This document shows, one piece after another, positions 1 to 64,000 of a stretch of DNA of 64,000 nt; the stretch's first letter is position 1, and each line of letters opens with the position of its first letter. The notes beneath the pieces were generated by a model, which saw nothing but the letters and a program-made list of their open reading frames with translations, searched no databases and was not told the origin of the DNA. A program made the translations under genes and the position numbers. The DNA comes from Fistulifera solaris (Eukaryota > Bacillariophyta > Bacillariophyceae > Naviculales > Stauroneidaceae): positions 2,046,001 through 2,110,000 of the forward strand of contig AP026126.1 in assembly GCA_030295235.1 (NCBI GenBank). Reading direction: 5' to 3'.

Positions 1-127
1 GTCTGAATGATGTTTTGTCGCCTTACTGGGACGTTATTCTTCGTACAGCGAAGTTGAACATGGTACGTTGTTCATCATCATACCATGGTAGTGACTTGCC
101 TCTTCTTTGTCTCATAAAACGCTTTAA

Positions 128-1546
128 ATGAAGAACGACCTGGTTGAGGCGGACGAACATGTAGTTGTAGAAGAAGTAAGGAGTCAAGCTACAGTTATTG
201 AACTCGTTTGGCGTGAGCGGCTTCCTCTAGGCATGAACTTACTAACAAACGATCCTTCTGGTTTACTAAAAGTGGTGGATTTTCCTCGTGGAAGTCAGGC
301 ACGTTCGGTTTGCGAGAAGCGGAACCTCAATCCTGCTTTGTTTGAGGGGGCGACCATCATTGCTGTGAATGGTACGGAATTCGTAAGCGCTAGTGATGCC
401 TTTGATGCGCTTCGTGAACCAGCACGGCCGAAAACAATCCGCTTTGAACTGGCTGAAAGCGAAGAAGCTGATAAGCTGAGACTATTCGTCGAGGCGTCGA
501 GAACAGAAAAGGTATCCGACGGGTACATTCGGGGGTCACCGCAACGCAATTTAGAATATCGTATTGTTGAATTCATGTCGGATCGTGAACTGGGAATTGA
601 ATTCGGAACTTCGGTGGACAATGCATGCCTTGTCGTGACTTCCTTTCTAGAGAGCCCAGATGGTATTGTTTACGAAGCTGAAAAATCTGGAAAGATTAAA
701 ACCAACGACATCCTTACTCATATAAACGGGATTTTTGTGGCCGGAAAAGAAGGACCTCGAAAGGCTATAACTTTACTTGAGAAGAGCACGACGCAACAAG
801 CCATGACGCTCCAGTTTTCGGACCCGTACATGCACACAGTTTACGCACAAAAAGTGAGCAAAGTTCCAGGAGCTGATTGCAACGGAGGGCCCGACGAGCT
901 TGTACTCGAAGAAGTTTTGCGCAAAGATGGTTCCAAGCGGATAGCTGTCACTGGATTTAAAGAAGTAAGCGGAATGGCCGAAGGTGGCGGTATCATGCTC
1001 GGAGATTATTTAGTTTTTGTGAATGGGTTTCCAGTTGGTGCTGGTTGTCGATGGCTCGGCGTAGAACACAAGCCTGCTCTTGATGACGTTCTTGAGATGC
1101 TGCAAGAAGTATCGGCCTATCCCATGGGTCTCACATTCGCACGACCGAAACAAGGGAGTTCATTGTGGGAAGCCAGCTTTGGTGAGACGCATCTGCTTCA
1201 GGACGACGAAGCTGAAACAATTTGTATAACTGCGGAAAGCAGTGACAGAATTGGTTGTCTTTTCGATCAGGTAGAATCTGGGGATATCATGGTTCGCGAC
1301 TTCCACGGCGTTCCCGGACTTTTTCATCGCGCGTTCGTTTCATGTATTGAGAATGATCTCCAACTTCCTCTGTCAATCGAGTTCTTAAACTATGAGCTTG
1401 TCCCTTCTTATGCTACCGTCGACATTGTCAGAAGTGCTTTGAAGCGCGGTTGGAACTCTGATAGCAGCGTCACTATGCAAGTTTGCAACGACCGCGTGAA
1501 AGATTGGTTGTACTCCTCTGGCGAAGAAGGGAGCACGCAACGGTAA
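128..1546 (+). CDS. Multi-PDZ-like domain protein
   Basis: A 472-residue single-exon reading frame starting at ATG 128. Three stretches resemble PDZ folds. Residues about 25-110 include an ATIIAVNGTEF core. Residues about 145-235 carry NDILTHINGIFVAGKEG, the classical PDZ 'D-I-L-x-x-I-N-G' strand. Residues about 258-345 carry LGDYLVFVNGFPVG. A fourth, weaker copy may occupy residues 365-450. No signal peptide or membrane segment is visible, so a cytosolic or nuclear scaffold binding C-terminal peptides is the natural inference. The partner is unknown. An upstream exon cannot be excluded because only 127 bp precede the start. The domain type is fairly secure; the function is not. Confidence 0.7.
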   Translation: MKNDLVEADEHVVVEEVRSQATVIELVWRERLPLGMNLLTNDPSGLLKVVDFPRGSQARSVCEKRNLNPALFEGATIIAVNGTEFVSASDAFDALREPARPKTIRFELAESEEADKLRLFVEASRTEKVSDGYIRGSPQRNLEYRIVEFMSDRELGIEFGTSVDNACLVVTSFLESPDGIVYEAEKSGKIKTNDILTHINGIFVAGKEGPRKAITLLEKSTTQQAMTLQFSDPYMHTVYAQKVSKVPGADCNGGPDELVLEEVLRKDGSKRIAVTGFKEVSGMAEGGGIMLGDYLVFVNGFPVGAGCRWLGVEHKPALDDVLEMLQEVSAYPMGLTFARPKQGSSLWEASFGETHLLQDDEAETICITAESSDRIGCLFDQVESGDIMVRDFHGVPGLFHRAFVSCIENDLQLPLSIEFLNYELVPSYATVDIVRSALKRGWNSDSSVTMQVCNDRVKDWLYSSGEEGSTQR

Positions 1547-2202
1547 GGGAATGCAACTATGAGTGCAACGTTCTAAAGGGAACCGATAAATCGATCTAGT
1601 TTTTATAAACTGCGGAGACCGTAGTCTAGAGGCTCTAGACTTTAGATAACTGATGTTAAAGTATTGATTTTGAGTGCTCTACATAGTTCGGTCGGTTGTT
1701 GGCATTCTTGATTCTTGCATTATGCGAGTTCATGTGGGACTGTCGCTCCCATGTATTTCACTCTAGATTAGATTGTACGGATTCAGTTTCATTCCGAAAT
1801 GTTGTGCATTACTGACTGTATTACTGCCGAATCAATACCCGTTCTGCTAAATAGCAAACGGCTGAAAAGGCCCAAGGAAAGCATATCGTATATCGAATAT
1901 CGAATTAGATCATAGTCACAATTTCAATTTTCTTTAAGTCTTTGGTAGTCAATTACTTGGAGGCCGTATAGAACAATTACTTGTTTCATACATAGATTTC
2001 ATTTTTCCCAATGCCTTAAGTAATCAACAGTTTGATTGTCGTAGCTGATGTCGTGTGTCTAAGTAGAAATTTTGACGCATGTCGGTCTTCACCAATTCGA
2101 AATCAATACATCGCCAAATTAACCGCAAGAAAAGAACATCATCCTATTGAAACAAAGCATGGGCAAACGGTTGCACATGCTATCTCCATCGAAGAGGACA
2201 CG
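1547..2202. other. Intergenic, AT-rich
   Basis: About 650 bp between two genes on the same strand. I see no conserved frame, RNA gene or clear repeat. It should contain the 3' end of the PDZ gene and the promoter of the next gene. Confidence 0.5.
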
Positions 2203-4250
2203 ATGAAAGACTCCAGTTTTTTCGAAAGGGGTAGTTTATCGTCCGGAAGCACTCGACCCGGAAAGCGCGCTTTGAGTCATAACCAACATTCAACTTCAAT
2301 TGACGACACGAGGCAAGAGCCTTTTCACGCACGGAGAACCATTGCCTCGGGGCCAAGAGAAGCTGTCTCTTTAAGTGTACCATTCAATAAATTGTCGCCG
2401 CGAGTAGATATTCTGGATACAGGAGATATACAAGATGATGGCGGAACAGAACAGGCTCTTGTAATGAATTGTGCTTCGCTCAATACATTTGTTGAGGGAA
2501 TGAGAAGTCCTCTTTACAGCCAAAGTGCCAGTTCAACAAAGAGAAGAGGCACTAAAGTAAAGCAGGAAAAGGTACGGACTGGCCATAGAAAGGCGAAAAA
2601 TAGCTGTTCAGGAAGTCAGAAGGCTCAACGCAAATCAAGGAAAAAATTGTCACCAGAGCTGATGGCATCCTTAGCTGATGTTGATGATGATTTGTCTCCA
2701 GTCGAAGACATATCTACAGATAATATTATTATGGAAGAGCAGGATCAAAATCACTCTGTATATCACGAAACTCTCCTTGTGGACACTTCACGCTCTTCGT
2801 CGGAACAAATACCATTACCTGCTGAATCACCGCGGTTCAGTGATTTCATCTCTGGGAATTTTTCACAATTGCGAGGGATCTCCTCTCAGAAGTTCGATTT
2901 TTCAATAATACAGCAAACTATTGAGTCAGTCCAAGAGACCTCCCGGGCAATAACTACACCTCTGGTGACGAAATCAAATGAAATATCTGACTTGTTTGCG
3001 AGAAATTTTGATCGGTGTCGATGTGATGACGATCGGAAAGAATCACAAGCAGTGGAGAGTTGTCCATCCGATGAAATGACTCCTCATACACAAAACAGCG
3101 ACGACAGCTCGTATAATGAGCCACTCCAGTTTATTAGCAGCCAACAAACAAGCCATGCCGCGCGAGAAGAGCCTTGCAGATCCATCAAAGAACTTATTGA
3201 AGAAAGTTACTTCCAACACGTGATTGGCGAAGGTCTCTCTTACATTGAGGAAGAGACACCCTCTGGTATTAGAGGGGAAATGTCTGGCGATGAGGAATCG
3301 CTTTCGGCGTCATCTTCTTCACCAGCGAATACCGAGTGGACTCCTCTACACCACGAGGCACGAGAGGATGAACAATTACAGATATCATTCGACGACGGCT
3401 CTGTCACTCCTGATCGCGAACTACTTGCAAACAAGATCAAAGATCCTGGTAGCATCCCGTCAAGGGTAATAGACATGAATCAAACAAATGACGCGGAGGA
3501 CAATTTAGTGACATCGTGCATGAGTGATGAGCTCTCCATTGCATTTTCGTTGGACGACGAGGAATTCAAAGAGTCTGCTTCTACGAAGTTATCCTTGGAC
3601 TTTGTGGAAGATCGGGACTTAAGAACCGTACTACACTTGACGCTGGAAGGTAGTAACGCCGATCTTTTGTTTCCTTCCTTGTCTAAAGTGAGGTCGGAGA
3701 CACCAACGAATTTAAGAATAGGGGAGAGTGGTTCATCAGATGACGGTCTGGAATATGAGATCGAAAATCTTGAGGCTCTTACCACAGACATTCAGCAAGA
3801 GATTGAGACTGCCGATCAGTTTGCTTCATTTCAGAGGAACCCAACGTCGCACATTCGACCAGCTCCTTTGCGAAGAGTGGACCCTTTTTCAGAATGCCTT
3901 CTCCTTCCGAAGCCTCATCCATGGATAGCAGCTACAGTGATGCCACTTCAGTTAGTCAATTCTCGCCTTCTTCGGTGGGACGAACGCCTGCTGCTGGACG
4001 AAGAGTCCATTTTTCTACGGAGAATGAAGAATATATTTTCGTCACAGAATCTCGCAGCACCGACAGCACCCGAAATGTGACCAACTTCCTGGATGACTTT
4101 TTGGTCGCTGTCGAAGACCTTATGGAAGATATGACGATGACGTGTGCTCGTGCCGTCGAACACCACAGACCCTCGAATGTGGAGAGTGTAATTGGAAGAG
4201 CGAAGACGGTGGATCCGCAACCCACCTCACGCACCACCGTCCAAGAATAA
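2203..4250 (+). CDS. Ser/Glu-rich protein with basic NLS-like tract and RVxF-type motif
   Basis: No family recognised. The reading frame is open from about 2032, but the first ATG is at 2203 (MKDSSFFERG), which I take as the start. Near the 3' end the frame changes. An intron at 3819-3892 (GTTTGC donor, CCCTTTTTCAG acceptor, 74 bp) joins the frames exactly and gives about 657 residues. The donor is weak, so a simple base error is the alternative. The protein is acidic and Ser-rich. A basic cluster at about residues 120-160 (KRRGTKVKQEK, QRKSRKKLSPE) suggests nuclear localisation. The second exon encodes RRVHFSTENEEY, which fits the RVxF docking site for protein phosphatase 1, followed by a helical segment (VTNFLDDFLVAVEDLMEDM). 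A PP1-regulatory role is inference only. Confidence 0.55.
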
Positions 4251-4347
4251 AAAGGATGAAATCGGTCAAACGGCTTGAATTGTCACTTCATAGATTATAA
4301 ACACTTAATTTAGCCGCGCGACACAAGAATCCTATGAGTAAACAATG

Positions 4348-5750
4348 CTAAATTTCTCTGGGTCGTTGGTTGGGTTGATTCTCAGATGCTAATGCGGGAG
4401 TCGTCGAGGATTGTTTTTGTCGTCGTGGATCATTCGTACTATCATTCTGCTGACTTTGTTCTCGCTGCAATAGTTCTTCGCGCTTCGCAAATGATTCGAC
4501 CGTGGCTTGCTCAAACCACTGCAACATGAGTCGATGGGGGTGACGGTGCGGAAAATGTTGCTGTGAGAGCTGCGCCCACCCTATAGTAAGATGCTCCTCC
4601 ATGATTTGCAGTAATTTCTCTTTTCAGCAGATGTAAAAGGCTTCGTCGTGTACTGTTCCGGATTGAGAGTCCGATTCCATTTGTCGGAGACGCTTTTGGT
4701 ATTTCGTGGGAAATGAGACGACGCTCGATATAATGTCAGCGAGGAATGGTTTTGGCGTGCACAAGGCTCTATTTCTCGATCGACTCGGTTGTCATCGTCA
4801 CTATCGGCATTGGCAGCTAACGTGTTGTTCTCGCGAGTTGCACCGTTATCGTCGTCACCACTCGCAGCGACTGTTCTCTGTCGTGATGGCACAGGCTCGT
4901 GGTAGAATTTCATCAAAAGAACTAGTTTCCGTTCTTCTTCCAGAGTCCAAAAATCATGTACAAAATTGGGATTGAGCAAAGATTGATGAATGCGATTGAA
5001 AAATTGCTGCCTGGTTTTATGCGGAAAGAATTGAGCAGTCATTCGTACAAAGGAATCGATATCCCAAACGTGCTGCGGTCCAGCTGCAGCTATGTATTTC
5101 AAAAGTAACTCATCTTGTGGTAACTTCCACGGATGATTGGCTGGCGGATTGGTTTTTAAATTTGCGACAAGCTGCTTCCAGGGAGAATCGACAATAGTAG
5201 GATCATGGCGCGCATATTGAATACGACATTCCACAGAAGTTCGCCGTGGTTCGTTGGGTACTCGCATGTGCAAAGCTACGGCGATATGATTCCAGTCGGT
5301 CGAACTACTAGGCTGTTCGTTAGCGGTCACTACTGCTTGCAATGCTTGATCTTGTGAAGACGACCAGGGCGGTTGCGTGTGATAGAAAAACGTGGATGTT
5401 TCCAATTGCTGTCGTCGACGTATGGTATCGGGATTGGGTGCCGGTTGTGATTGACGCAAGTCGGAAAAGAAACGTTCTTGTCGTTTGCCGTAAAGATTTG
5501 TCGCTGAAGAAGGAACAGTGTTATCTTCTGTCTGGTGATTCCTCCTCTTACGAGACTTGACAGGCTTAGCAATGTTTTGCTCCTGTTGTTGATGTTTATG
5601 CTGTCGTCGTAATTGTTGAGTATAATATAAAGCCCAGGAACGATTGTTTGCCTTGTGTTGAGCCAGAATACGCAATTCCTCGCGAATCTTTCCTTGCAGC
5701 GTTTGATTCGCTTCTAAAAGATTTTGCCGTTCTACTTCCCCTGATTTCAT
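4348..5750 (-). CDS. Myb/SANT-repeat protein, SNAPC4-like
   Basis: ATG at 5748-5750. The N-terminus is a Gln-rich coiled-coil-like region with a basic KSRKRRNH tract. It is followed by several Myb/SANT-type repeats: PPWSSSQDQALQAV...DWNHIAVAL, SPWKQL...HPWKLPQDELLLKYI...VWDIDSF, FWTLEEERKLVLLMKFY, and a last repeat PFTSAEKR...GWAQL. Conserved Trp spacing and the RT-x-x-E/Q-C/F linkers resemble the large subunit of the snRNA-activating complex (SNAPC4) and related Myb factors, which bind promoters of small nuclear RNA genes. The last repeat is split by a one-base shift near 4616: adding one A to an AAA run restores EKRKLLQIMEEHLTIGW. That looks like a base error, though loss of the C-terminus is possible. 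The paralogue assignment within the Myb superfamily is moderate. Confidence 0.65.
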
Positions 5751-6476
5751 CTCCGCCTTTACCTAGGTTTTGACAGCGTTGCGGAATGTGCTATCGACAC
5801 AACAATGTTATGAATCGTAAAATAAAATAGATGCGAAACAGAATTCTCCGTTATGATGATTATTACAAATTAAAGCGGCCGCAAAATAATCTTCCCATTC
5901 TCGTGACTGCAATTCAGTCTTGCAATACCACACTTTGATCTAGAGTAAAATTGCAAAGGAAACGAGAAGAGGCGCTTTCAGAGACTTCAATGATTAAGAA
6001 AGCTGATCATTGCAAATGTCATTGATCATGACTTCTACCAGATACCAGCGCTGATAGCCGAACATACGATTGCGGGGGAAAATACTTGTATTGTTCCGAG
6101 AATGTGAGATACGCACAAACGAGCGATTTTTTGCCTCGTGACTGCAATTCAGTCTTGAAGAACGGTCGCGTACACTTTGATCGACAGCGAAACGCTGGTG
6201 AGGTTTATTCGCATTGATTTAATTGTAACTATGAAGCTGATCGCATTCCGAATGAATAAGTAATGATCATTATTTCGATACCTTTTCTTTGTTAGTCGAT
6301 GTATTGATCGAGCGCGAGACATCGCCGGAGCGTTTAGGTTTAGGGGTGTCTAGAGTTCTTTGCCCGACTTCGAAACGACGAACGAATCATCATCTTTTGC
6401 AATTCACATTCCCGTATCAATCATCCATCAGCCGCTGTTTCAATAGCATAGCAACAAAGCTATCAACTTCATTGAA
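5751..6476. other. Intergenic with a duplicated short repeat
   Basis: About 730 bp between divergent genes (SNAPC4-like on minus, dioxygenase on plus), so it should hold both promoters. It contains two direct copies of a short element, at about 5901-5921 and 6136-6157, sharing GTGACTGCAATTCAGTCTTG. Each is followed by a similar ACACTTTGATC. A related, perfectly palindromic version lies at about 51605-51620. No coding frame looks real. Confidence 0.55.
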
Positions 6477-8004
6477 ATGAAAGTAACTCGCTTTCTAGGT
6501 CGTCTACGACGCACAATCGCACCGCAGCAGAGATGCGCTTGTTTTTCGAACGCAGCGACAACACCTCCATCCGTATCCATCGCACCCGATGGACTGTCTC
6601 TGCATCTATCTTTTCCTTCATCTTCCTTGTTGAAGAAAACAAAAGCTAGAAGACCTGCCGTTATTGCAGCGCCCTGGCTGTTTCATCAACATCCTAGTAC
6701 TATTCATCCTTCTTCAGGACAGCATTTACGACCGTTGGTACATGCACATCAATACAAACTGCGACATGCACAAATTATTCAACGAAGGCATGATGCTCAT
6801 CCACTTCTGCCACCCTTGGGTTGTTTTCATTCTGTAGGGTCTGTGTACTCGAATCAGACGGATACTCCTACAAGGGATTCGGACTGTTCCAGCAATATAT
6901 CGTCATCGGAATGGATCCTTCAAGTCGATTGGGAAGGGCCTCAACCACTCCAAACGGCGTTTTATGACATCGGATGGTTGCGGCAGTGTCATTCAATGAA
7001 CTTGCATGATAATGACGATTCCAATTTTCTAGCAAGTAAAACAGTTCTCACGCATCAGACACAACTGCTTTCTGTCGACTATGAAGAAGTCATACAACAC
7101 GACGACAATTTGTTTCATCTTTTAAAATCGCTATTAAAGTATGGAGCTGTACTAGTTGAAAACGCGCCCGATACGGACACGGCCTGTGCCAATATGGGCA
7201 AACGACTCAGTGGAGGCACATTGTCACATGGATCCTTGTATGGAGATGTGTTCCACGTCCAATCAATACCCAATGCCCACAATATTGCCTACACCAACGA
7301 TGCTCTTCCCGTACATCAAGATTTAGCGTATTATGAATCACCACCGGGCTTTCAGCTGTTACATTGTCGCACTAATACCGTGACAGACGGCGGGGCATCG
7401 CTTCTGATCGATGCCATGGCGGCCGCGGAAACATTGGCTAATCTAGCACCGGATCTGTTTACTATATTGACTCGTGTACCGGCTACTTTTTTTGAAACAA
7501 CGTTCCGGGGCGGATATGATGTACCGTCGTACCCATATTCGTGTGTCAGAACAAGATCACACGGAAATATTGTCGGTGCACTGGGCTCCTCCCTTTGAAG
7601 GGCCATTGTTTTCGTCTTCTGTACAAGACACTCGCGATTACTTTGTGGCTCGTGCGGCCTTTGAACGCATGCTGGATGCTTTGCTACCACGCCAGGAACG
7701 ATACTTGTCAATGCTGGATATGCAATTGGAACAAGAATTGATCGATTACGCTCAGAACTATACATGGCAACAAACCTTACGACCCAAGCAAATTTTGGTG
7801 TTTTCCAATCAACGACTCTTGCATGGTCGAACCGCTTTTCGTATTGATACAGCGCATGGGGGTAACCGTCACTTGACGGGATGCTATACAAATGTAGACG
7901 AGACATTGCAGCAATTTCGTTTATTACGAAGACAGCGATTGCGAGACGCACAAGACCTTGAAACGTTACCGATGATGGGGCATGGTAGTCATCCAATTCC
8001 GTAA
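6477..8004 (+). CDS. Gamma-butyrobetaine/trimethyllysine dioxygenase-like Fe(II)/2-oxoglutarate oxygenase
   Basis: Family enzymes hydroxylate trimethyllysine or gamma-butyrobetaine in carnitine synthesis. The N-terminus (MKVTRFLGRLRRTIAPQQRC) looks like a mitochondrial presequence. The small N-terminal beta domain follows (APWLFHQHP...HPSSGQHLRPL), then the dioxygenase core with HQD (Fe-binding HxD, in PVHQDLAYYESPPGFQLLHC), the GGASLLIDAM segment, the HWAPPFEGPL segment and the distal metal/2OG region LLHGRTAF. The frame shifts by one base at the GGGG run 7507-7510. Removing one G joins TTFR to ADMMYRRTHIRV, as the family expects, so I give one gene. The Cys cluster that binds zinc in the N-terminal domain of many relatives is replaced by HQHPST. 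Substrate choice between the two carnitine steps is not decidable here. Confidence 0.8.
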
Positions 8005-8115
8005 TCGAAAGTGTACAGAAATATAGAAATAGATTTAATAGTTGTGTACTAATTTGCCTAGCGGTAGAAGCGCAATCCTCTTGTTCCTTCTCTACAAAGT
8101 ACTTATTTGTTTCAT

Positions 8116-8736
8116 TTACAAATCCGGCACATCGACTAAAGCATCAAAGAAGTCTTGTACCAAATCATTCATTTTCTGTGCAACTAGAACAAATCCAGTG
8201 GCATCTTTTGCACTAACAGGCACATCTGCTGCTTGTGCATATTGTCGCAATTTGTCGGCATCTTGTAAGGCTCTTTGTTTCATGTCGGCACTTTGGATGG
8301 TACTAGCTACCACTTTCATATCATCTCCAGCGAGTGAATAGATTTGTCGCAAGAATTTTCCGACATTATCCCATTCGGTGGAATCCATTTCACTGGAATT
8401 TTCTTGTACTCGTTTTGTTACCTTTTTCAAATCACGTTTCAACCGAATACATCGATTGAATTGAGCGACACCTTGGGGTAATTCGGTACCGGAATAGACA
8501 TCGGCACGTGCGATACTCGGCTGTTGTGTAATCACCGCCGTCGTAGTTAATGCTGCTGTGAATATTCCTTGTAAGAATCTTTGTCGATTCATTGTTGTTG
8601 TGGAAACTGATGCCGATGATTCATAGACGGCGGAACGAGAACGAAGGGCATCGGAAGATGTGACACGAGAAGTGACCCAGGACATCGTTGCCGTTGGCAG
8701 CGTCACGAGAATCAATAGATAAGCGGAAACTCGCAT
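8116..8736 (-). CDS. PsbQ-like thylakoid lumen protein (PSII extrinsic subunit family)
   Basis: A 206-residue protein with layered targeting. A hydrophobic signal peptide (MRVSAYLLILVTLPTATMSW) is followed by a Ser-rich transit region. A second hydrophobic lumen-transfer segment (NRQRFLQGIFTAALTTTAVI) ends in a SIARA-type cleavage site. The mature part of about 130 residues is all alpha-helical in character with Lys/Arg and Asp patterns typical of the PsbQ/PsbQ' four-helix bundle that stabilises the oxygen-evolving complex of photosystem II. Diatoms also have Psb31, a similar bundle, so the exact subunit is uncertain. The gene converges with the dioxygenase gene, with only 111 bp between stops. 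A TACCAGGTA motif lies 71 bp upstream of the start. Confidence 0.65.
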   Translation of the reverse strand: MRVSAYLLILVTLPTATMSWVTSRVTSSDALRSRSAVYESSASVSTTTMNRQRFLQGIFTAALTTTAVITQQPSIARADVYSGTELPQGVAQFNRCIRLKRDLKKVTKRVQENSSEMDSTEWDNVGKFLRQIYSLAGDDMKVVASTIQSADMKQRALQDADKLRQYAQAADVPVSAKDATGFVLVAQKMNDLVQDFFDALVDVPDL

Positions 8737-9152
8737 GTTGAATACAGGAAAAAGAAAATACTGGTGGGTTTTTGATTGTTTATTCGTAATGCGTACCAGC
8801 TACAGCTACCAGGTAATGCTTTATTTTGACTTTTGACCTTGTTGCTCATCGTTGTGATTATTATTTTTTTGGTTGTTGATTTTGCTTTCCGCGTTTCGAG
8901 TCAGAATCTGACGCATGCCCGCAATTGCAAATCTGAGTACCGCAGTGACAAGATTCCGAAACGCTCAAGAGAACGTGAAACACAATCAGTTCCAACCAAT
9001 AAGTACTACAGACACGGAAAGATGAACATTACCAACAACAATCTACGGCTGCATTGAACTGCTATTCGCTTTCTTTTCATTACACCGCTACATTCAACAG
9101 GCCATCGATTAATCGTCACTCGACGAGTCTTCGTCGTCGTCCGAATCACTCT
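8737..9152. other. Intergenic
   Basis: About 415 bp between the start of the PsbQ-like gene and the stop of the pentapeptide gene, both on the minus strand. It holds the PsbQ-like promoter and a TACCAGGTA at 8807-8815. No convincing coding frame. Confidence 0.5.
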
Positions 9153-10243
9153 CTATTTGCATCCCGCACTAGCCCGAGTGTCTACGCCGGTCACGGGATT
9201 CGTGCCTTGTAACGTCGGATTCTTACACAAGGATCGACTATCGAAATCGCCCATGTACGCGTCGGAAAAGTCGGTATTCTCCAAATTACTTTCTTCAAAA
9301 CTCGTACCCGTCAAGACGGTATTGACAAACAAGGCACCACGTAATGATGAGCCTCGGAAACTCGCGCGATCAACTTAAATGGAAGCGATTTGTGATCTTT
9401 GAGTGAAGACTCGATTGCTTGTGCGACGAGGAGCTTAATGTTCTCGGTACGTACCAATGGCGTTGGAAAAGTCGGAATCATCAAATATGCTGTCTGAAGT
9501 AGAGGTGCAACAGCGGAAACAAGAGAGAGTGAGAGACCATCGTTGAAACATGTTTTGCCTGAGAGCGACGCGAGGACTCAATAATCCATTTATCTTAACT
9601 GCGACCACAGCAACTTACCATGTAGATAAGCTTTACTGAATTGCGCATCTTGAAAATTGGATTTTCGCAAATCCGTTTTCGTAGTAATAACACCCGACAA
9701 ATCATAGCCTACCGCCTTTTGTTGAGGAATGGTGCACGCTCGCAAATCGTACAGTTTGTCGCGTGCCGCGTTGGCTTGTCCGATACTCGATGATTTCAAA
9801 ACACAGCGGTTGGGGTCCGAATAATCAATGGGTGGGAGTTTGAATTTGGAAGTTTGACCTGTAGATTGTACATATCACACAGGAACGGAAAAAGACGTGG
9901 AATTTAGAAAGACAGACAAACACAAGCAAAACAACAATCAACGCACTGCGTTGATGTTATTTGATGATTTTGACTCACCATCTGCTAGGGCCGCGCCCGA
10001 AAAGAGGCTCCATGCGAGAAAAGCCGATGCCGTTGCAACAGAAAGAACGTTCGGATTGTTTTTCTGTAGTGAATTGTTGTTGCTGGCACTGCCATTATTC
10101 TCTCTGACGGAAAGACCCACAATGGTCGATTTGGCTTGACTAATGGGCTTGGTGGTCAAAGGAGTCGTAAAAGATTCGACTGAGTGACTGCTCGAAAGAA
10201 GGATCGTCACAGTCATCATGAAAACACGATGAAGGCAAGTCAT
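9153..10243 (-). CDS. Plastid pentapeptide-repeat protein, four exons with a 39-nt micro-exon
   Basis: Exons 9979-10243, 9619-9858, 9455-9493 and 9153-9373 join in frame to 254 residues. All introns are GT-AG with strong donors (GTGAGT, GTAAGT, GTACGT). The start encodes a signal peptide, then a transit region, and later a second hydrophobic segment ending SGAALADG, consistent with thylakoid-lumen delivery. The mature part begins with LPPIDYSDPNRC and a GQANAARDKLYDLRAC segment. It continues with A(D/N)LXX-type pentapeptides (TDLRKSNFQDAQF, DDSDFSNAI, DRASFRGSSLRGALF, TSFEESNLENTDFSDAY). It ends LCKNPTLQGTNPVTG..TRASAGC, a C-terminus known in cyanobacterial and plastid lumen pentapeptide proteins. 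The biochemical role of this family is not established. The splice model is supported by unbroken repeat periodicity across all junctions. Confidence 0.85.
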
Positions 10244-10867
10244 GATGGCGTTTTTGTTCGGTTTCTAAATTTCAAGGAAGGGGGTAATGAAAACGTTTCG
10301 TAGCAGTACGAAGAAGTTATATTATTTGTATTATGTAACGACAGTCAAAAGGTCAAAGGCACTGGTATGAATGATTGCGATGATCTGGCAAGAAATCAAT
10401 TTTCGTGGATCGGTCGGTTTGCGATCTATTTTTTGTGTGTTGGATAATTAAAAGTGACGTAGGCCAAATGAATCCGTGATTGATTTCCAGTCACGCCAAT
10501 GTGAACCTACGACGCGACGACTACCTGGTACTCACTCCTCCGACCTCTACCAGCAGCAGTACTTGGTAGTTTCTCAATAAAAATCTGTAGAAGGAGAATA
10601 AAGTGAATATTGCACGGGGTCGAACACTATTCGTACTTCAGTATTGCTATTTGATTGATAATGCTAACGAAATATGAAAACAGGTGGGAATTTCCGCTGC
10701 AAGATCTCTCTCTCCGACACCGTCCAAGACGAACTTTGCATCTCCTTCGTTGCTTCTGTACTTTTTTCCTCTTTCCCACTGTATCCGCTTTTCGTTTGAC
10801 TCTATCGCGCGAAATATTTTCTCATTTACCGGCCCTTATTATCATTAACAGCAGAGTCTTTTTTGAA
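10244..10867. other. Divergent promoter region
   Basis: About 620 bp between the pentapeptide gene and the NNCW protein. It contains TACCTGGTA at 10522-10530. The plus-strand frame of the next gene is open upstream to 10661 (an alternative ATG), but that extension looks low in coding character. Confidence 0.5.
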
Positions 10868-11326
10868 ATGAAATGCCGCTCGAATCGATCTCTCCTTTTC
10901 CTACGGATCATCCTCATTACGATGAGTTGCATTTTTATGACTACAAAAGCGAACGTGATAGAACCACAACTCAAACCTCGATTGGTGCTACAACCCTTGA
11001 TCGGCGGACCATCTTGGCTAAAATTACATGTTCAAGTACATCTCGTGGAGAACCTTGACAACAGCAACGACAACAGCAGAAACCAAATACGTCACAAATT
11101 TGATTTCGTTCCTCTTCAAGCCACGGAACCCCAAACACTCATTCAACTACTAACACTACAGTCGGTCCCGGGAGAGATACGGACCTTTCAGTCGACGCAT
11201 CCACCTAGTTTGCAGTTTTGTCAACAATATGACAAAGAGGAATTGCATTTGATTTTCAACAATTGCTGGACATTTGCTGCGAAATTGTACTGGTATTTGC
11301 GGCAACAACAAGAGGAGAAGAGATGA
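10868..11326 (+). CDS. Small secreted or membrane-anchored protein with NNCWTFA motif
   Basis: A 152-residue protein if started at ATG 10868 (MKCRSNRSLLFLRIILITMS), which gives a clear signal peptide or anchor. An in-frame ATG at 10661 would add about 69 residues. The body has two conserved-looking blocks. HKFDFVPLQATEPQTLIQLL is followed by SVPGEIR. LHLIFNNCWTFAAKLYWYL lies near the C-terminus. A basic HxFDF...P block plus an NNCW motif recurs in small uncharacterised algal proteins as I remember them, but I cannot name a domain. A Cys/His pair of this kind could be catalytic, as in NlpC/LRAT-like folds. That is speculation. Confidence 0.5.
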   Translation: MKCRSNRSLLFLRIILITMSCIFMTTKANVIEPQLKPRLVLQPLIGGPSWLKLHVQVHLVENLDNSNDNSRNQIRHKFDFVPLQATEPQTLIQLLTLQSVPGEIRTFQSTHPPSLQFCQQYDKEELHLIFNNCWTFAAKLYWYLRQQQEEKR

Positions 11327-11639
11327 CATCGGAAGCCATTGAAACGCAAAACAATAAACACATCTGTTGAAAAACAACACACTTAAAGCGAATTTTGATC
11401 AGATGTGCAAACAAATTCTGTGATCAAATCCGTTGTTGCAGGAAGTCGCGGCGCCTATTTATAAGATACTTTCCGCCACATCACCCAAAGACAGCCTCAA
11501 AATTACAAAGTCAAAGAAATTTGTTGTGGATTCATTTTGTTATTGCTTAGATTCTGCAAGCATTCGCAATCAACTTTCAAAGGGTGAATCGACTCTTTAG
11601 ACAAAATAATCTTTGTCTATCGACTTCCCCATTCACAAT
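11327..11639. other. Intergenic between convergent genes
   Basis: About 310 bp holding the 3' ends of the NNCW gene (plus) and the repeat-protein gene (minus). No other feature seen. Confidence 0.5.
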
Positions 11640-12992
11640 TTACTGGCGGCGGCGGCTTCCCGAGTTGGACGTCGAGGGACTATCAGCCGAGTCGTTGCTT
11701 GCGCTTGCACTTGCTAGGTTGCGGCGGCTGCCCGAGTTGGACGTCGAGGGACTGTCGACAGAGTCGTTGCTTGCGCTTGCACTCGCGAGGTTGCGGCGGC
11801 TGCCCGAGTTGGACGTCGAGGGACTATCAGCCGAGTCGTTGCTTGCGCTTGCACTCGCGAGGTTGCGGTGGCTGCCCGAGTTGGACGTCGAGGGACTATC
11901 AGCCGAGTCGTTGCTTGCGCTTGCACTTGCTAGGTTGCGGCGGCTTCCCGAGTTGGACGTCGAGGGACTGTCGACAGAGTCGTTGCTTGCGCTTGCACTC
12001 GCGAGGTTGCGGCGGCTGCCCGAGTTGGACGTCGAGGGACTGTCGACAGAGTCGTTGCTTGCGCTTGCACTTGCTAGGTTGCGGCGGCTGCCCGAGTTGG
12101 ACGTCGAGGGACTATCAGCCGAGTCGTTGCTTGCGCTTGCACTTGCTAGGTTGCGGCGGCTGCCCGAGTTGGACGTCGAGGGACTATCAGCCGAGTCGTT
12201 GCTTGCACTTGCACTCGCGAGGTTGCGGCGGCTGCCCGAGTTGGACGTCGAGGGACTGTCGACAGAGTCGTTGCTTGCGCTTGCACTCGCGAGGTTGCGG
12301 CGGCTGCCCGAGTTGGACGTCGAGGGACTGTCGACAGAGTCGTTGCTTGCGCTTGCACTCGCGAGGTTGCGGTGGCTGCCCGAGTTGGACGTCGAGGGAC
12401 TATCAGCCGAGTCGTTGCTTGCGCTTGCACTTGCTAGGTTGCGGCGGCTTCCCGAGTTGGACGTCGAGGGACTGTCGACAGAGTCGTTGCTTGCGCTTGC
12501 ACTCGCGAGGTTGCGGCGGCTGCCCGAGTTGGACGTCGAGGGACTGTCGACAGAGTCGTTGCTTGCGCTTGCACTTGCTAGGTTGCGGCGGCTGCCCGAG
12601 TTGGACGTCGAGGGACTATCAGCCGAGTCGTTGCTTGCGCTTGCACTTGCTAGGTTGCGGCGGCTGCCCGAGTTGGACGTCGAGGGACTATCAGCCGAGT
12701 CGTTGCTTGCACTTGCACTCGCGAGGTTGCGGCGGCTGCCCGAGTTGGACGTCGAGGGACTGTCGACAGAGTCGTTGCTTGCGCTTGCACTCGCGAGGTT
12801 GCGGCGGCTGCCCGAGTTGGACGTCGAGGGACTGTCGACAGAGTCGTTACTGGAGCTTGCTAGGACACGCTTGCGCAACATCGTAGGAGCCTCATCTACG
12901 ACATTGCCGAACTCGTTGTTGATGTCGACGGCTTTTGAAGTTGCGCCCGTCAAAGAGATAAGGAATAAGATGGAAGTGGTTGAAAACTTCAT
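11640..12992 (-). CDS. Secreted Ser/Asp-rich repeat precursor with RRNL processing sites (silaffin/silacidin-like candidate)
   Basis: A 450-residue, intronless protein with a signal peptide (MKFSTTSILFLISLTGATSKA) and a short acidic pro-region ending MLRKRVL. Seventeen tandem units of 24 residues follow. Each full unit starts ASASASNDS(V/A)DS, continues PSTSNSGS and ends RRNL. A unit contains nine Ser, one Thr, two Asp, two Arg and no Lys. Silaffin Sil1p of Cylindrotheca is known to be cut after similar (K)RRxL ends. Silacidins are Ser/Asp-rich phosphopeptides released from a repeat precursor. The layout here matches such a precursor, giving about 16-17 near-identical phosphorylatable peptides. 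A silica or cell-wall role is inference. The opposite strand is also open over the repeats, but lacks a signal peptide and is a by-product of the 72-nt period. Confidence 0.8.
   Translation of the reverse strand: MKFSTTSILFLISLTGATSKAVDINNEFGNVVDEAPTMLRKRVLASSSNDSVDSPSTSNSGSRRNLASASASNDSVDSPSTSNSGSRRNLASASASNDSADSPSTSNSGSRRNLASASASNDSADSPSTSNSGSRRNLASASASNDSVDSPSTSNSGSRRNLASASASNDSVDSPSTSNSGSRRNLASASASNDSADSPSTSNSGSHRNLASASASNDSVDSPSTSNSGSRRNLASASASNDSVDSPSTSNSGSRRNLASASASNDSADSPSTSNSGSRRNLASASASNDSADSPSTSNSGSRRNLASASASNDSVDSPSTSNSGSRRNLASASASNDSVDSPSTSNSGSRRNLASASASNDSADSPSTSNSGSHRNLASASASNDSADSPSTSNSGSRRNLASASASNDSVDSPSTSNSGSRRNLASASASNDSADSPSTSNSGSRRRQ
11660..12860. repeat. 72-bp tandem repeat array, about 17 copies
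   Basis: In-frame minisatellite encoding the Ser/Asp peptides. Units differ at a few positions: a GTCGACAG versus ATCAGCCG segment (Val/Ala), CTCGCGAGG versus CTTGCTAGG, GCGGTGGC versus GCGGCGGC (His/Arg), and CTTCCCGAG versus CTGCCCGAG. The order of variants repeats with a period of seven units. Confidence 0.95.
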
Positions 12993-14996
12993 GTTGAATC
13001 AGGAATCAGGTTTTGGTTTGAGATGTGCTTGTAAAGATATTTGAAGGAAATTATGAAACAGGATCGAAATGTAATGATGAAAAAGTGAAAGGATCCAATA
13101 ATTCGGTCGTTTTTCCTTCTTACGTCGCTCACCTCTAGACACAGTTTTTGGAATTACTATAAAGAAGAACAGTAGTTTCAACCACGCACGACTCAAAGTA
13201 TGATACATTTTGTGGCCGATGTTTGAATTGCCCACTCCTTCGAAATTCATAACATGGTGACAGCAATCTTGCTTTTTTTCTCACTCCGCTTCTTCACACC
13301 GAGAAGGTCTTGTTGGAACTGATAAAGTAAGATTCGATCTCGAACGAAATATCAGGAATTACGCGAATCATCAATCATCTTTCCAGTGATCGGTTTCTGT
13401 CACGACGTAGATTGTAGAATTCCAGGTAATAAAGTATCATCGTACTCACTGACGGCTGCCTTGATGAAAGGAGAACGGTATGTATGCCGAAACGCTCCTC
13501 GACTCCTCTTGAACTTTAGAAGTCGAGAAGGAGAGTGCGTATGATGTGTGTCTTTAAGCATCGCTACCAAGGGCGGATCCAACGAAACATCAGACAGATG
13601 CAAGGCGCTCTGCTACATTAGACATTCAAGCTAATCTCGACGTAAACGTTGTCTATTCTCTACACCCTTCGTGCTTAAGATAAAGCGGCTTCAGTACATG
13701 CTAGAGTCCGCTACAAAATATCGGGTCGCAACGATGTGCAAACAAGAATGATGCTTAAGACTCAACTGTAATCAATGCAGACAACAACATTTCATTTAGA
13801 ATGCATGGATCTATGGCTCGTTGGTTAACTTCCACGTAAACTTTGGTCGATCTCTCAGCCAAAGTGAGAGAACATGAGAGTGGCAGCACTCTTTCGTCTC
13901 CAGTACCTTGCAAAATGGCATGCTCCTCGCTCGACGCACACTGTGCATGAATTCACTCACAGCATCCGTGTGATTCGATAACAATAGTACCGTGTGTTGG
14001 AACTTAGCGGAAGGGGTTTCCAACGGCGCCGTCGCCTCGAATGGCGGTCGCAACAGTATAGACTCTTTCATCAGTTGAATGCATCCATGATTCCAAATTC
14101 CTGATAAAATTCGGGTCTTTCGAGCCGGGTTCGAGTCGAGGATGTGAGCGAGTAGCTGCGGTATGATTACCGTGAAGCCAAACTTTAGCAAAAGAGCAGT
14201 TTGTATCGATGTTCAGATAAGAGTCTTCTCCTCCCAATATTTTCAGGACCAAACGAATGTCGCCGTCTCGGCAATAGCAACTCCGTTCATATCAAAATAA
14301 GGCATTGTAGAAAACGTTGATCTGACAACCGAGTTCTGAAGCCGATCTTCTATAATTTTGAATAATTTTAATGAATCATGGTTCCGTTATCGCGCCAAAG
14401 GTAAAAGTTTTTGATTGCTAATTGATTTAAATTCATTCAGATCTTTCGGTTCTCGCTAGAATTGGTAAATTGGCAAATTGGGAATTCTCCGAGTTGGAAA
14501 CCGTTCGGCAATGGAAGACGTTCCAGCAAATCATTCGTTTCTCTTGTTCCAGTTCGATTAAGAAGTACTCCGTAAATAATGAATGATACGATCGCCTTGT
14601 TGTGAAGCGGTTGATTTTTGTTACGGAACAATACGTGTAGTCGACAGAGGGGACACCCGGATATAGTTCATGTCGAACGCATCCATTTATTGGGTCTGCA
14701 GCGCTCGGATGTCAACCTAAGGGTCTCCCATATTGCCAATGCATCTAACAAAGCAACGATTGAGTTTGTTTGGGCTTCAAAACAGAAAAAAGGAGAAAAG
14801 ATGCAATGCTTCGAAAGTCTACGCAGTTTTGATGTAACCCTGGTAGGGAAACTTATTGACAGAGGGGGTACCCGGAAACGGGGAATGAAACAACAAGCAA
14901 AGCAGTGCTGCGATATTGGATGAAAGCGCAATGAATGAAGGAATGTCGCACATCGATAGTGTTTCTTCACCACCGAAGTAGATAACCAGAAGGGTT
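12993..14996. other. Intergenic, 2 kb, no clear gene
   Basis: It contains the repeat-protein promoter and the adenosine deaminase promoter. Short frames exist on both strands but none has a recognisable domain. A possible degraded fragment at about 13811-14270 is listed separately. Two short related stretches (GACAGAGGGG...ACCCGGA) occur at about 14643 and 14860. Confidence 0.4.
13811..14270 (-). pseudogene. Possible decayed coding fragment
   Basis: Two overlapping minus-strand frames look protein-like. One reads LKILGGEDSYLNID. The other reads KFGFTVIIPQLLAHILDS and continues to LSLWLRDRPKFTWKL with a helical, HEAT/armadillo-like character. They would join with a one-base change near 14190. 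No start, flanking exons or domain can be confirmed, so this may be a remnant or chance. Confidence 0.22.
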
Positions 14997-16481
14997 ATGA
15001 CGAATCAAAACAGCAACCGCCAAAGCGAGGAGCAACCAAAGGACCGGTCCTCGCAACCACAGTCAACGCAAGAAAACGAAGACGCAAACGCGAAATTCTT
15101 CGTCACACAGAAGTCATTGCCTCTAGTTCGCTACTTATCGTCGAATCACAGCGATGAATGGGATTCTTATACAGACGATGAAGAATCCTTCATTCAAAGT
15201 TTCCCAAAAATCGAACTACATGTTCATCTCGACGGAAGTTTCGATCCTCATTATCTATTTGACTTCTTACAGCAACAACTCCAACAGTCCCCGCAGTACT
15301 CGGACCCCATACAAACACCATCTCCGTATTTGTGCTGGCCTACAGAACAGCCTGTTCCGTGGGATCCCGACAACAGCCCCTTACCGCTCCGTTCGAAAGT
15401 ACAAGATTGTCAAACACCCAAACAGTATCATCAACTCTGCACGTGTCGTGGCTATCGTTCACTCGCGCAAATGCTCCATTGCTTTCAATACTTTCTACCA
15501 CTAGTTCAAGGAAACTTGGAATTGCTGGAAAAACTTGCTTTCGATTTTGTGCAGCGGCAGTGGGAACAACATGTCATGTATACCGAAGTGCGTTATTCGC
15601 CGCATTTACTCGCTACGCAGCAATCAACAGGAGATGAGGAAAACAAGGCTACTTCTTCTATAATTTCAGCGGAACAAGTGTATCAGGCTGTTACACATGG
15701 ATTGCGTCGAGGAACGCAACACTTTGGAATCAAGGTAAACCAGATTTTGTGTGCCATCACGTGGCATCCCGAATGGGCCGAAGGGACTCTGGAATTGGCC
15801 CAAGAGCATTTTCACGAATTTCCTTGTGGGGTAGTAGGCATCGACATTGCCGCGGGCGAAGAGCATTTTGACGTGGAACGACACCCAGAGTTGTATCAAC
15901 CCCATTACGATATGATCCAAAAAGCCAAACAACTTCACATACCGATTGCGTTACACGCGGGAGAATCGACATCGCGAGCACGGGACAATGTACGAACAGC
16001 AATAGAAACATACGGTGCCAAACGCATTGGTCATGGCTACCGAATGGTGGATCAGCCCGAACTTATGAAGTTTGTCAAAGAACGAGGCTGTCACGTAGAA
16101 GTGTGTCTTACTTCGAGTGATGAAACGGGTGGATGGGATTATGATGAAAATACACACAAGGATTGGAAGCAGCATCCTTGTGTTACTATGAAACAGCACG
16201 GTGTGCCGTTTTCGTTGAGTTCCGATGACCCTGCAGTCTTCCATACGTCTCTGGCATGGCAATATCGTACCGCTGTCACCAAAATTGGATTTGATCGCGA
16301 AATATTCGAGCAAACGAACTTAGATGCGATAGCGGCCGCCTTTCTACCGGAAGATGAAAAGGAGGAATTGCGAGAACAAGTCCGTCGATACTGCAGCAAC
16401 GCGCATAGACGTTCGTTTCGAAGAGCTAGCTCGGAGACTTTTACCGATCGAGTGTATCTAAGCAACAAGCAATACCTGTAA
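14997..16481 (+). CDS. Adenosine deaminase family protein
   Basis: A 494-residue single-exon enzyme of the metal-dependent adenosine/AMP deaminase superfamily. It converts (deoxy)adenosine or a modified adenosine nucleoside or nucleotide to the inosine form. All key motifs are present: FPKIELHVHLDGS (HxH zinc ligands, about residue 75), YTEVRYSPHLL, GVVGIDIAAGEE, IALHAGES (zinc His plus catalytic Glu region), IGHGYRM (catalytic His) and SLSSDDPAVF (zinc Asp and substrate Asp). An N-terminal Gln/Ser-rich extension of about 60 residues has no clear targeting signal. The core is about 430 residues, longer than bacterial ADA by an insertion around residues 85-150. Whether it prefers adenosine or N6-methyl-AMP (ADAL type) cannot be decided here. 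The C-terminus ends soon after the barrel. Confidence 0.92.
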   Translation: MTNQNSNRQSEEQPKDRSSQPQSTQENEDANAKFFVTQKSLPLVRYLSSNHSDEWDSYTDDEESFIQSFPKIELHVHLDGSFDPHYLFDFLQQQLQQSPQYSDPIQTPSPYLCWPTEQPVPWDPDNSPLPLRSKVQDCQTPKQYHQLCTCRGYRSLAQMLHCFQYFLPLVQGNLELLEKLAFDFVQRQWEQHVMYTEVRYSPHLLATQQSTGDEENKATSSIISAEQVYQAVTHGLRRGTQHFGIKVNQILCAITWHPEWAEGTLELAQEHFHEFPCGVVGIDIAAGEEHFDVERHPELYQPHYDMIQKAKQLHIPIALHAGESTSRARDNVRTAIETYGAKRIGHGYRMVDQPELMKFVKERGCHVEVCLTSSDETGGWDYDENTHKDWKQHPCVTMKQHGVPFSLSSDDPAVFHTSLAWQYRTAVTKIGFDREIFEQTNLDAIAAAFLPEDEKEELREQVRRYCSNAHRRSFRRASSETFTDRVYLSNKQYL

Positions 16482-18337
16482 CTCGTAAATCGAGTAATTG
16501 AGTATTATGGATTGTTTTTTTCCAATGCGAAACGTTTCATCTGTTGCCTTATCTTCTCGTGCCTGACAATACAGGATCACGTCCTTATTCGTTTTTAATC
16601 GAGTTAGTGATCAGGTTAAGTTGTTCTAGCCGAGTAGCGGTACTGGATCCTTTGTACTGTATAATGAGCAGGAAAAATATACCAGAAGCAGTGCCGGTTG
16701 GTATAGGATTTCCCTACGTATTTTCTACGCACTTTTTTGTACAGCAACGGAGAGGAATTTTAACCTAAACCCTAACGATTCTTATCCTTTTGCAATTAAC
16801 AAGGATGAATTTAGTTGTAGGTTGTATTCTAGTAGCCGACCGCATAGTAACTCGCAGTTAGATTAGGCAAAGGTCTAAGTCGATATATAAAGGTCACTGT
16901 TCCTCCGATTCACCTTTCTGCGCATCAATTATACCGCCATCATACAAAAGCTTACGTGATGACCAAAGTCGATGACAAAAGTTTACTGCGCACGGATAGC
17001 TCAGCAAACTCGGCAACAACAGAAGTTACGATACAAAGGGTCTATCTACAAAGAGATAGAATGCTGTTGAACAAGTAAGCAACAAGGAGAGTCGATGCTA
17101 ACCAAATTACTACAGAAACCAGGCGTCGTCAGGCGCCTTAAGCAAAGACTTAAGCTAAGATAAAAATAATTTTTTAAAAAAGATCATCTAGAGAGCTATT
17201 GATAAATATTAAACACTTTACCACCTCAATCTTAAATAAGATGTTGTCGAAAATACCGTTCAGCTCTATCTGGAGAAAAGAAAAATTTCGCATCAAAAAA
17301 CTTCCGTTGCCCGACTGCCATTTTTGTATGAATCTTGAAAATACTTTGAATACTTGCAGACACACAAAATTGTGGTTCTGAAGTTTCATGAACCAGCGTA
17401 GATTTGTTTCAATTTCTTTAGGTCGTTCTGATGATTTATTAAAGAACGCCTCCTGTCACGTTTAAACTGTTGAACACTGCTCAAACGCGTTGTGCTAACG
17501 ACGTTTTTGCCTTTGCTGTGTACTTTATGTGCAATGGTAGCTCCAGAGTAAGAGTTTCTCTGTGAAGTCATTCACTATCGTGTTCAGCGAAAGGTTCGGA
17601 GATCGGAATTTTACGACGAACTATGAACACCACTTCATTGCAGATCGAATTGATGCATCACGGCACGATAGTGCGAAGCAGCGGGCTCTTTGTGACGAAG
17701 GACGACTTTACATTAACATAGTTTTTCGCGTAGCAACGACTTGTCGGCTTTCTCATGGTTTCTTTCCTTTTAATGGCTCATTTTTTTACTGGCTTTTCGA
17801 CAAAAATGCGGCAGACGTATTACTAGTGATTGAAGGACTCCCACGATTTTTTCACAGTTCACGTCATGGTGGTACTTTTCGAAACGGCACCGGTATTTCT
17901 TCACCCGCTATACCCCGACGGTATATTTTTCCAAAAATACTCAAGGTACTATGCCAAAAGTAGTATATTAAGCGCAGAAACTACTTCGAGTATTTTTGGA
18001 AAAACATACCAAATTGGTATAGCGAGACGTAGAAAAGACGTAGAAGTGGTATAAATGTACGGGAGGCTGGTATGGTACAGTACAAGTACCAGGTACCGAT
18101 ACTCTAAAAGTCTCCTTCTCCCAAAAATCAGAGACCGAGATCCACTAAAATTCCATTCCAACGCTTCGTCAAAAAAGGAAAAGCAAGACCCAACGGCGCA
18201 CATTCGTCCTCTCACTTTTTCGTTCCTTAACTCCCAACAAAAAAGAATAAAACAAAAGTTCTGTTATCTAAGAGGGCGGCTTTTTAATTTGCTTTTTATT
18301 GACTTGGTTGGTGGTTATCAATTACCTGAATCAACCC
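16482..18337. other. Intergenic, 1.85 kb, with an inverted repeat
   Basis: Low-complexity AT-rich DNA between two plus-strand genes. It holds an imperfect inverted repeat at 17907-18023 and a TACCAGGTA at 18087-18095, about 250 bp before the next start. A 133-codon open frame at 17562-17963 begins with GTG and has no protein-like conservation. Confidence 0.45.
17907..18023. repeat. Imperfect inverted repeat, 44-nt arms, 29-nt loop
   Basis: Left arm 17907-17950 and right arm 17980-18023 pair at about 35 of 44 positions. They include a perfect 17-nt core (TTTTTCCAAAAATACTC and its complement). Each arm end also carries a small GCTATACC...GGTAT inner palindrome. It could be a foldback element or a transcribed hairpin. 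Confidence 0.7.
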
Positions 18338-19665
18338 ATGGCAAAAGGGCACGATGCACATTCGGCGACCAGCTTTGAGATCTCCGATGACGAATCCTCA
18401 ATCCATAGTTCTGATTACGGAACATCTTCTTCCGTCGATTCCGCAACCCATATTCGATCCGTTGCATTGAGTATTGGGGCGTCTACCATGCTAGATTTTC
18501 AAGGCGACGAAGGTGATGAAGATGTGTTGGATATTCAAAAACGATGGAAACTCAAGAAACAAGAGCATCTGAACAAACACAAAATCAAGAAGAATCCTCA
18601 AAAAGAAAATATTCGAGCAAACAAAGTGCCGGAGACAGTGAATGCTTATCTGATGTCTGGGTTGACGAAAGCGATTCATCTTGGGATCACGACGAGCGGC
18701 ATAATCAGAAGCATTCACATCGATCGTCGCGGCAGTCGGCAACGGCATCTAGACACTCCGGTAAAGTTCATTCATCGCAAAGTAGACGCAGTGAAAAAAA
18801 TTGGGAAAGGAGCAGAGGACACGCTAAGTCGCGCAGCATTTCAGAAGGGGGTGGAAGGTCTGAAAAGGGAAGTTTCAATACGGACCGTTCTCGTTCATCT
18901 GGTGCGGTCAAGTTAGAATACGTCGATTACATTTCCAAAGTCGATGTGGCTTCGAACAATAGAGGCATCTCTACTGTAGGTCCCATTGGAAGTGAGGAAG
19001 CAAAATCTGCTTTTAACATGAGAGAAATTCCTCACACGATTGCAGCTCAAAAGAGTGGCGACGATGTCTCATCAATCGGCGGCTACTCACACGTACATGT
19101 TGCGATGCAAGCATATCGGAAGAAGCAACAAGAGCAACAACGTCAACAAACAGCGGCACATAGACCTGAAGCAGAATTACTGGAGGAGGTGGAAGACGTT
19201 ACAAAGCGAGATGACACGCGCAATGCTACGCAAGGCCGTGTTACCAGATCGATATCGTCTTCACGCTCTGCCTCGAAACGAATGCACCCCACTAACTCCT
19301 CGCATCCGCGCTCTGCGAGCATGGATCAGCCAAGAGGTCCTCCTCCCATGATTCCTGAGTCTAAGGTACAAAATCCTGATATGTACCGTTTTGGTTCAAA
19401 AATGGGCCCGAGCAGACTCGATGCAAATCGACTTGAGGCACTTCGAATCCAAGCTCAACGGCTACATTCCATGCCAGATTTAGAGCATGGAATCCAACAA
19501 CGCTATGAAAGGACAATGCAACACCCGAATGGGATGATGATGATGGTCAAGCCCGAAGATATACCTTTGCAGCGAACTGGGATGGAGCTTCTCTTTGTCG
19601 CCGTCATATCTGTTTCACTGATCACGCTGGTCGTCTTGTTAATAATAATGATGACTCAAAAATGA
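18338..19665 (+). CDS. Tail-anchored Ser/Arg-rich protein
   Basis: No family recognised. ATG 18338 lies in a good context (CCCATGG) and begins MAKGHDAHSATSFEISDDES. The first frame carries an acidic/Ser-rich region and then a charged helix (DVLDIQKRWKLKKQEHLNKH). The long downstream frame carries an Arg/Ser/His-rich region (SSRQSATASRHSGK), a Gln-rich coiled coil (AYRKKQQEQQRQQ), and a C-terminal hydrophobic anchor MELLFVAVISVSLITLVVLL followed by only a few residues. The two frames are out of register by one base. The likeliest break is the A run at 18600-18605. The last segment fits a single-pass tail anchor with a large cytosolic domain. Function unknown. Confidence 0.6.
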
Positions 19666-20016
19666 GGCGGCCATTTACCACGTTGTACGGTCATTCGTTT
19701 TGGTGGAAATTTATCAGTTGTGCATTAGAATATCAAGAGCAGCAAATACGAATTGAATAACAACACTACATTTCATTTTATTTTCTTCTACTTCGAACTC
19801 TACTCCGCTATCTCTCTCATCTCATCTTCATTTTCACAAGCCTACGCTATTGTTTTTTTTGTAATCTTCTTCCTTTATGTCTTTCTTTCCTTCCATCCTC
19901 TCTACAATCAGTTCCCCTAAGTCTTCGCTGACTAAAGCTTCAGCCACAATTCCTTAGCAGCCGTCTCTAGTCTGGATTAACCCTTTCACCGCACCGCAAC
20001 GTTCCGACTTTTCTTT
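19666..20016. other. Intergenic between convergent genes
   Basis: About 350 bp of T-rich DNA containing pyrimidine tracts. No feature identified. Confidence 0.4.
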
Positions 20017-21099
20017 CTATGGAATTGTCACTGTTTCTCCCGGATCCTCATTATTCTCCGATCTTGCAGAGCTACCACGACCGTTCGATGTCAAGGCCTC
20101 ACTTTTTACTTGAGTGTTGTGCGCGTCTTCCACTTCATCAACTCCATCTTCGAGGGTCCGCCCTTTCATCTATACCACTTAAATCGCCAGCATCTTCTAG
20201 AGCACTAGTGCCGGTACCTCCGGTTATTTCTGTGATACGCCCAAGGCCATCGTGTCCTCCTCCAAGCCCACCAATTCAGTCGCGTTACTATCGCTGATAC
20301 AAGCTCCAATCTTTGCCATGGTACTTCGCACGGCGTTTTGGTTCTCGTTCTCATTTTGTCGGCTCCTCTTTGCTGAAGTTCCTTTGTGAGTTTCCCCACT
20401 TTCATATTTCAGTCGCACTGTAGTCCGCTTAATCATTTTCATGAGTAGTACCTTCTTCAATGTCGCCATCGCCGTCCGCATCGGCATTCATTTCAAATTC
20501 TATGGCGTCTTCCTGGTTAGCCCCAGCTTCCATGTTGTTTTCAGCAAAGCCTCCTCCTGTTTCAAGATCTCCTTCTGGTGGCGTCCAGTCTGGATCAGCA
20601 AAGTCCATTTCAATAAGTTCGGGAGCCTCACCCAAAGCAGGCAAATTTTTCGGATCACAAACGATTTTCATAGTCTCTGGGTGACTCAATCAGTTTAGCA
20701 CAAACAGGACTGACTGCTATCTCGAATGGCACGTAGATCCTCATCGTTCTCAACCGCTTCTGCTAATTGGTCAGAATCCATCTTCACAAGTTCTTCCATT
20801 TGTGCTTGAACCTTAGGGTCTTCTAAATGATCCACAGCTTTACGTAACGCTGCTCTGTTTGCTGGATGCTTTTCATAAATCGCCTGTTTTCTGGCTTCTG
20901 CTTCCGCTTCGCCATCACCATCAACGTCAGCGTCGCCGTCCGTATCTGCTCCTTCCGCTAAATCTGCAGCACTATCACAGAAACACCCCGTCACGAATAA
21001 TCCTCTGACAAGGGCAAAGCCTCCACCAAAGATGCAACCGACAAGCTTTTAAATCGCAGAAGAATTCTTGCGGCTTTCGCATTGAGGATTATGGTTCAT
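20017..21099 (-). CDS. Acidic protein with conserved helical region, heavily interrupted
   Basis: Pieces in order read: KLVGCIFGGGFALVRGLF; a D/G-rich stretch with a helical block RKQAIYEKHPANRAALRKAV...MEELVKMDSDQLAEAVENDEDLRAIRDS; PVCAKLMSHPETMKIVCDPKNL...IEMDFADPDW; an acidic Gly-rich part; and GIDER...DEVEDAHNTQ to the stop at 20017. A GT-AG intron of 79 bp (donor GTACTACTC, acceptor GGAACTTCAG, about 20388-20466) fits between two of them. Other joins need several single-base shifts, mostly at short homopolymers. It is either a pseudogene or a region of poor base calling. The start at 21099 (MNHNPQCESRK) is tentative. No catalytic family recognised. The DLRAIRDSxPVC...PETM arrangement resembles STI1-type helical repeats, which is only a suggestion. 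Confidence 0.45.
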
Positions 21100-21218
21100 C
21101 CAGTCCCGTTCTCAGTCTTGAGAGATGCGTGTACTCCTACATCTACATGCACATAATGTACTTGTATGTTTTCGTTCGTGAATCATCCACACTCCACCGA
21201 ACCGACGGAAACAATCAT

Positions 21219-21276
21219 TCATTCCTTTTCTTCCTACTCCGTAGTAATCATTCCTTTTCTTCCTACTCCGTAGTAC
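21219..21276. repeat. 29-bp tandem duplication
   Basis: Two adjacent copies of a 29-bp unit beginning TCATTCCTTTTCTTCCTACT, differing at the last base, in the promoter region upstream of the ABC transporter gene. Confidence 0.9.
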
Positions 21277-21384
21277 TTGATTTTGAATGAAACATCATTC
21301 ATTCGTCGTTGCTTTGCTTCTTTACATTCATTATTCCATTTCTATCCTTTGCTTTGAGGCCACAGTCTGATAGTAAGCTTTATT

Positions 21385-24365
21385 ATGGTGGAAAACGGCA
21401 ATCACGTCAATGCTACGAATGGCGGGCTTTTTTCGGTCTCCGAACCATCCTCGAGTAAAAAGCCATACTGGCAAATCACTGCTTTCATCTCATTGATATC
21501 GACTGATCTCCTAGTATCTTTACTCTTGATGACACCTTTATTCCCTAAACTCATCAAGGGGTCAGCAAACGATCATTACACTGTTTACGGTACACTTTCT
21601 GATTTAGGATTGCTGGCCCTCGTGCGAGTTTTGACATCGCTCGTAGCCCTGGCGGTTTCCTACGTTAAAGCCGAAGAGCGACCGGAGTATCCCTTTGTTC
21701 TACTTCATCCGAACGGAGAAAAGAAGACGCGAGAAGAACTGGAAGAAGAAGCCTTAGAAGAGGCGTTTGGATCTTGGCTTTGGCGATTTAGCACTCGACC
21801 GTCATTTGCGACCGAACTGGTGGCTACTTTAACACAGGGGCTTTGTGTTGTGAAAGCTCTGTTACGAATGAATATTGAGATCGGTCTCTATCATGACAAG
21901 CAGCCGATGCATCCGCTACTTTGGGTGGCGATCATGTTGGCAGCCTTTATGAGTTTGCTAGAAGCATGCGTGCTCGACCATGTTTGTCAGTTAGTTGTCA
22001 GCTACGCGAAAGAAAATGAGCCACGGGGAATGCTTCGAACGCTATCATCCCTTAGTGTACCTCTTTTGGCGGCGGATTCGAGATCGGTAGATGAAGAGCA
22101 AGACGGGAGTCTTGAAGAAGAACAGGAGAATGAAGTGGAAGTAAGAGGCGTGAGCGACATTACCAGCGATACCAACTACAAGGCTTCATGGAAAGATTTG
22201 CTTCAGACTTGTGCTCCTGATATTCATTTGCTCGTACTGGCTTTTTGTTTTTTTGATTTTTGCTGCCGTATCGCAGACACTTATTCCACTTTATCTCGGA
22301 CACATACTTGATGCACTGACGGAGGCTTTCTCAAACCACAATGAAGATAACGACGATGAATCCGTCTTGCAAGTTCCTGGTTTTATCAAGAATATTGAAC
22401 TTTTAGTCCTTGTATCCATTTGTGCAGGCGTCTTTTCCGGTTTGCGAGGTCAGTAAAATCCTTACCTGTCGTAAACGAATGTATGCTTTGAAATGAAGGA
22501 AGCTCACGCAAATTTTTCACAATGGGCAGGTTCAATTTTTACCGTCGTTGGTGGCAGAGTCAATTGTCGTTTGCGTATCAAATTGATGGATTCGCTACTC
22601 GTTCAGGATATTGGCTTTTTCGATGTGACCAAAACGGGCGATATAACCTCACGCCTGTCGTCGGATACCACGCTCGTGGGCGATCAAGTCACAATGAATG
22701 TGAATATATTCCTCCGTTCATTAGTGCAAGCTCTTGGTGTTCTGGGTTTCATGTTTACGGTATCTTGGCAGTTGTCTGTGTTGGCATTTATTAGTGTTCC
22801 CGTGATCACAATGATCAGTCGATGGTATGGTGGCTATGTTCGTTCCTTGACTAAACTGATGCAAAAGCGACTCGCCGAGGGGAACGTTGTTAGCGAATCG
22901 GTGCTCAGCGCCATGTCCACGGTCAGGTCCTTCGATGCAGCAACCAATGAACTGAAGGAATTTGAAAAGTGCATGGACAAATACCTCACATTGAATATGC
23001 GATCCTCATTCGCATATTGTGGCTTCGCATGTTTGACAACGTCGCTCCCCGAGCTTGTGTTTGCTGTTGTCGGTAAGTCTCGCCCGCGTTTAGTATAGTA
23101 TAGACGTGTACGAATTCTGACCTTTACCTGATGTGCTACAGTGTTTTATGGTGGATTGATGGTTCGCAACGAGGATATCACCAGCGGCCAGCTAGTTAGT
23201 TTTCTGCTCTATTTACAATCGCTTTCCGACGCGATTGCCAGTATGGGGTGGGTTTTTGGTTCTTTGACACAAGCAGTGGGAGCAGCCGACAAAGTTTTTG
23301 AACTATTGAATCGTCAACCGAAAGTCACTCCTCCGTCGACCACGCGTCCCATCATGGAAGCGGAACGTCACTCCCGTGCACACAATTTACAATTGGGCAC
23401 ATTTAAGACAACAAACCAACGATTGCAAGGTATTGTGCCGGAGTCGGCGCGGGGTCAGATCGAATTCAAGGACGTGACGCTGTATTACCCTTCCCGGCCA
23501 CAAAAGCGTGTGTTAAACGGGATCTCATTCAAAGTCGAACCCGGTTCCATAGTTGCGTTGGTGGGAGAATCAGGTGGAGGAAAGAGCAGCATTATTTCGT
23601 TACTATTGCATCACTATGAACAGCAGTCGGGTCAAATTTTGTTTGATGGGATAGCCATTCACGAACTACAAGCCGCTTGGCTCTGCCGAAACGTGTCGAT
23701 TGTTTCACAGGAACCCACGTTGTTTGGCCGCAGTATCAAACGCAATATAATGTACGGACTGGAAGGCACGTCCGCGGAACCGAGCCAAGAAGAAATTGAA
23801 GAGGCGGCGCGTTTGGCCAATGCCGATTCCTTCATTCAAAATATGCCGATGAAATACGATACGGAGAGTGGGTGAGCGCGGTGTGCAGCTGAGCGGCGGA
23901 CAAAAGCAAAGAATTGCCATTGCTCGTGCCTTGGTGCGCAAACCTCGTGTGTTACTCTGTAAGTATCGATTGAATTCAGGTGTGGCTTATCGTTGATAGA
24001 TGCTGATCCTTTGACCACATTCCCACGTTGCTGGGCCCGCAGTGGACGAAGCCACATCAGCCCTTGATGCTGAAAGTGAGCATTTGGTCCAACAAGCCAT
24101 TGATGATATGATTTCTCGTGGAAAGAACAGCGACTCTGGCGAAGAGCCCATGACAGTTGTGATTGTAGCTCATCGTTTGTCAACAGTTCGGAGTGCTGAT
24201 CGTATATTCGTTTTAAAAGACGGCGCGGTGGTGGAAGAAGGCAACCATGAGGAGTTGCTGCAAAATGATACGGGCGTGTACGCTTCTTTGATTCAACGAC
24301 AAATGGAAGCTCAAAGGAAATTAGATAGCAGTGATGCTTTCACAGATGTAGAGGCTGATAATTAG
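21385..24365 (+). CDS. ABCB/TAP-like half ABC transporter
   Basis: ATG 21385. The protein starts with an N-terminal membrane region of about four extra helices, as in TAP/TAPL proteins. Six-helix transporter segments ([28 protein letters not shown]...[28 protein letters not shown]) follow. The ATPase domain has GESGGGKSS (Walker A), IVSQEPTLF (Q loop), LSGGQKQR (signature), [12 protein letters not shown] (Walker B, D loop) and [10 protein letters not shown] (H loop). Introns are 22449-22529, 23073-23141 and 23959-24042, all in frame. Two one-base shifts interrupt the frame: a T7 run at 22248-22254 and a site near 23868, where [11 protein letters not shown] is reached by dropping one base. Such half transporters dimerise to export peptides or other organic solutes across an organelle membrane. 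The substrate is unknown. Confidence 0.85.
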
Positions 24366-24801
24366 GGGAATGGAATAGTATAGATTAGGTTTCTTAGCTC
24401 CACTATAAAGCGAGTGGCGATGTGGTCAACAAGGAAAAAAAATATTTACCGACCTTGATGATGTTGTGGAATGGATTGCTTCCAATATCGAGTACTTCAC
24501 ATAGTTTACTATACTCCGTACAAGGTAGACTCCTAGCTAGCTAGTAGTACTACAAGTACATGCCCAGAGTTCTCTGGAGATGAAGTTACGTGGCATTTTC
24601 ACATATCCAGAAAATCTGGTGTTGTGGGTTGTGGTGCCTTCACGGAGATTGAATGACATCAACATCAGCCGGCAATAATACATCATACTTTTCCTTCCTT
24701 CCAAAGAACGAGCAGTATTGATTATCAAAAAGCATCCAATAGACTATTATTTTAATACCGAAATAGACTTTAACATACAAGCGCACACGCACGAAAAAAA
24801 A
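24366..24801. other. Intergenic
   Basis: About 435 bp between two plus-strand genes. The TTC38-like frame is open upstream to 24718 without an ATG. No other feature seen. Confidence 0.45.
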
Positions 24802-27094
24802 ATGAAACGACAAATAATTCAACAATTTTCTCGTGTCTTTACGTATCATTTTCATCCATGCAATGTCGTTCGACTTTCTTGTCGTCCTCTTTCGACAGCA
24901 ATCCATCACAATAACATAGCTTCAACAACTACAAAGTCATCTGCGTCTTTAGAACTCGATTTCTTTGGAGAACCTGTTTCATTTGTTCATCCAACACTCG
25001 ATTCAACACAACAACTAACAAATACCACAAACGCCATGGAAGCACTCGATGGCTTTTTACTGACAGTCGTGAGCAAAGGGAAGTCATGTATCGGCGGAGG
25101 CGATGAAGCGGGAATCGATGTCAAGCCGGCACATGCCGCATCATTGAGCTGGGCGGAATTGTTACGACATGCGGCTGTATGGAATACTTCAATTACAACA
25201 ACGCAACGATCCTCTCCCATGTTGGTAGTCGTAGCTGTCGCGCCGTTGTTGGCGCAGGCCGGTGTCGCTTATGTGCGACATTTAGATACCTTGTTGATAC
25301 AAGCGTCTCCCGGAGTGAAGGGATTGCCGGTAATACAAATGATGGACTTGGTGACAGCCGTAGTAGAGACCTGGATGGAACACAGCGGTGAAGCGTTGCC
25401 ATGGAATGAACGTGAATGCTTGCATGTACAAGCTTTGTCTTATTTAGTGAAAGACCAGCACAGACGAGCACTTTCTGTTGTGTTAAAAATATTACAGCTA
25501 TGCCCAGGTGATTTATTGGCTTTGACTCTAGCCCTGGATTTGGCACAAACCACAGGCGATAAACGTGCGGCCTTGCGGTAAGTTGTATGGAGTGAATTGA
25601 ATTCTCTTTTTTCTCTAGCATCTCATCAATTAGCAATTTTCTCACTTTGAACTCATCAGTGCCGCCGGATCCGTGGCGGCTTACTGGAGTGAACGAGGAG
25701 GTGGATTCATTACTCCTGCGTTGACGGGACATGCCCTGGCCACCAGTTGGATGGCACTGGGAATGGCTGTCGGAGGACGCACGGAGTCGGCAGAGCAATT
25801 GGCGGAACGATCGATGAAACAGGGACGGAAGTTGGGTGGAGCGGTAGCTACTTGGGCACAAGCGCATATTTTCGACGCAGCGGGTCGTGTTTCGGAAGGA
25901 ATCTCGGCCATGGCCAACTATGATGGCATTGTGAATTATGAAGGAGCGGGTTGGATGTTCTTTGATTGTCGTTTGGCGGGATATGGGGCACGCTTTTCAT
26001 TGGATCGAGAAGAACGAGGACGTGGGACGAGTCGAGCCCTCACTTTATATGAACGCAGTTTTGATCGTGTATTGCATTATAGTGGATTCGCCATGGGGAA
26101 ACCGTGGAGACGTCCACAGCAGCCCGCTCCGATCGCGTGGAAAGAGGAAACGACATTGTCACTGGAACAAGGAAAATCCAACAATTTACAAGAAGCCAGG
26201 TCTTTTTGGGAACGAATTTCAGGGCAAAAGAAGAATTCGGCGGCATCTCAAAAGCAAGAAATCTACGAGCTAGTGATGAAAGGGGAACAACTTCCGTCAT
26301 CGAAATTAGAGAATTGGGATCCATCGTTAGAGGACGTCTTGACGTGGCTTCCTCCCACCCCTCAGCTCTTATCCGATGCAACCTTATTGCTTCTCCGACT
26401 GACATTGAATGGAACTATTTCTACACAGAATGGCCGATGGGGACATATGCGCAATGCTTGGCGTGTTTTATTGGAAATGCAGGATACATACGAGAAGCCT
26501 TTGTCATTTTGTCCTCTTGCTTGCTTATCGGCATCGCTTTTGTGTCATCCACGCGACACGGGAGGTGACAAGATTGGCAATGGACGAATAGCGCAAGCTT
26601 TATACAACATGGGAGAGACTTTACGTCTTGGAGGTGCCACCGATCAGTCTTCGTCGAGGAGTGATTCCAAGGCCATTCGTGAAGTTGTAGCTGACCGTGA
26701 TCCTCGTTTCTGGTTGCCAGTGGAAGGAGAAAGCAACGACATTTGGAAAGAAATCGTCGATCATTTTTCTTCGGGCATCGACCAACACGTTGATTTGGAC
26801 GAGGAGAGCGATGACAACGGTTTACCTTTTGAACACTGGGACTTTGAAGCTCGTCCTATATTGGAACATGCGGTAGTGTACGCCGCATGTAAAGCGGGAG
26901 ATATAGAGAGCTTGTCATTGGCCCGTGCTATTTGCAGTCAGGGTGTGACTATTCGTACTAACTCGCCCGAGGAATGGTGGCGATACAGCATCGTATTGGG
27001 CTTACTAGGGGACGAGAGAGGTTCAGAAGACGCTTTACAGCACAGTATTAACTTTGGTTCCGGTCAAGGATCTCGAAGTGTCAGTTCATTGTAA
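24802..27094 (+). CDS. TTC38-like tetratricopeptide-repeat protein
   Basis: Two exons, 24802-25577 and 25660-27094, joined over an 82-bp GT-AG intron (GTAAGT donor) give 736 residues. The N-terminus MKRQIIQQFSRVFTYHFHPC...RLSCRPLSTA is basic and without acids for about 35 residues, suggesting mitochondrial import. The rest is helical: AMEALDGFLLTVVSKG, LPWNERECLHVQALSYLVKDQHRRALSV, and the characteristic block NYEGAGWMFFDCRLAGYGARFSLDREERG. These match the organisation of TTC38 and its bacterial relatives, which are alpha-helical scaffolds with no proven enzymatic role. The C-terminal half contains SANWQ-like acidic segments and a final helix pair near EEWWRYSIVLGLLGDE. Confidence 0.7.
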
Positions 27095-27679
27095 TAGATA
27101 GTACAGAATAGACTGAAGGTCAAGAGTTCATGAGTGTTGTATTTTGAAGAAGTTAAATGCAGCCGAGATACTCTGATATGCGACATGGTGAAATAGAAAG
27201 ATTTGAGTCTGTCGTGCTAATACAATCCTCTGGCTCGATTAAATTCTGATCTTATTCGCATCTAGTCACTAGAATTTAACAAGAAATTTATCTGCAGGAG
27301 TTGAAACCGCCTTCAAACAGAGTTCCGACGTTTGCCAATAAATTTTTACCACCTGACTCATGACCATCCTAGCTCGTTTCTCACTCATGCGCATCGGTAC
27401 CCAGTCTTTAAGTAAATTAATCGTTACATAGTCACACCGTTCCACCCACCTGGTACCCGATATGATGATTCCATGTGTACAAGTACCAGTAGACGACCTT
27501 TTTCGTGTCTCGTGAACAAGCTTCAGTCTTCAGTCATGAGTTAGAGTATGAGAGTTGATAGTCGTTAATTACTGGTAGTTGGCGACGCAAAGACAGACGA
27601 GAGTCGCAAATCGCAACAATGCGATAAATGAAAAGTAGCTCCATTTCATTCTTCCTTTTTATTAATCTGATTAGAAAAC
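27095..27679. other. Intergenic
   Basis: About 585 bp upstream of APC2. It has a near match to the dispersed palindrome (CACCTGGTACC at 27448). No coding frame or RNA gene recognised. Confidence 0.45.
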
Positions 27680-29738
27680 ATGATGGCTTCAACAGCAGCA
27701 AATTCTTATCACTCACAATATCGTGAGGAAAGCGACATTTCGGAAAGTAAGCGTCTTGCTGTGCAAACATTCTTTGCAAACGAAACGCAACAACCATTAA
27801 CAGAGCGCTTGCAAAAATTCGTGGAGGCGTTTCAGGTGCGTTTCACGACTTTTAAAAACCTTTTCTCATAGAATAACATCATCAAATCAGTTAACGGATG
27901 TCTTTTCGTTGCAGGATAAAGTTCCGCTGCAACAGAGAGAACAGCAGCAACTCGAATGGACGGCATATTTACTCGCACGCGCCCCTGCTACTTTTCTAGA
28001 CGAGTTAGAGCAATGTTTTCGTCAATGGCTCCTTCAATATAGCGAAGAAATGCAAGAAGAAGATTCGACTACGACATTTCTGACGAACGTGCTGCAAATC
28101 CTCGGATGGTTTGATTTCGCTTTCGTACAACAACCGCTGCAAAAAGCAGTCGCATTTCGCATTCAACAAATTGCTCGTGATCTGATTCAAGGAGATTACG
28201 AAACACCCAATTTACTTCAAGTACTGCTATCAGAATGTCAGCAAGCCATTCCGTCAATTTTACACCAAATCAATTTGGAAGAAAACGTGCGTTCCGTTTT
28301 CGGAAAAGTGCGCTTGGATGAATTGTTTGAAATGGTGGCGGATTATCCAGACTCACAGCCAGCCGTACAGGATCTGCAAACACTGTGTCAAACCAGTCCC
28401 CGCTTCGCACAACAACTTACTCACTCGCTCAAACAAACCTTGATTCGACGATTGTGTCACCCGGGGGCGGAAACGACGCAAATCATGCAAATGTACATTC
28501 ATACCATTCACTGTCTTCGAGTATGGGGATTGTCGAGTGCCGCCGTCACGAACCCCGTACGCACCTATTTACGCGAACAGCGATCGGATACGGTTCGATG
28601 CATTATTACCAGCTTAACGACGGGTGATTTGTATGAGGAATTGCGAAAACCACAAGCACTCGAACACATGGTTGAAGATGAGGACGATGAGGAACAACCG
28701 CCCACCATGGAGTGGCAACCGAAACCTTCCATTTTTCATCCCGTCGCGGGACATGACTCGGAAGACATTTTGGCTTTGTTGGTCAGCATTTATGGCAGCA
28801 AAGAAGTCTTTGTCAACGAATATCGACTCATGTTGGCTGACAAATTACTCAATCAATTGGACTATCAGACCGACTCTTCCGTCCATACGTTAGAATTACT
28901 CAAGTTGCGGTTTGGAGAGCAATCGATGCGGCACTGTGAGGTCATGGTAAAAGATGTTGACGATAGCAAACGTACGAATGCGCAAATCAAGGAAGAACTC
29001 CGGGACAGTGTTGTCGATAGTGTCATCGTATCACACATCTTTTGGCCAAAACTGCAAAAGGAACGCTTGCAGCATCATCCTCGCTTGCAAACACCCATGG
29101 ATGAATACAATCGTGTATTTAGTCGTTTAAAAAATCCTCGACAATTGGTATGGTTTTCACAATTAGGGACTGTGGATATCGAACTAGACGTTTTCGACAA
29201 GGGGGGAGAAGTCGTTACGAAGAGTTTTTCCTGCACGCCATTACAAGTCACACTCCTGTTGCATTTTGAGGACCAACCGATGTGGAAGCTGTCAGATTTA
29301 TCCAATGAAACAAGTGTTCCTGAAAATGTGTTGCAGAAGCGCCTTTCGTATTGGATTGGTCATCGCATTATTCGGCATATTGATGCTGATACCTACGAAC
29401 TAGTGCTTCCTACAGAACACCACTATCACGAAAACACGGAGACACCAGAAGATCACCATATGCATTACGATGAAGGAACTAGCTCGGCAGTGAGTCTGAC
29501 GGCTCACGAAGACGAAGAAATGCAGGTCTTTGAATCATACGTGGTTGGTATGCTGACGAACATGGGTTCCCTCCCCTTGGCTCGTATCCATCAAATGCTC
29601 AAGATGTTTGTGACGGGAAGTGAAGTGGTCGTGAAAGATCCAACTCCTCAACAACTTGCACAGTTTTTACAAAACCTCGTGGCGCAAAACAAGCTCGAAT
29701 GCGGGCCGGATGGAATGTACAAACTATATGGCAAATGA
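27680..29738 (+). CDS. APC2: Anaphase-promoting complex subunit 2 (cullin-like)
   Basis: Two exons, 27680-27835 and 27915-29738, with a 79-bp intron, give 659 residues. The C-terminal half is the cullin-homology region: DILALLVSIYGSKEVFVNEYRLMLADKLL, LELLKLRFGEQSMRHCEVMVKDVDDSKR, VSHIFWPKLQ, a beta-strand region ending VTLLLHFEDQPMWKLSDLS, and the terminal APC2 winged helix VFESYVVGMLTNMGSLPLARIH...KLECGPDGMYKL. In the APC/C this subunit binds the RING subunit APC11 and forms the catalytic module that ubiquitinates cyclins and securin. The N-terminal helical repeats are shorter and more diverged than in animals, so the total is smaller than the human protein of about 820 residues. No frame problem. 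Confidence 0.93.
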
Positions 29739-29893
29739 AAACAAGTTGAGGATTGGCTACAAAAGGTTTTTTTCTGCGTTGTCACAGCAATTTAAACTAT
29801 TCACAAAGAAAAGTTTTGAGTATAGGAATACTATTTGTTCTCTTGTTCTCAATATGCATCTCTAGATTGTTGGCATCATCTTAACATTGGTGC

Positions 29894-31103
29894 TCAATTG
29901 GCGAGCGCCATTTTGGGCAAAGATCCAAGAATATCCTTCAACTCTTCACCGAGTTCCTCATCCTCCTCGCTCCAATCTTCCGAGTCGTACTCGGACTCAT
30001 CATCATCATCGTCGTCGTCGTCGTCAGAGTCGTCATCCGAGAAATCGGCTTCGCTCATATCCGCTGTCTTATCATTGTCTTCCAACAGCATGCGAGCTTC
30101 TTGGGGATTGAGTTTGCCGGCGGCAACCATGCCTGCCATATCATCAGGCAGAGCGTCCTTGGGATTCTCCAAGAAGCGGGTGTGGGGTCCAATCTTCACG
30201 AGTTCTGGCGGACCCTGCTCACCATCCTTCTCTGCAGAACGCTTGGGCCAGTATCTATCAGCGTTCTGTTCAAGAAAGGCGATCCAATCTCCATAGTGTT
30301 CCTTACGAACATAATTTAGAGGACAGTGACCTCGCGCATCAATCATATGAAACATTCTCACGTCGAATTTCAAAATTTCTTCCACGACCGGAAAAGCAGG
30401 CTCCGCAGCCCAACAAGCATCATGCAAAGGCGTGCGACCGTAATCATCCGCAGTGCGAAAGTCGCAACCTCTTTCAAGCAAAACGTCCATCATCGGCTTG
30501 CTACCATGACGACAAACAGTGTGCGCAACAGATTCGCTGTATTGATTACAAGGATTGGAAGAGAGACCAGCCCTCATTAATTCCTGAAAGTTCTCAACGT
30601 CATGGCGACGAATCAGTCCAATCAGGTGAATATTGTAACTAGCACGCTGATGAGAAGAAGGCGTGTTATAATAGCCTGACTGCAAAGTAGGATAGCGTTT
30701 CGTCGAGTAGCCACGGTAGCGTAACATGGCGTCCATGTACGCCTGAGGATTCAACAGCTGTTACAAATAATGCGGCAAAGGACGTTAGTATGAAGGTTGG
30801 AGCTTACTTAGTTGCAAAAAAACCTGTAAAACTTACATTATCATTGCTGTCCGTCTTGCGAAGAGCCGGACGCTTCTTCGTCTCAGTGGGCGTTTTGACA
30901 TCAGCCGTTCGAATGATTTGGCTCTTCTTTCCTCGGCTGAACGAGGTTGTAGCTTTCTGGAACAGCCAGTTGCGAAAAAAGACTTTATTCGCGGCCTTCT
31001 CAGGAGGAGGTTTGTGGACTTCCTTGCCTCGGTTCGAAGCCAGAAAGACAGCTTGAAGAGCAACGGGAATACGGCTTTGCTTTTTCTGGGGTTGGGCACT
31101 CAT
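29894..31103 (-). CDS. Ankyrin-repeat protein, copy 1 (acidic tail)
   Basis: Exons 30837-31103 and 29894-30757, separated by a 79-bp intron with GTAAGT donor, give 376 residues. Exon 1 (MSAQPQKKQSRIPVALQAVFLAS) is basic and includes a KVFFRNWLFQKA segment. Exon 2 carries ankyrin units: IHLIGLIRRHDVENFQELMRAG, SVAHTVCRHGSKPMMDVLLERG and GRTPLHDACWAAEPAFPVVEEIL, ending in CPLNYVRKEHYGDWIAFLEQ. A long Asp/Ser run (DDDSDDDDDDDDDESEYDSED) and the end ELKDILGSLPKMALAN follow. A closely similar gene lies in opposite orientation at 34102-35276. Diatoms have many proteins of this ankyrin type. It is probably cytosolic or nuclear; the partner is unknown. Confidence 0.8.
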
Positions 31104-34101
31104 GGTTGAATAAAAGTGATGTTACGAATAAAAATAAGACGAATATTCAGCGAATGTTGGCTTTTTCCTTTGCTGCTGCTTCGTTTTATGACACGCAAAA
31201 CGATTCTTGCTGTATTAAACTAGCCCCAAAGCTTTTTCTCATCAAGTAGAAGGGAGGCGGCAATCGGCAATGCGCCACGTCGATCCGAAGACGAGCCACA
31301 AAAGACCGCTTAGGGCATACCTAATTGCCTCAGAATCCACAGTTCACGAATTCCAGTCATTTGTTAAATGAAGCCATGTGTTCCACTGTTTCCACTCCCA
31401 AATTCCTTAATAGCTGGCGCAATACAATATCCTAATTCTCACTTCAACGGCAACGGCAGGCGGCGCAGGGCGGCGGGTCACGGTCATTAGTTCACCAAAT
31501 CGTATACTACAAAAAGAATTGGCATTGTTACAGTCACACTTTATCTTATATATCAGAAAAGAAGATCAACGAAGCGTTCTTTTGTGCCTTATCTGAATTT
31601 GAAAATTCAACGTTCAACCGCTTAGCTCTTAGCTACTGCGTTCTGCTACCTGGTACGCTTCCAGAGCTCACTTTTCGCTGAAGCACTACCCTTTATCTTC
31701 TCTCGTACCTTTTCCCTTCTCTAGAGGTCCAGTCTATTTTTTATTTGTAGCCTGTAAACTATAGCCCCTACTTCGTATGTATAAGAAAGCTCAAAGCAAG
31801 ACCAGTCTTTCATTCCGAGTCTCGAGCTGCGAACCGCGAGGGCTAACCACATTCGTATGCTCGTATGCTCGTACGTTCGCGATGATTATGGTATTGACTT
31901 TTTGAGCTTCGAATGAAATAAGCTGAGCCGTGAACCACTAGAGTGAACGTCGCGGATCGTGCATATGAAAGTACAGTATGTAATCCTGCGTGATCAGTTC
32001 CGGGTTCCGAGATCGAACCAATTCCACTCAAGTATGGGTGACGATTGACGATTCACACTTTCAACTACAAACTAGAAGCAAATTACGCCTTCAACCGAGC
32101 ATATCGGGCTTAGCATAGAAGCACCGATCCGAGATATGCACCACTCTTAGCTATTCTCATTCTTTCCACATTCCACATCGGAGTGTTGTGCGCCTAGGGA
32201 ATCTTACCAGTAGAGACTGCAGATTGCAGATTCAAAGATCAGTTGAGTTCGAGGAAGAAATTCAGCTCTGCCAAATTTGAGGATCACGTTGCGTTAATCC
32301 TTCATAGGAAGCAAGGTGGCACTCCTTCTCCTTCGCTAGTGTCATCAGTAATTCATCCCGGATGGATTCTACTGACCATGTCTGACGCTTTTCGGAAAAG
32401 AAAAAAGGCAAGACTTCCCGCCAGGTATGTTGGTAAAGAGTCAGCCACCAGTCAACGTTCATCCACGTCGAACGAAGCGAAAGAGATGTATCGTAACGTT
32501 GTGAGTGACGGCGATCTTACAAGCTGAGGGCTTTATCACGATACCATACCACTTATAAACAATAATGCTTAAGTTATTGTGGGAAATTGGTAGCCGGAGA
32601 GGCATGATAAAGGTAACAATCCGTAAATAGCCCAGTCACCAACGCTTCGACTTCCACCAGATTCCTACCACCATCTCAGGTTTTTCGACTGCTCCATTTT
32701 TAGTAATTCAACCTTGTAAGTTGTATTGTCATCTACACATCTGACAACATGGATGATCGACTCAATACTCGAAATTTCTTCTTTTCCGCCAATTTCAGCG
32801 ACGCGAGATTGTTCACACCTTACAATTCTACCCCGAATCCAGAATTTTTCGTTGAGTTTCGGCCGAAGCCAAACAAATCTTCCAAGGACATTGTCTGCGT
32901 AAGGAGTTTTGGGCTTGGCGATCGGCAGTTGATCTGGTTCGTCGATCAGTGTATTGGTAACGTCTCCGACTTTATCAGGCGTCGTTTGTTGAACTACCAT
33001 TATTTCTCTTTTCGAAGTCGTAGCCGATTAACACTTTGAATACCTATCAAAATGTAGAGAATCGAGAATTTCGGTAAAGAAAAGCCAAACAAAAAATATT
33101 GTGTAATTAGGGGCAACGACAGCAACGCGCTGAAACGCAAACTATGGTCGATTGGTCCTTGTCATTGCTCTCAACGCCAACGCGCAGTCTCGCGAATTGA
33201 ATGCTCGTGACTCGTTGTGTTTTTAGTTATGAGTATATTACCCATCCTATTGAGCTTGGGACCGGTACATGTACCAGTACCAGTACCGGAACTATACCTG
33301 GTACCTGTACCAGGTAGCTTTCAACAAAATTTGTTTAGGCGTATGTCCTAGCTCTAGACCCTTAACGCTAATGTGTAATGCCGATCAACGCCAATGATTG
33401 GTGACGTCAAAGATTAGCCGCGGAATTTCTGCTCCGAAAGATACCGAGTGGTGCCTGGTAGTGGCACGGTATGGGTTCGCGCGGGAAATTCGAAACGAAA
33501 CTTGAGACTTGAGACCCTAAGTCTAGAGACTATTCTGTGTGCTCTGTGGTTAGTGTGAACTATTATGTGCCGCATGACTGTTTTCAAGACTAAATGCCAT
33601 CCCTTTGCGCTTTGCAAACTTCCGTCCTCCGCCTGAGCGTACCAGATACCATATAAACACACTTCCTCTAGAGTACCTGAGTGAAGATTAAGAACCATTC
33701 CTCCGTCATTTACCGTTCACCGTTCACACAAGTCGTGATGAAAACGGGTGTTACCCCTGGTACTATTTGTGTAGTCGAACCATAGATTATTCACTAATAC
33801 TAAAAAGGACAAGTTTCAATAAAAAAGAGTTACTGAACGACCGCGATACATTTCCGTAGGGAACATTTTCGTCACTTCAACGTTCAACTTTCAAATTTCA
33901 AATCTACGTTTGAGTTTTACGATCTGCGTGGCCACACGCCACCACGACCGAAAACCTTTGATGTTCCTTGTTGTTGCCGCTCATCAACGTATTCATCGGT
34001 AGTGCAATTATTCTGCTGATTGTTGACTCAGTCGACCGAATACTTTAGCAACATTTCTTACGAGCTCATAAAAAGTTTGATTACGAAGCGTAACGTCCGA
34101 C
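31104..34101. other. 3-kb spacer between head-to-head ankyrin genes
   Basis: Divergent promoters of the paired ankyrin genes should lie at the two ends. The spacer contains TACCTGGTA at 31647 and 33295, TACCAGGTA at 33308, and a CRE-like TGACGTCA at 33402-33409. A possible small minus-strand gene at 32262-33000 is listed separately. The spacer ends are not visibly mirror images of each other, so the inverted duplication seems limited to the genes. Confidence 0.5.
32262..33000 (-). CDS. Possible small gene of two reading frames
   Basis: The frame at 33000-32665 starts MVVQQTTPDKVGDV and has protein-like character (LGRFVWLRPKLNEKFWIRGRI, then TTYKVELLKMEQSKN). The second minus-strand frame down to 32262 reads VDWWLTLYQHTWREVLPFFF. 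I could not find a splice or single shift that joins them cleanly. The first part has the look of a small beta-barrel (Tudor/PWWP-like), which is a guess. It may be a real but short gene, or a remnant. Confidence 0.3.
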
Positions 34102-35276
34102 ATGAGTGCGCAACCTCAAAACAAACAAGGTCGCATCCCCTTGGCTCTTCAAGCAGTATTTCTGGCTTCGAACCGAGGCAAGGAAGTTCACAAACCTCCT
34201 CCGGAGAAGGCTGCGAACAAGGTCTTCTTTCGCAACTGGCTTTTCCAGAAAGCTTCGACCTCGATCAGCCGAGGAAAGAAGAGCCAAATCGTCCAGACTG
34301 CTGATGTCAAGGCACCAACCGAGACGAAGAAGCGTCCGGCTCTTCGCAAAACTGATAGTACGGATAACGTAAGTTCTTCATCATCTTTCAAAATAAATGC
34401 ATTATTTGTAATTATCTTACTTTCTTTTTAAAAAACAGTTGCTGAATCCTCAGGCTTACATGGACGCCATGTTGCGTTATCGTGGATACTCGACGAAACG
34501 TTATCACACTTTGCAATCGGGCTACTACAACAAACCTTCTCCGCACCAACGTGCTAGTTATAACATCCATTTAATTGGACTGATTCGTCGTCGTGACGTT
34601 GAGAACTTTCAGGAATTAATGAGGGCTGGTCTCTCTTCCAATCCTTGTAATCAATACAGCGAATCTGTTGCGCACACTGTTTGTCGTCATGGTAGCAAGC
34701 CGATGATGGACGTTTTGCTTGAAAGAGGTTGCGACTTTCGCACTGCGGATGATTACGGTCGCACGCCTTTGCATGATGCTTGTTGGGCTGCGGAGCCTGC
34801 TTTTCCGGTCGTGGAAGAAATTTTGAAATTCGACGTGAGAATGTTTCATATGATTGATGCGCGAGGTCACTGTCCTCTAAATTATGTTCGTAAGGAACAC
34901 TATGGAGATTGGATCGCCTTTCTTGAACAGAACGCTGATAGATACTGGCCCAAGCGTTCTGCAGCGAAGGATGGTGAGCAGGGTCCACCACAACTTGCTT
35001 TAATGAAGCCTCACAGTCGCATAGTTGACAACCCAAAGGATGCCTTGCCCGATGATATGGCTTGCATGGTAGCTGCTGGTAAACTCAGTCCCCAGGAAGC
35101 TCGCATGTTGACCGAGGACAATGAAGCGACCGAGGCCATGAGTAATGATGGAAGTGAAGATTACTCAGATGACGATGATTCCGAATACGATTCTGAAAAC
35201 GACGACTGGGACGAGGGAGGATGAAGAGCTGCTAGATGTTCTTGGCGGCTTGCCTCAGATCGCCATTCGCGAATAA
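34102..35276 (+). CDS. Ankyrin-repeat protein, copy 2
   Basis: Exons 34102-34368 and from 34439, with a 70-bp intron at the same position as in copy 1. Exon 1 (MSAQPQNKQGRIPLALQAVF) is close to copy 1. The ankyrin region is almost identical, while the acidic tail is shorter and diverged. As read, the frame ends at 35224 after DDWDEGG. Dropping one G from the GGG at 35215-35217 gives DEEDEELLDVLGGLPQIAIRE and a stop at 35274-35276, matching the copy 1 ending, so a base error is likely. Introns differ completely in sequence, but a 371-bp stretch of exon 2 is identical between copies (34594-34964 against 30232-30602). Confidence 0.8.
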
Positions 35277-35371
35277 GTAAATAAAGAAAGCGGCAAGGGT
35301 GTTGAGGTATAGAGTCGTGTATTATACATTTTCAGCACTATTTTGTATTACAATCGTTACGCTTAGGATAA

Positions 35372-37388
35372 CTAAAGAGATGGTTTTCCCAAAAGAAAAG
35401 TGGCAAGCCAAGTGCGCAGCGCTTTGTCGGAAAGTTCGCGTACTTTGACATCTGTATTGTGGACAAGTGATTGATCCTCTTCATCGAACCCTTCCCCCAA
35501 TCCACCGATGAGTACTGGTTCTATTTCTCGCAAAGTATCTTCCTCGTCCTTGCGAAGCGTATCAGCTAGTCCGGATGGGCGATTCGACACATGACCTTCA
35601 ATTGCCGCGTCCCAAACAGCGTTTGCTCTAGCAAGGCTGACGTCCAAGTTAGACGCCGACAACACTTCCTGCTTTGTCAATTCCGACCACAACGCTTTCG
35701 TATGCTTTCGGTCTACATCCACAAATTTGCCTTCCATGACATCTTTCCTTAGCTGTGGTATTAATTCACCCTGAAGTCCTTTCTTGGGCCAAAGCGAAAC
35801 GCCTGAAACAACCACAAAGTCAGTTGGTGACGCTAATCCGCCTTTCACGGCTTTCGTTACATCCGAGGCGGTGCATTTCCAGATTCCCTCTTCGAAACCG
35901 TCTTTTCCTACTGGACTTCCTATCTTTGCTTGACGAAGGACGTCACTGTTATGCAGCCACAAAAGAGGCTCTTGCCCTTTGACAGTGTATTGCCCGCCGT
36001 AGCGTAGAGGCAGTGTTACGACACTATCACCAGCAGATGCTTTGATGCGAATGTCCAAGCCTTTCGCAGCAGGGCGATTGAGAACAACACCAACAGTGCA
36101 CAAAGCGTCGTCGCTTAGAATCAAAACAACTGACTTGTGTAGTTCTTGTGATTGCAACAGATACGGGGATCGCTCTTGCGAAGAAGCACGAACAATATGA
36201 CCCGGAGTAAAATCCGAACTCGTGTCTTTCGTTTTCCCCTTATTCTGCATCGAGGAAATACGAGCACGTAATTCTTTCATTGGATCCACGAGCTTGTTTT
36301 TCTTCTTGTCTTTCAGTAGCTGTCACAGCGGAAGAAGTGGGTAATGTTTTTGGAAGTAAGTTTTCCCTGGCCCATTCTTTCAACATATAATCATCAAAGG
36401 TGCCGGTTTCCTCCAAAGCCAGCTTTTGTCTACCAATGAGTTTCATGAGCATCATCCAAGTATCGAGTCCCGCATCTCTCGCATCTGCAGTCGTCGCCAA
36501 TCGCGCCATTTCCTGCAACAGCGTTTGCGAATCGGTCGCCACCATGTACCAAGACTGTCGATCGAGTTCCCCCAACAGTTGTCCAGGTCCCCAGCCAGCA
36601 TATCCGCAGAACACCCAAAAATCGGAGGGCTTGGCGTGTCCGGCATGTACCAGCTTTTTCGCTTGATGGAACGATGTCCACTGAATATCACGAAGAACGG
36701 TAGTGCTAACTTCTGTCACAGGAGGTGTATCGAGCGAATGCAAACAGATTATGTCCGGTTTGGTCGAATCTAGTCCCTGTACATCTCCGCCGAACCAAAC
36801 TTTCCATCGGATATTGTTGAGCGTATCGGGTAACGTTACTTCCGTCGGTCTATTTAAAATGATTCCTTTGGTAAACGTGGCCTCTTGATGATCTAAAACA
36901 AGGATCGCTGCCTTATGAAAGTATTGTTGACGTAAGCCGAATCCGTAGTCTTGTTCTACACCGCCCAAGATGACAGCACCTTGTTCAATAACTTTTCCTG
37001 ATTCGTAGGCCCATTGATCAGGATCGAAACTGCTGCTGGAGATTCTACCCGCAGCGACGCCAAACAAACTCCCGATGCCATCAAGATCGTCGTCTTCCGA
37101 GACGTTATCTGTTTTTGTCGTAGCCGCCGTTGCTTGTGATTCTCCCATGACGAGTTTCGCACGAAATGCCCGCCAATCACGACCTGAAAGATCAAATTCT
37201 TCAGCGCCATCGTCAACGTCGTCGCCATTCGATGATTTGCCGTTCAGAATATAATATCTTGAGAATCGCCAAGTTGTGACAGTAGAAGGATTTAGGACGA
37301 AGCTGGTCGTATAGGTCAGCTTCGTCAATAACAGAGGCACTAGAATGTTAAGTCGCATCATTTTCGAGGGAAACAGAGTAGCCCGCAT
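35372..37388 (-). CDS. Plastid-targeted protein with two AlgH/DUF179 (UPF0301) domains
   Basis: Start at ATG 37386-37388 or 37359-37361. MMRLNILVPLLLTKLTYTTS followed by FVLNPS fits a signal peptide plus the Phe motif of diatom plastid targeting. Domain 1 has the AlgH/YqgE hallmarks: GAVILGGVEQDYGFGLRQQYF, GIILNRPTEV, WFGGDVQG, SDFWVFCGYAGWGPGQL. Domain 2 is diverged: KSVVLILSDDALCTVGVVLNRPA, LRYGGQY, TDFVVVSGVSLWPKKGLQGEL. The frame shifts once at the T5/A5 run 36297-36301, between the domains. Adding or dropping one base there makes one protein of about 680 residues. Two separate genes are less likely, because the second frame would have no targeting signal. The family's biochemical role is unknown. 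Confidence 0.75.
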
Positions 37389-38087
37389 CCGAGATTGGCG
37401 AGGGATTATTCGAAGGAATGCAAAAAGACTTGAAAAAGAAGGATAATTGCTATCGAGCCAAGTTACACGTATACCCGAAATACCGTTGTCTTGATCGCTC
37501 GCCAAGTTCCTCTCACTTCTTTTTGAGTCTTTCTTATGCTTTACAGATAGCGTTGAATAGATTATAGAGAAAGAATGCGTCAACAAAGAGTGCATGCATG
37601 CGCATGCTCATCCATCTCAGAGTGAACGCGTGTGTGTTACCAGACAACGTTGATGGTTGATGATGATGTGACGCCTTTCTGCAAGCAACGGAATTCATTT
37701 TACTCTTGCCCTTGTAGTACACAGTCCAGGATTGATTCTTCTTGCAATTGACTACGAGTGTTACGTCAGTGATAAAGAAAAGATTGACGATGAACGATGA
37801 AGTGCGTCCAATACCGTTTCGACAGCGGAGCAGAGACTGTCTATGTCTACTTTGTAGGTACTACAATAAGAAGAAAGAAATGACTAATGACCCACAATAA
37901 TGACTCCAGACTCCAGACTACTCTAGAGCTTTAGAGTAGATAAACAGATGTACCAGGTAGTGAAACTAATAATGACCTTCCTCACCCAATCGATGCTTGA
38001 CGCTCGGGATGAAGTTTCGCAAGACTTTGCTTCGCAACAATCTCACAATCACGTTGACATCGCAATACCTCTCTTGATCCTCAAAAA
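37389..38087. other. Divergent promoter region
   Basis: About 700 bp between the AlgH gene and the KH gene. TACCAGGTA at 37951-37959 lies 137 bp before the KH start. No gene seen. Confidence 0.5.
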
Positions 38088-41000
38088 ATGACCACAATTA
38101 TGACGACTCATCTCCCTTTCACCAAAGACGCCACCATCATTACCCACGCCCCCAAATCAGCTAGTCCAGGGCATTTGCAGGAACGTGTAGATGCTTTAGA
38201 AAAACGTTTGCAGACGCTTCTCGACACGCGTTCTTCGACTCAGGTAAGTCGTTGCTACGCAGCACAAATAACATTTGTATCTTCGAATACATCTCAATTT
38301 CTTTCACGATTTTCTGTTCGACAGGCTTCAATTACACAGCGTCAAGATGAGCTCAGTAAACTGTTTCGAGAAAGTCCCAGTCGTCCCCAAGATTCACTCG
38401 AGCAGTTGAATGTTCGCATCACGTAGGTTGATTGATTTTATCATTCCATTTTTGCTTTGTAAAGCTTCCTTTTCATATTCGTTCTTTTTCGTTCTCCTTT
38501 GAAATCAGTGACTTGGAAAAGAACGCGTCCGCGTGAGCTTACCTTTAGCGCAAGAAAAGGACATTCTCAAACAGATTCACAAGTTGATGCGTCGTAAAGT
38601 CAAAGCACAAGCTTATATTCAGACTGAACGATCTATTCGGGTCAATAAGGTACGTTTGAAATGCTTCTTTTTTACCAGTACTCTACCGACTCATTGCAGG
38701 TGCCTTATTTTGCACTTCGATTGTCTCTATACAGAATCGAATCACGGAGTTACGCAATATACTACGCGAATGCAACGATGAGCTCAAAACGATTCGTTGG
38801 GAATTGGCTACAGTCAAAACGGCGAATCGATTGGGTTGTCCTGTAGAGGACTTGGTAGGACGTGCTGTTGCGTGTCCTACCGAAAAGTTGGGTCAAATCA
38901 TTGGAAAGAAAGGACGTCATTTGCAACAACTCTCTGCTAGTGCCGCCGTTCAAATGGAGGTCAACAAAAGTGAGGAAAAGAACGTCGTCCGCATGATCGG
39001 ACCACTTTCTTCGTTGGATGCTGCCGTAATGGATTTAGACAAAATCTTTCAACAAACGGAAGAAAAACTGGATGTCGATGAAAAGTTGCTCGAATATTTG
39101 ACCGCCAAAGGTGTAACGGCATTGCAAGAGATTCGGGCCAGTCATCCGGATATTCGTTTGGAGGCTTCGCGTGAAAAGGGAATCGTTTGTTGGGGAATCC
39201 CAGAGGATATTGCAGCCTTCCGAAAAGATTTGCCTGTCATTCAATCCGAAACGTTGATAGTCACCTCCAAAGAAGCCGCACTTGTGGTAGGAAAAAATGG
39301 AGCTACCATTGAGAGCATCGTTGAATCGCATCAAACTTCCATCCAAATGATTCGTGATGAAGTCAACACTACGATCAAGGTCACAGGTCCTTCTGGTCAC
39401 GTAGAATCTGCCATTCGAGACATCGAGGAGTTGCTGGCTGCCAATCGCGACGGCGCCTTGAGAGTGAACATACAAGTGCCGATCAAAAATGCACTTCTCT
39501 TGGAGAATGGAAAAGGAGTTCGTGATTTGACTGTACAGGTAAATAATCATCTCGAAGTGACCAGTGCAGTGACGCTGAATGTTGAGGACGGCGCATTAAT
39601 CGTCAAAGGTAAAGCGCGCATTTTGGAGGTAGCTATGGAAAAGGTTCAAGCAGAAGTGCGTTGTTTGGAGCAACTTATGGTGTCAATCCACGTAGATCCA
39701 ATTGCTATCCCCGTCTTCATTGGAAAGGGAGGTAGCGGTATCAAAGACTTGAAAGACGGAAAGCCTGTTACTATTGAGCTTGACAGAGAACAGGGTAAAA
39801 TCGACATTGCTGGATTAGAAGCGAGTTCTATCGAGTACGTCCGAGAACGAACCCAGGCATTAGCGAACACGCAATTGGTCGAACGGATTCAGACCGATCC
39901 TCCTTCTGCTTACAAAACATTAATGGGAGGCTTTATCCGTACACTGGCGAAAGATGTCACCAAATTGGTGTTCTTGAAGCTGGACGACGAGTCACAGCAG
40001 GTCATACTGAGAGGAAGCCGGGAAAAATTAGACGAGGCAAAGGCACTGATCAATCAATACTTTGCTCAGAATTACTCTCAAGAAATTGAAGTAACTAAGG
40101 ATGACATTCAGGCGTTGCTGACAGGAGGCAAGAACTCCAAGATTGTAGAGCTGGCAGAAAAGGCCGGTGTCAAACTTAATACATTACAAGATCGACAAAT
40201 AATCGCTGTTCGAGGAGAAAAAGAAAAGGTCGCTGACGCAATTCAGTCAGTGAAATCTTATCTCTACGGAGGAGAAGGCATCAGTCTAGCGAAAATTTCA
40301 ATCGATAAAAACACCATCGGACTTGTTATCGGAAAAGGAGGCAAGAACAAACAAGAGTTGGAGCAGAAGTATAAAGTCAGCATCATGATTCAGCGAAATG
40401 AGAATGTTCTGACGTTGCGCGGACAAGACGTCGACATCGAGGCCTGCCGTGCAGACATAATGAAGCAGATAGTGACGGCACGTGTGACAAAAACTCTCAA
40501 AGCTAAAGCTGAAGAACTCGAATCGCTGCGAAAGGCGGACGTTTTTCGCCGTATTATGCAGACCATACCTGTGCAATTATCGAACAAGGATGGCACCATC
40601 ACGGTTCGCGGTGTTCAAGATGATGTGAATGATGCGATAGCCACTTTGAACGAAGGGTTGGGCAAGTCGTATCGAATGAGATACCGTATAGACGGAATCT
40701 TATTCAGCCGCCTCCAGGAAGCTTGGAAAGATCCGGCACACGCAAAACGAATACAGGCATCTACCCATGCAAAGCTAGAGTTGATACAGAACACCTTATC
40801 ATTCACCGGAAGTCGAAAACAAGTAACTGATGCGAAGCGGGAAGCTTTGAAGTATTTCGAATTCCTGTTTGGCTCACAGTTCTGCCACTTAAGTGTCCCT
40901 TTCCCTAGCTTGCCAGGTCTGGGAAAATCGGGTGCTGTTATGAACACAATGGCTAGTTCTGGCTGTCAATTGTTCCTCGACAGAGACCTCTCTGCTGTTT

Positions 41001-42026
41001 TGTTTTTCTGTTCCGAAACCAATAAGCTAGAGATCGCACGAGAGGCGATCAAATTGCAAATTGATGAGGAAATCAAGCGGTTTTTTTGTTCTGGAGCTCG
41101 ACGACAGTGAAGAATGGATCGTATCTTTAGTCTTGGGAAAGAATGGAGACAACATCAAATCTTTACGCAGGGAAACCGGCTGTAAAATTGATGTCCACGA
41201 CCGTACCATCATTGTTTCGGCCGATCAGACCGATCTTGTTGTAGGTGCAAAAGCTAAGTTGGAGTCACTAGTTGAGAAAGCTCGCCGCGAATGTGTGTTT
41301 GTTGCGATTCCAGCTAAGCATATGCCTGCCTTTGTTGGGCGTAGCGGTGCAAACATAACCAAGTTTTCCACTGAGTATGGCGTTGCAATACAGATCATGA
41401 AAAAGGGAACCGACGAGGCCTCGGTTCGTGTAACCGGTGAAGGGGAAGCCGTATCAATTGCCCACGATGCTATTAGAGAGTGGATAGAGATGCGCGAAAC
41501 TCTTGGCGCCGTGAGAGAAGTCATCGGCACTCGCCAGACTAGCCGAAGAAAAGATAAGCCTTCAACCACTATAAAAGTGGAATCAAATCAGATTGCCAGA
41601 ATTATTGGGAAAAAAGGAGCAGTCATTCGCAGTCTGGAGAAGGAATTTGATTGTGAGATTAGAGTTGATCGAAAGATGAATACTGTGACAATATTTGCAG
41701 CACATCCCGAAAGTGTCACATTAAGAATTCAAAAGATTACGCAAGAAGTCCCTCCGAGTAAATCAAAGGGTCCTGAGAATCTAGACACAGACGATGCCGC
41801 TGGAGCTGATGAGCTCGCGCATCCTCAATCAGATCTCAAAATTACCGTTAAGCAGTCGGATTTTCTTACAATCGTTGGGGAATCTGGCGAAGAGAGCCAT
41901 TTACATGACTCGCTCGTAAAGGGAAACATTCTTACTTGGGCCGCTATTACCAAACCTTTTACTGGAACAGAATATGAGATATCCTTTGACGAAAAGGAGA
42001 ACGCATCTGCTGTAGAGGCATTATAA
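38088..42026 (+). CDS. Vigilin-like multi-KH-domain RNA-binding protein
   Basis: Exons 38088-38243, 38325-38422, 38509-38649 and from 38735, with introns of 81-86 bp. The N-terminus has a coiled coil (LQERVDALEKRLQTLLDT, TELRNILRECNDEL). At least seven KH modules with GxxG loops follow: LGQIIGKKGRHL, ALVVGKNGATIE, IPVFIGKGGSGIK, IGLVIGKGGKNKQ, VSLVLGKNGDNIK, PAFVGRSGANITK and ARIIGKKGAVIRS, with further degenerate copies between. Vigilin/SCP160 proteins bind mRNA on ribosomes and the ER. Two one-base shifts occur: near 38530 in exon 3 and at the T7 run 41081-41087, where T6 gives KRFFVLELDDSEEW. Both appear to be base errors, since KH periodicity continues past them. The C-terminus is acidic and unstructured. 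Confidence 0.85.
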
Positions 42027-42176
42027 ATCGTTCGTTCGCAGGAGGAAAATCTTTACCATTTGTACTAGGAGCCCTGGTGTCCTACATACTTAGATGATTG
42101 AAAAGATAGAGATTAAATTGAGACCTTTTATTCTAAAACAATTAATGAGGGATCACTAGGCTTTTACACCCTAAGC

Positions 42177-44488
42177 TTATGCAAATTTGTACAGGTTCAC
42201 AACACCAATCTCACTGTCTGTTTTCCCCAACGTCCCAATACCGCCTAATGCAACAGTTAATCCATCCGTCGTTATTGCGACGGAAGTACCTAATCGAAGT
42301 CCATCGTATTCACCAACTATATTTGTGCCTTGCTGACAGAAGATTCCGGCATCTCGATAAACCTGTACAACACCGGCCGGGCTGGCACTGGTAAACGATC
42401 CCAGCGAATAGGGAGATCCGACCACTAAATGGCTTCCGTCCCCGCTAAGACTAACAATTTCTCCAAAGTCTTCATGATCTATGCCTACAATTGTGTCAAA
42501 TCTCAGCCAGTCGGCACCGTCAAAGTCATCAACAGTTACATATCCAGTATTTCCTGCAGCAGAAAGGGTTCCGATGGCTATTCTATCTCCAGCATTGTTG
42601 ATAGAAACCGAATTTCCGAAAGCATCGCCCTTGCTTGAAGGTGGAGGGAAAATGGAACTGCCTACCTGCACCCATTTATCTGTTTCATACTCAAAGACCA
42701 TAGCGTATTCTCCGCCCTTTGCTCCGACAACGATAATGCTTCCGTCTTCGTTAATGTCGACAGCTGAACAAATGATTTCGCCGAATTAGTATTGTTACAG
42801 GGAGAGGAAATGACATCACACGAACACGCTTACCTTCACCAAACAAGTCGCCGTCATTCCCTGTTAGTTTTTGTCCAACTTGCTCTAAAGCAGATTTAGC
42901 AGCGTTGGCGCGGAATACGTAAACAGAGTTGTTGTCGACGCCACTGGTGATTATCGTCGAGCCATCTGATGAAATAGCTACTTGCTGTCCGACGGCCTCC
43001 GTCAGAGCCTTGGTACTAATACTCGAGACAACAGTGGCGTCCTTCAAAAGAAAAGCTCGACATACTCATCGGCAGCAACGGCCAGAGCACTTCCATCACC
43101 CGAAATCGCTACAGCTGAGCCAAATCCGATGCTTGCAGCGCGATCTCCAGAGATCATTTCGTTGAAAGCAACAGTTCCGTTCGTAATGGTATAAGTATCA
43201 GCCAGGCCAGTGAGACTTCCATTTCCATCGCCTACGTCATAATTAGGACCACCAATAAGAAGCATAGATCCGTCGGTCGTCATGGAGACTCCTGCTCCGT
43301 AGTTGCCTCCAGCTTGGTCACCCACTATTGTTGATATTGATGTCCAGGTACCCTGTCCTAAACCAATGCAAGTTTTACTTCTTGTTGCTACTGGAAGAGA
43401 AGTCGGTGCTGGTGTCGACGACGACTCGTTTTCAGCAACATTTCCGTCTCCAATGCTGGACGGTTGCAGGGATGGTAGTTCCGATGTTGATGGAGCGCTG
43501 CTGATAGACGGAGCGCTGCTGATCGACGGAGCGCTGCTAATAGATGGTGCACTGGATGCATCAACAGCGGATGGGCCATCGGTAGTTTCTTCGGCGGCGG
43601 AGGGTGCGCCAGTGGTATCATCATCGACAGCCGATGGTGCACTAGTAGTCGCATCATCAACAGCGGATGGTGAATTCGTTGTCTCGTCATCGGCAGCTGA
43701 TGGAGCGACTGTCGTTTCCTCGTCGACGGCAGCTGACGGGGCATTGCTTGCATCTGCATCCACCGTATTTGAACTTGGAGCGTCGGATGCTACCACTATA
43801 TTTGAGCTTGGGGCTTGTGATGCTGTCGTCGTGCTTGAACTCGGAGCTTGCGATGCTTCAGCCGTGTTCGAGCTTGGAGCTTGGGATGTCGACGCGACTG
43901 GGGGTGACGTCTCAGATCCTGCTACTGGAGCTGTGGTAACGTCACCTGCGGTGGGTTGTGGAGAGGAAACCGGTTGAGGTGATATGGTAGGTGTTGTCGT
44001 TTCCTGGGAATTACTTGGAGCAATTGTAGCGCTCGGTGAAACCGTCTTTTGTCCTTTCTCACTCTTGCCCATTCCCATGGATCCCTTTCCCTTCCCTTTC
44101 CCTTTTCCTTTGCTCTTTTCGTTCTTGTCATGCCCCTTGCCTTTTCCTTTTCCTTTACCCTTTCCCTTGCTATGGCCGTCGTCACTGAAAAAGCCATGAC
44201 TATGATGGTGGCCCATCCCCATACCCATTTTGCCGGTGCCTTTGCCACTGCTAGCCCCTTGCCACTATGGCTAACTTTTCCTGGTTCTCGATAGGGGTCT
44301 TTATGGTGAAGGAGACTTAGCTTTTCCTCCCCGTGAGTAATGATTTCTTCCTGCACTGACTCGTGCTTCACATGCTGAAATCGCAGATTACGTTCTTCAT
44401 CTGCAAACAGTCCTCTGTCGTGTTGTTGTTGTCGTGCTGAGCTTAAGCCCAGAACGGAAAGGACGGCAATACTCACTCTCATCTTCAT
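42177..44488 (-). CDS. Secreted FG-GAP-type beta-propeller protein with Gly-Lys and Ser-rich tracts
   Basis: ATG 44486-44488. The signal peptide MKMRVSIAVLSVLGLSSARQ is followed by a charged pro-region with a dibasic site, then GKGKGKGKGKG blocks with Met/His (MGMGMGHHHSHG). A long Ser/Thr/Ala linker with many APSS units follows, then seven propeller-like blades of the type VSMTTDGSMLLIGGP, VAISGDGSALAVAA, VAISSDGSTIITSG, VDINEDGSIIVVGA, VSINNAGDRIAIGT, VSLSGDGSHLVVGS and VAITTDGLTVALGG. The intron is 42764-42833. Two one-base shifts occur, at the CCCC run 44255-44258 and near 43046-43054, both at homopolymers. It is extracellular, probably heavily glycosylated, and a candidate for cell-wall or mucilage matrix. 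That role is inferred from composition. Confidence 0.75.
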
Positions 44489-44885
44489 GGTTGAGGTGTA
44501 CGCGTTTTTTTGAACTCGAATGAAAGAAAAATGTGAAGAGCTCGTTTCTTTTTGACAGTCAACGGATGCAACAAATTCAAATTTTCGCGCAAATCGCCGT
44601 TGCATTCTGTTATGTACAAACGTTGTTTTTTTCTGTGCTGTCTGTGGTATAGTCAGTCATCGAAGTGGTACCCACCAGTGTCACATAGACATCTATACGG
44701 TAATGGAGTTCTGCAAGCCCAATTTTGATTCACAAGACTCCATCCAAATTCTAACGTACGAATTCACATTTTCCAAGTCGTTGACTTGTGATTACGATGT
44801 AGACCAACATCAACGTGTCCACGTCCTTGAAATCCAACACCCTGTTTCCAATTGGACAGGGTGACTACTGCGAAACTATTTCGAT
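44489..44885. other. Intergenic
   Basis: About 400 bp between the start of the FG-GAP gene and the stop of ADAT3, both on the minus strand. Promoter region; no other feature seen. Confidence 0.5.
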
Positions 44886-45842
44886 TTAAACCGTTCTGGC
44901 TATAGCATTGCCTTTACCTTTCTCTTCTTCGGTAGCAGGTTCATTCCACTGAAAGGCTCGAAAATGATGATTTGTGGAAGGTAATGTATGTAAGGAGTAG
45001 TGCGTCAATGCACCCAATTGTGGAGACTTATCTACAAACAGGATACGCCTTACCCGACTGTGCAAAGCCGCCATTCCTTCATAAAGAGAAGGTTCTTGAC
45101 ATGTATATAGATCAAAGCCAGTACATAAATACGAACCCGCTGATTGCGTTCGCTCTCTTCGACTGACATTTTGAATTGCATAGATGATATCAGTTTGCAA
45201 GGGATTGTTCATTGTATTGTTAGTCGAGCTTTGTTGCAAGCGTCGCTCGATACTAGCCCTTCCAACTATAGTACCCGACGCAGGATCCAATATCAAAGTA
45301 TCCTTTTCCAATATAACTTGCTGAATAGTTTTCTCCATCAAGTTATTTTCGTGAGAAGTGAGGCGTCTAGCTTCTTGTTCTTGCTCGATGGCTAGGTAGC
45401 TGATTTTCTTAGTAGGCCACTGCTCATTCATTCGATTCCATTCATATTCCGAAATAGGGGGTCGTTTGGGAACTCTCACTCGTTTTACTGTGTATTGTTG
45501 TGAATGAAGTTCGATTACACTTTGACAATCCGAGTGTATTGTTCCTATGAGCACGAGTCTCTGTTCTGCCAATTTTTGACGTTTAAGAAGATCACCATCA
45601 TGACGTGAAGCGATAGGTAAACATTTCACTCGTTTTAAATGTTGCAATTCCGTGTCTTGTTGATTTTGCAATTGCTGAATGAGCGGGCCGCACAGTTTGG
45701 GTTCCACTTGTACCGCAAACGCTTCAACAAAGAGATCGTCATCAATGCCATCTTCGTCTTTCACGGATTTCTTTTCGATCCTTTCGTTTTGCGATTGCTT
45801 GTGCTTCGTAAAACGTTCTGGCAGTATCTCCATAAACGGCAT
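44886..45842 (-). CDS. tRNA adenosine deaminase subunit 3 (ADAT3/TAD3)-like, zinc ligands missing
   Basis: A 318-residue protein from ATG 45840-45842 (MPFMEILPERF). The N-terminal half matches the ADAT3 layout (FVEAFAVQVEPKLCGPLIQQL, LQHLKRVKCLP). The deaminase-like half has LDPASGTIVGRA, then SAGSYLCTGFDLYTCQEPSL and GMAALHSRVRRILFVD, ending LHTLPSTNHHFRAFQW, as in ADAT3/Tad3. Tad3 pairs with Tad2 to make inosine at tRNA position 34. It normally lacks the catalytic Glu but keeps three zinc ligands. Here the His is Tyr (IIYAIQ) and both Cys of PCxxC are replaced (EPSLYEG). No reading frame over that stretch contains the Cys codons, so base error does not explain it. Confidence 0.75.
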   Translation of the reverse strand: MPFMEILPERFTKHKQSQNERIEKKSVKDEDGIDDDLFVEAFAVQVEPKLCGPLIQQLQNQQDTELQHLKRVKCLPIASRHDGDLLKRQKLAEQRLVLIGTIHSDCQSVIELHSQQYTVKRVRVPKRPPISEYEWNRMNEQWPTKKISYLAIEQEQEARRLTSHENNLMEKTIQQVILEKDTLILDPASGTIVGRASIERRLQQSSTNNTMNNPLQTDIIYAIQNVSRRERTQSAGSYLCTGFDLYTCQEPSLYEGMAALHSRVRRILFVDKSPQLGALTHYSLHTLPSTNHHFRAFQWNEPATEEEKGKGNAIARTV

Positions 45843-46216
45843 ATTCTGTAGCAATAACTATTATTAAAACAAAGATAACCACGGAGTAAGAAAGAACACA
45901 GCCATATACAGCAACACCATAATTGATGTTTTTGCCATAGCGGAAAAGTTGACTGCGGTTTTGCAAAAATCGAAAAACGTGATGCTTCGTGACTCATGAC
46001 TCATGACTCATGACTCCTCCTCAACTAGTACCGATTTTTTCGGGCGAATACCAGACCATAAGCGTTCGTCTCCATCCATGCATCCATCGCATCGCGCATC
46101 CACCGCTTTTCGAGTTGAAAAACGAAAAAATTGCTGGAAGCGCCGTTTTTCTTTCTTGGGTCTTTCATCTTCCAACCTCGAAGTAGCAGCAATAATAATA
46201 CACAAGTACGCCAACC
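45843..46216. promoter_or_regulatory. Bidirectional promoter with TGACTCA array
   Basis: A 374-bp spacer between divergent ADAT3-like and PNO1 genes. At 45990-46017 it holds three overlapping-spaced TGACTCA sites and one TGACTCC, each 7 bp apart. TGACTCA is the consensus for AP-1/Gcn4-type bZIP factors. Function is inferred. Confidence 0.5.
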
Positions 46217-47271
46217 ATGATGGAAGTAGAAAAACAAGACTATGATAGTATGGAAGCAGAGACGACAAATCTCGAGCTTTCGAATGCAGCAACAACAATT
46301 GACTCGTCGAATCGACCCTCTCGCATTTCACAATCCGTTTCGTTGCAGATGCAAGAAGGACACGACGAAGACGGTACAGAACAACCACATTTCCCCAAAT
46401 TAAATGCACTACAGTCCGCTGGAGGAAAGACGGAGTACCGTCGAGTCCGCTGTCCGCCTCATCGTTATACACCTCTTCGAGATCATTGGGAACAAATCCT
46501 GACTCCGTTGGTTGAATACTTGAAATTGCAGGTGCGTATGTGCGAGGCTCATACAAGAAAACCAAGAATGAAATCATCATCATCAACTCGCACGCGCTTC
46601 CAAAAGATGAACACAACTAATCGGTCTGATTTTCTCGGCGATTGTGTTGTTCTTGTAACATCAAAAACCCATTTTCGTTACAGGAAGCCTCAATCGTTGA
46701 AGATGACAAAGTCGCGGAGTATTTCGCTGTCTGATGGAAAATATCGTGTGTGTGTATGTGTGTGTGTCTCAGAAGTCACTTTTGCCTTGACGATAATGTC
46801 TCGTTTTCTCACACTTTTTCATCTTGATAGGTACGGTTCAATACTAAAACACGCAGTGTGGAAATGCGTACATCACCGCATACGATCGACACGGGTGCTT
46901 TGCAAAAAGGAGCAGATTTTGTTTCGGCATTCATGATGGGTTTTGAAGTACAAGATGCTGTGGCACTGTTACGTTTGGATGATTTGTACGTCGAATCATT
47001 CCAAGTCACGGATGTGAAACTCCTGCGCGGAGATCACTTGAGTCGTGCCATTGGTCGTATCGCAGGTCAAGACGGAAAGACACGATTTGCTATTGAGAAT
47101 GCCACACGAACCCGCATTGTTGTCGCCGATCAACGCATCCACTTGTTGGGTTCGTACGCCAATTTGCGTGTTGCACGAAATGCTATTTGTGATCTGATTT
47201 TGGGAGCTCCACCAGGAAAAGTATACAATAATATGCGCAATGTGGCCAAGCGAATGAGCGAGCGTTACTAA
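46217..47271 (+). CDS. PNO1: PNO1/Dim2 ribosome-assembly KH protein
   Basis: Exons 46217-46531 and 46831-47271 give 251 residues. After an acidic N-terminus, the conserved core runs through the splice (PLVEYLKLQ joined to VRFNTKTRSVEMRTS). It continues FVSAFMMGFEVQDAVALLRL, DDLYVESFQVTDVKLL, GDHLSRAIGRIAGQDGKTRF (KH domain with altered GxxG), ENATRTRIVVAD and ILGAPPGKVYNNMRNVAKR. The family binds 20S pre-rRNA at the future 18S 3' end and partners with the nuclease NOB1. The intron is 299 bp, three times longer than others here, and contains a TG-rich stretch. Diverges from ADAT3. Confidence 0.93.
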
Positions 47272-47809
47272 TCTCACTGTTTTTTTTTAACAAAAAATGA
47301 TATTCTTTTGCGGTCATAGGCGTTTGTTTTTTACTGTGGTGTTCGGGCTGGCCATTAGATAGATGATGATGATGATGATTCGTGTCGTGGTAGCCGAGCT
47401 TGAGATCGTGATCAAGTAAGGTTAAAGGCTACACTTCCTTGTCACGGTAGGCTGGGTGTTGGTCCGTGATCGTGATTTTCGTTCTGATCGTAATTTAGCA
47501 ACTTGGGATTCCGAAGGGCACGTTCTATAATTCACTAAGGATGACTGCAGTCGTCATCCATTCGTACTAACTAAAAAAAAGAATGATTGCAAAACTGTAC
47601 AAACCCTTGTCTCTGTGACAAGCAACAATACGAGTGATAAAATCTCAGATGCCGATGAGCGATGAGTACGAAAGGGTCATCGTAGACTTAAAGAAAAACA
47701 AAAACAACTTTCTTCTCAAAACAAAACATCCGCGCAATACAACATTGCGAAGAAACACTACAGAATCGATCATCCAATCTGTTATTTCCGACCAAAACTA
47801 ATTGCAATC
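47272..47809. other. Intergenic
   Basis: About 540 bp between two plus-strand genes. A GACTGCAGTC palindrome lies near 47542. No gene or RNA recognised. Confidence 0.45.
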
Positions 47810-49235
47810 ATGATGAAACGAATACTTGCTGTATGTACCGTTCTTTCTTTGCAAGCCGAGGCTGACATGAATCATCTGCGCCGCTTAGCGCCCGCATCGG
47901 AAAATGTTGCTTTATGCACAGATAATTGTGAAACAATAGTCAATTCACGTCAACTTCCTGAAGTGACATACTTTCCCGGAGACTTAACAGGAGGCTACCG
48001 TGCTGACTTGGGCTTAACATTGTCGAAAGGATTAAATGGAAAGAGATTAACAACGGGGGACAAGGCAGTTGTTTTAGCCAACGGTGGCGTCTCGTCCCAA
48101 TTGTTTCATACACATGCCGACGGTGCATGCACTATCCCTAAAAGTAATGGAGATGGTTGGTACTATGTCTCAAATAGCGAGGTGCGAGATGAAGTAGTTG
48201 CGTCTTCATTTACTTGTGGAAGACGACGACAATCCAACTCTGAGGGAATAGGAAACGGTGGTGTTGGTGCGATTGAGTTCAATGCAGCAGGTGAAGTGAT
48301 AGGATACGAGCGGCTCCTAACAAGAACGTCGGCTAATTGCGGCGGAGGTCTCACTTACTGGGGAACTTGGGTGTCATGCGAAGAAAATGACCAAAGTGGT
48401 AGACTCTACGAAGTCGACCCCAACACAGGATATACTCAGCGAATACAAGCGGTCGACCGTGGTGGAAACTACGAGTCCTTTGCCTATGACAATCAAGATC
48501 CGAACGTTCCGGCTCGCTTTTTCGTGGTATGTACATGAAGTTTGACAAGACAAACACAACAGTTTTTAGTACCATATCAGATATCTCACACCAGCCGTCA
48601 ATAAATATCACCTGAACTAGACGGAAGACATTGCAAACGGGGCTTTGATTCGATACACCCCCGCCGCCAATGCTTTCACCACGGGCAACAACTACGATAT
48701 TCTAAACAGTCCCGGTGGTACTTTTGAATATTTGGTTCTGAACGACAATGGTACCTATTCTTGGTCCACCGACCGGGGCGCCGGAGAACAATCTGCCGCT
48801 CGTTATTTCCCCAACACAGAAGGTATTGACGTTTTCAATCGTCAAATGTTCTTTGTGTCGAAAGCAACGAGAAATTTAATACAGGTGGATTTAAGTGGCG
48901 ACACGTTCTCCATAACGTCGACTTTGTCGGGTCAATTCAATCTTTACCCCGATCAACTCGGTCGCATCTTGGAGTCATCCGGCGGCAATAATGATGTGCT
49001 GTATTTCTGTGAAGATGGTGGCAGCAACTCGGATATTCACGGTAGGGATGCGTCTGGGAAGTATTTTACGATTGTGGAAGGAACAGATTTTGATACGGAG
49101 ACTACTGGGTTGGCCTTTTCACCAAATGCGATGTTTATGTATGTCGCGTTTCAAGACCCTTCTGCTATTTTTGCATTTTGGCGGGACGATGGCTTACCTT
49201 TCTCCGGGACTGTCGCTGGAATTAAGTATCATTGA
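47810..49235 (+). CDS. Secreted PhoX/DUF839-family protein, paralogue 1
   Basis: Exons 47810-48526 and 48621-49235, with a 94-bp intron, give 443 residues. A signal peptide (MMKRILAVCTVLSLQAEA) precedes the mature protein. The domain starts VTYFPGDLTGGYRADLGLTL and carries GWYYVSNSEV, GGVGAIEFNAAGEVIGYERLL, TYWGTWVSCEEN, YEVDPNTGYTQRIQ, ESFAYDNQDP, ALIRYTP, NTEGIDVFNRQMFFVSK, DQLGRILES, LYFCEDGG and AIFAFWRDDG. These are blades of the PhoX/DUF839 beta-propeller, whose studied members are Ca/Fe alkaline phosphatases. The conserved TWxxCEEN segment supports metal binding. Phosphatase activity is possible but not shown. Reads cleanly, without frame breaks. Confidence 0.8.
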
Positions 49236-49610
49236 TTGTAAAAGAGTTAGCTCATAAAAGGTCTATCCGGAGCTCTAAAAGTTTGAATCATCATCGTCTT
49301 TTTGTACCTGGTACCAGGTACCTTGTAGCGTTTGAACGGTGACGCCCTTAGTCCGATGTCCGAGGACACAATTCTCTCGAAGAATGACCCTTTGTACACT
49401 TAAAGTACTAGTTTCCCCTGTCTAAAAAAATATCGATGACACGATCCCTGCTAGTTGTCGTGTGTCGTTGTTTGTTTTATGAAAACCGATTTTTACATCA
49501 CGTGCACTTTCTCATTTCTCCCCCAATAAAGCTTATAGTTACTCCATAACACGTGAAAGAGGTTAAGCATTCCATAAGTGGATCGAATCAAATCAACCGG
49601 CTCATGAATA
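49236..49610. other. Intergenic between tandem PhoX-like genes
   Basis: About 375 bp. It contains the perfect palindrome TACCTGGTACCAGGTA at 49305-49320, about 290 bp upstream of the second gene. No gene. Confidence 0.6.
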
Positions 49611-51493
49611 ATGCTTACACGAACAAAATCGGCGCTTCTGTTGCTGTATTGTGTGAGATGGCTCGGTCATTATGTTGGTGCCGATATGAATCACATGTTA
49701 TTTGTATGCAACGGCGGAGGCTACGTTGACTGCGATGCCGACAATGATGGACACCGAAGTTTAAATTGCGGTGGAACTGACTGCAATGATAATGATCCAA
49801 ATGTTTTTCCGGATAGTCAAGAAATTTGTGGTGACGACAAAGACAACAACTGCAACGGTCAAATCGATGAAGGATGTTTCGAACAAGGGGGATATTGTGT
49901 TCGTCATCAGACCGGCACAGTATGTCAAACCGATGTGGATTGCGGGGGAATATGTCTACAGGGGTATAAAGCTGGCTTTGTTTGTGCAGATGACTTGGAT
50001 TGTCCTCCGAATAGCGGTTTAGAGCGTGGGTTTTGTCGGTTTGCAGCTAAAGCATGCGATTCTTCTCCGGCGGCCATTCCGGTTCCCCGTCCTACCACTA
50101 TACCGTCACATGAGCCTTCGTCAAGTCCCATAGCATCTCCATCCACCGCGCCTTCTCCATTTCCGACGTCATCACCGGCTCCACATCCAGTTCCGTCTTC
50201 GGAACCTACGAGTCAACCAACAGAACGACCAACTCCGAAACCTTCATCGGCCCCATCACCTGGCGTTCCTTCGTCCGTACCGTCTTCAGCACCTACACAC
50301 GTAACATACTTTCCCGGTGATCTCACTGGTGGTTATCGGGCTGACTTGGGTTTGACTCTGTCGAGAGGCTTGCAAGGTCGACGACTCACACTGGGCGGAA
50401 GCCGTGTTACTTTGGCAAATAAATCGCGCTCTACACAAACCTTTCACACCAAAGCAGATGGCGCAGGGGTTATTTCTAAAGCAAACGGAAATGGATGGTA
50501 TTATGTATCGAATTCAGAAGTCGGTTCGAGCGGAGGAGGCGTGGGGGCCATAGAATTTAACGCCGCCGGGGAAGTGTTGGGATACAGACGTATCTTGACA
50601 GGTACTTCTCGGAATTGCGGAGGAGGACGAACGTATTGGGGAACTTGGATCACGTGCGAAGAGAATGGCGGGTCTGGACGTTTGTATGAAGTCGATCCCA
50701 ATACAGGCTACACGCAACAGATACGTGCCGTCGATGTGGGCGGAAACTGGGAGTCGTTCGCATACGATGATCAGGATCCAGATGTATCGGCCCGTTTTTA
50801 CATTGTACGTCTTACGCATCGTTGATTGTTGCATACCGTCCTGCAAATCGTTTAATGTTTTCTCATGCTCTCTACAAAGACGGAGGATTGGAGTTATGGC
50901 GCTTTGGTGCGTTACACACCCGCGCCAGCCGCATTTTGACTGGTAACAACTACGACATACTAAACACCGCTGGTGGAACGTATGAGTTCTTGGTGTTGCA
51001 CGCCAATGGTACCTATTCATGGTCGCCGAGTCGATCGGTAGGAGAGACTTCGGCCGAAACGTATTACCCCAACACGGAAGGCATTGATATATTCAATCGA
51101 CAAATGTTCTTTACCTCGAAAGCGACGAAAACATTGGTACAGGTCGATTTAGCAGGAAATACCTATTCGATCACATCGACGCTGTCGGGTCAATTTGATA
51201 TGGAACCAGACCAACTGGGACGAATATTAGAGTCTCGCGGCGGCAACAACGACGTGTTATACTTTTGCGAAGATGGCGGTACGGACTCCGACATTCATGG
51301 TCGTGATGCCACTGGAAAGTATTTCACAATTGTAGAAGGTACCGATTACAATACAGAGACGACAGGATTGACCTTTTCACCCGATGGGATGTTTCTGTAT
51401 GTTGCCTATCAAGGACCTTCATCGATTTTCGCGTTTTGGCGCGAGGATGGATTGCCTTTCTCCGGCATGATCGCCGGCACAAAATATCATTAA
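49611..51493 (+). CDS. Secreted PhoX/DUF839-family protein, paralogue 2, with MopE-type motif and Pro/Ser linker
   Basis: ATG 49611 with signal peptide MLTRTKSALLLLYCVRWLGH. Like paralogue 1, the mature N-terminus has ADMNH. An extra Cys-rich region includes DCNDNDPNVFPDSQEICG and DNNCNGQIDEGC, the putative metal-binding MopE-type motif. A linker rich in PSS/PTP follows, then a DUF839 propeller closely matching paralogue 1 (VTYFPGDLTGGYRADLGLTL). The intron at 50805-50879 is at the same place as in paralogue 1. One shift occurs at the TTTT run 50934-50937: T5 gives APAAFLTGNNYDI, as in the paralogue. Tandem duplication followed by domain gain in this copy, or loss in the other, explains the pair. 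Confidence 0.8.
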
Positions 51494-51869
51494 CAACGAA
51501 AGGTACGACTACAAACAATGGACTTGATAAATACATCGCATTCAAGTTGGGACTCCAGCTTCATGAATTGAGCGAACAACATTAGTGAAAGCATCATGAC
51601 TCATGACTGCAATTGCAGTCGTGGCGAAAGGTCGCTTACACAGTGGGTCTATACTTTGTAGAACGATAGACAGAAAGACACCACAAACGATGACGCGATC
51701 TCCTTTTGCCGGTTTTGCTTTTATTACGCCTTTGACACGCTTGTCCTGATGGACACTCTTTCTTCATTATTTTAAGATCCTAAAGTTAGAGAAGCTTTAC
51801 ATCTGCAATGATTCGATCCGCTTTGTCCTACCAAGGCAAAAGAACTTTGTGCCGCAATGTCTACGGCGC
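51494..51869. other. Intergenic with 16-bp palindrome
   Basis: About 375 bp. At 51605-51620 it has GACTGCAATTGCAGTC, a perfect 16-bp palindrome preceded by CATGACTCAT. It is related to the repeats at 5901 and 6136. Confidence 0.6.
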
Positions 51870-52753
51870 ATGTCTTCCTTAGTCAGCACGAGCGTTAGTA
51901 CAATTCATCCCGGCGTCGCTCATGTAATGATGCAGAGTCCTCCTGTCAATAGTTTATCCTTGTCATTGTAAGTAAAAATCATTAGTAGTGGGTGATGCAG
52001 CTCGCACGAGTCGCAACTCCGCTTTCCTCTCAACTTTCAAATACCTCTCGCTCTCGCCTCTACAGTTGCCAGGAACTCTCGCAGAACTTGCAAGCCCTTC
52101 ATAAAGACAAATCAATTGATATTATTCTGTTGCAGTCGGATCTTCCCGGTATTTTCTCAGCAGGACTCGATATCAAGGAATTTACGCAACCGAAGGAGCG
52201 ATTGATGGAGTTCTGGACAGCCTTTCAACAACTTTATATCGATTTGTATGGTGCTTCACAGACCACTATCGCCTGCTTGGAAGGTTCCGCCCCTGCGGCG
52301 GGGTGCATGTTGGCACTTTCATGCGATTATCGTATCATGACCAAGAACAACAAGGCCAAAATCGGTTTGAACGAAAGTTTGCTGGGGATCGCGGCGCCTC
52401 CATGGCTGGCACAACAAATGATTGATACAGTAGGCAGTCGCGTTGCTGAATTGAGTTTGTGGCGGGGTACTTTGTATGTACCAGAACAAGCTTTGGCCAT
52501 TGGCTTGGTGGATGAAGTGCATGAGAGTCCCCGAGAACGGGCTCTCGAACTCGCTGTGTCAGAGTTCCAAAAGATTCCGCGACAAGGGAGGGCGGTGAGT
52601 AAAACATTGACGCGCCGGAAGCGATTGGAACACTTTCATCAGGAGCGACAAGCGGATTTGGATCATTTTGTGAACTTTATCACACAAGATGCGGTACAAA
52701 CGCAATTGCGAGGGTATCTTCACCAGCTGGCCGCGAAAAAGAACCAAAAGTAA
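51870..52753 (+). CDS. Enoyl-CoA delta isomerase (ECI1-like)
   Basis: Exons 51870-51967 and 52066-52753, over a 98-bp intron, give 261 residues. The splice joins PPVNSLSL to the helix CQELSQNLQAL, as in ECI1. Crotonase-fold features: GIFSAGLDIKEF (oxyanion-hole region), GSAPAAGCMLALSCDYRIM (second oxyanion loop) and IGLNESLLGIAAPPWL, where the Glu of NE is the known catalytic residue of ECI1. The enzyme shifts 3-cis or 3-trans double bonds to 2-trans so unsaturated fatty acids can enter beta-oxidation. The start is uncertain. An upstream ATG at 51808 begins MIRSALSYQGKR, a mitochondrial-like presequence, but is out of register by one base. There is no SKL at the C-terminus (KNQK). Confidence 0.85.
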
Positions 52754-52862
52754 GATATATAATACTACTAAAAATACAAGAATCAAGTTAAATATGGATG
52801 ATATAGTTCGCTTATGTTTGACTGTATGAGTAAGCATGATACCTTCGTTTCTTGTTTTCCTT

Positions 52863-53706
52863 TTACTTCGATTTTGAATTGGGCTTGAAGGTCGGGACGG
52901 GCTTGCGCTTGACACCACGCTTCTCCATCTCCGCCTTGAACTGGTGTACATTGCAGATTCCCGGAAAGAAATGAGGTTGACCGTTTTGATAGCTATCAAA
53001 GGCAGCAAACCATCTGTTCCATTTCCATTCTGGCGTCTCGGTTTCTTTGAAATAACAAATCACAGGGAATTGTTCACTAGGAAAGAAGCCGTAGTTGATA
53101 ATGGAATCATATTTCCAACGATTTCTGGTACCGGCAACGTAGTTGTCTGGTTTAATTTCAAGCGCTGTAAGCCGGGACCCTTGAGATTGTAAAACTCAAA
53201 GGCATCCTTTTCAAAGACACAACGAACACGACGAGTTTGAACTCCCAACAGAGCGGCAAACAATAAGTGAAAGAGACCTCCGGAAACCCCAATGATCGAA
53301 GGACCTTCCGTGTAAGCTTAATCAATGAAAACACGAGGAAAGAAAAGTGAGACAAATATTAACTTGAGCGCATAAAAGTGGGCAGTTTGAAATGTTCGAC
53401 TTACAAGGATGATACCAAATGATCAGAGGGCACAGAAGCGCGACGCCGATCGTCAAGAAATAATCCGGCTCAATCATAACGTCGGGCATTGTGAGTCGTT
53501 CCATCCAATTCGGAGTGTAGGTGGCAACTGGCTTCGTTTGATGTTCGCCTTTGCGGGGAATGGCCTTGTCATACGGATCACTATTCGGCAGCAAAGAATT
53601 CGACACCGCCAACTGTGTCGTCGAAAGCGGAGCGATGCGGCTAGGCGAAAAGGCCATCGCGGCGCCTGTAAACAAAAAGAAAAAAGGTAGCAACACAGGG
53701 CTTCAT
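52863..53706 (-). CDS. Plastid membrane protein with DUF3119 domain
   Basis: Exons 53405-53706 and 52863-53316, with an 88-bp intron. The start MKPCVATF...LFTGAAMAFSPSR is a signal peptide with the diatom plastid Phe motif. It is followed by NWMERLTMPDVMIEPDYF, a membrane helix (TIGVALLCPLIIWY), a second one (GVSGGLFHLLFAALLGVQT), and a DUF3119-type soluble part: FEFYNLKGP, VAGTRNRWKYDSIINYGFFP, EQFPVICYFKETETPEW, QPHFFPGICNVHQFKAEMEKRG. The family occurs in cyanobacteria and plastids; its role is unknown. Two one-base shifts are needed, at the A6 run 53680-53685 in the signal peptide and the GGG at 53174-53176, both homopolymers. Confidence 0.75.
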
Positions 53707-55625
53707 GCTTCTTACAACAAAGTCAAATGGAAATGAAAAAGGAAAAGATCCGAAAAGTGATGATGGGGTGAAAAATCGAAAAAATCCGTGTTGTGGAAGC
53801 CTTTTCTCCCTTTCTTGAATGATGTTGTGTCCTTGCCGGAAACAGGGCTATAGAAGAATGGAGTAGGCAGGTTCCTTCGTAGTAGCCACGGCACAACATG
53901 CAAGATGCAAGATGGCAAACCGTGACAGATTGCACTTACCTATTGACTTTCTGTTCGACGGTCGTTCTTTTCTTGTTCTAAGGTGAGCTCTCAAGTATAG
54001 TAACATCGGAAACCGAAATCGTCAGTTTGTGTCGTCCAGTTGTAGTTTCTGACACGGATTTCGGATTCGTATCATAGGCTATGTAGTACCGGTAAGATTT
54101 TAAATTTTACTCTGGAGTACCTTTTATCGTCTTTCGTCGAAGCTACCAGGAAAGGACGTTAAAATTCTGCCTCCCAGTACAAGATTCTACGTAGCGTCAA
54201 CGACGAGGCAGAATTTTAACGCCGCTCCCAGTATGTTTTATGAGTGGGAGGTGGGAGGACTCACGATTCACGAGTCTTTATGAGTAATCGTCATGAATGA
54301 ATAGATGGAAGCAAAGAAAGTAAACAGTACCAGGTATTGGTAATGTGCATCAGTATGTAAAAGCAATCAATGTTTGTTGTTGACTTGTAAATTTCTTTAG
54401 ACGTAGGTGAAATAACGACTTCTCAACTAAGAGTCACTTTTACTCGGATCTACGCCAAGAAACTGCCCTATGCACTACGTAGACATGTGGTTAAAAGTGA
54501 ATAAGAGAATAATTTTAATAAGCTCAATTAATAGTGCCGTTGTATTGAATGATTGCTTCTGTCAAACTGACTCAATCCCACCACGTAACTTTAATCTAAA
54601 CTTTACTCGTGTTTGAAGGATCTAGTTCAACACGGGATACATTCTGTGTCTCACTGGTATCTCAGCGGTATTGACTCTAAATAACAAAAGGAGCTCGTCT
54701 AGTACATAAACACCAAAATCTATACAATCCGGAGTCTTGAATGAATTTCAGTCTTACCAATGTTCGAAGAACACTCTGGGAGGATTCGGAATATTGGGAC
54801 AACGACGCAATCATCGGAAAGATGTGACGAGAACTGCCCCATAAAACTAGGGATGAGGCGAGCAAGAACATATACCTTCGATAATCCTCTGGATCTTAAT
54901 ATTCAAAGGAACTACCTACCCTAGTTTTTAAGTTTCACGACTCACGACTGGAGGTCTATCATGATCATGAGTTGTCACGGGTCACGAGCCATTGTGCTTT
55001 ACGTTTTATTGCGTCATTTCTGTGGTCGTTGAGTTCACGCTTCGCATTTCTCAGGCATCAGGCATAATCAAAAGAACATGATGCATTCCCGTTGGGTTAT
55101 CGACTACAGAGGATTTATTTAGCCTATATTATTGCCCTTTAGATGTGCTGTTGCATTCCAAATAAGCCTGATAAAAACGAAGTATAGCCTGGGCCAAAGG
55201 AAGGCTTTGCTGGACTGCACTTATGTGCATGTTTAGTTTCAGAATTAAATCTAGAAATCCAGGTCATGGGCTTAACTAATCCCTGTCTTGATGAATTCGA
55301 ACTCTTTTTGCAAAAAAATAGAGTTTGACAAAACGCTAGATACAAAAGATGTCCTGAAAGGAAGTTTTGATTTTGCAGGAGCTCGCATTGCACCTGACTT
55401 CTTATTGACTCACTGGAAAGTTTGCAAGATGATGTTTTGATAGTGAAGTACTCTTTTTCGGATTTGATCGGGAATGAACGAATGAACGACGTCGCAGTCA
55501 TTCTACCTTTTTACGGGCGATACAAGTTGCGGCCTAAGACGCCGAAAGAATAACAATCCTTCTTCATTATTTTTTCGTTCGCCCAAACCTTTTTTGTCTT
55601 TGTCAAAGCATTCTGCGATTTGAAG
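53707..55625. other. Intergenic, 1.9 kb, with a foldback element
   Basis: It holds a possible 5' non-coding exon of the DUF3119 gene (GTAAGT donor near 53935), the 65-bp foldback element at 54157-54221, and TACCAGGTA at 54328-54336. Other short frames are not convincing. Confidence 0.5.
54157..54221. mobile_element. 65-bp foldback (MITE-like) element, copy A
   Basis: Perfect 17-bp terminal inverted repeats (CGTTAAAATTCTGCCTC and its complement) around a 31-bp centre. Copy B at 62583-62647 is the same length in the opposite orientation, with only four differences, all in the centre. Too short to code. Confidence 0.8.
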
Positions 55626-57772
55626 ATGAAAGTGTTGTCTATTCTTCTTCTCCTTCTTCCAGCGACTGTCTTTGCAGCAGAATGCGAAGAAGAGCTTTGT
55701 ATTCCAACGGGAAAAGCGTGCTTGGGATCTCCTGATGAGTGCTGTGACGGCTTGGGATGTTTCGGTTACGCTTTCTTCAAGAAATGTCAGCCTCCGCCCG
55801 CTTGTGTAGGTGAATGGATGGATTGCAGCTCCGGTATGAAATGCTGTGACGAGCTGATTTGCGCCCAACTCAATAACGGACACTACGAATGTCAACATAA
55901 AACGCTCGACGTGAAGGAAGCCGATTTGGTGGAGATCAACGATGAGGCTCCGCCTACTGCCGCTCCTACATCGACTCCTGTCAAGCAAAAGAACCTTGTT
56001 ACGACGCATAAAGGAGATCCTGTTACCACAAGCATCGGCTGCAGCTTAGGCGATCCGGTAAGTTGTGTCATTGCTTATCTCGAAACCCTTTTTTCCTTAT
56101 GATAGCGTTCCCTCACAACGACGCTTTCCTATCCCGTTTAGCACATTTACAACTTTAACGGCTTAGCACACGATTGCCAAGCTTCTGGGGAGTTTGTTTT
56201 GACGAAGTCGACGATTACGCAGCGCCAGGTTCAGATTCACATGGACCATTTCGGAGATCGCTTCAGTCCCGGCTTTGCTTGGGCTGTCACAAAAGGAGTT
56301 GTCGTGCAAGACGAAGGAGATACGCCTCTCGTACAGATCAGTGTGCCCATGGTAGAGAGCACATTTGCTCCGAATATTTTCACACAGCGTCAGTGCAAGA
56401 TTCTCTTTTACGTGGATGGTGTTCAGCGAGATTTGAATGCGGGTAGCGGAAATCCTGCTGTTCAAGTCACATACAAAGGCCCCAACATTGAAGTGCTTTA
56501 CGTGAAGAGTAAGATGAAGGTCACTGTGAATATCGGATGGGCTGAGGGTTGTTACATTAATGTCTGCGCTTTTGTGCCGAGTAAGTAAAGAATGGCGATG
56601 ATTCTGCCGCAGATCAAGTGTGGTCTCTCACATTCCACCTTTCTCTGCAACAGACACGGATACGATGGTCGGACTTTTGGGAAGCGCTGATGGCAATAAC
56701 GCCAACGATTGGACCACCCCAACGGGTACAATCTTGCCTATCCCGGATTCACTTCAAGCGCGCATGGGAAAAGCTGGATACGATTACTGCACCAAGAACT
56801 GGTGCATTCGAAATGAAGAAGACTCATTGTTTGTACATGCCGAGAATGGCGTTGAATTCAGTGACTTGATGAAATGCAATCTTCCATTTGGTGATACCAT
56901 GGAAGAATATCTTGAGAAAGTAGACGCATCAATTCTCGATTTTTGCGGACGCCAATTTGCAGTGCATTACGGACGCACAGCTTTTCTGGACTCGAGTCGG
57001 CCAAAACGACTCTCGCCAGTCAGGCAGCTTTGGCAGCCACGTGCAATACTGCAGGAGGTGAATGTTCGACTTCAAAGTGCTGCGATGGACTAATGTGCGT
57101 CGAAAAGAACGGATTCTTGAAAGAATGTCAACCGGCGCTCCCTACCTGCAAGCTCGAGTTCGGCGATTGTTCCAAGACTCCCTGCTGTGGCAATCTCGTC
57201 TGTCAAGAGAATAACGCGGGTGAAATGCAATGCCGAGATATTCCGCCATGCAAGACCGAGGCTGGTGACTGCAGTCAAACCGGTTGCTGCACGGGCTTGA
57301 CATGTGTGACGAAAGCGGACGGGGCCAAACACTGTATGAAACTCCCGCAATGCATGAGTCGATGGAACGATTGCAGTCTCGGCGTTGCTTGTTGCGCCGG
57401 GCTCAAATGCAACAAGGATAAGCAATGCGTCGATAATCCAGTGTGCCACGATCGCGAATGGCGCGATTGTTCGAAACACCTTGCTGCGACCCGCTTACTT
57501 GTGTCGCCGAACCTGATGGTCGCAAAGTTTGTAAACAATTGCCTTCTTGTATGAAGGTGTGGCAGCCATGTGACTACAGGGGATGTTGCCAGGATGGCGA
57601 CAAGCCATTGGAATGCGTCAAATTTACCGACCAAACAGGACGAGCCGCTTCGCAGTGTCAACCAGCCTGTGCCGCCAACTGGGGCGAATGCGGCCCCACG
57701 CGTGGTTGCTGCAACGCTCCCAAGCACACCTGTAAAAAACACCGTGATGGACGTATGCTTTGCATGCCTTGA
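55626..57772 (+). CDS. Secreted protein with VWD-like domain and Cys-rich knot repeats
   Basis: ATG 55626, signal peptide MKVLSILLLLLPATVFA. The order is: two Cys-rich modules (CCDGLGC, CCDELIC), a Thr/Pro linker, and a von Willebrand factor D-like domain starting CSLGDPHIYNFNGLAHDCQ. The domain includes VPNTDTMVGLLGSADGNNANDW (calcium/metal loop), then YDYCTKNWCIRNEEDSLF. At least six more Cys modules follow (CCDGLMC, CCGNLVC, CCTGLTC, CCAGLKC, CCDPLTC, RGCCNAPKHTC). Introns are 56058-56141 and 56581-56654. Two one-base shifts occur, at TTTT 56982-56985 and AAA 57474-57476. VWD domains drive disulphide-linked polymer formation in mucins. Raphe-mucilage or adhesive function in a diatom is plausible inference. 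Confidence 0.8.
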
Positions 57773-58080
57773 GACGGCTAGATGCATTCAGCCTCCGCTA
57801 CATACGATTGCGGCCCGATAGTTTCATATGTATATGTATTCAATAGAATCATGATTGATCACAGACTGCTTTGCTCTAGATTTTCTTATCAGAAAGATTG
57901 TTACGTACCGTCTTTGGCCTTTTCATTTATGAAAGGAGTAGCAAATATGCGTAAAAATACAACCACAATTTTTTATGAGAGTTAGTCTCAGATTACACTC
58001 GTATGGTGCGGACTTGCGCGTCCTCTCAAGTAGAGTACTGGTAAAGCAATAAAACTTAGGACGCGTTACGAACACAGGCG
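57773..58080. other. Intergenic between convergent genes
   Basis: About 308 bp of 3' sequence on both sides. Nothing else seen. Confidence 0.5.
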
Positions 58081-59145
58081 TTACGGCTGCAGCCCTTCCT
58101 TAGTTTCGCCTGCACCCTGTCTATGCAAACTAACCGGTAGCAAGGATTGATCTGGATTGTAGGCACTTGCCGGTGCTAGCATACTCCGACTTTGAGTAGG
58201 CGGACGTGCTTCATACGCAACATGAAATTCCGAGATACAACCAAGAGGGACCTTAGCGGCCAGTATTCTCCCAGGTTCGTCCGGTACAGATACATGCAAC
58301 GTTGTGCCGGCCGTAGCGCCGGGTGGGATCTGAACCAACAGCAACTTTTGTCCCGAAGGCGTGGATTTGTTCACTAATGTTGACGGCGCTTGCTGGGGCG
58401 GAGACGCGCGCTGTGGCAAGTGATGAGGTATATACGGTGATTGAAATTCTTCCTTTTGCGTTATCGTCGGTGTGTATGCAACGTGAAACGACGTCACACC
58501 TGCCGGTATTTTTGCGGCGACCGTTCGGAATTCTCCAGGTATTTCGACATGGATAGTTGATCCAGGCCGTACACCTTCCGGAACGTGAACAAGAAGAAGC
58601 TTTTGTGTACACCCCAATGGTTTATCCTCGTTGTACAATTGTTCTTCCACGCTTGTAGTTAACTTCTCATCTTCTTCCAGCGACCCTTCATCCGACGACA
58701 GATCATTGAGTTGCTCGGGCTCCGTCTCCTTGCTCGAAATAGCATTATTGCCTCCTTGTGATTCGGGCTGGACTCGCTCAGGACGGACTCCGTCAGCAAT
58801 AGGAAGGGAAGTCGATGTATTGGAGGGAAAACGAACTAAAAATGTATCACCTTCACTCAACCCCATGGGAACGATGGCAGTGACAGTTTCGTTACCATCG
58901 GGAGATCTCACAGTCAATGTGTCATTTTCGTTGACTCCGGGCGGTATGGTGACTATAGAAGCAAATCAAACGACCGCATTAGTCGCTAATTGCACACATC
59001 TACAGAGACAACCTCTAAACTTACCCGACACTATGAGTTCCGAAGAGGGAACAGTCGCTACAACAGTTTTTTTGTCGAATTCATCGACTTGAATGGTCTC
59101 AAAGTCCGAAAGGATCGGTTCAAGAGGATCGCAGCACCAAACCAT
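58081..59145 (-). CDS. Protein of three beta-type repeat modules (KLLLVxVPxG)
   Basis: Exons 59025-59145 and 58081-58952, with a 72-bp intron, give 330 residues. The start MVWCCDPLEPILSDFETIQV has a Cys pair that could be acylated. Three modules follow: VTIPPGVNENDTLTVRSPDG, KLLLVHVPEGVRPGSTIHV...AAKIPAGVTSFHVAY and KLLLVQIPPGATAGTTLHV...AAKVPLGCISEFHVAY. Each has the pattern VxxPxGxxxGxTxxVxxP, suggesting a small beta sandwich. An acidic linker (SSDEGSLEEDEK) separates the first two. I know the module from uncharacterised algal proteins but cannot give it a function. Reads without frame breaks. Confidence 0.7.
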
Positions 59146-59933
59146 TCTGTTTCTCGCGTTTCTTCGAAATGGTTAATCAGAGAGATGTAATGCAGATATT
59201 TTTCAAATTCTTTGATGTCAAGGTGCCGATGAATGCTTTGCGCTTTCCTCACTGCGTTGCATTTCGGCCCTTGCTGCGTTGAGAATTCAAAGCGAAGTTC
59301 AGTGAGGGTGATAGATGGTAATGGCAAAATAAATTTAGCGATAAATGCTTCCTAAGTATTTACCATTGGTTCTTAAGTATCCTTGGCAGACCAGACGTTG
59401 AAGTCGCGATTTCTCCATTTGTATTGCGGTTTAGAGGCCAACGTGACTTTCAAATTCCTAGTGTACCAGTACCGCTCCTACTCTTACTATCGAATCTTTC
59501 GCGGACGGCAACCAGAAACCAGAATGAATCGTGACCCAAACTGTACTTGACTGATGGGTGTGTACGTCAGTCCTGGCTCCTGCCCAAAATCTATCGTTCT
59601 CGTCTTGGTGAGAACGCTCTCTTTGGTGGCGTTGTCGTGCCTTTATATCAACCCATCATCATTACAAAATATTCAGCTAGTATGAGGAACAAGCAACTTT
59701 GGCGTAGTCTAATGGTAGTGCCTGGTAACGATGTAAGCCGAAGTGGACACACCTAGCGTCGCACGAACGTTACCAGGTAATGAAAAGTCGTCGTCGAGCA
59801 CATCCAATTTACGTGCATTGCCTACAAAGATAACCAATAACCATAATTCGTCGAAAAAAAGGTTTTCAAGAGTTATATCTCAGTTCTAGCTTCTTCAATG
59901 TATTATTCTTGTGATTTGAACGCGAGAATCAAT
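59146..59933. other. Intergenic
   Basis: About 790 bp between two minus-strand genes. It holds TACCAGGTA at 59771-59779. No tRNA or gene convincingly present. Confidence 0.45.
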
Positions 59934-60260
59934 TTAGAGCTTGCTGACAAAGTCAATGACCTCCTGTACGGTGGAGATGTTGGCGGCCTCCTCTTCAGGG
60001 ATTTCGCAGTCGAATTCCTCTTCAATGGCCATGATCAATTCAACAGTGTCGAGAGAGTCGGCACCCAAGTCATCGATGAAGGTGGCAGATGGAACAACCT
60101 TATCAGCATCAACACCAAGTTGAGAGACAATGATCTCCTTCACTCGGTCTTCGGCGGCACCGAAAAGGGCCATGCCGGGACGGGCAACGAAGGCCGGTCG
60201 GGCAGGGGTGAAAGCGGAAGCACCGGCGATCAAAAGAGTAGCAACAGTCTTGAACATCAT
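59934..60260 (-). CDS. Plastid acyl carrier protein (type II FAS)
   Basis: A 108-residue protein from ATG 60258-60260. The presequence [20 protein letters not shown] is a textbook diatom bipartite plastid signal, with ASAFTP at the signal-peptide cleavage site. The mature ACP reads [19 protein letters not shown]...[28 protein letters not shown]. The Ser of DSL carries the phosphopantetheine arm on which plastid fatty acids are built. The length equals a normal ACP plus the presequence. A separate starting Met at 60284 is unlikely, because MLHSNTFT would spoil the signal peptide. No intron. Confidence 0.97.
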
Positions 60261-61676
60261 CGTGAAAGTATTTGAGTGTAGCAAAAAGGAAGATCAATTT
60301 TGTGCAATCGTTCGACGATGAACGGAGAGGATGGTGTTCCGTTTTGTCGACGTACGCATGCGAGCGAGCGGCTTAGCAACGGGCCACGGTGTCCGATCTC
60401 CTACGTCAAAGGAGTTACGTAGGGTTTGTAGCGGGTCGCCGTATGCACACTAACTCCAAGAGTAAGCAAAGTACGGTACGGTAAAGGTGCATGCGGCATG
60501 CGGTACCTCCCAAAGGTTGCGATACGATAAAAACGATACGAACGATGACGTAGGCACCCGTTTGTACGTCATGCGTTATTCGTGACTCAACGTCCTGTCG
60601 CAAGACAGAATTTTCCTCCCGCTCCTGCTCCGCTCTCCTCATTCTTGCATTTGAAACTTGGCGACGACAGACGACAGCTCTCGAGAGACAAAAGCTTGTA
60701 GCAGGATATTTCCCAGCAAATCGAAAGAGGGGAATTCGAGATTTGAGTCGATCAATCGAGGAGAAGTGTTTTTCAAGTGTTATTGGGGCATTGGGGCTAT
60801 ACGAACTACGAACAGAAAACTCTAGCTCACAATCCACAATGATAAAAGATACAAGTAATAATTAAAGATAAATGTTATAAATTCCATTCCTCCTTGCACT
60901 AAATGATTGGTATCGAGGAGGATTTGCCTGTTGTTGTTTCTTGTCTCTTCGCCATTTGGAGCTGTGTACTGTGATGCTAATAGCTGATACCTGACCTACG
61001 AAATTATGTATTTCGTAGCTTTCAAATGCTAGAGCTACAAGCTACAAGATTATATCGCTCAAAATAACGATTGTTTCCCACGAATTTTCAAGAATCTCAT
61101 GATTCATCGCTCGTCGGAGCTCTGTGCTCTGTGCGTAACTTGAACTTGATAATTAGAAATAAAGCAATGCGACCAATAAACAATAACCTTCTCATTCTCA
61201 CTTCTCACTTGCAACTTATTTAAGACATAAATGATAAATGCTAAAACAAAGACTCAAGACTGTATCAATAATTTTTAACCCTCCAATAATTTCTGTAGCA
61301 TTTTCTGCTCGGGAAACTTCAAGGCTCCAAGGTTCGCCGGTCGCTGGTCGAGGTATGAACTAAGAAATACAGAAGTACAGTATCGTACTGAACACTGAAC
61401 ACTGAACAGGCTTTTAGTTTTTAGTAAACCTTGGGTCATGGTCATAGGTCGTCGCTGTAGCTGGTCGTTGGTCGCTCGCCAGTATGTCGTAAAGGATGTA
61501 CTGAGTATACTGCGTACTTTACTATCAAGTGTGATGGGCTCCGTGATTTCTTTGAGAACAAACAATGTTCTCCCCGAATTAAGATGATGATTCTTCCTTT
61601 CGTTTTCCTCTCTCTTCCTTCATGAAAACGAATCGCATCATCATAAATTGGCAACTTGTCGCACCTTGTTTCAATC
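60261..61676. other. Intergenic, 1.4 kb
   Basis: ACP promoter at the left. The rest is AT-rich with no convincing frame, RNA gene or long repeat. Several short open frames on the minus strand lack protein-like composition. Confidence 0.4.
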
Positions 61677-62045
61677 ATGGGCGGTTTCGCAAATAATTCC
61701 CTCACCACCAACGACAATCGTAGTCTTGACAGTGCACTTCTGACAGCCGCTCTGGCAACAGACTCGTCGACAGCGACTCATCGTTTATTTCCAGAGTCTG
61801 GACGAGCGCTCACTAACATCGAGCGACGTGAGAGACTCATTGCCATTCTAGATGAAGCGCTTTTTGTCATCAACGTCTCGAATGCTCTGATGTCAAGAAT
61901 TCCTCAAGCACCGATCACGCAGGCCTCCCCCCTTCCCTCACGACTGAGACAATTTATCTTCAATGAATGTTCTTCTGCTCGACCCACAAATTTGATTCAC
62001 CTTTTGAAAGTGGCTCTTTTGTATATTGTCCTAGTTTGGATGTAA
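61677..62045 (+). CDS. Small hypothetical protein, MGG N-terminus
   Basis: A 122-residue frame from ATG 61677. MGGFANNS could accept N-myristoylation. The middle is a helical block (ALTNIERRERLIAILDEALFVINVSNALM), and the end is hydrophobic (LIHLLKVALLYIVLVWM). No family recognised. The clear helix and the hydrophobic tail make it more protein-like than neighbouring frames, but it could be chance. Confidence 0.4.
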   Translation: MGGFANNSLTTNDNRSLDSALLTAALATDSSTATHRLFPESGRALTNIERRERLIAILDEALFVINVSNALMSRIPQAPITQASPLPSRLRQFIFNECSSARPTNLIHLLKVALLYIVLVWM

Positions 62046-62822
62046 CGGCGACTCTAGTTTTTATAGCTGTGTTATAAAGGAGATTTCAAACTATCTAATT
62101 GGTAATGAATTATCCCGTAATTCTTTATCCACGGCGTGCGAATGTTTGATTTGAAACCCGGCTTTCAGAAACGTGGCGACTCGGCAAGACACTTGATCGG
62201 AAAGCCAAGCAATGAGCAGCGCGCATAGAACACCATCCTCGAGTTGCTTTTTTTCCTTGAATGGTGATGTGCGTGCGGTATTTGTTACTCCGTACCTGGT
62301 ATCATCGTAAGACTTCGAAGCTGATTTCGTGTGTTTCGAACAACTTCATTCTTCTTCCTACGCCCTTTTCCCTTTTTGTCGCAAAAGCGAAGAACGACGA
62401 AAGTCTATGACATATGACGTCAGTCAGAAGCCGAAATAATAGCCCATACCTGGTACCGGTACCGGTACGTATGCGACAAGTGTACTGGTACAGGAAAACA
62501 CCTCGGAAACACTCGCGACTCACGGTTCATGACTCATGACCTCATGACCCCCGACGACTCCGCCTCCGCACTCCGAAAACAGCGTTAAAATTCTGCCTCA
62601 TCGTTGACGTTACGTAGAATCCTGTACTGAGAGGCAGAATTTTAACGTCCTTCCCCAACGCATTCGATCGTCTTTTTTTCTCGTGTCTCGTGTGACATGC
62701 GATGAAACTCCTTTGTCATCGACTCGAACGCTTCGACTAACTTCATTACCAGTATCTGGTTCGAAACGTATTGAATATAATCGATATTTGATTAGTTAAA
62801 AGCATTTGATGCAACCTTTTCC
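62046..62822. other. Intergenic with foldback copy B and promoter motifs
   Basis: It contains TACCTGGTA at 62293 and 62448, a CRE-like TGACGTCA at 62416-62423, and the 65-bp foldback element at 62583-62647, all upstream of the Ser-rich membrane protein gene. Confidence 0.6.
62583..62647. mobile_element. 65-bp foldback (MITE-like) element, copy B
   Basis: Inverse copy of the element at 54157-54221: same length, same 17-bp terminal inverted repeats, four central mismatches. Confidence 0.8.
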
Positions 62823-63761
62823 ATGTTCGATCAATGGAGATCAAAATTGAAAGAAGCCGCACTAAAGGCAGCCGAACAACTAAATTTCGATGAAATGGCT
62901 CGCAATGACGAATACATACATAAAGAAGGTTTGAATGTCGTGCAAAAGGGAGAAAAGAAAAAAGCCACACCGGTTCCATCTCAAGAGATCGATCACTCCT
63001 CGTCATTGACATATTTTGAAGGACACGCTCAACAGAGTCTACTGAAGTTAACGAACGTATTGCCCTCGTCGCCGCATTCACTTGCTTCTTCGACACGTTC
63101 GGTAACTTCGATGCGACAGCACAGTTCTCTGAGATCCTCAGCTTATTCAGATTCGGATGAAGAAGCCCCTCACCGCGCTAGAAACGACGATTCTAGTGAA
63201 GACGAAAGCGAAAACGTTGTGCGAAAGAACAAATTACGATTCTTGGAAGATTTAGATCATCGCTTATCAAAACCGAATCAAGAACTGATATTGATGCCAC
63301 AATACACGGAAACGAATACGGCTACATCATCATCGGTATCGGAGTCTGTATCAACGGGATCGGCACTATGGTCATCACCTCAAAGGAATAGCAACAAGAA
63401 ACAGCCACTTTGGGCAAAACCAGCTCGTTCACAACTGCAGAATAAGCCAGATAAGGACGTGGAACCCTTAATTGTTACGACTACGACTTCCAGTGCTGTC
63501 TTGGATGACAGTGAAATGCAAGCATTGGCAGCATTGCAACAACAATCCTCTGCATCTTCTACAGAGTCGCTCATCTTTCTTTTCATGCCTCCTGTTTTAA
63601 TAACTTGGTGCTCGGGGATCGTACCTTCGTTACGACAATATCCGATGATCACTGGCCTGGTGTTTCTGATTTTTCTGTTCTATGTGCTCCGCGCCTACAG
63701 TCGATTGGCGGTTCCACTACTACTTGTACAAGGCGGATCGTCTTCTGCACTAATTCCATGA
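62823..63761 (+). CDS. Ser-rich protein with C-terminal membrane hairpin
   Basis: A 312-residue single-exon protein from ATG 62823. It begins with an amphipathic helix (MFDQWRSKLKEAALKAAEQL), continues with a long Ser/acidic disordered region (SDSDEEAPHRARNDDSSEDE), and ends with two hydrophobic stretches (SLIFLFMPPVLITWCSGIVP; MITGLVFLIFLFYVLRAY) followed by a short tail. This resembles golgin or TMF-like tail-anchored tethers in plan, but no domain is recognised. Probably anchored to ER or Golgi with the N-terminal part in the cytosol. Confidence 0.65.
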   Translation: MFDQWRSKLKEAALKAAEQLNFDEMARNDEYIHKEGLNVVQKGEKKKATPVPSQEIDHSSSLTYFEGHAQQSLLKLTNVLPSSPHSLASSTRSVTSMRQHSSLRSSAYSDSDEEAPHRARNDDSSEDESENVVRKNKLRFLEDLDHRLSKPNQELILMPQYTETNTATSSSVSESVSTGSALWSSPQRNSNKKQPLWAKPARSQLQNKPDKDVEPLIVTTTTSSAVLDDSEMQALAALQQQSSASSTESLIFLFMPPVLITWCSGIVPSLRQYPMITGLVFLIFLFYVLRAYSRLAVPLLLVQGGSSSALIP

Positions 63762-63829
63762 CGTTTATAAACTAGCAGACGAGTCCTACAAAATTGGCCC
63801 ATATGAATACAGCGTCTACTTTATGCAAT

Positions 63830-64000
63830 TTACGGCGATTCGGTAGTCCAATCGAGAAACAGCCGTGACAATCCTACGTAGAGGAGCACGTGGCGCGCAA
63901 CATACAATGCAAGTGTCGTCCCGGAGAGACTATTTGTCCAAACGTCGATCCAGTCCATCGCTCCAATCGACAAATAGGTTGTCGAGGCGACAATTCCCGC
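63830..64000 (-). CDS. C-terminal end of a gene running off the right edge
   Basis: The frame is open from the window edge to a stop at 63830-63832, giving 56 residues. It contains IVASTTYLSIGAMDWIDVW, an ALYVARHVLLYVGLSRLFL hydrophobic segment and ends DWTTESP. It converges on the Ser-rich protein gene with only 68 bp between stops. It looks like the end of a membrane protein. There is too little to assign a family, and it could be chance. Confidence 0.4.
   Translation of the reverse strand, partial: AGIVASTTYLSIGAMDWIDVWTNSLSGTTLALYVARHVLLYVGLSRLFLDWTTESP

Follow-up and report, generated by a model that had tools for sequence, protein, structure and literature searches.

RXL-processed precursors of diatom cell walls

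In two reviews, Sil1p repeats are described as cut at RIL or RNL, with RRIL/RRNL missing from the mature peptides, and RXL motifs as terminating the repeats of frustulins, cingulins and silacidins (PMC4557024, PMC3820600). Silacidin homologues have been reported as absent from Phaeodactylum tricornutum and Fragilariopsis cylindrus (PMC5649158), and the protease that cuts at RXL has been described as unknown (PMC5525289). Fistulifera solaris is a diatom that has been transformed before, and a frustulin1-GFP fusion was displayed on its cell surface (PMC4712521). Silica-associated proteins share low sequence similarity among diatom species, according to one report citing others (PMC11151724), so homology rarely finds them. 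The candidate described here was pointed out by its processing motif and layout, not by sequence.

A putative repeat-precursor gene in Fistulifera solaris

The stretch of DNA that we analyzed (the window, 64,000 nucleotides) is part of contig C6 of F. solaris; searches of the organism's own genome covered 51.7 Mb in 61 contigs. On the minus strand of the window, an open reading frame (ORF) of 450 amino acids begins with an ATG at 12992 and reaches its stop codon at 11640. The original prediction placed a signal peptide, a pro-region ending in RKRVL and 17 repeat units here, and all three were borne out on this strand: the start is signal-like by hydropathy and the pro-region ends in LRKRVL. 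The ORF with its start, pro-region and Ser/Asp units is real, with the corrections given below. Its features are as follows.

11640..12992, minus strand: whole ORF, a putative RXL-type multi-peptide repeat precursor (ORF, with homoeologue on C5 and paralogue on C20)
12930..12992, minus strand: signal-peptide-like start, residues 1-21 (MKFSTTSILFLISLTGATSKA), from hydropathy; the cleavage point is an estimate
12861..12929, minus strand: pro-region, residues 22-44 (23 residues), terminating LRKRVL (MLRKRxL in C6, C5 and C20)
11643..12860, minus strand: array of 17 units, ASASASNDS(V/A)DSPSTSNSGS-RRNL (TRF and unit alignment)
12795..12860, minus strand: unit 1, 22 residues (ASSSNDSVDSPSTSNSGSRRNL), which also opens the C5 array
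12363..12794, minus strand: units 2-7, unit 7 terminating SGSHRNL; identical to units 9-14
11859..12290, minus strand: units 9-14, unit 14 terminating SGSHRNL; identical to units 2-7
11643..11714, minus strand: last unit (17), terminating SGSRRRQ and then the stop, with no R-x-L after it; the other three copies close with SGSRR and a single further residue

The highest mean hydropathy over 11 residues at the start is 2.04, the basis for calling it signal-peptide-like. We consider the product very likely to be secreted. TRF resolved the array into 16.8 copies of a 72-base period with 93% matches. The predicted length of 24 residues holds for 16 units, unit 1 having 22. SGSRRNL, predicted as the end of every unit, closes 14 of the 17; SGSHRNL closes units 7 and 14, and SGSRRRQ the last. 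The standard unit, ASASASNDS(V/A)DSPSTSNSGSRRNL, has nine Ser, two Asp and no Lys as had been claimed, but the absence of Lys applies to C6 only, as Lys occurs in units of C5 (3/16) and C20 (15/38). The V isoform accounts for 9 of the 17 C6 units. Overall, the array consists of 37.6% Ser, 14.0% Ala, 12.3% Asn and 8.4% Asp, with no Glu and no Lys; every unit (17/17) carries one N-D-S sequon, and Cys is absent from the whole ORF.

Units 2-7 and 9-14 do not differ at any of 432 bases, apparently the result of a recent block duplication or homogenization. Because of this identity, the two units ending in SGSHRNL probably represent one copied event. A small protein beginning MKCRSNRS (window 10655-11326, plus strand), for which no Pfam family was found, adjoins the array; it also lies beside the C5 copy and marks synteny.

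Searches for relatives outside the genome

The whole-ORF protein search scored 8,000 candidates, none with E <= 0.001, and a search with residues 1-66 returned 20, none with E <= 10. This empty result says something, since the database includes protein of F. solaris and of other diatoms; the C6 gene is itself missing from the output, perhaps being unannotated or modelled at a very different length. A Pfam scan of the ORF gave no family, and searches of prokaryote and viral contigs found no relative. A literature search, with most subscription papers outside its coverage, found no description of the unit. The strings SGSRRNL, SGSRRIL, SGSKRRIL and SKRRNL gave 0 matches in a literature search whose reach excluded spaced prints (as used for R5 in one review) and the original silaffin and silacidin papers. 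Within these limits, the protein, Pfam and literature searches agree with the earlier statement that no named family has this exact unit.

Two homoeologous pairs of putative repeat precursors

Own-genome searches revealed at least four family members, forming two homoeologous pairs, C6/C5 and C20/C19. The flanks of the C6 gene align with C5 (82% over 2,395 bases on one side), and a further alignment pairs the C20 locus with that on C19 (90% over 3,288 bases). Both alignments fit an allopolyploid genome with homoeologous pairs; F. solaris has been described as allopolyploid, its chromosomes forming 42 homoeologous pairs (PMC5935921). The C5 homoeologue encodes 432 amino acids with 16 units, three of them of 26 residues. 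Eight of the 16 are of the V isoform, so that V and A are both kept in C6 and C5. The C20 paralogue is longer, at 642 amino acids, and its 38 units include 21 that read DSASNDSADSGSRRHL. Lys in C5 and C20 is mostly single, KK occurring only in the first C20 unit. The C19 copy has 14 units of the C20 kind, and its frame is broken: the start, which reads to MLRKRF, and the array lie in different frames. Judging from its reading frames, C19 (L006) would either have become a pseudogene in one of the subgenomes or have been misassembled.

A start of the form MKF-x-T is common to all four copies. C5 and C20 have a similar signal-like start, as does C19, out of frame with its array. MLRKRxL is present in three copies, with x being V in C6, H in C5 and F in C20. 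Genome-wide, the pattern MLRKRxLA gave four matches against three in the control; three of the four are the intact family members, and the other, a 38-amino-acid frame on C26, was judged a chance match. A looser DNA pattern for SGSRRxL was uninformative (760 matches versus 1,008 in the control). Matches on C4 and C3 were rejected as family members, since these long PSASPS-type proteins share composition only. The C4/C3 pair (L004, L005) looks homoeologous; both proteins are long and rich in Lys and Glu, begin with a hydrophobic stretch and contain repeats such as SEPSASPSGKEKEEGGAKLPTFAA.

Conservation of the unit and choice of strand

Consensus units were built from 15 of the 17 C6 units and 11 of the 16 C5 units, leaving out last units and those of other lengths. 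The two consensus sequences are identical at all but 12 of 72 sites. Third positions account for 11 of these differences, and the sole amino acid change is V/A, that is, the two isoforms. In the sense frame, pS is 0.63 and pN 0.018 for the unit. The start plus pro-region evolves faster than the unit (pS 0.33, pN 0.11). Between the two subgenomes, silent sites have diverged and the amino acids of the unit have been retained, a pattern suggesting that the peptide itself is under selection. Constraint on the C20 units appears looser than on C6/C5: among 36 of the 38 units compared, nine columns vary, six of them at third positions, with five silent versus four amino acid changes.

The array is also open on the opposite strand, as 72 is a multiple of 3, and there the frame reaches 486 amino acids with a GTG start only. 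The matching antisense frame of the C6/C5 unit gives pS 0.47 and pN 0.039. Changes within the C6 array count as seven silent and two other in both the sense and antisense frames, and those within the C5 array as five silent and one other in antisense versus four and two in sense. Since the antisense frame does almost as well, the silent-site test alone cannot choose the strand. A functionless coding minisatellite, or an array read on the wrong strand, would owe its open frames solely to the 72-base period. In its favor are the several frames that stay open across the array, an antisense frame conserved almost as well between C6 and C5, the homogenization of units (2-7 being identical to 9-14) and the broken frame of C19. 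Such an array would not account for a start and pro-region that lie outside the repeats and are kept in C5 and partly in C20. Moreover, the plus-strand ORF begins only at GTG, and the matching antisense frame contains a stop in the C20 consensus unit, other antisense frames being open there. We regard this explanation as very improbable. We take the minus strand as sense on the evidence of the ATG, the start resembling a signal peptide, the pro-region and the paralogues.

Probable processing at R-x-L

Counting the one after the pro-region, R-x-L is intact at 17/17 junctions in C6, 16/16 in C5 and 38/38 in C20, and it is intact between the C19 units as well (13/13). The inter-unit junctions of C6 are all R-N-L (16/16), and the R-V-L of its pro-region stands directly before unit 1. 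When the letters of the pro-region were shuffled, R-x-L fell at the end in 0.8% (C6), 1.1% (C5) and 2.2% (C20) of shuffles, three figures that are not independent because the pro-regions are homologous. Across copies, V, H, F, N and Q all occur at x, and two C6 units have His in place of the Arg that precedes RNL, so the conserved residues are R and L. All four copies stop right after SGSRR plus one or two residues, as expected if RR..L lies between peptides. By hydropathy and motif, the C6 ORF has the signal-like start and the short region ending in R-x-L of the broad class of RXL-processed diatom wall precursors. The idea of a secreted, multi-copy precursor with Sil1p-like sites is supported by the published RIL/RNL cutting and RXL repeat ends (PMC4557024, PMC3820600) and by the similar start of frustulin1. 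By analogy with these proteins, the C6 product is probably cut at RXL.

Some of these features would also be shared by a Ser-rich repeat protein that remains uncut in the surface casing or mucilage. Its Ser and Thr would be glycosylated, its Arg pairs would bind acidic polysaccharide, and RXL would be used once, after the pro-region. This agrees with the RXL pro-regions of frustulins, proteins exposed at the outer surface in F. solaris. The high Ser content of the array and the sequon in every unit would suit such a protein, but R-x-L is kept at all junctions beyond the pro-region one, and the last unit stops at SGSRR in every copy. We therefore consider it unlikely.

Cleavage into peptides would also be expected if the product were a secreted signal peptide made in many copies, matured in the manner of a yeast pheromone precursor and passed into the medium. 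Features that agree with this are the signal-like start, the pro-region, the numerous near-identical units flanked by basic sites, and the two fixed isoforms that both subgenomes retain. However, a peptide of low complexity whose length and Lys content vary among copies would be unusual as a receptor ligand, and a six-frame genome search, which ignores introns and had no eukaryotic positive control, found no Kex2/furin P-domain. With the same limits on that search, Kex2-type cutting is disfavored, and a pheromone-like product seems quite improbable. The six-frame search, likewise ignoring introns and run without a eukaryotic positive control, gave 22 aspartyl-protease matches in the genome. 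Plasmepsin V and ASP5 are aspartyl proteases that cut RxL-type motifs, a possible parallel to the predicted cutting at RXL here.

Comparison with silaffins, silacidins and frustulins

Like Sil1p of Cylindrotheca fusiformis, the C6 gene appears to encode a secreted precursor whose tandem repeats close with R-x-L and carry Ser-rich peptides between these sites; RNL is one of the motifs at which cutting has been published (PMC4557024, PMC3820600). Sil1p units, however, carry Lys-Lys clusters with polyamines, and the C6 array is without Lys; Lys-Lys or KXXK clusters, a silaffin criterion, were not found in it. A four-fold R5 query against this genome, the C6 gene included, gave no match in a search without a positive control. 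Without Lys clusters, and with no R5 similarity found, the C6 product would be a Sil1p-type precursor in its working and not a silaffin.

Silacidin of Thalassiosira pseudonana is likewise described as a repetitive precursor from which RXL cutting yields Ser-rich acidic peptides (PMC4557024). These consist mainly of Ser, Asp and Glu (PMC3820600), whereas the C6 array has little Asp and no Glu, with Ala and Asn prominent. The prediction of silacidin-like acidic peptides therefore stands for plan and composition and not as originally worded: the C6 product resembles silacidin in these two respects only. A comparable case is protein 1401909 of Entomoneis vertebralis, with Ser-rich repeats likened to silacidin without sequence similarity. 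Its repeat, SEV.S.SE, differs in containing Glu, and the accessible text of the report does not mention RXL units (PMC12533330). That report means that composition-based silacidin look-alikes are already being proposed.

The same genome encodes frustulin1, which we located on contig C29, where both published primers (PMC4712521) match exactly and in correct orientation; the match bears out the diatom origin implied by the original prediction. Frustulin1 shares with the C6 ORF a hydrophobic start and a short pro-region, here ending in FLRRKL. It differs in that frustulins have acidic Cys-rich (ACR) domains (PMC4712521), and the C6 ORF has no Cys.

Proposed function

On the strength of sequence and analogy, the reading that we find most likely, with about an even chance, is that of a secreted cell-wall precursor which the diatom cuts into near-identical Ser/Asp peptides, a lineage-specific variant of the silaffin/silacidin plan. 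The precursor would enter the ER and be carried to the wall-forming compartment. A protease of the secretory path would cut after R-x-L and the basic tail would be trimmed, by analogy with Sil1p, silacidins and frustulins. Peptides of 18 to 20 residues such as ASASASNDSVDSPSTSNSGS, with 10 Ser/Thr and two Asp each, would be set free. Less certainly, the ten Ser/Thr could be phosphorylated as in silacidin, which would make the peptides strong polyanions. These might associate with long-chain polyamines, or with sister peptides that contain Lys, and aid silica formation, like silacidins in T. pseudonana, a step that is also less certain.

That the product is part of the cell wall is somewhat favored over its absence from it. 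A silacidin-like action of the peptides in silica is plausible, though we lean slightly against it. The motif does not prove embedding in silica, because RXL also precedes the surface-exposed frustulins, and a role in the casing is possible too. More tentatively, and rather doubtfully, the two homoeologous pairs may form a lineage-specific class of silica polyanions in a pennate diatom, filling the role of silacidin in a lineage without it. One RXL protease would serve for all members. The pairs would supply an acidic Ser/Asp set of 24-residue units, with both isoforms retained in each subgenome, and a set of 16-residue units, some of which bear Lys. Because the masses of the near-identical peptides can be predicted exactly, mass spectrometry could test the claim directly. 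With RRNL/RRHL taken off, the calculated monoisotopic masses are 1826.740 and 1798.709 for the C6/C5 20-mers, 1684.666 for the first unit, and 1111.390 and 1125.442 for the C20 12-mers; each phosphate would add 79.966.

Other genes in the window

Two closely similar ankyrin-repeat proteins (Pfam Ank_2), each with an acidic, Asp-rich tail, are encoded about 4 kb apart in opposite orientation, at 29894-30760 (minus strand) and 34412-35224 (plus strand). For T. pseudonana, a connection between the pattern of silica pores and ankyrin proteins named dAnks has been reported (PMC11151724), and the two proteins of the window are candidate kin of these. A secreted-looking protein at 43044-44656 (minus strand), which the stop-to-stop list divides between two frames, has GKGKGKGKG runs and long SAPS-type repeats, and no Pfam family was found for its larger part. 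Two adjoining PhoX-like secreted proteins (PF05787) lie at 47666-49235 and 49608-51493 on the plus strand. The first has MNHLRRLAP just after its hydrophobic start, a possible RXL pro-region, and the second contains a MopE-type metal-binding motif.
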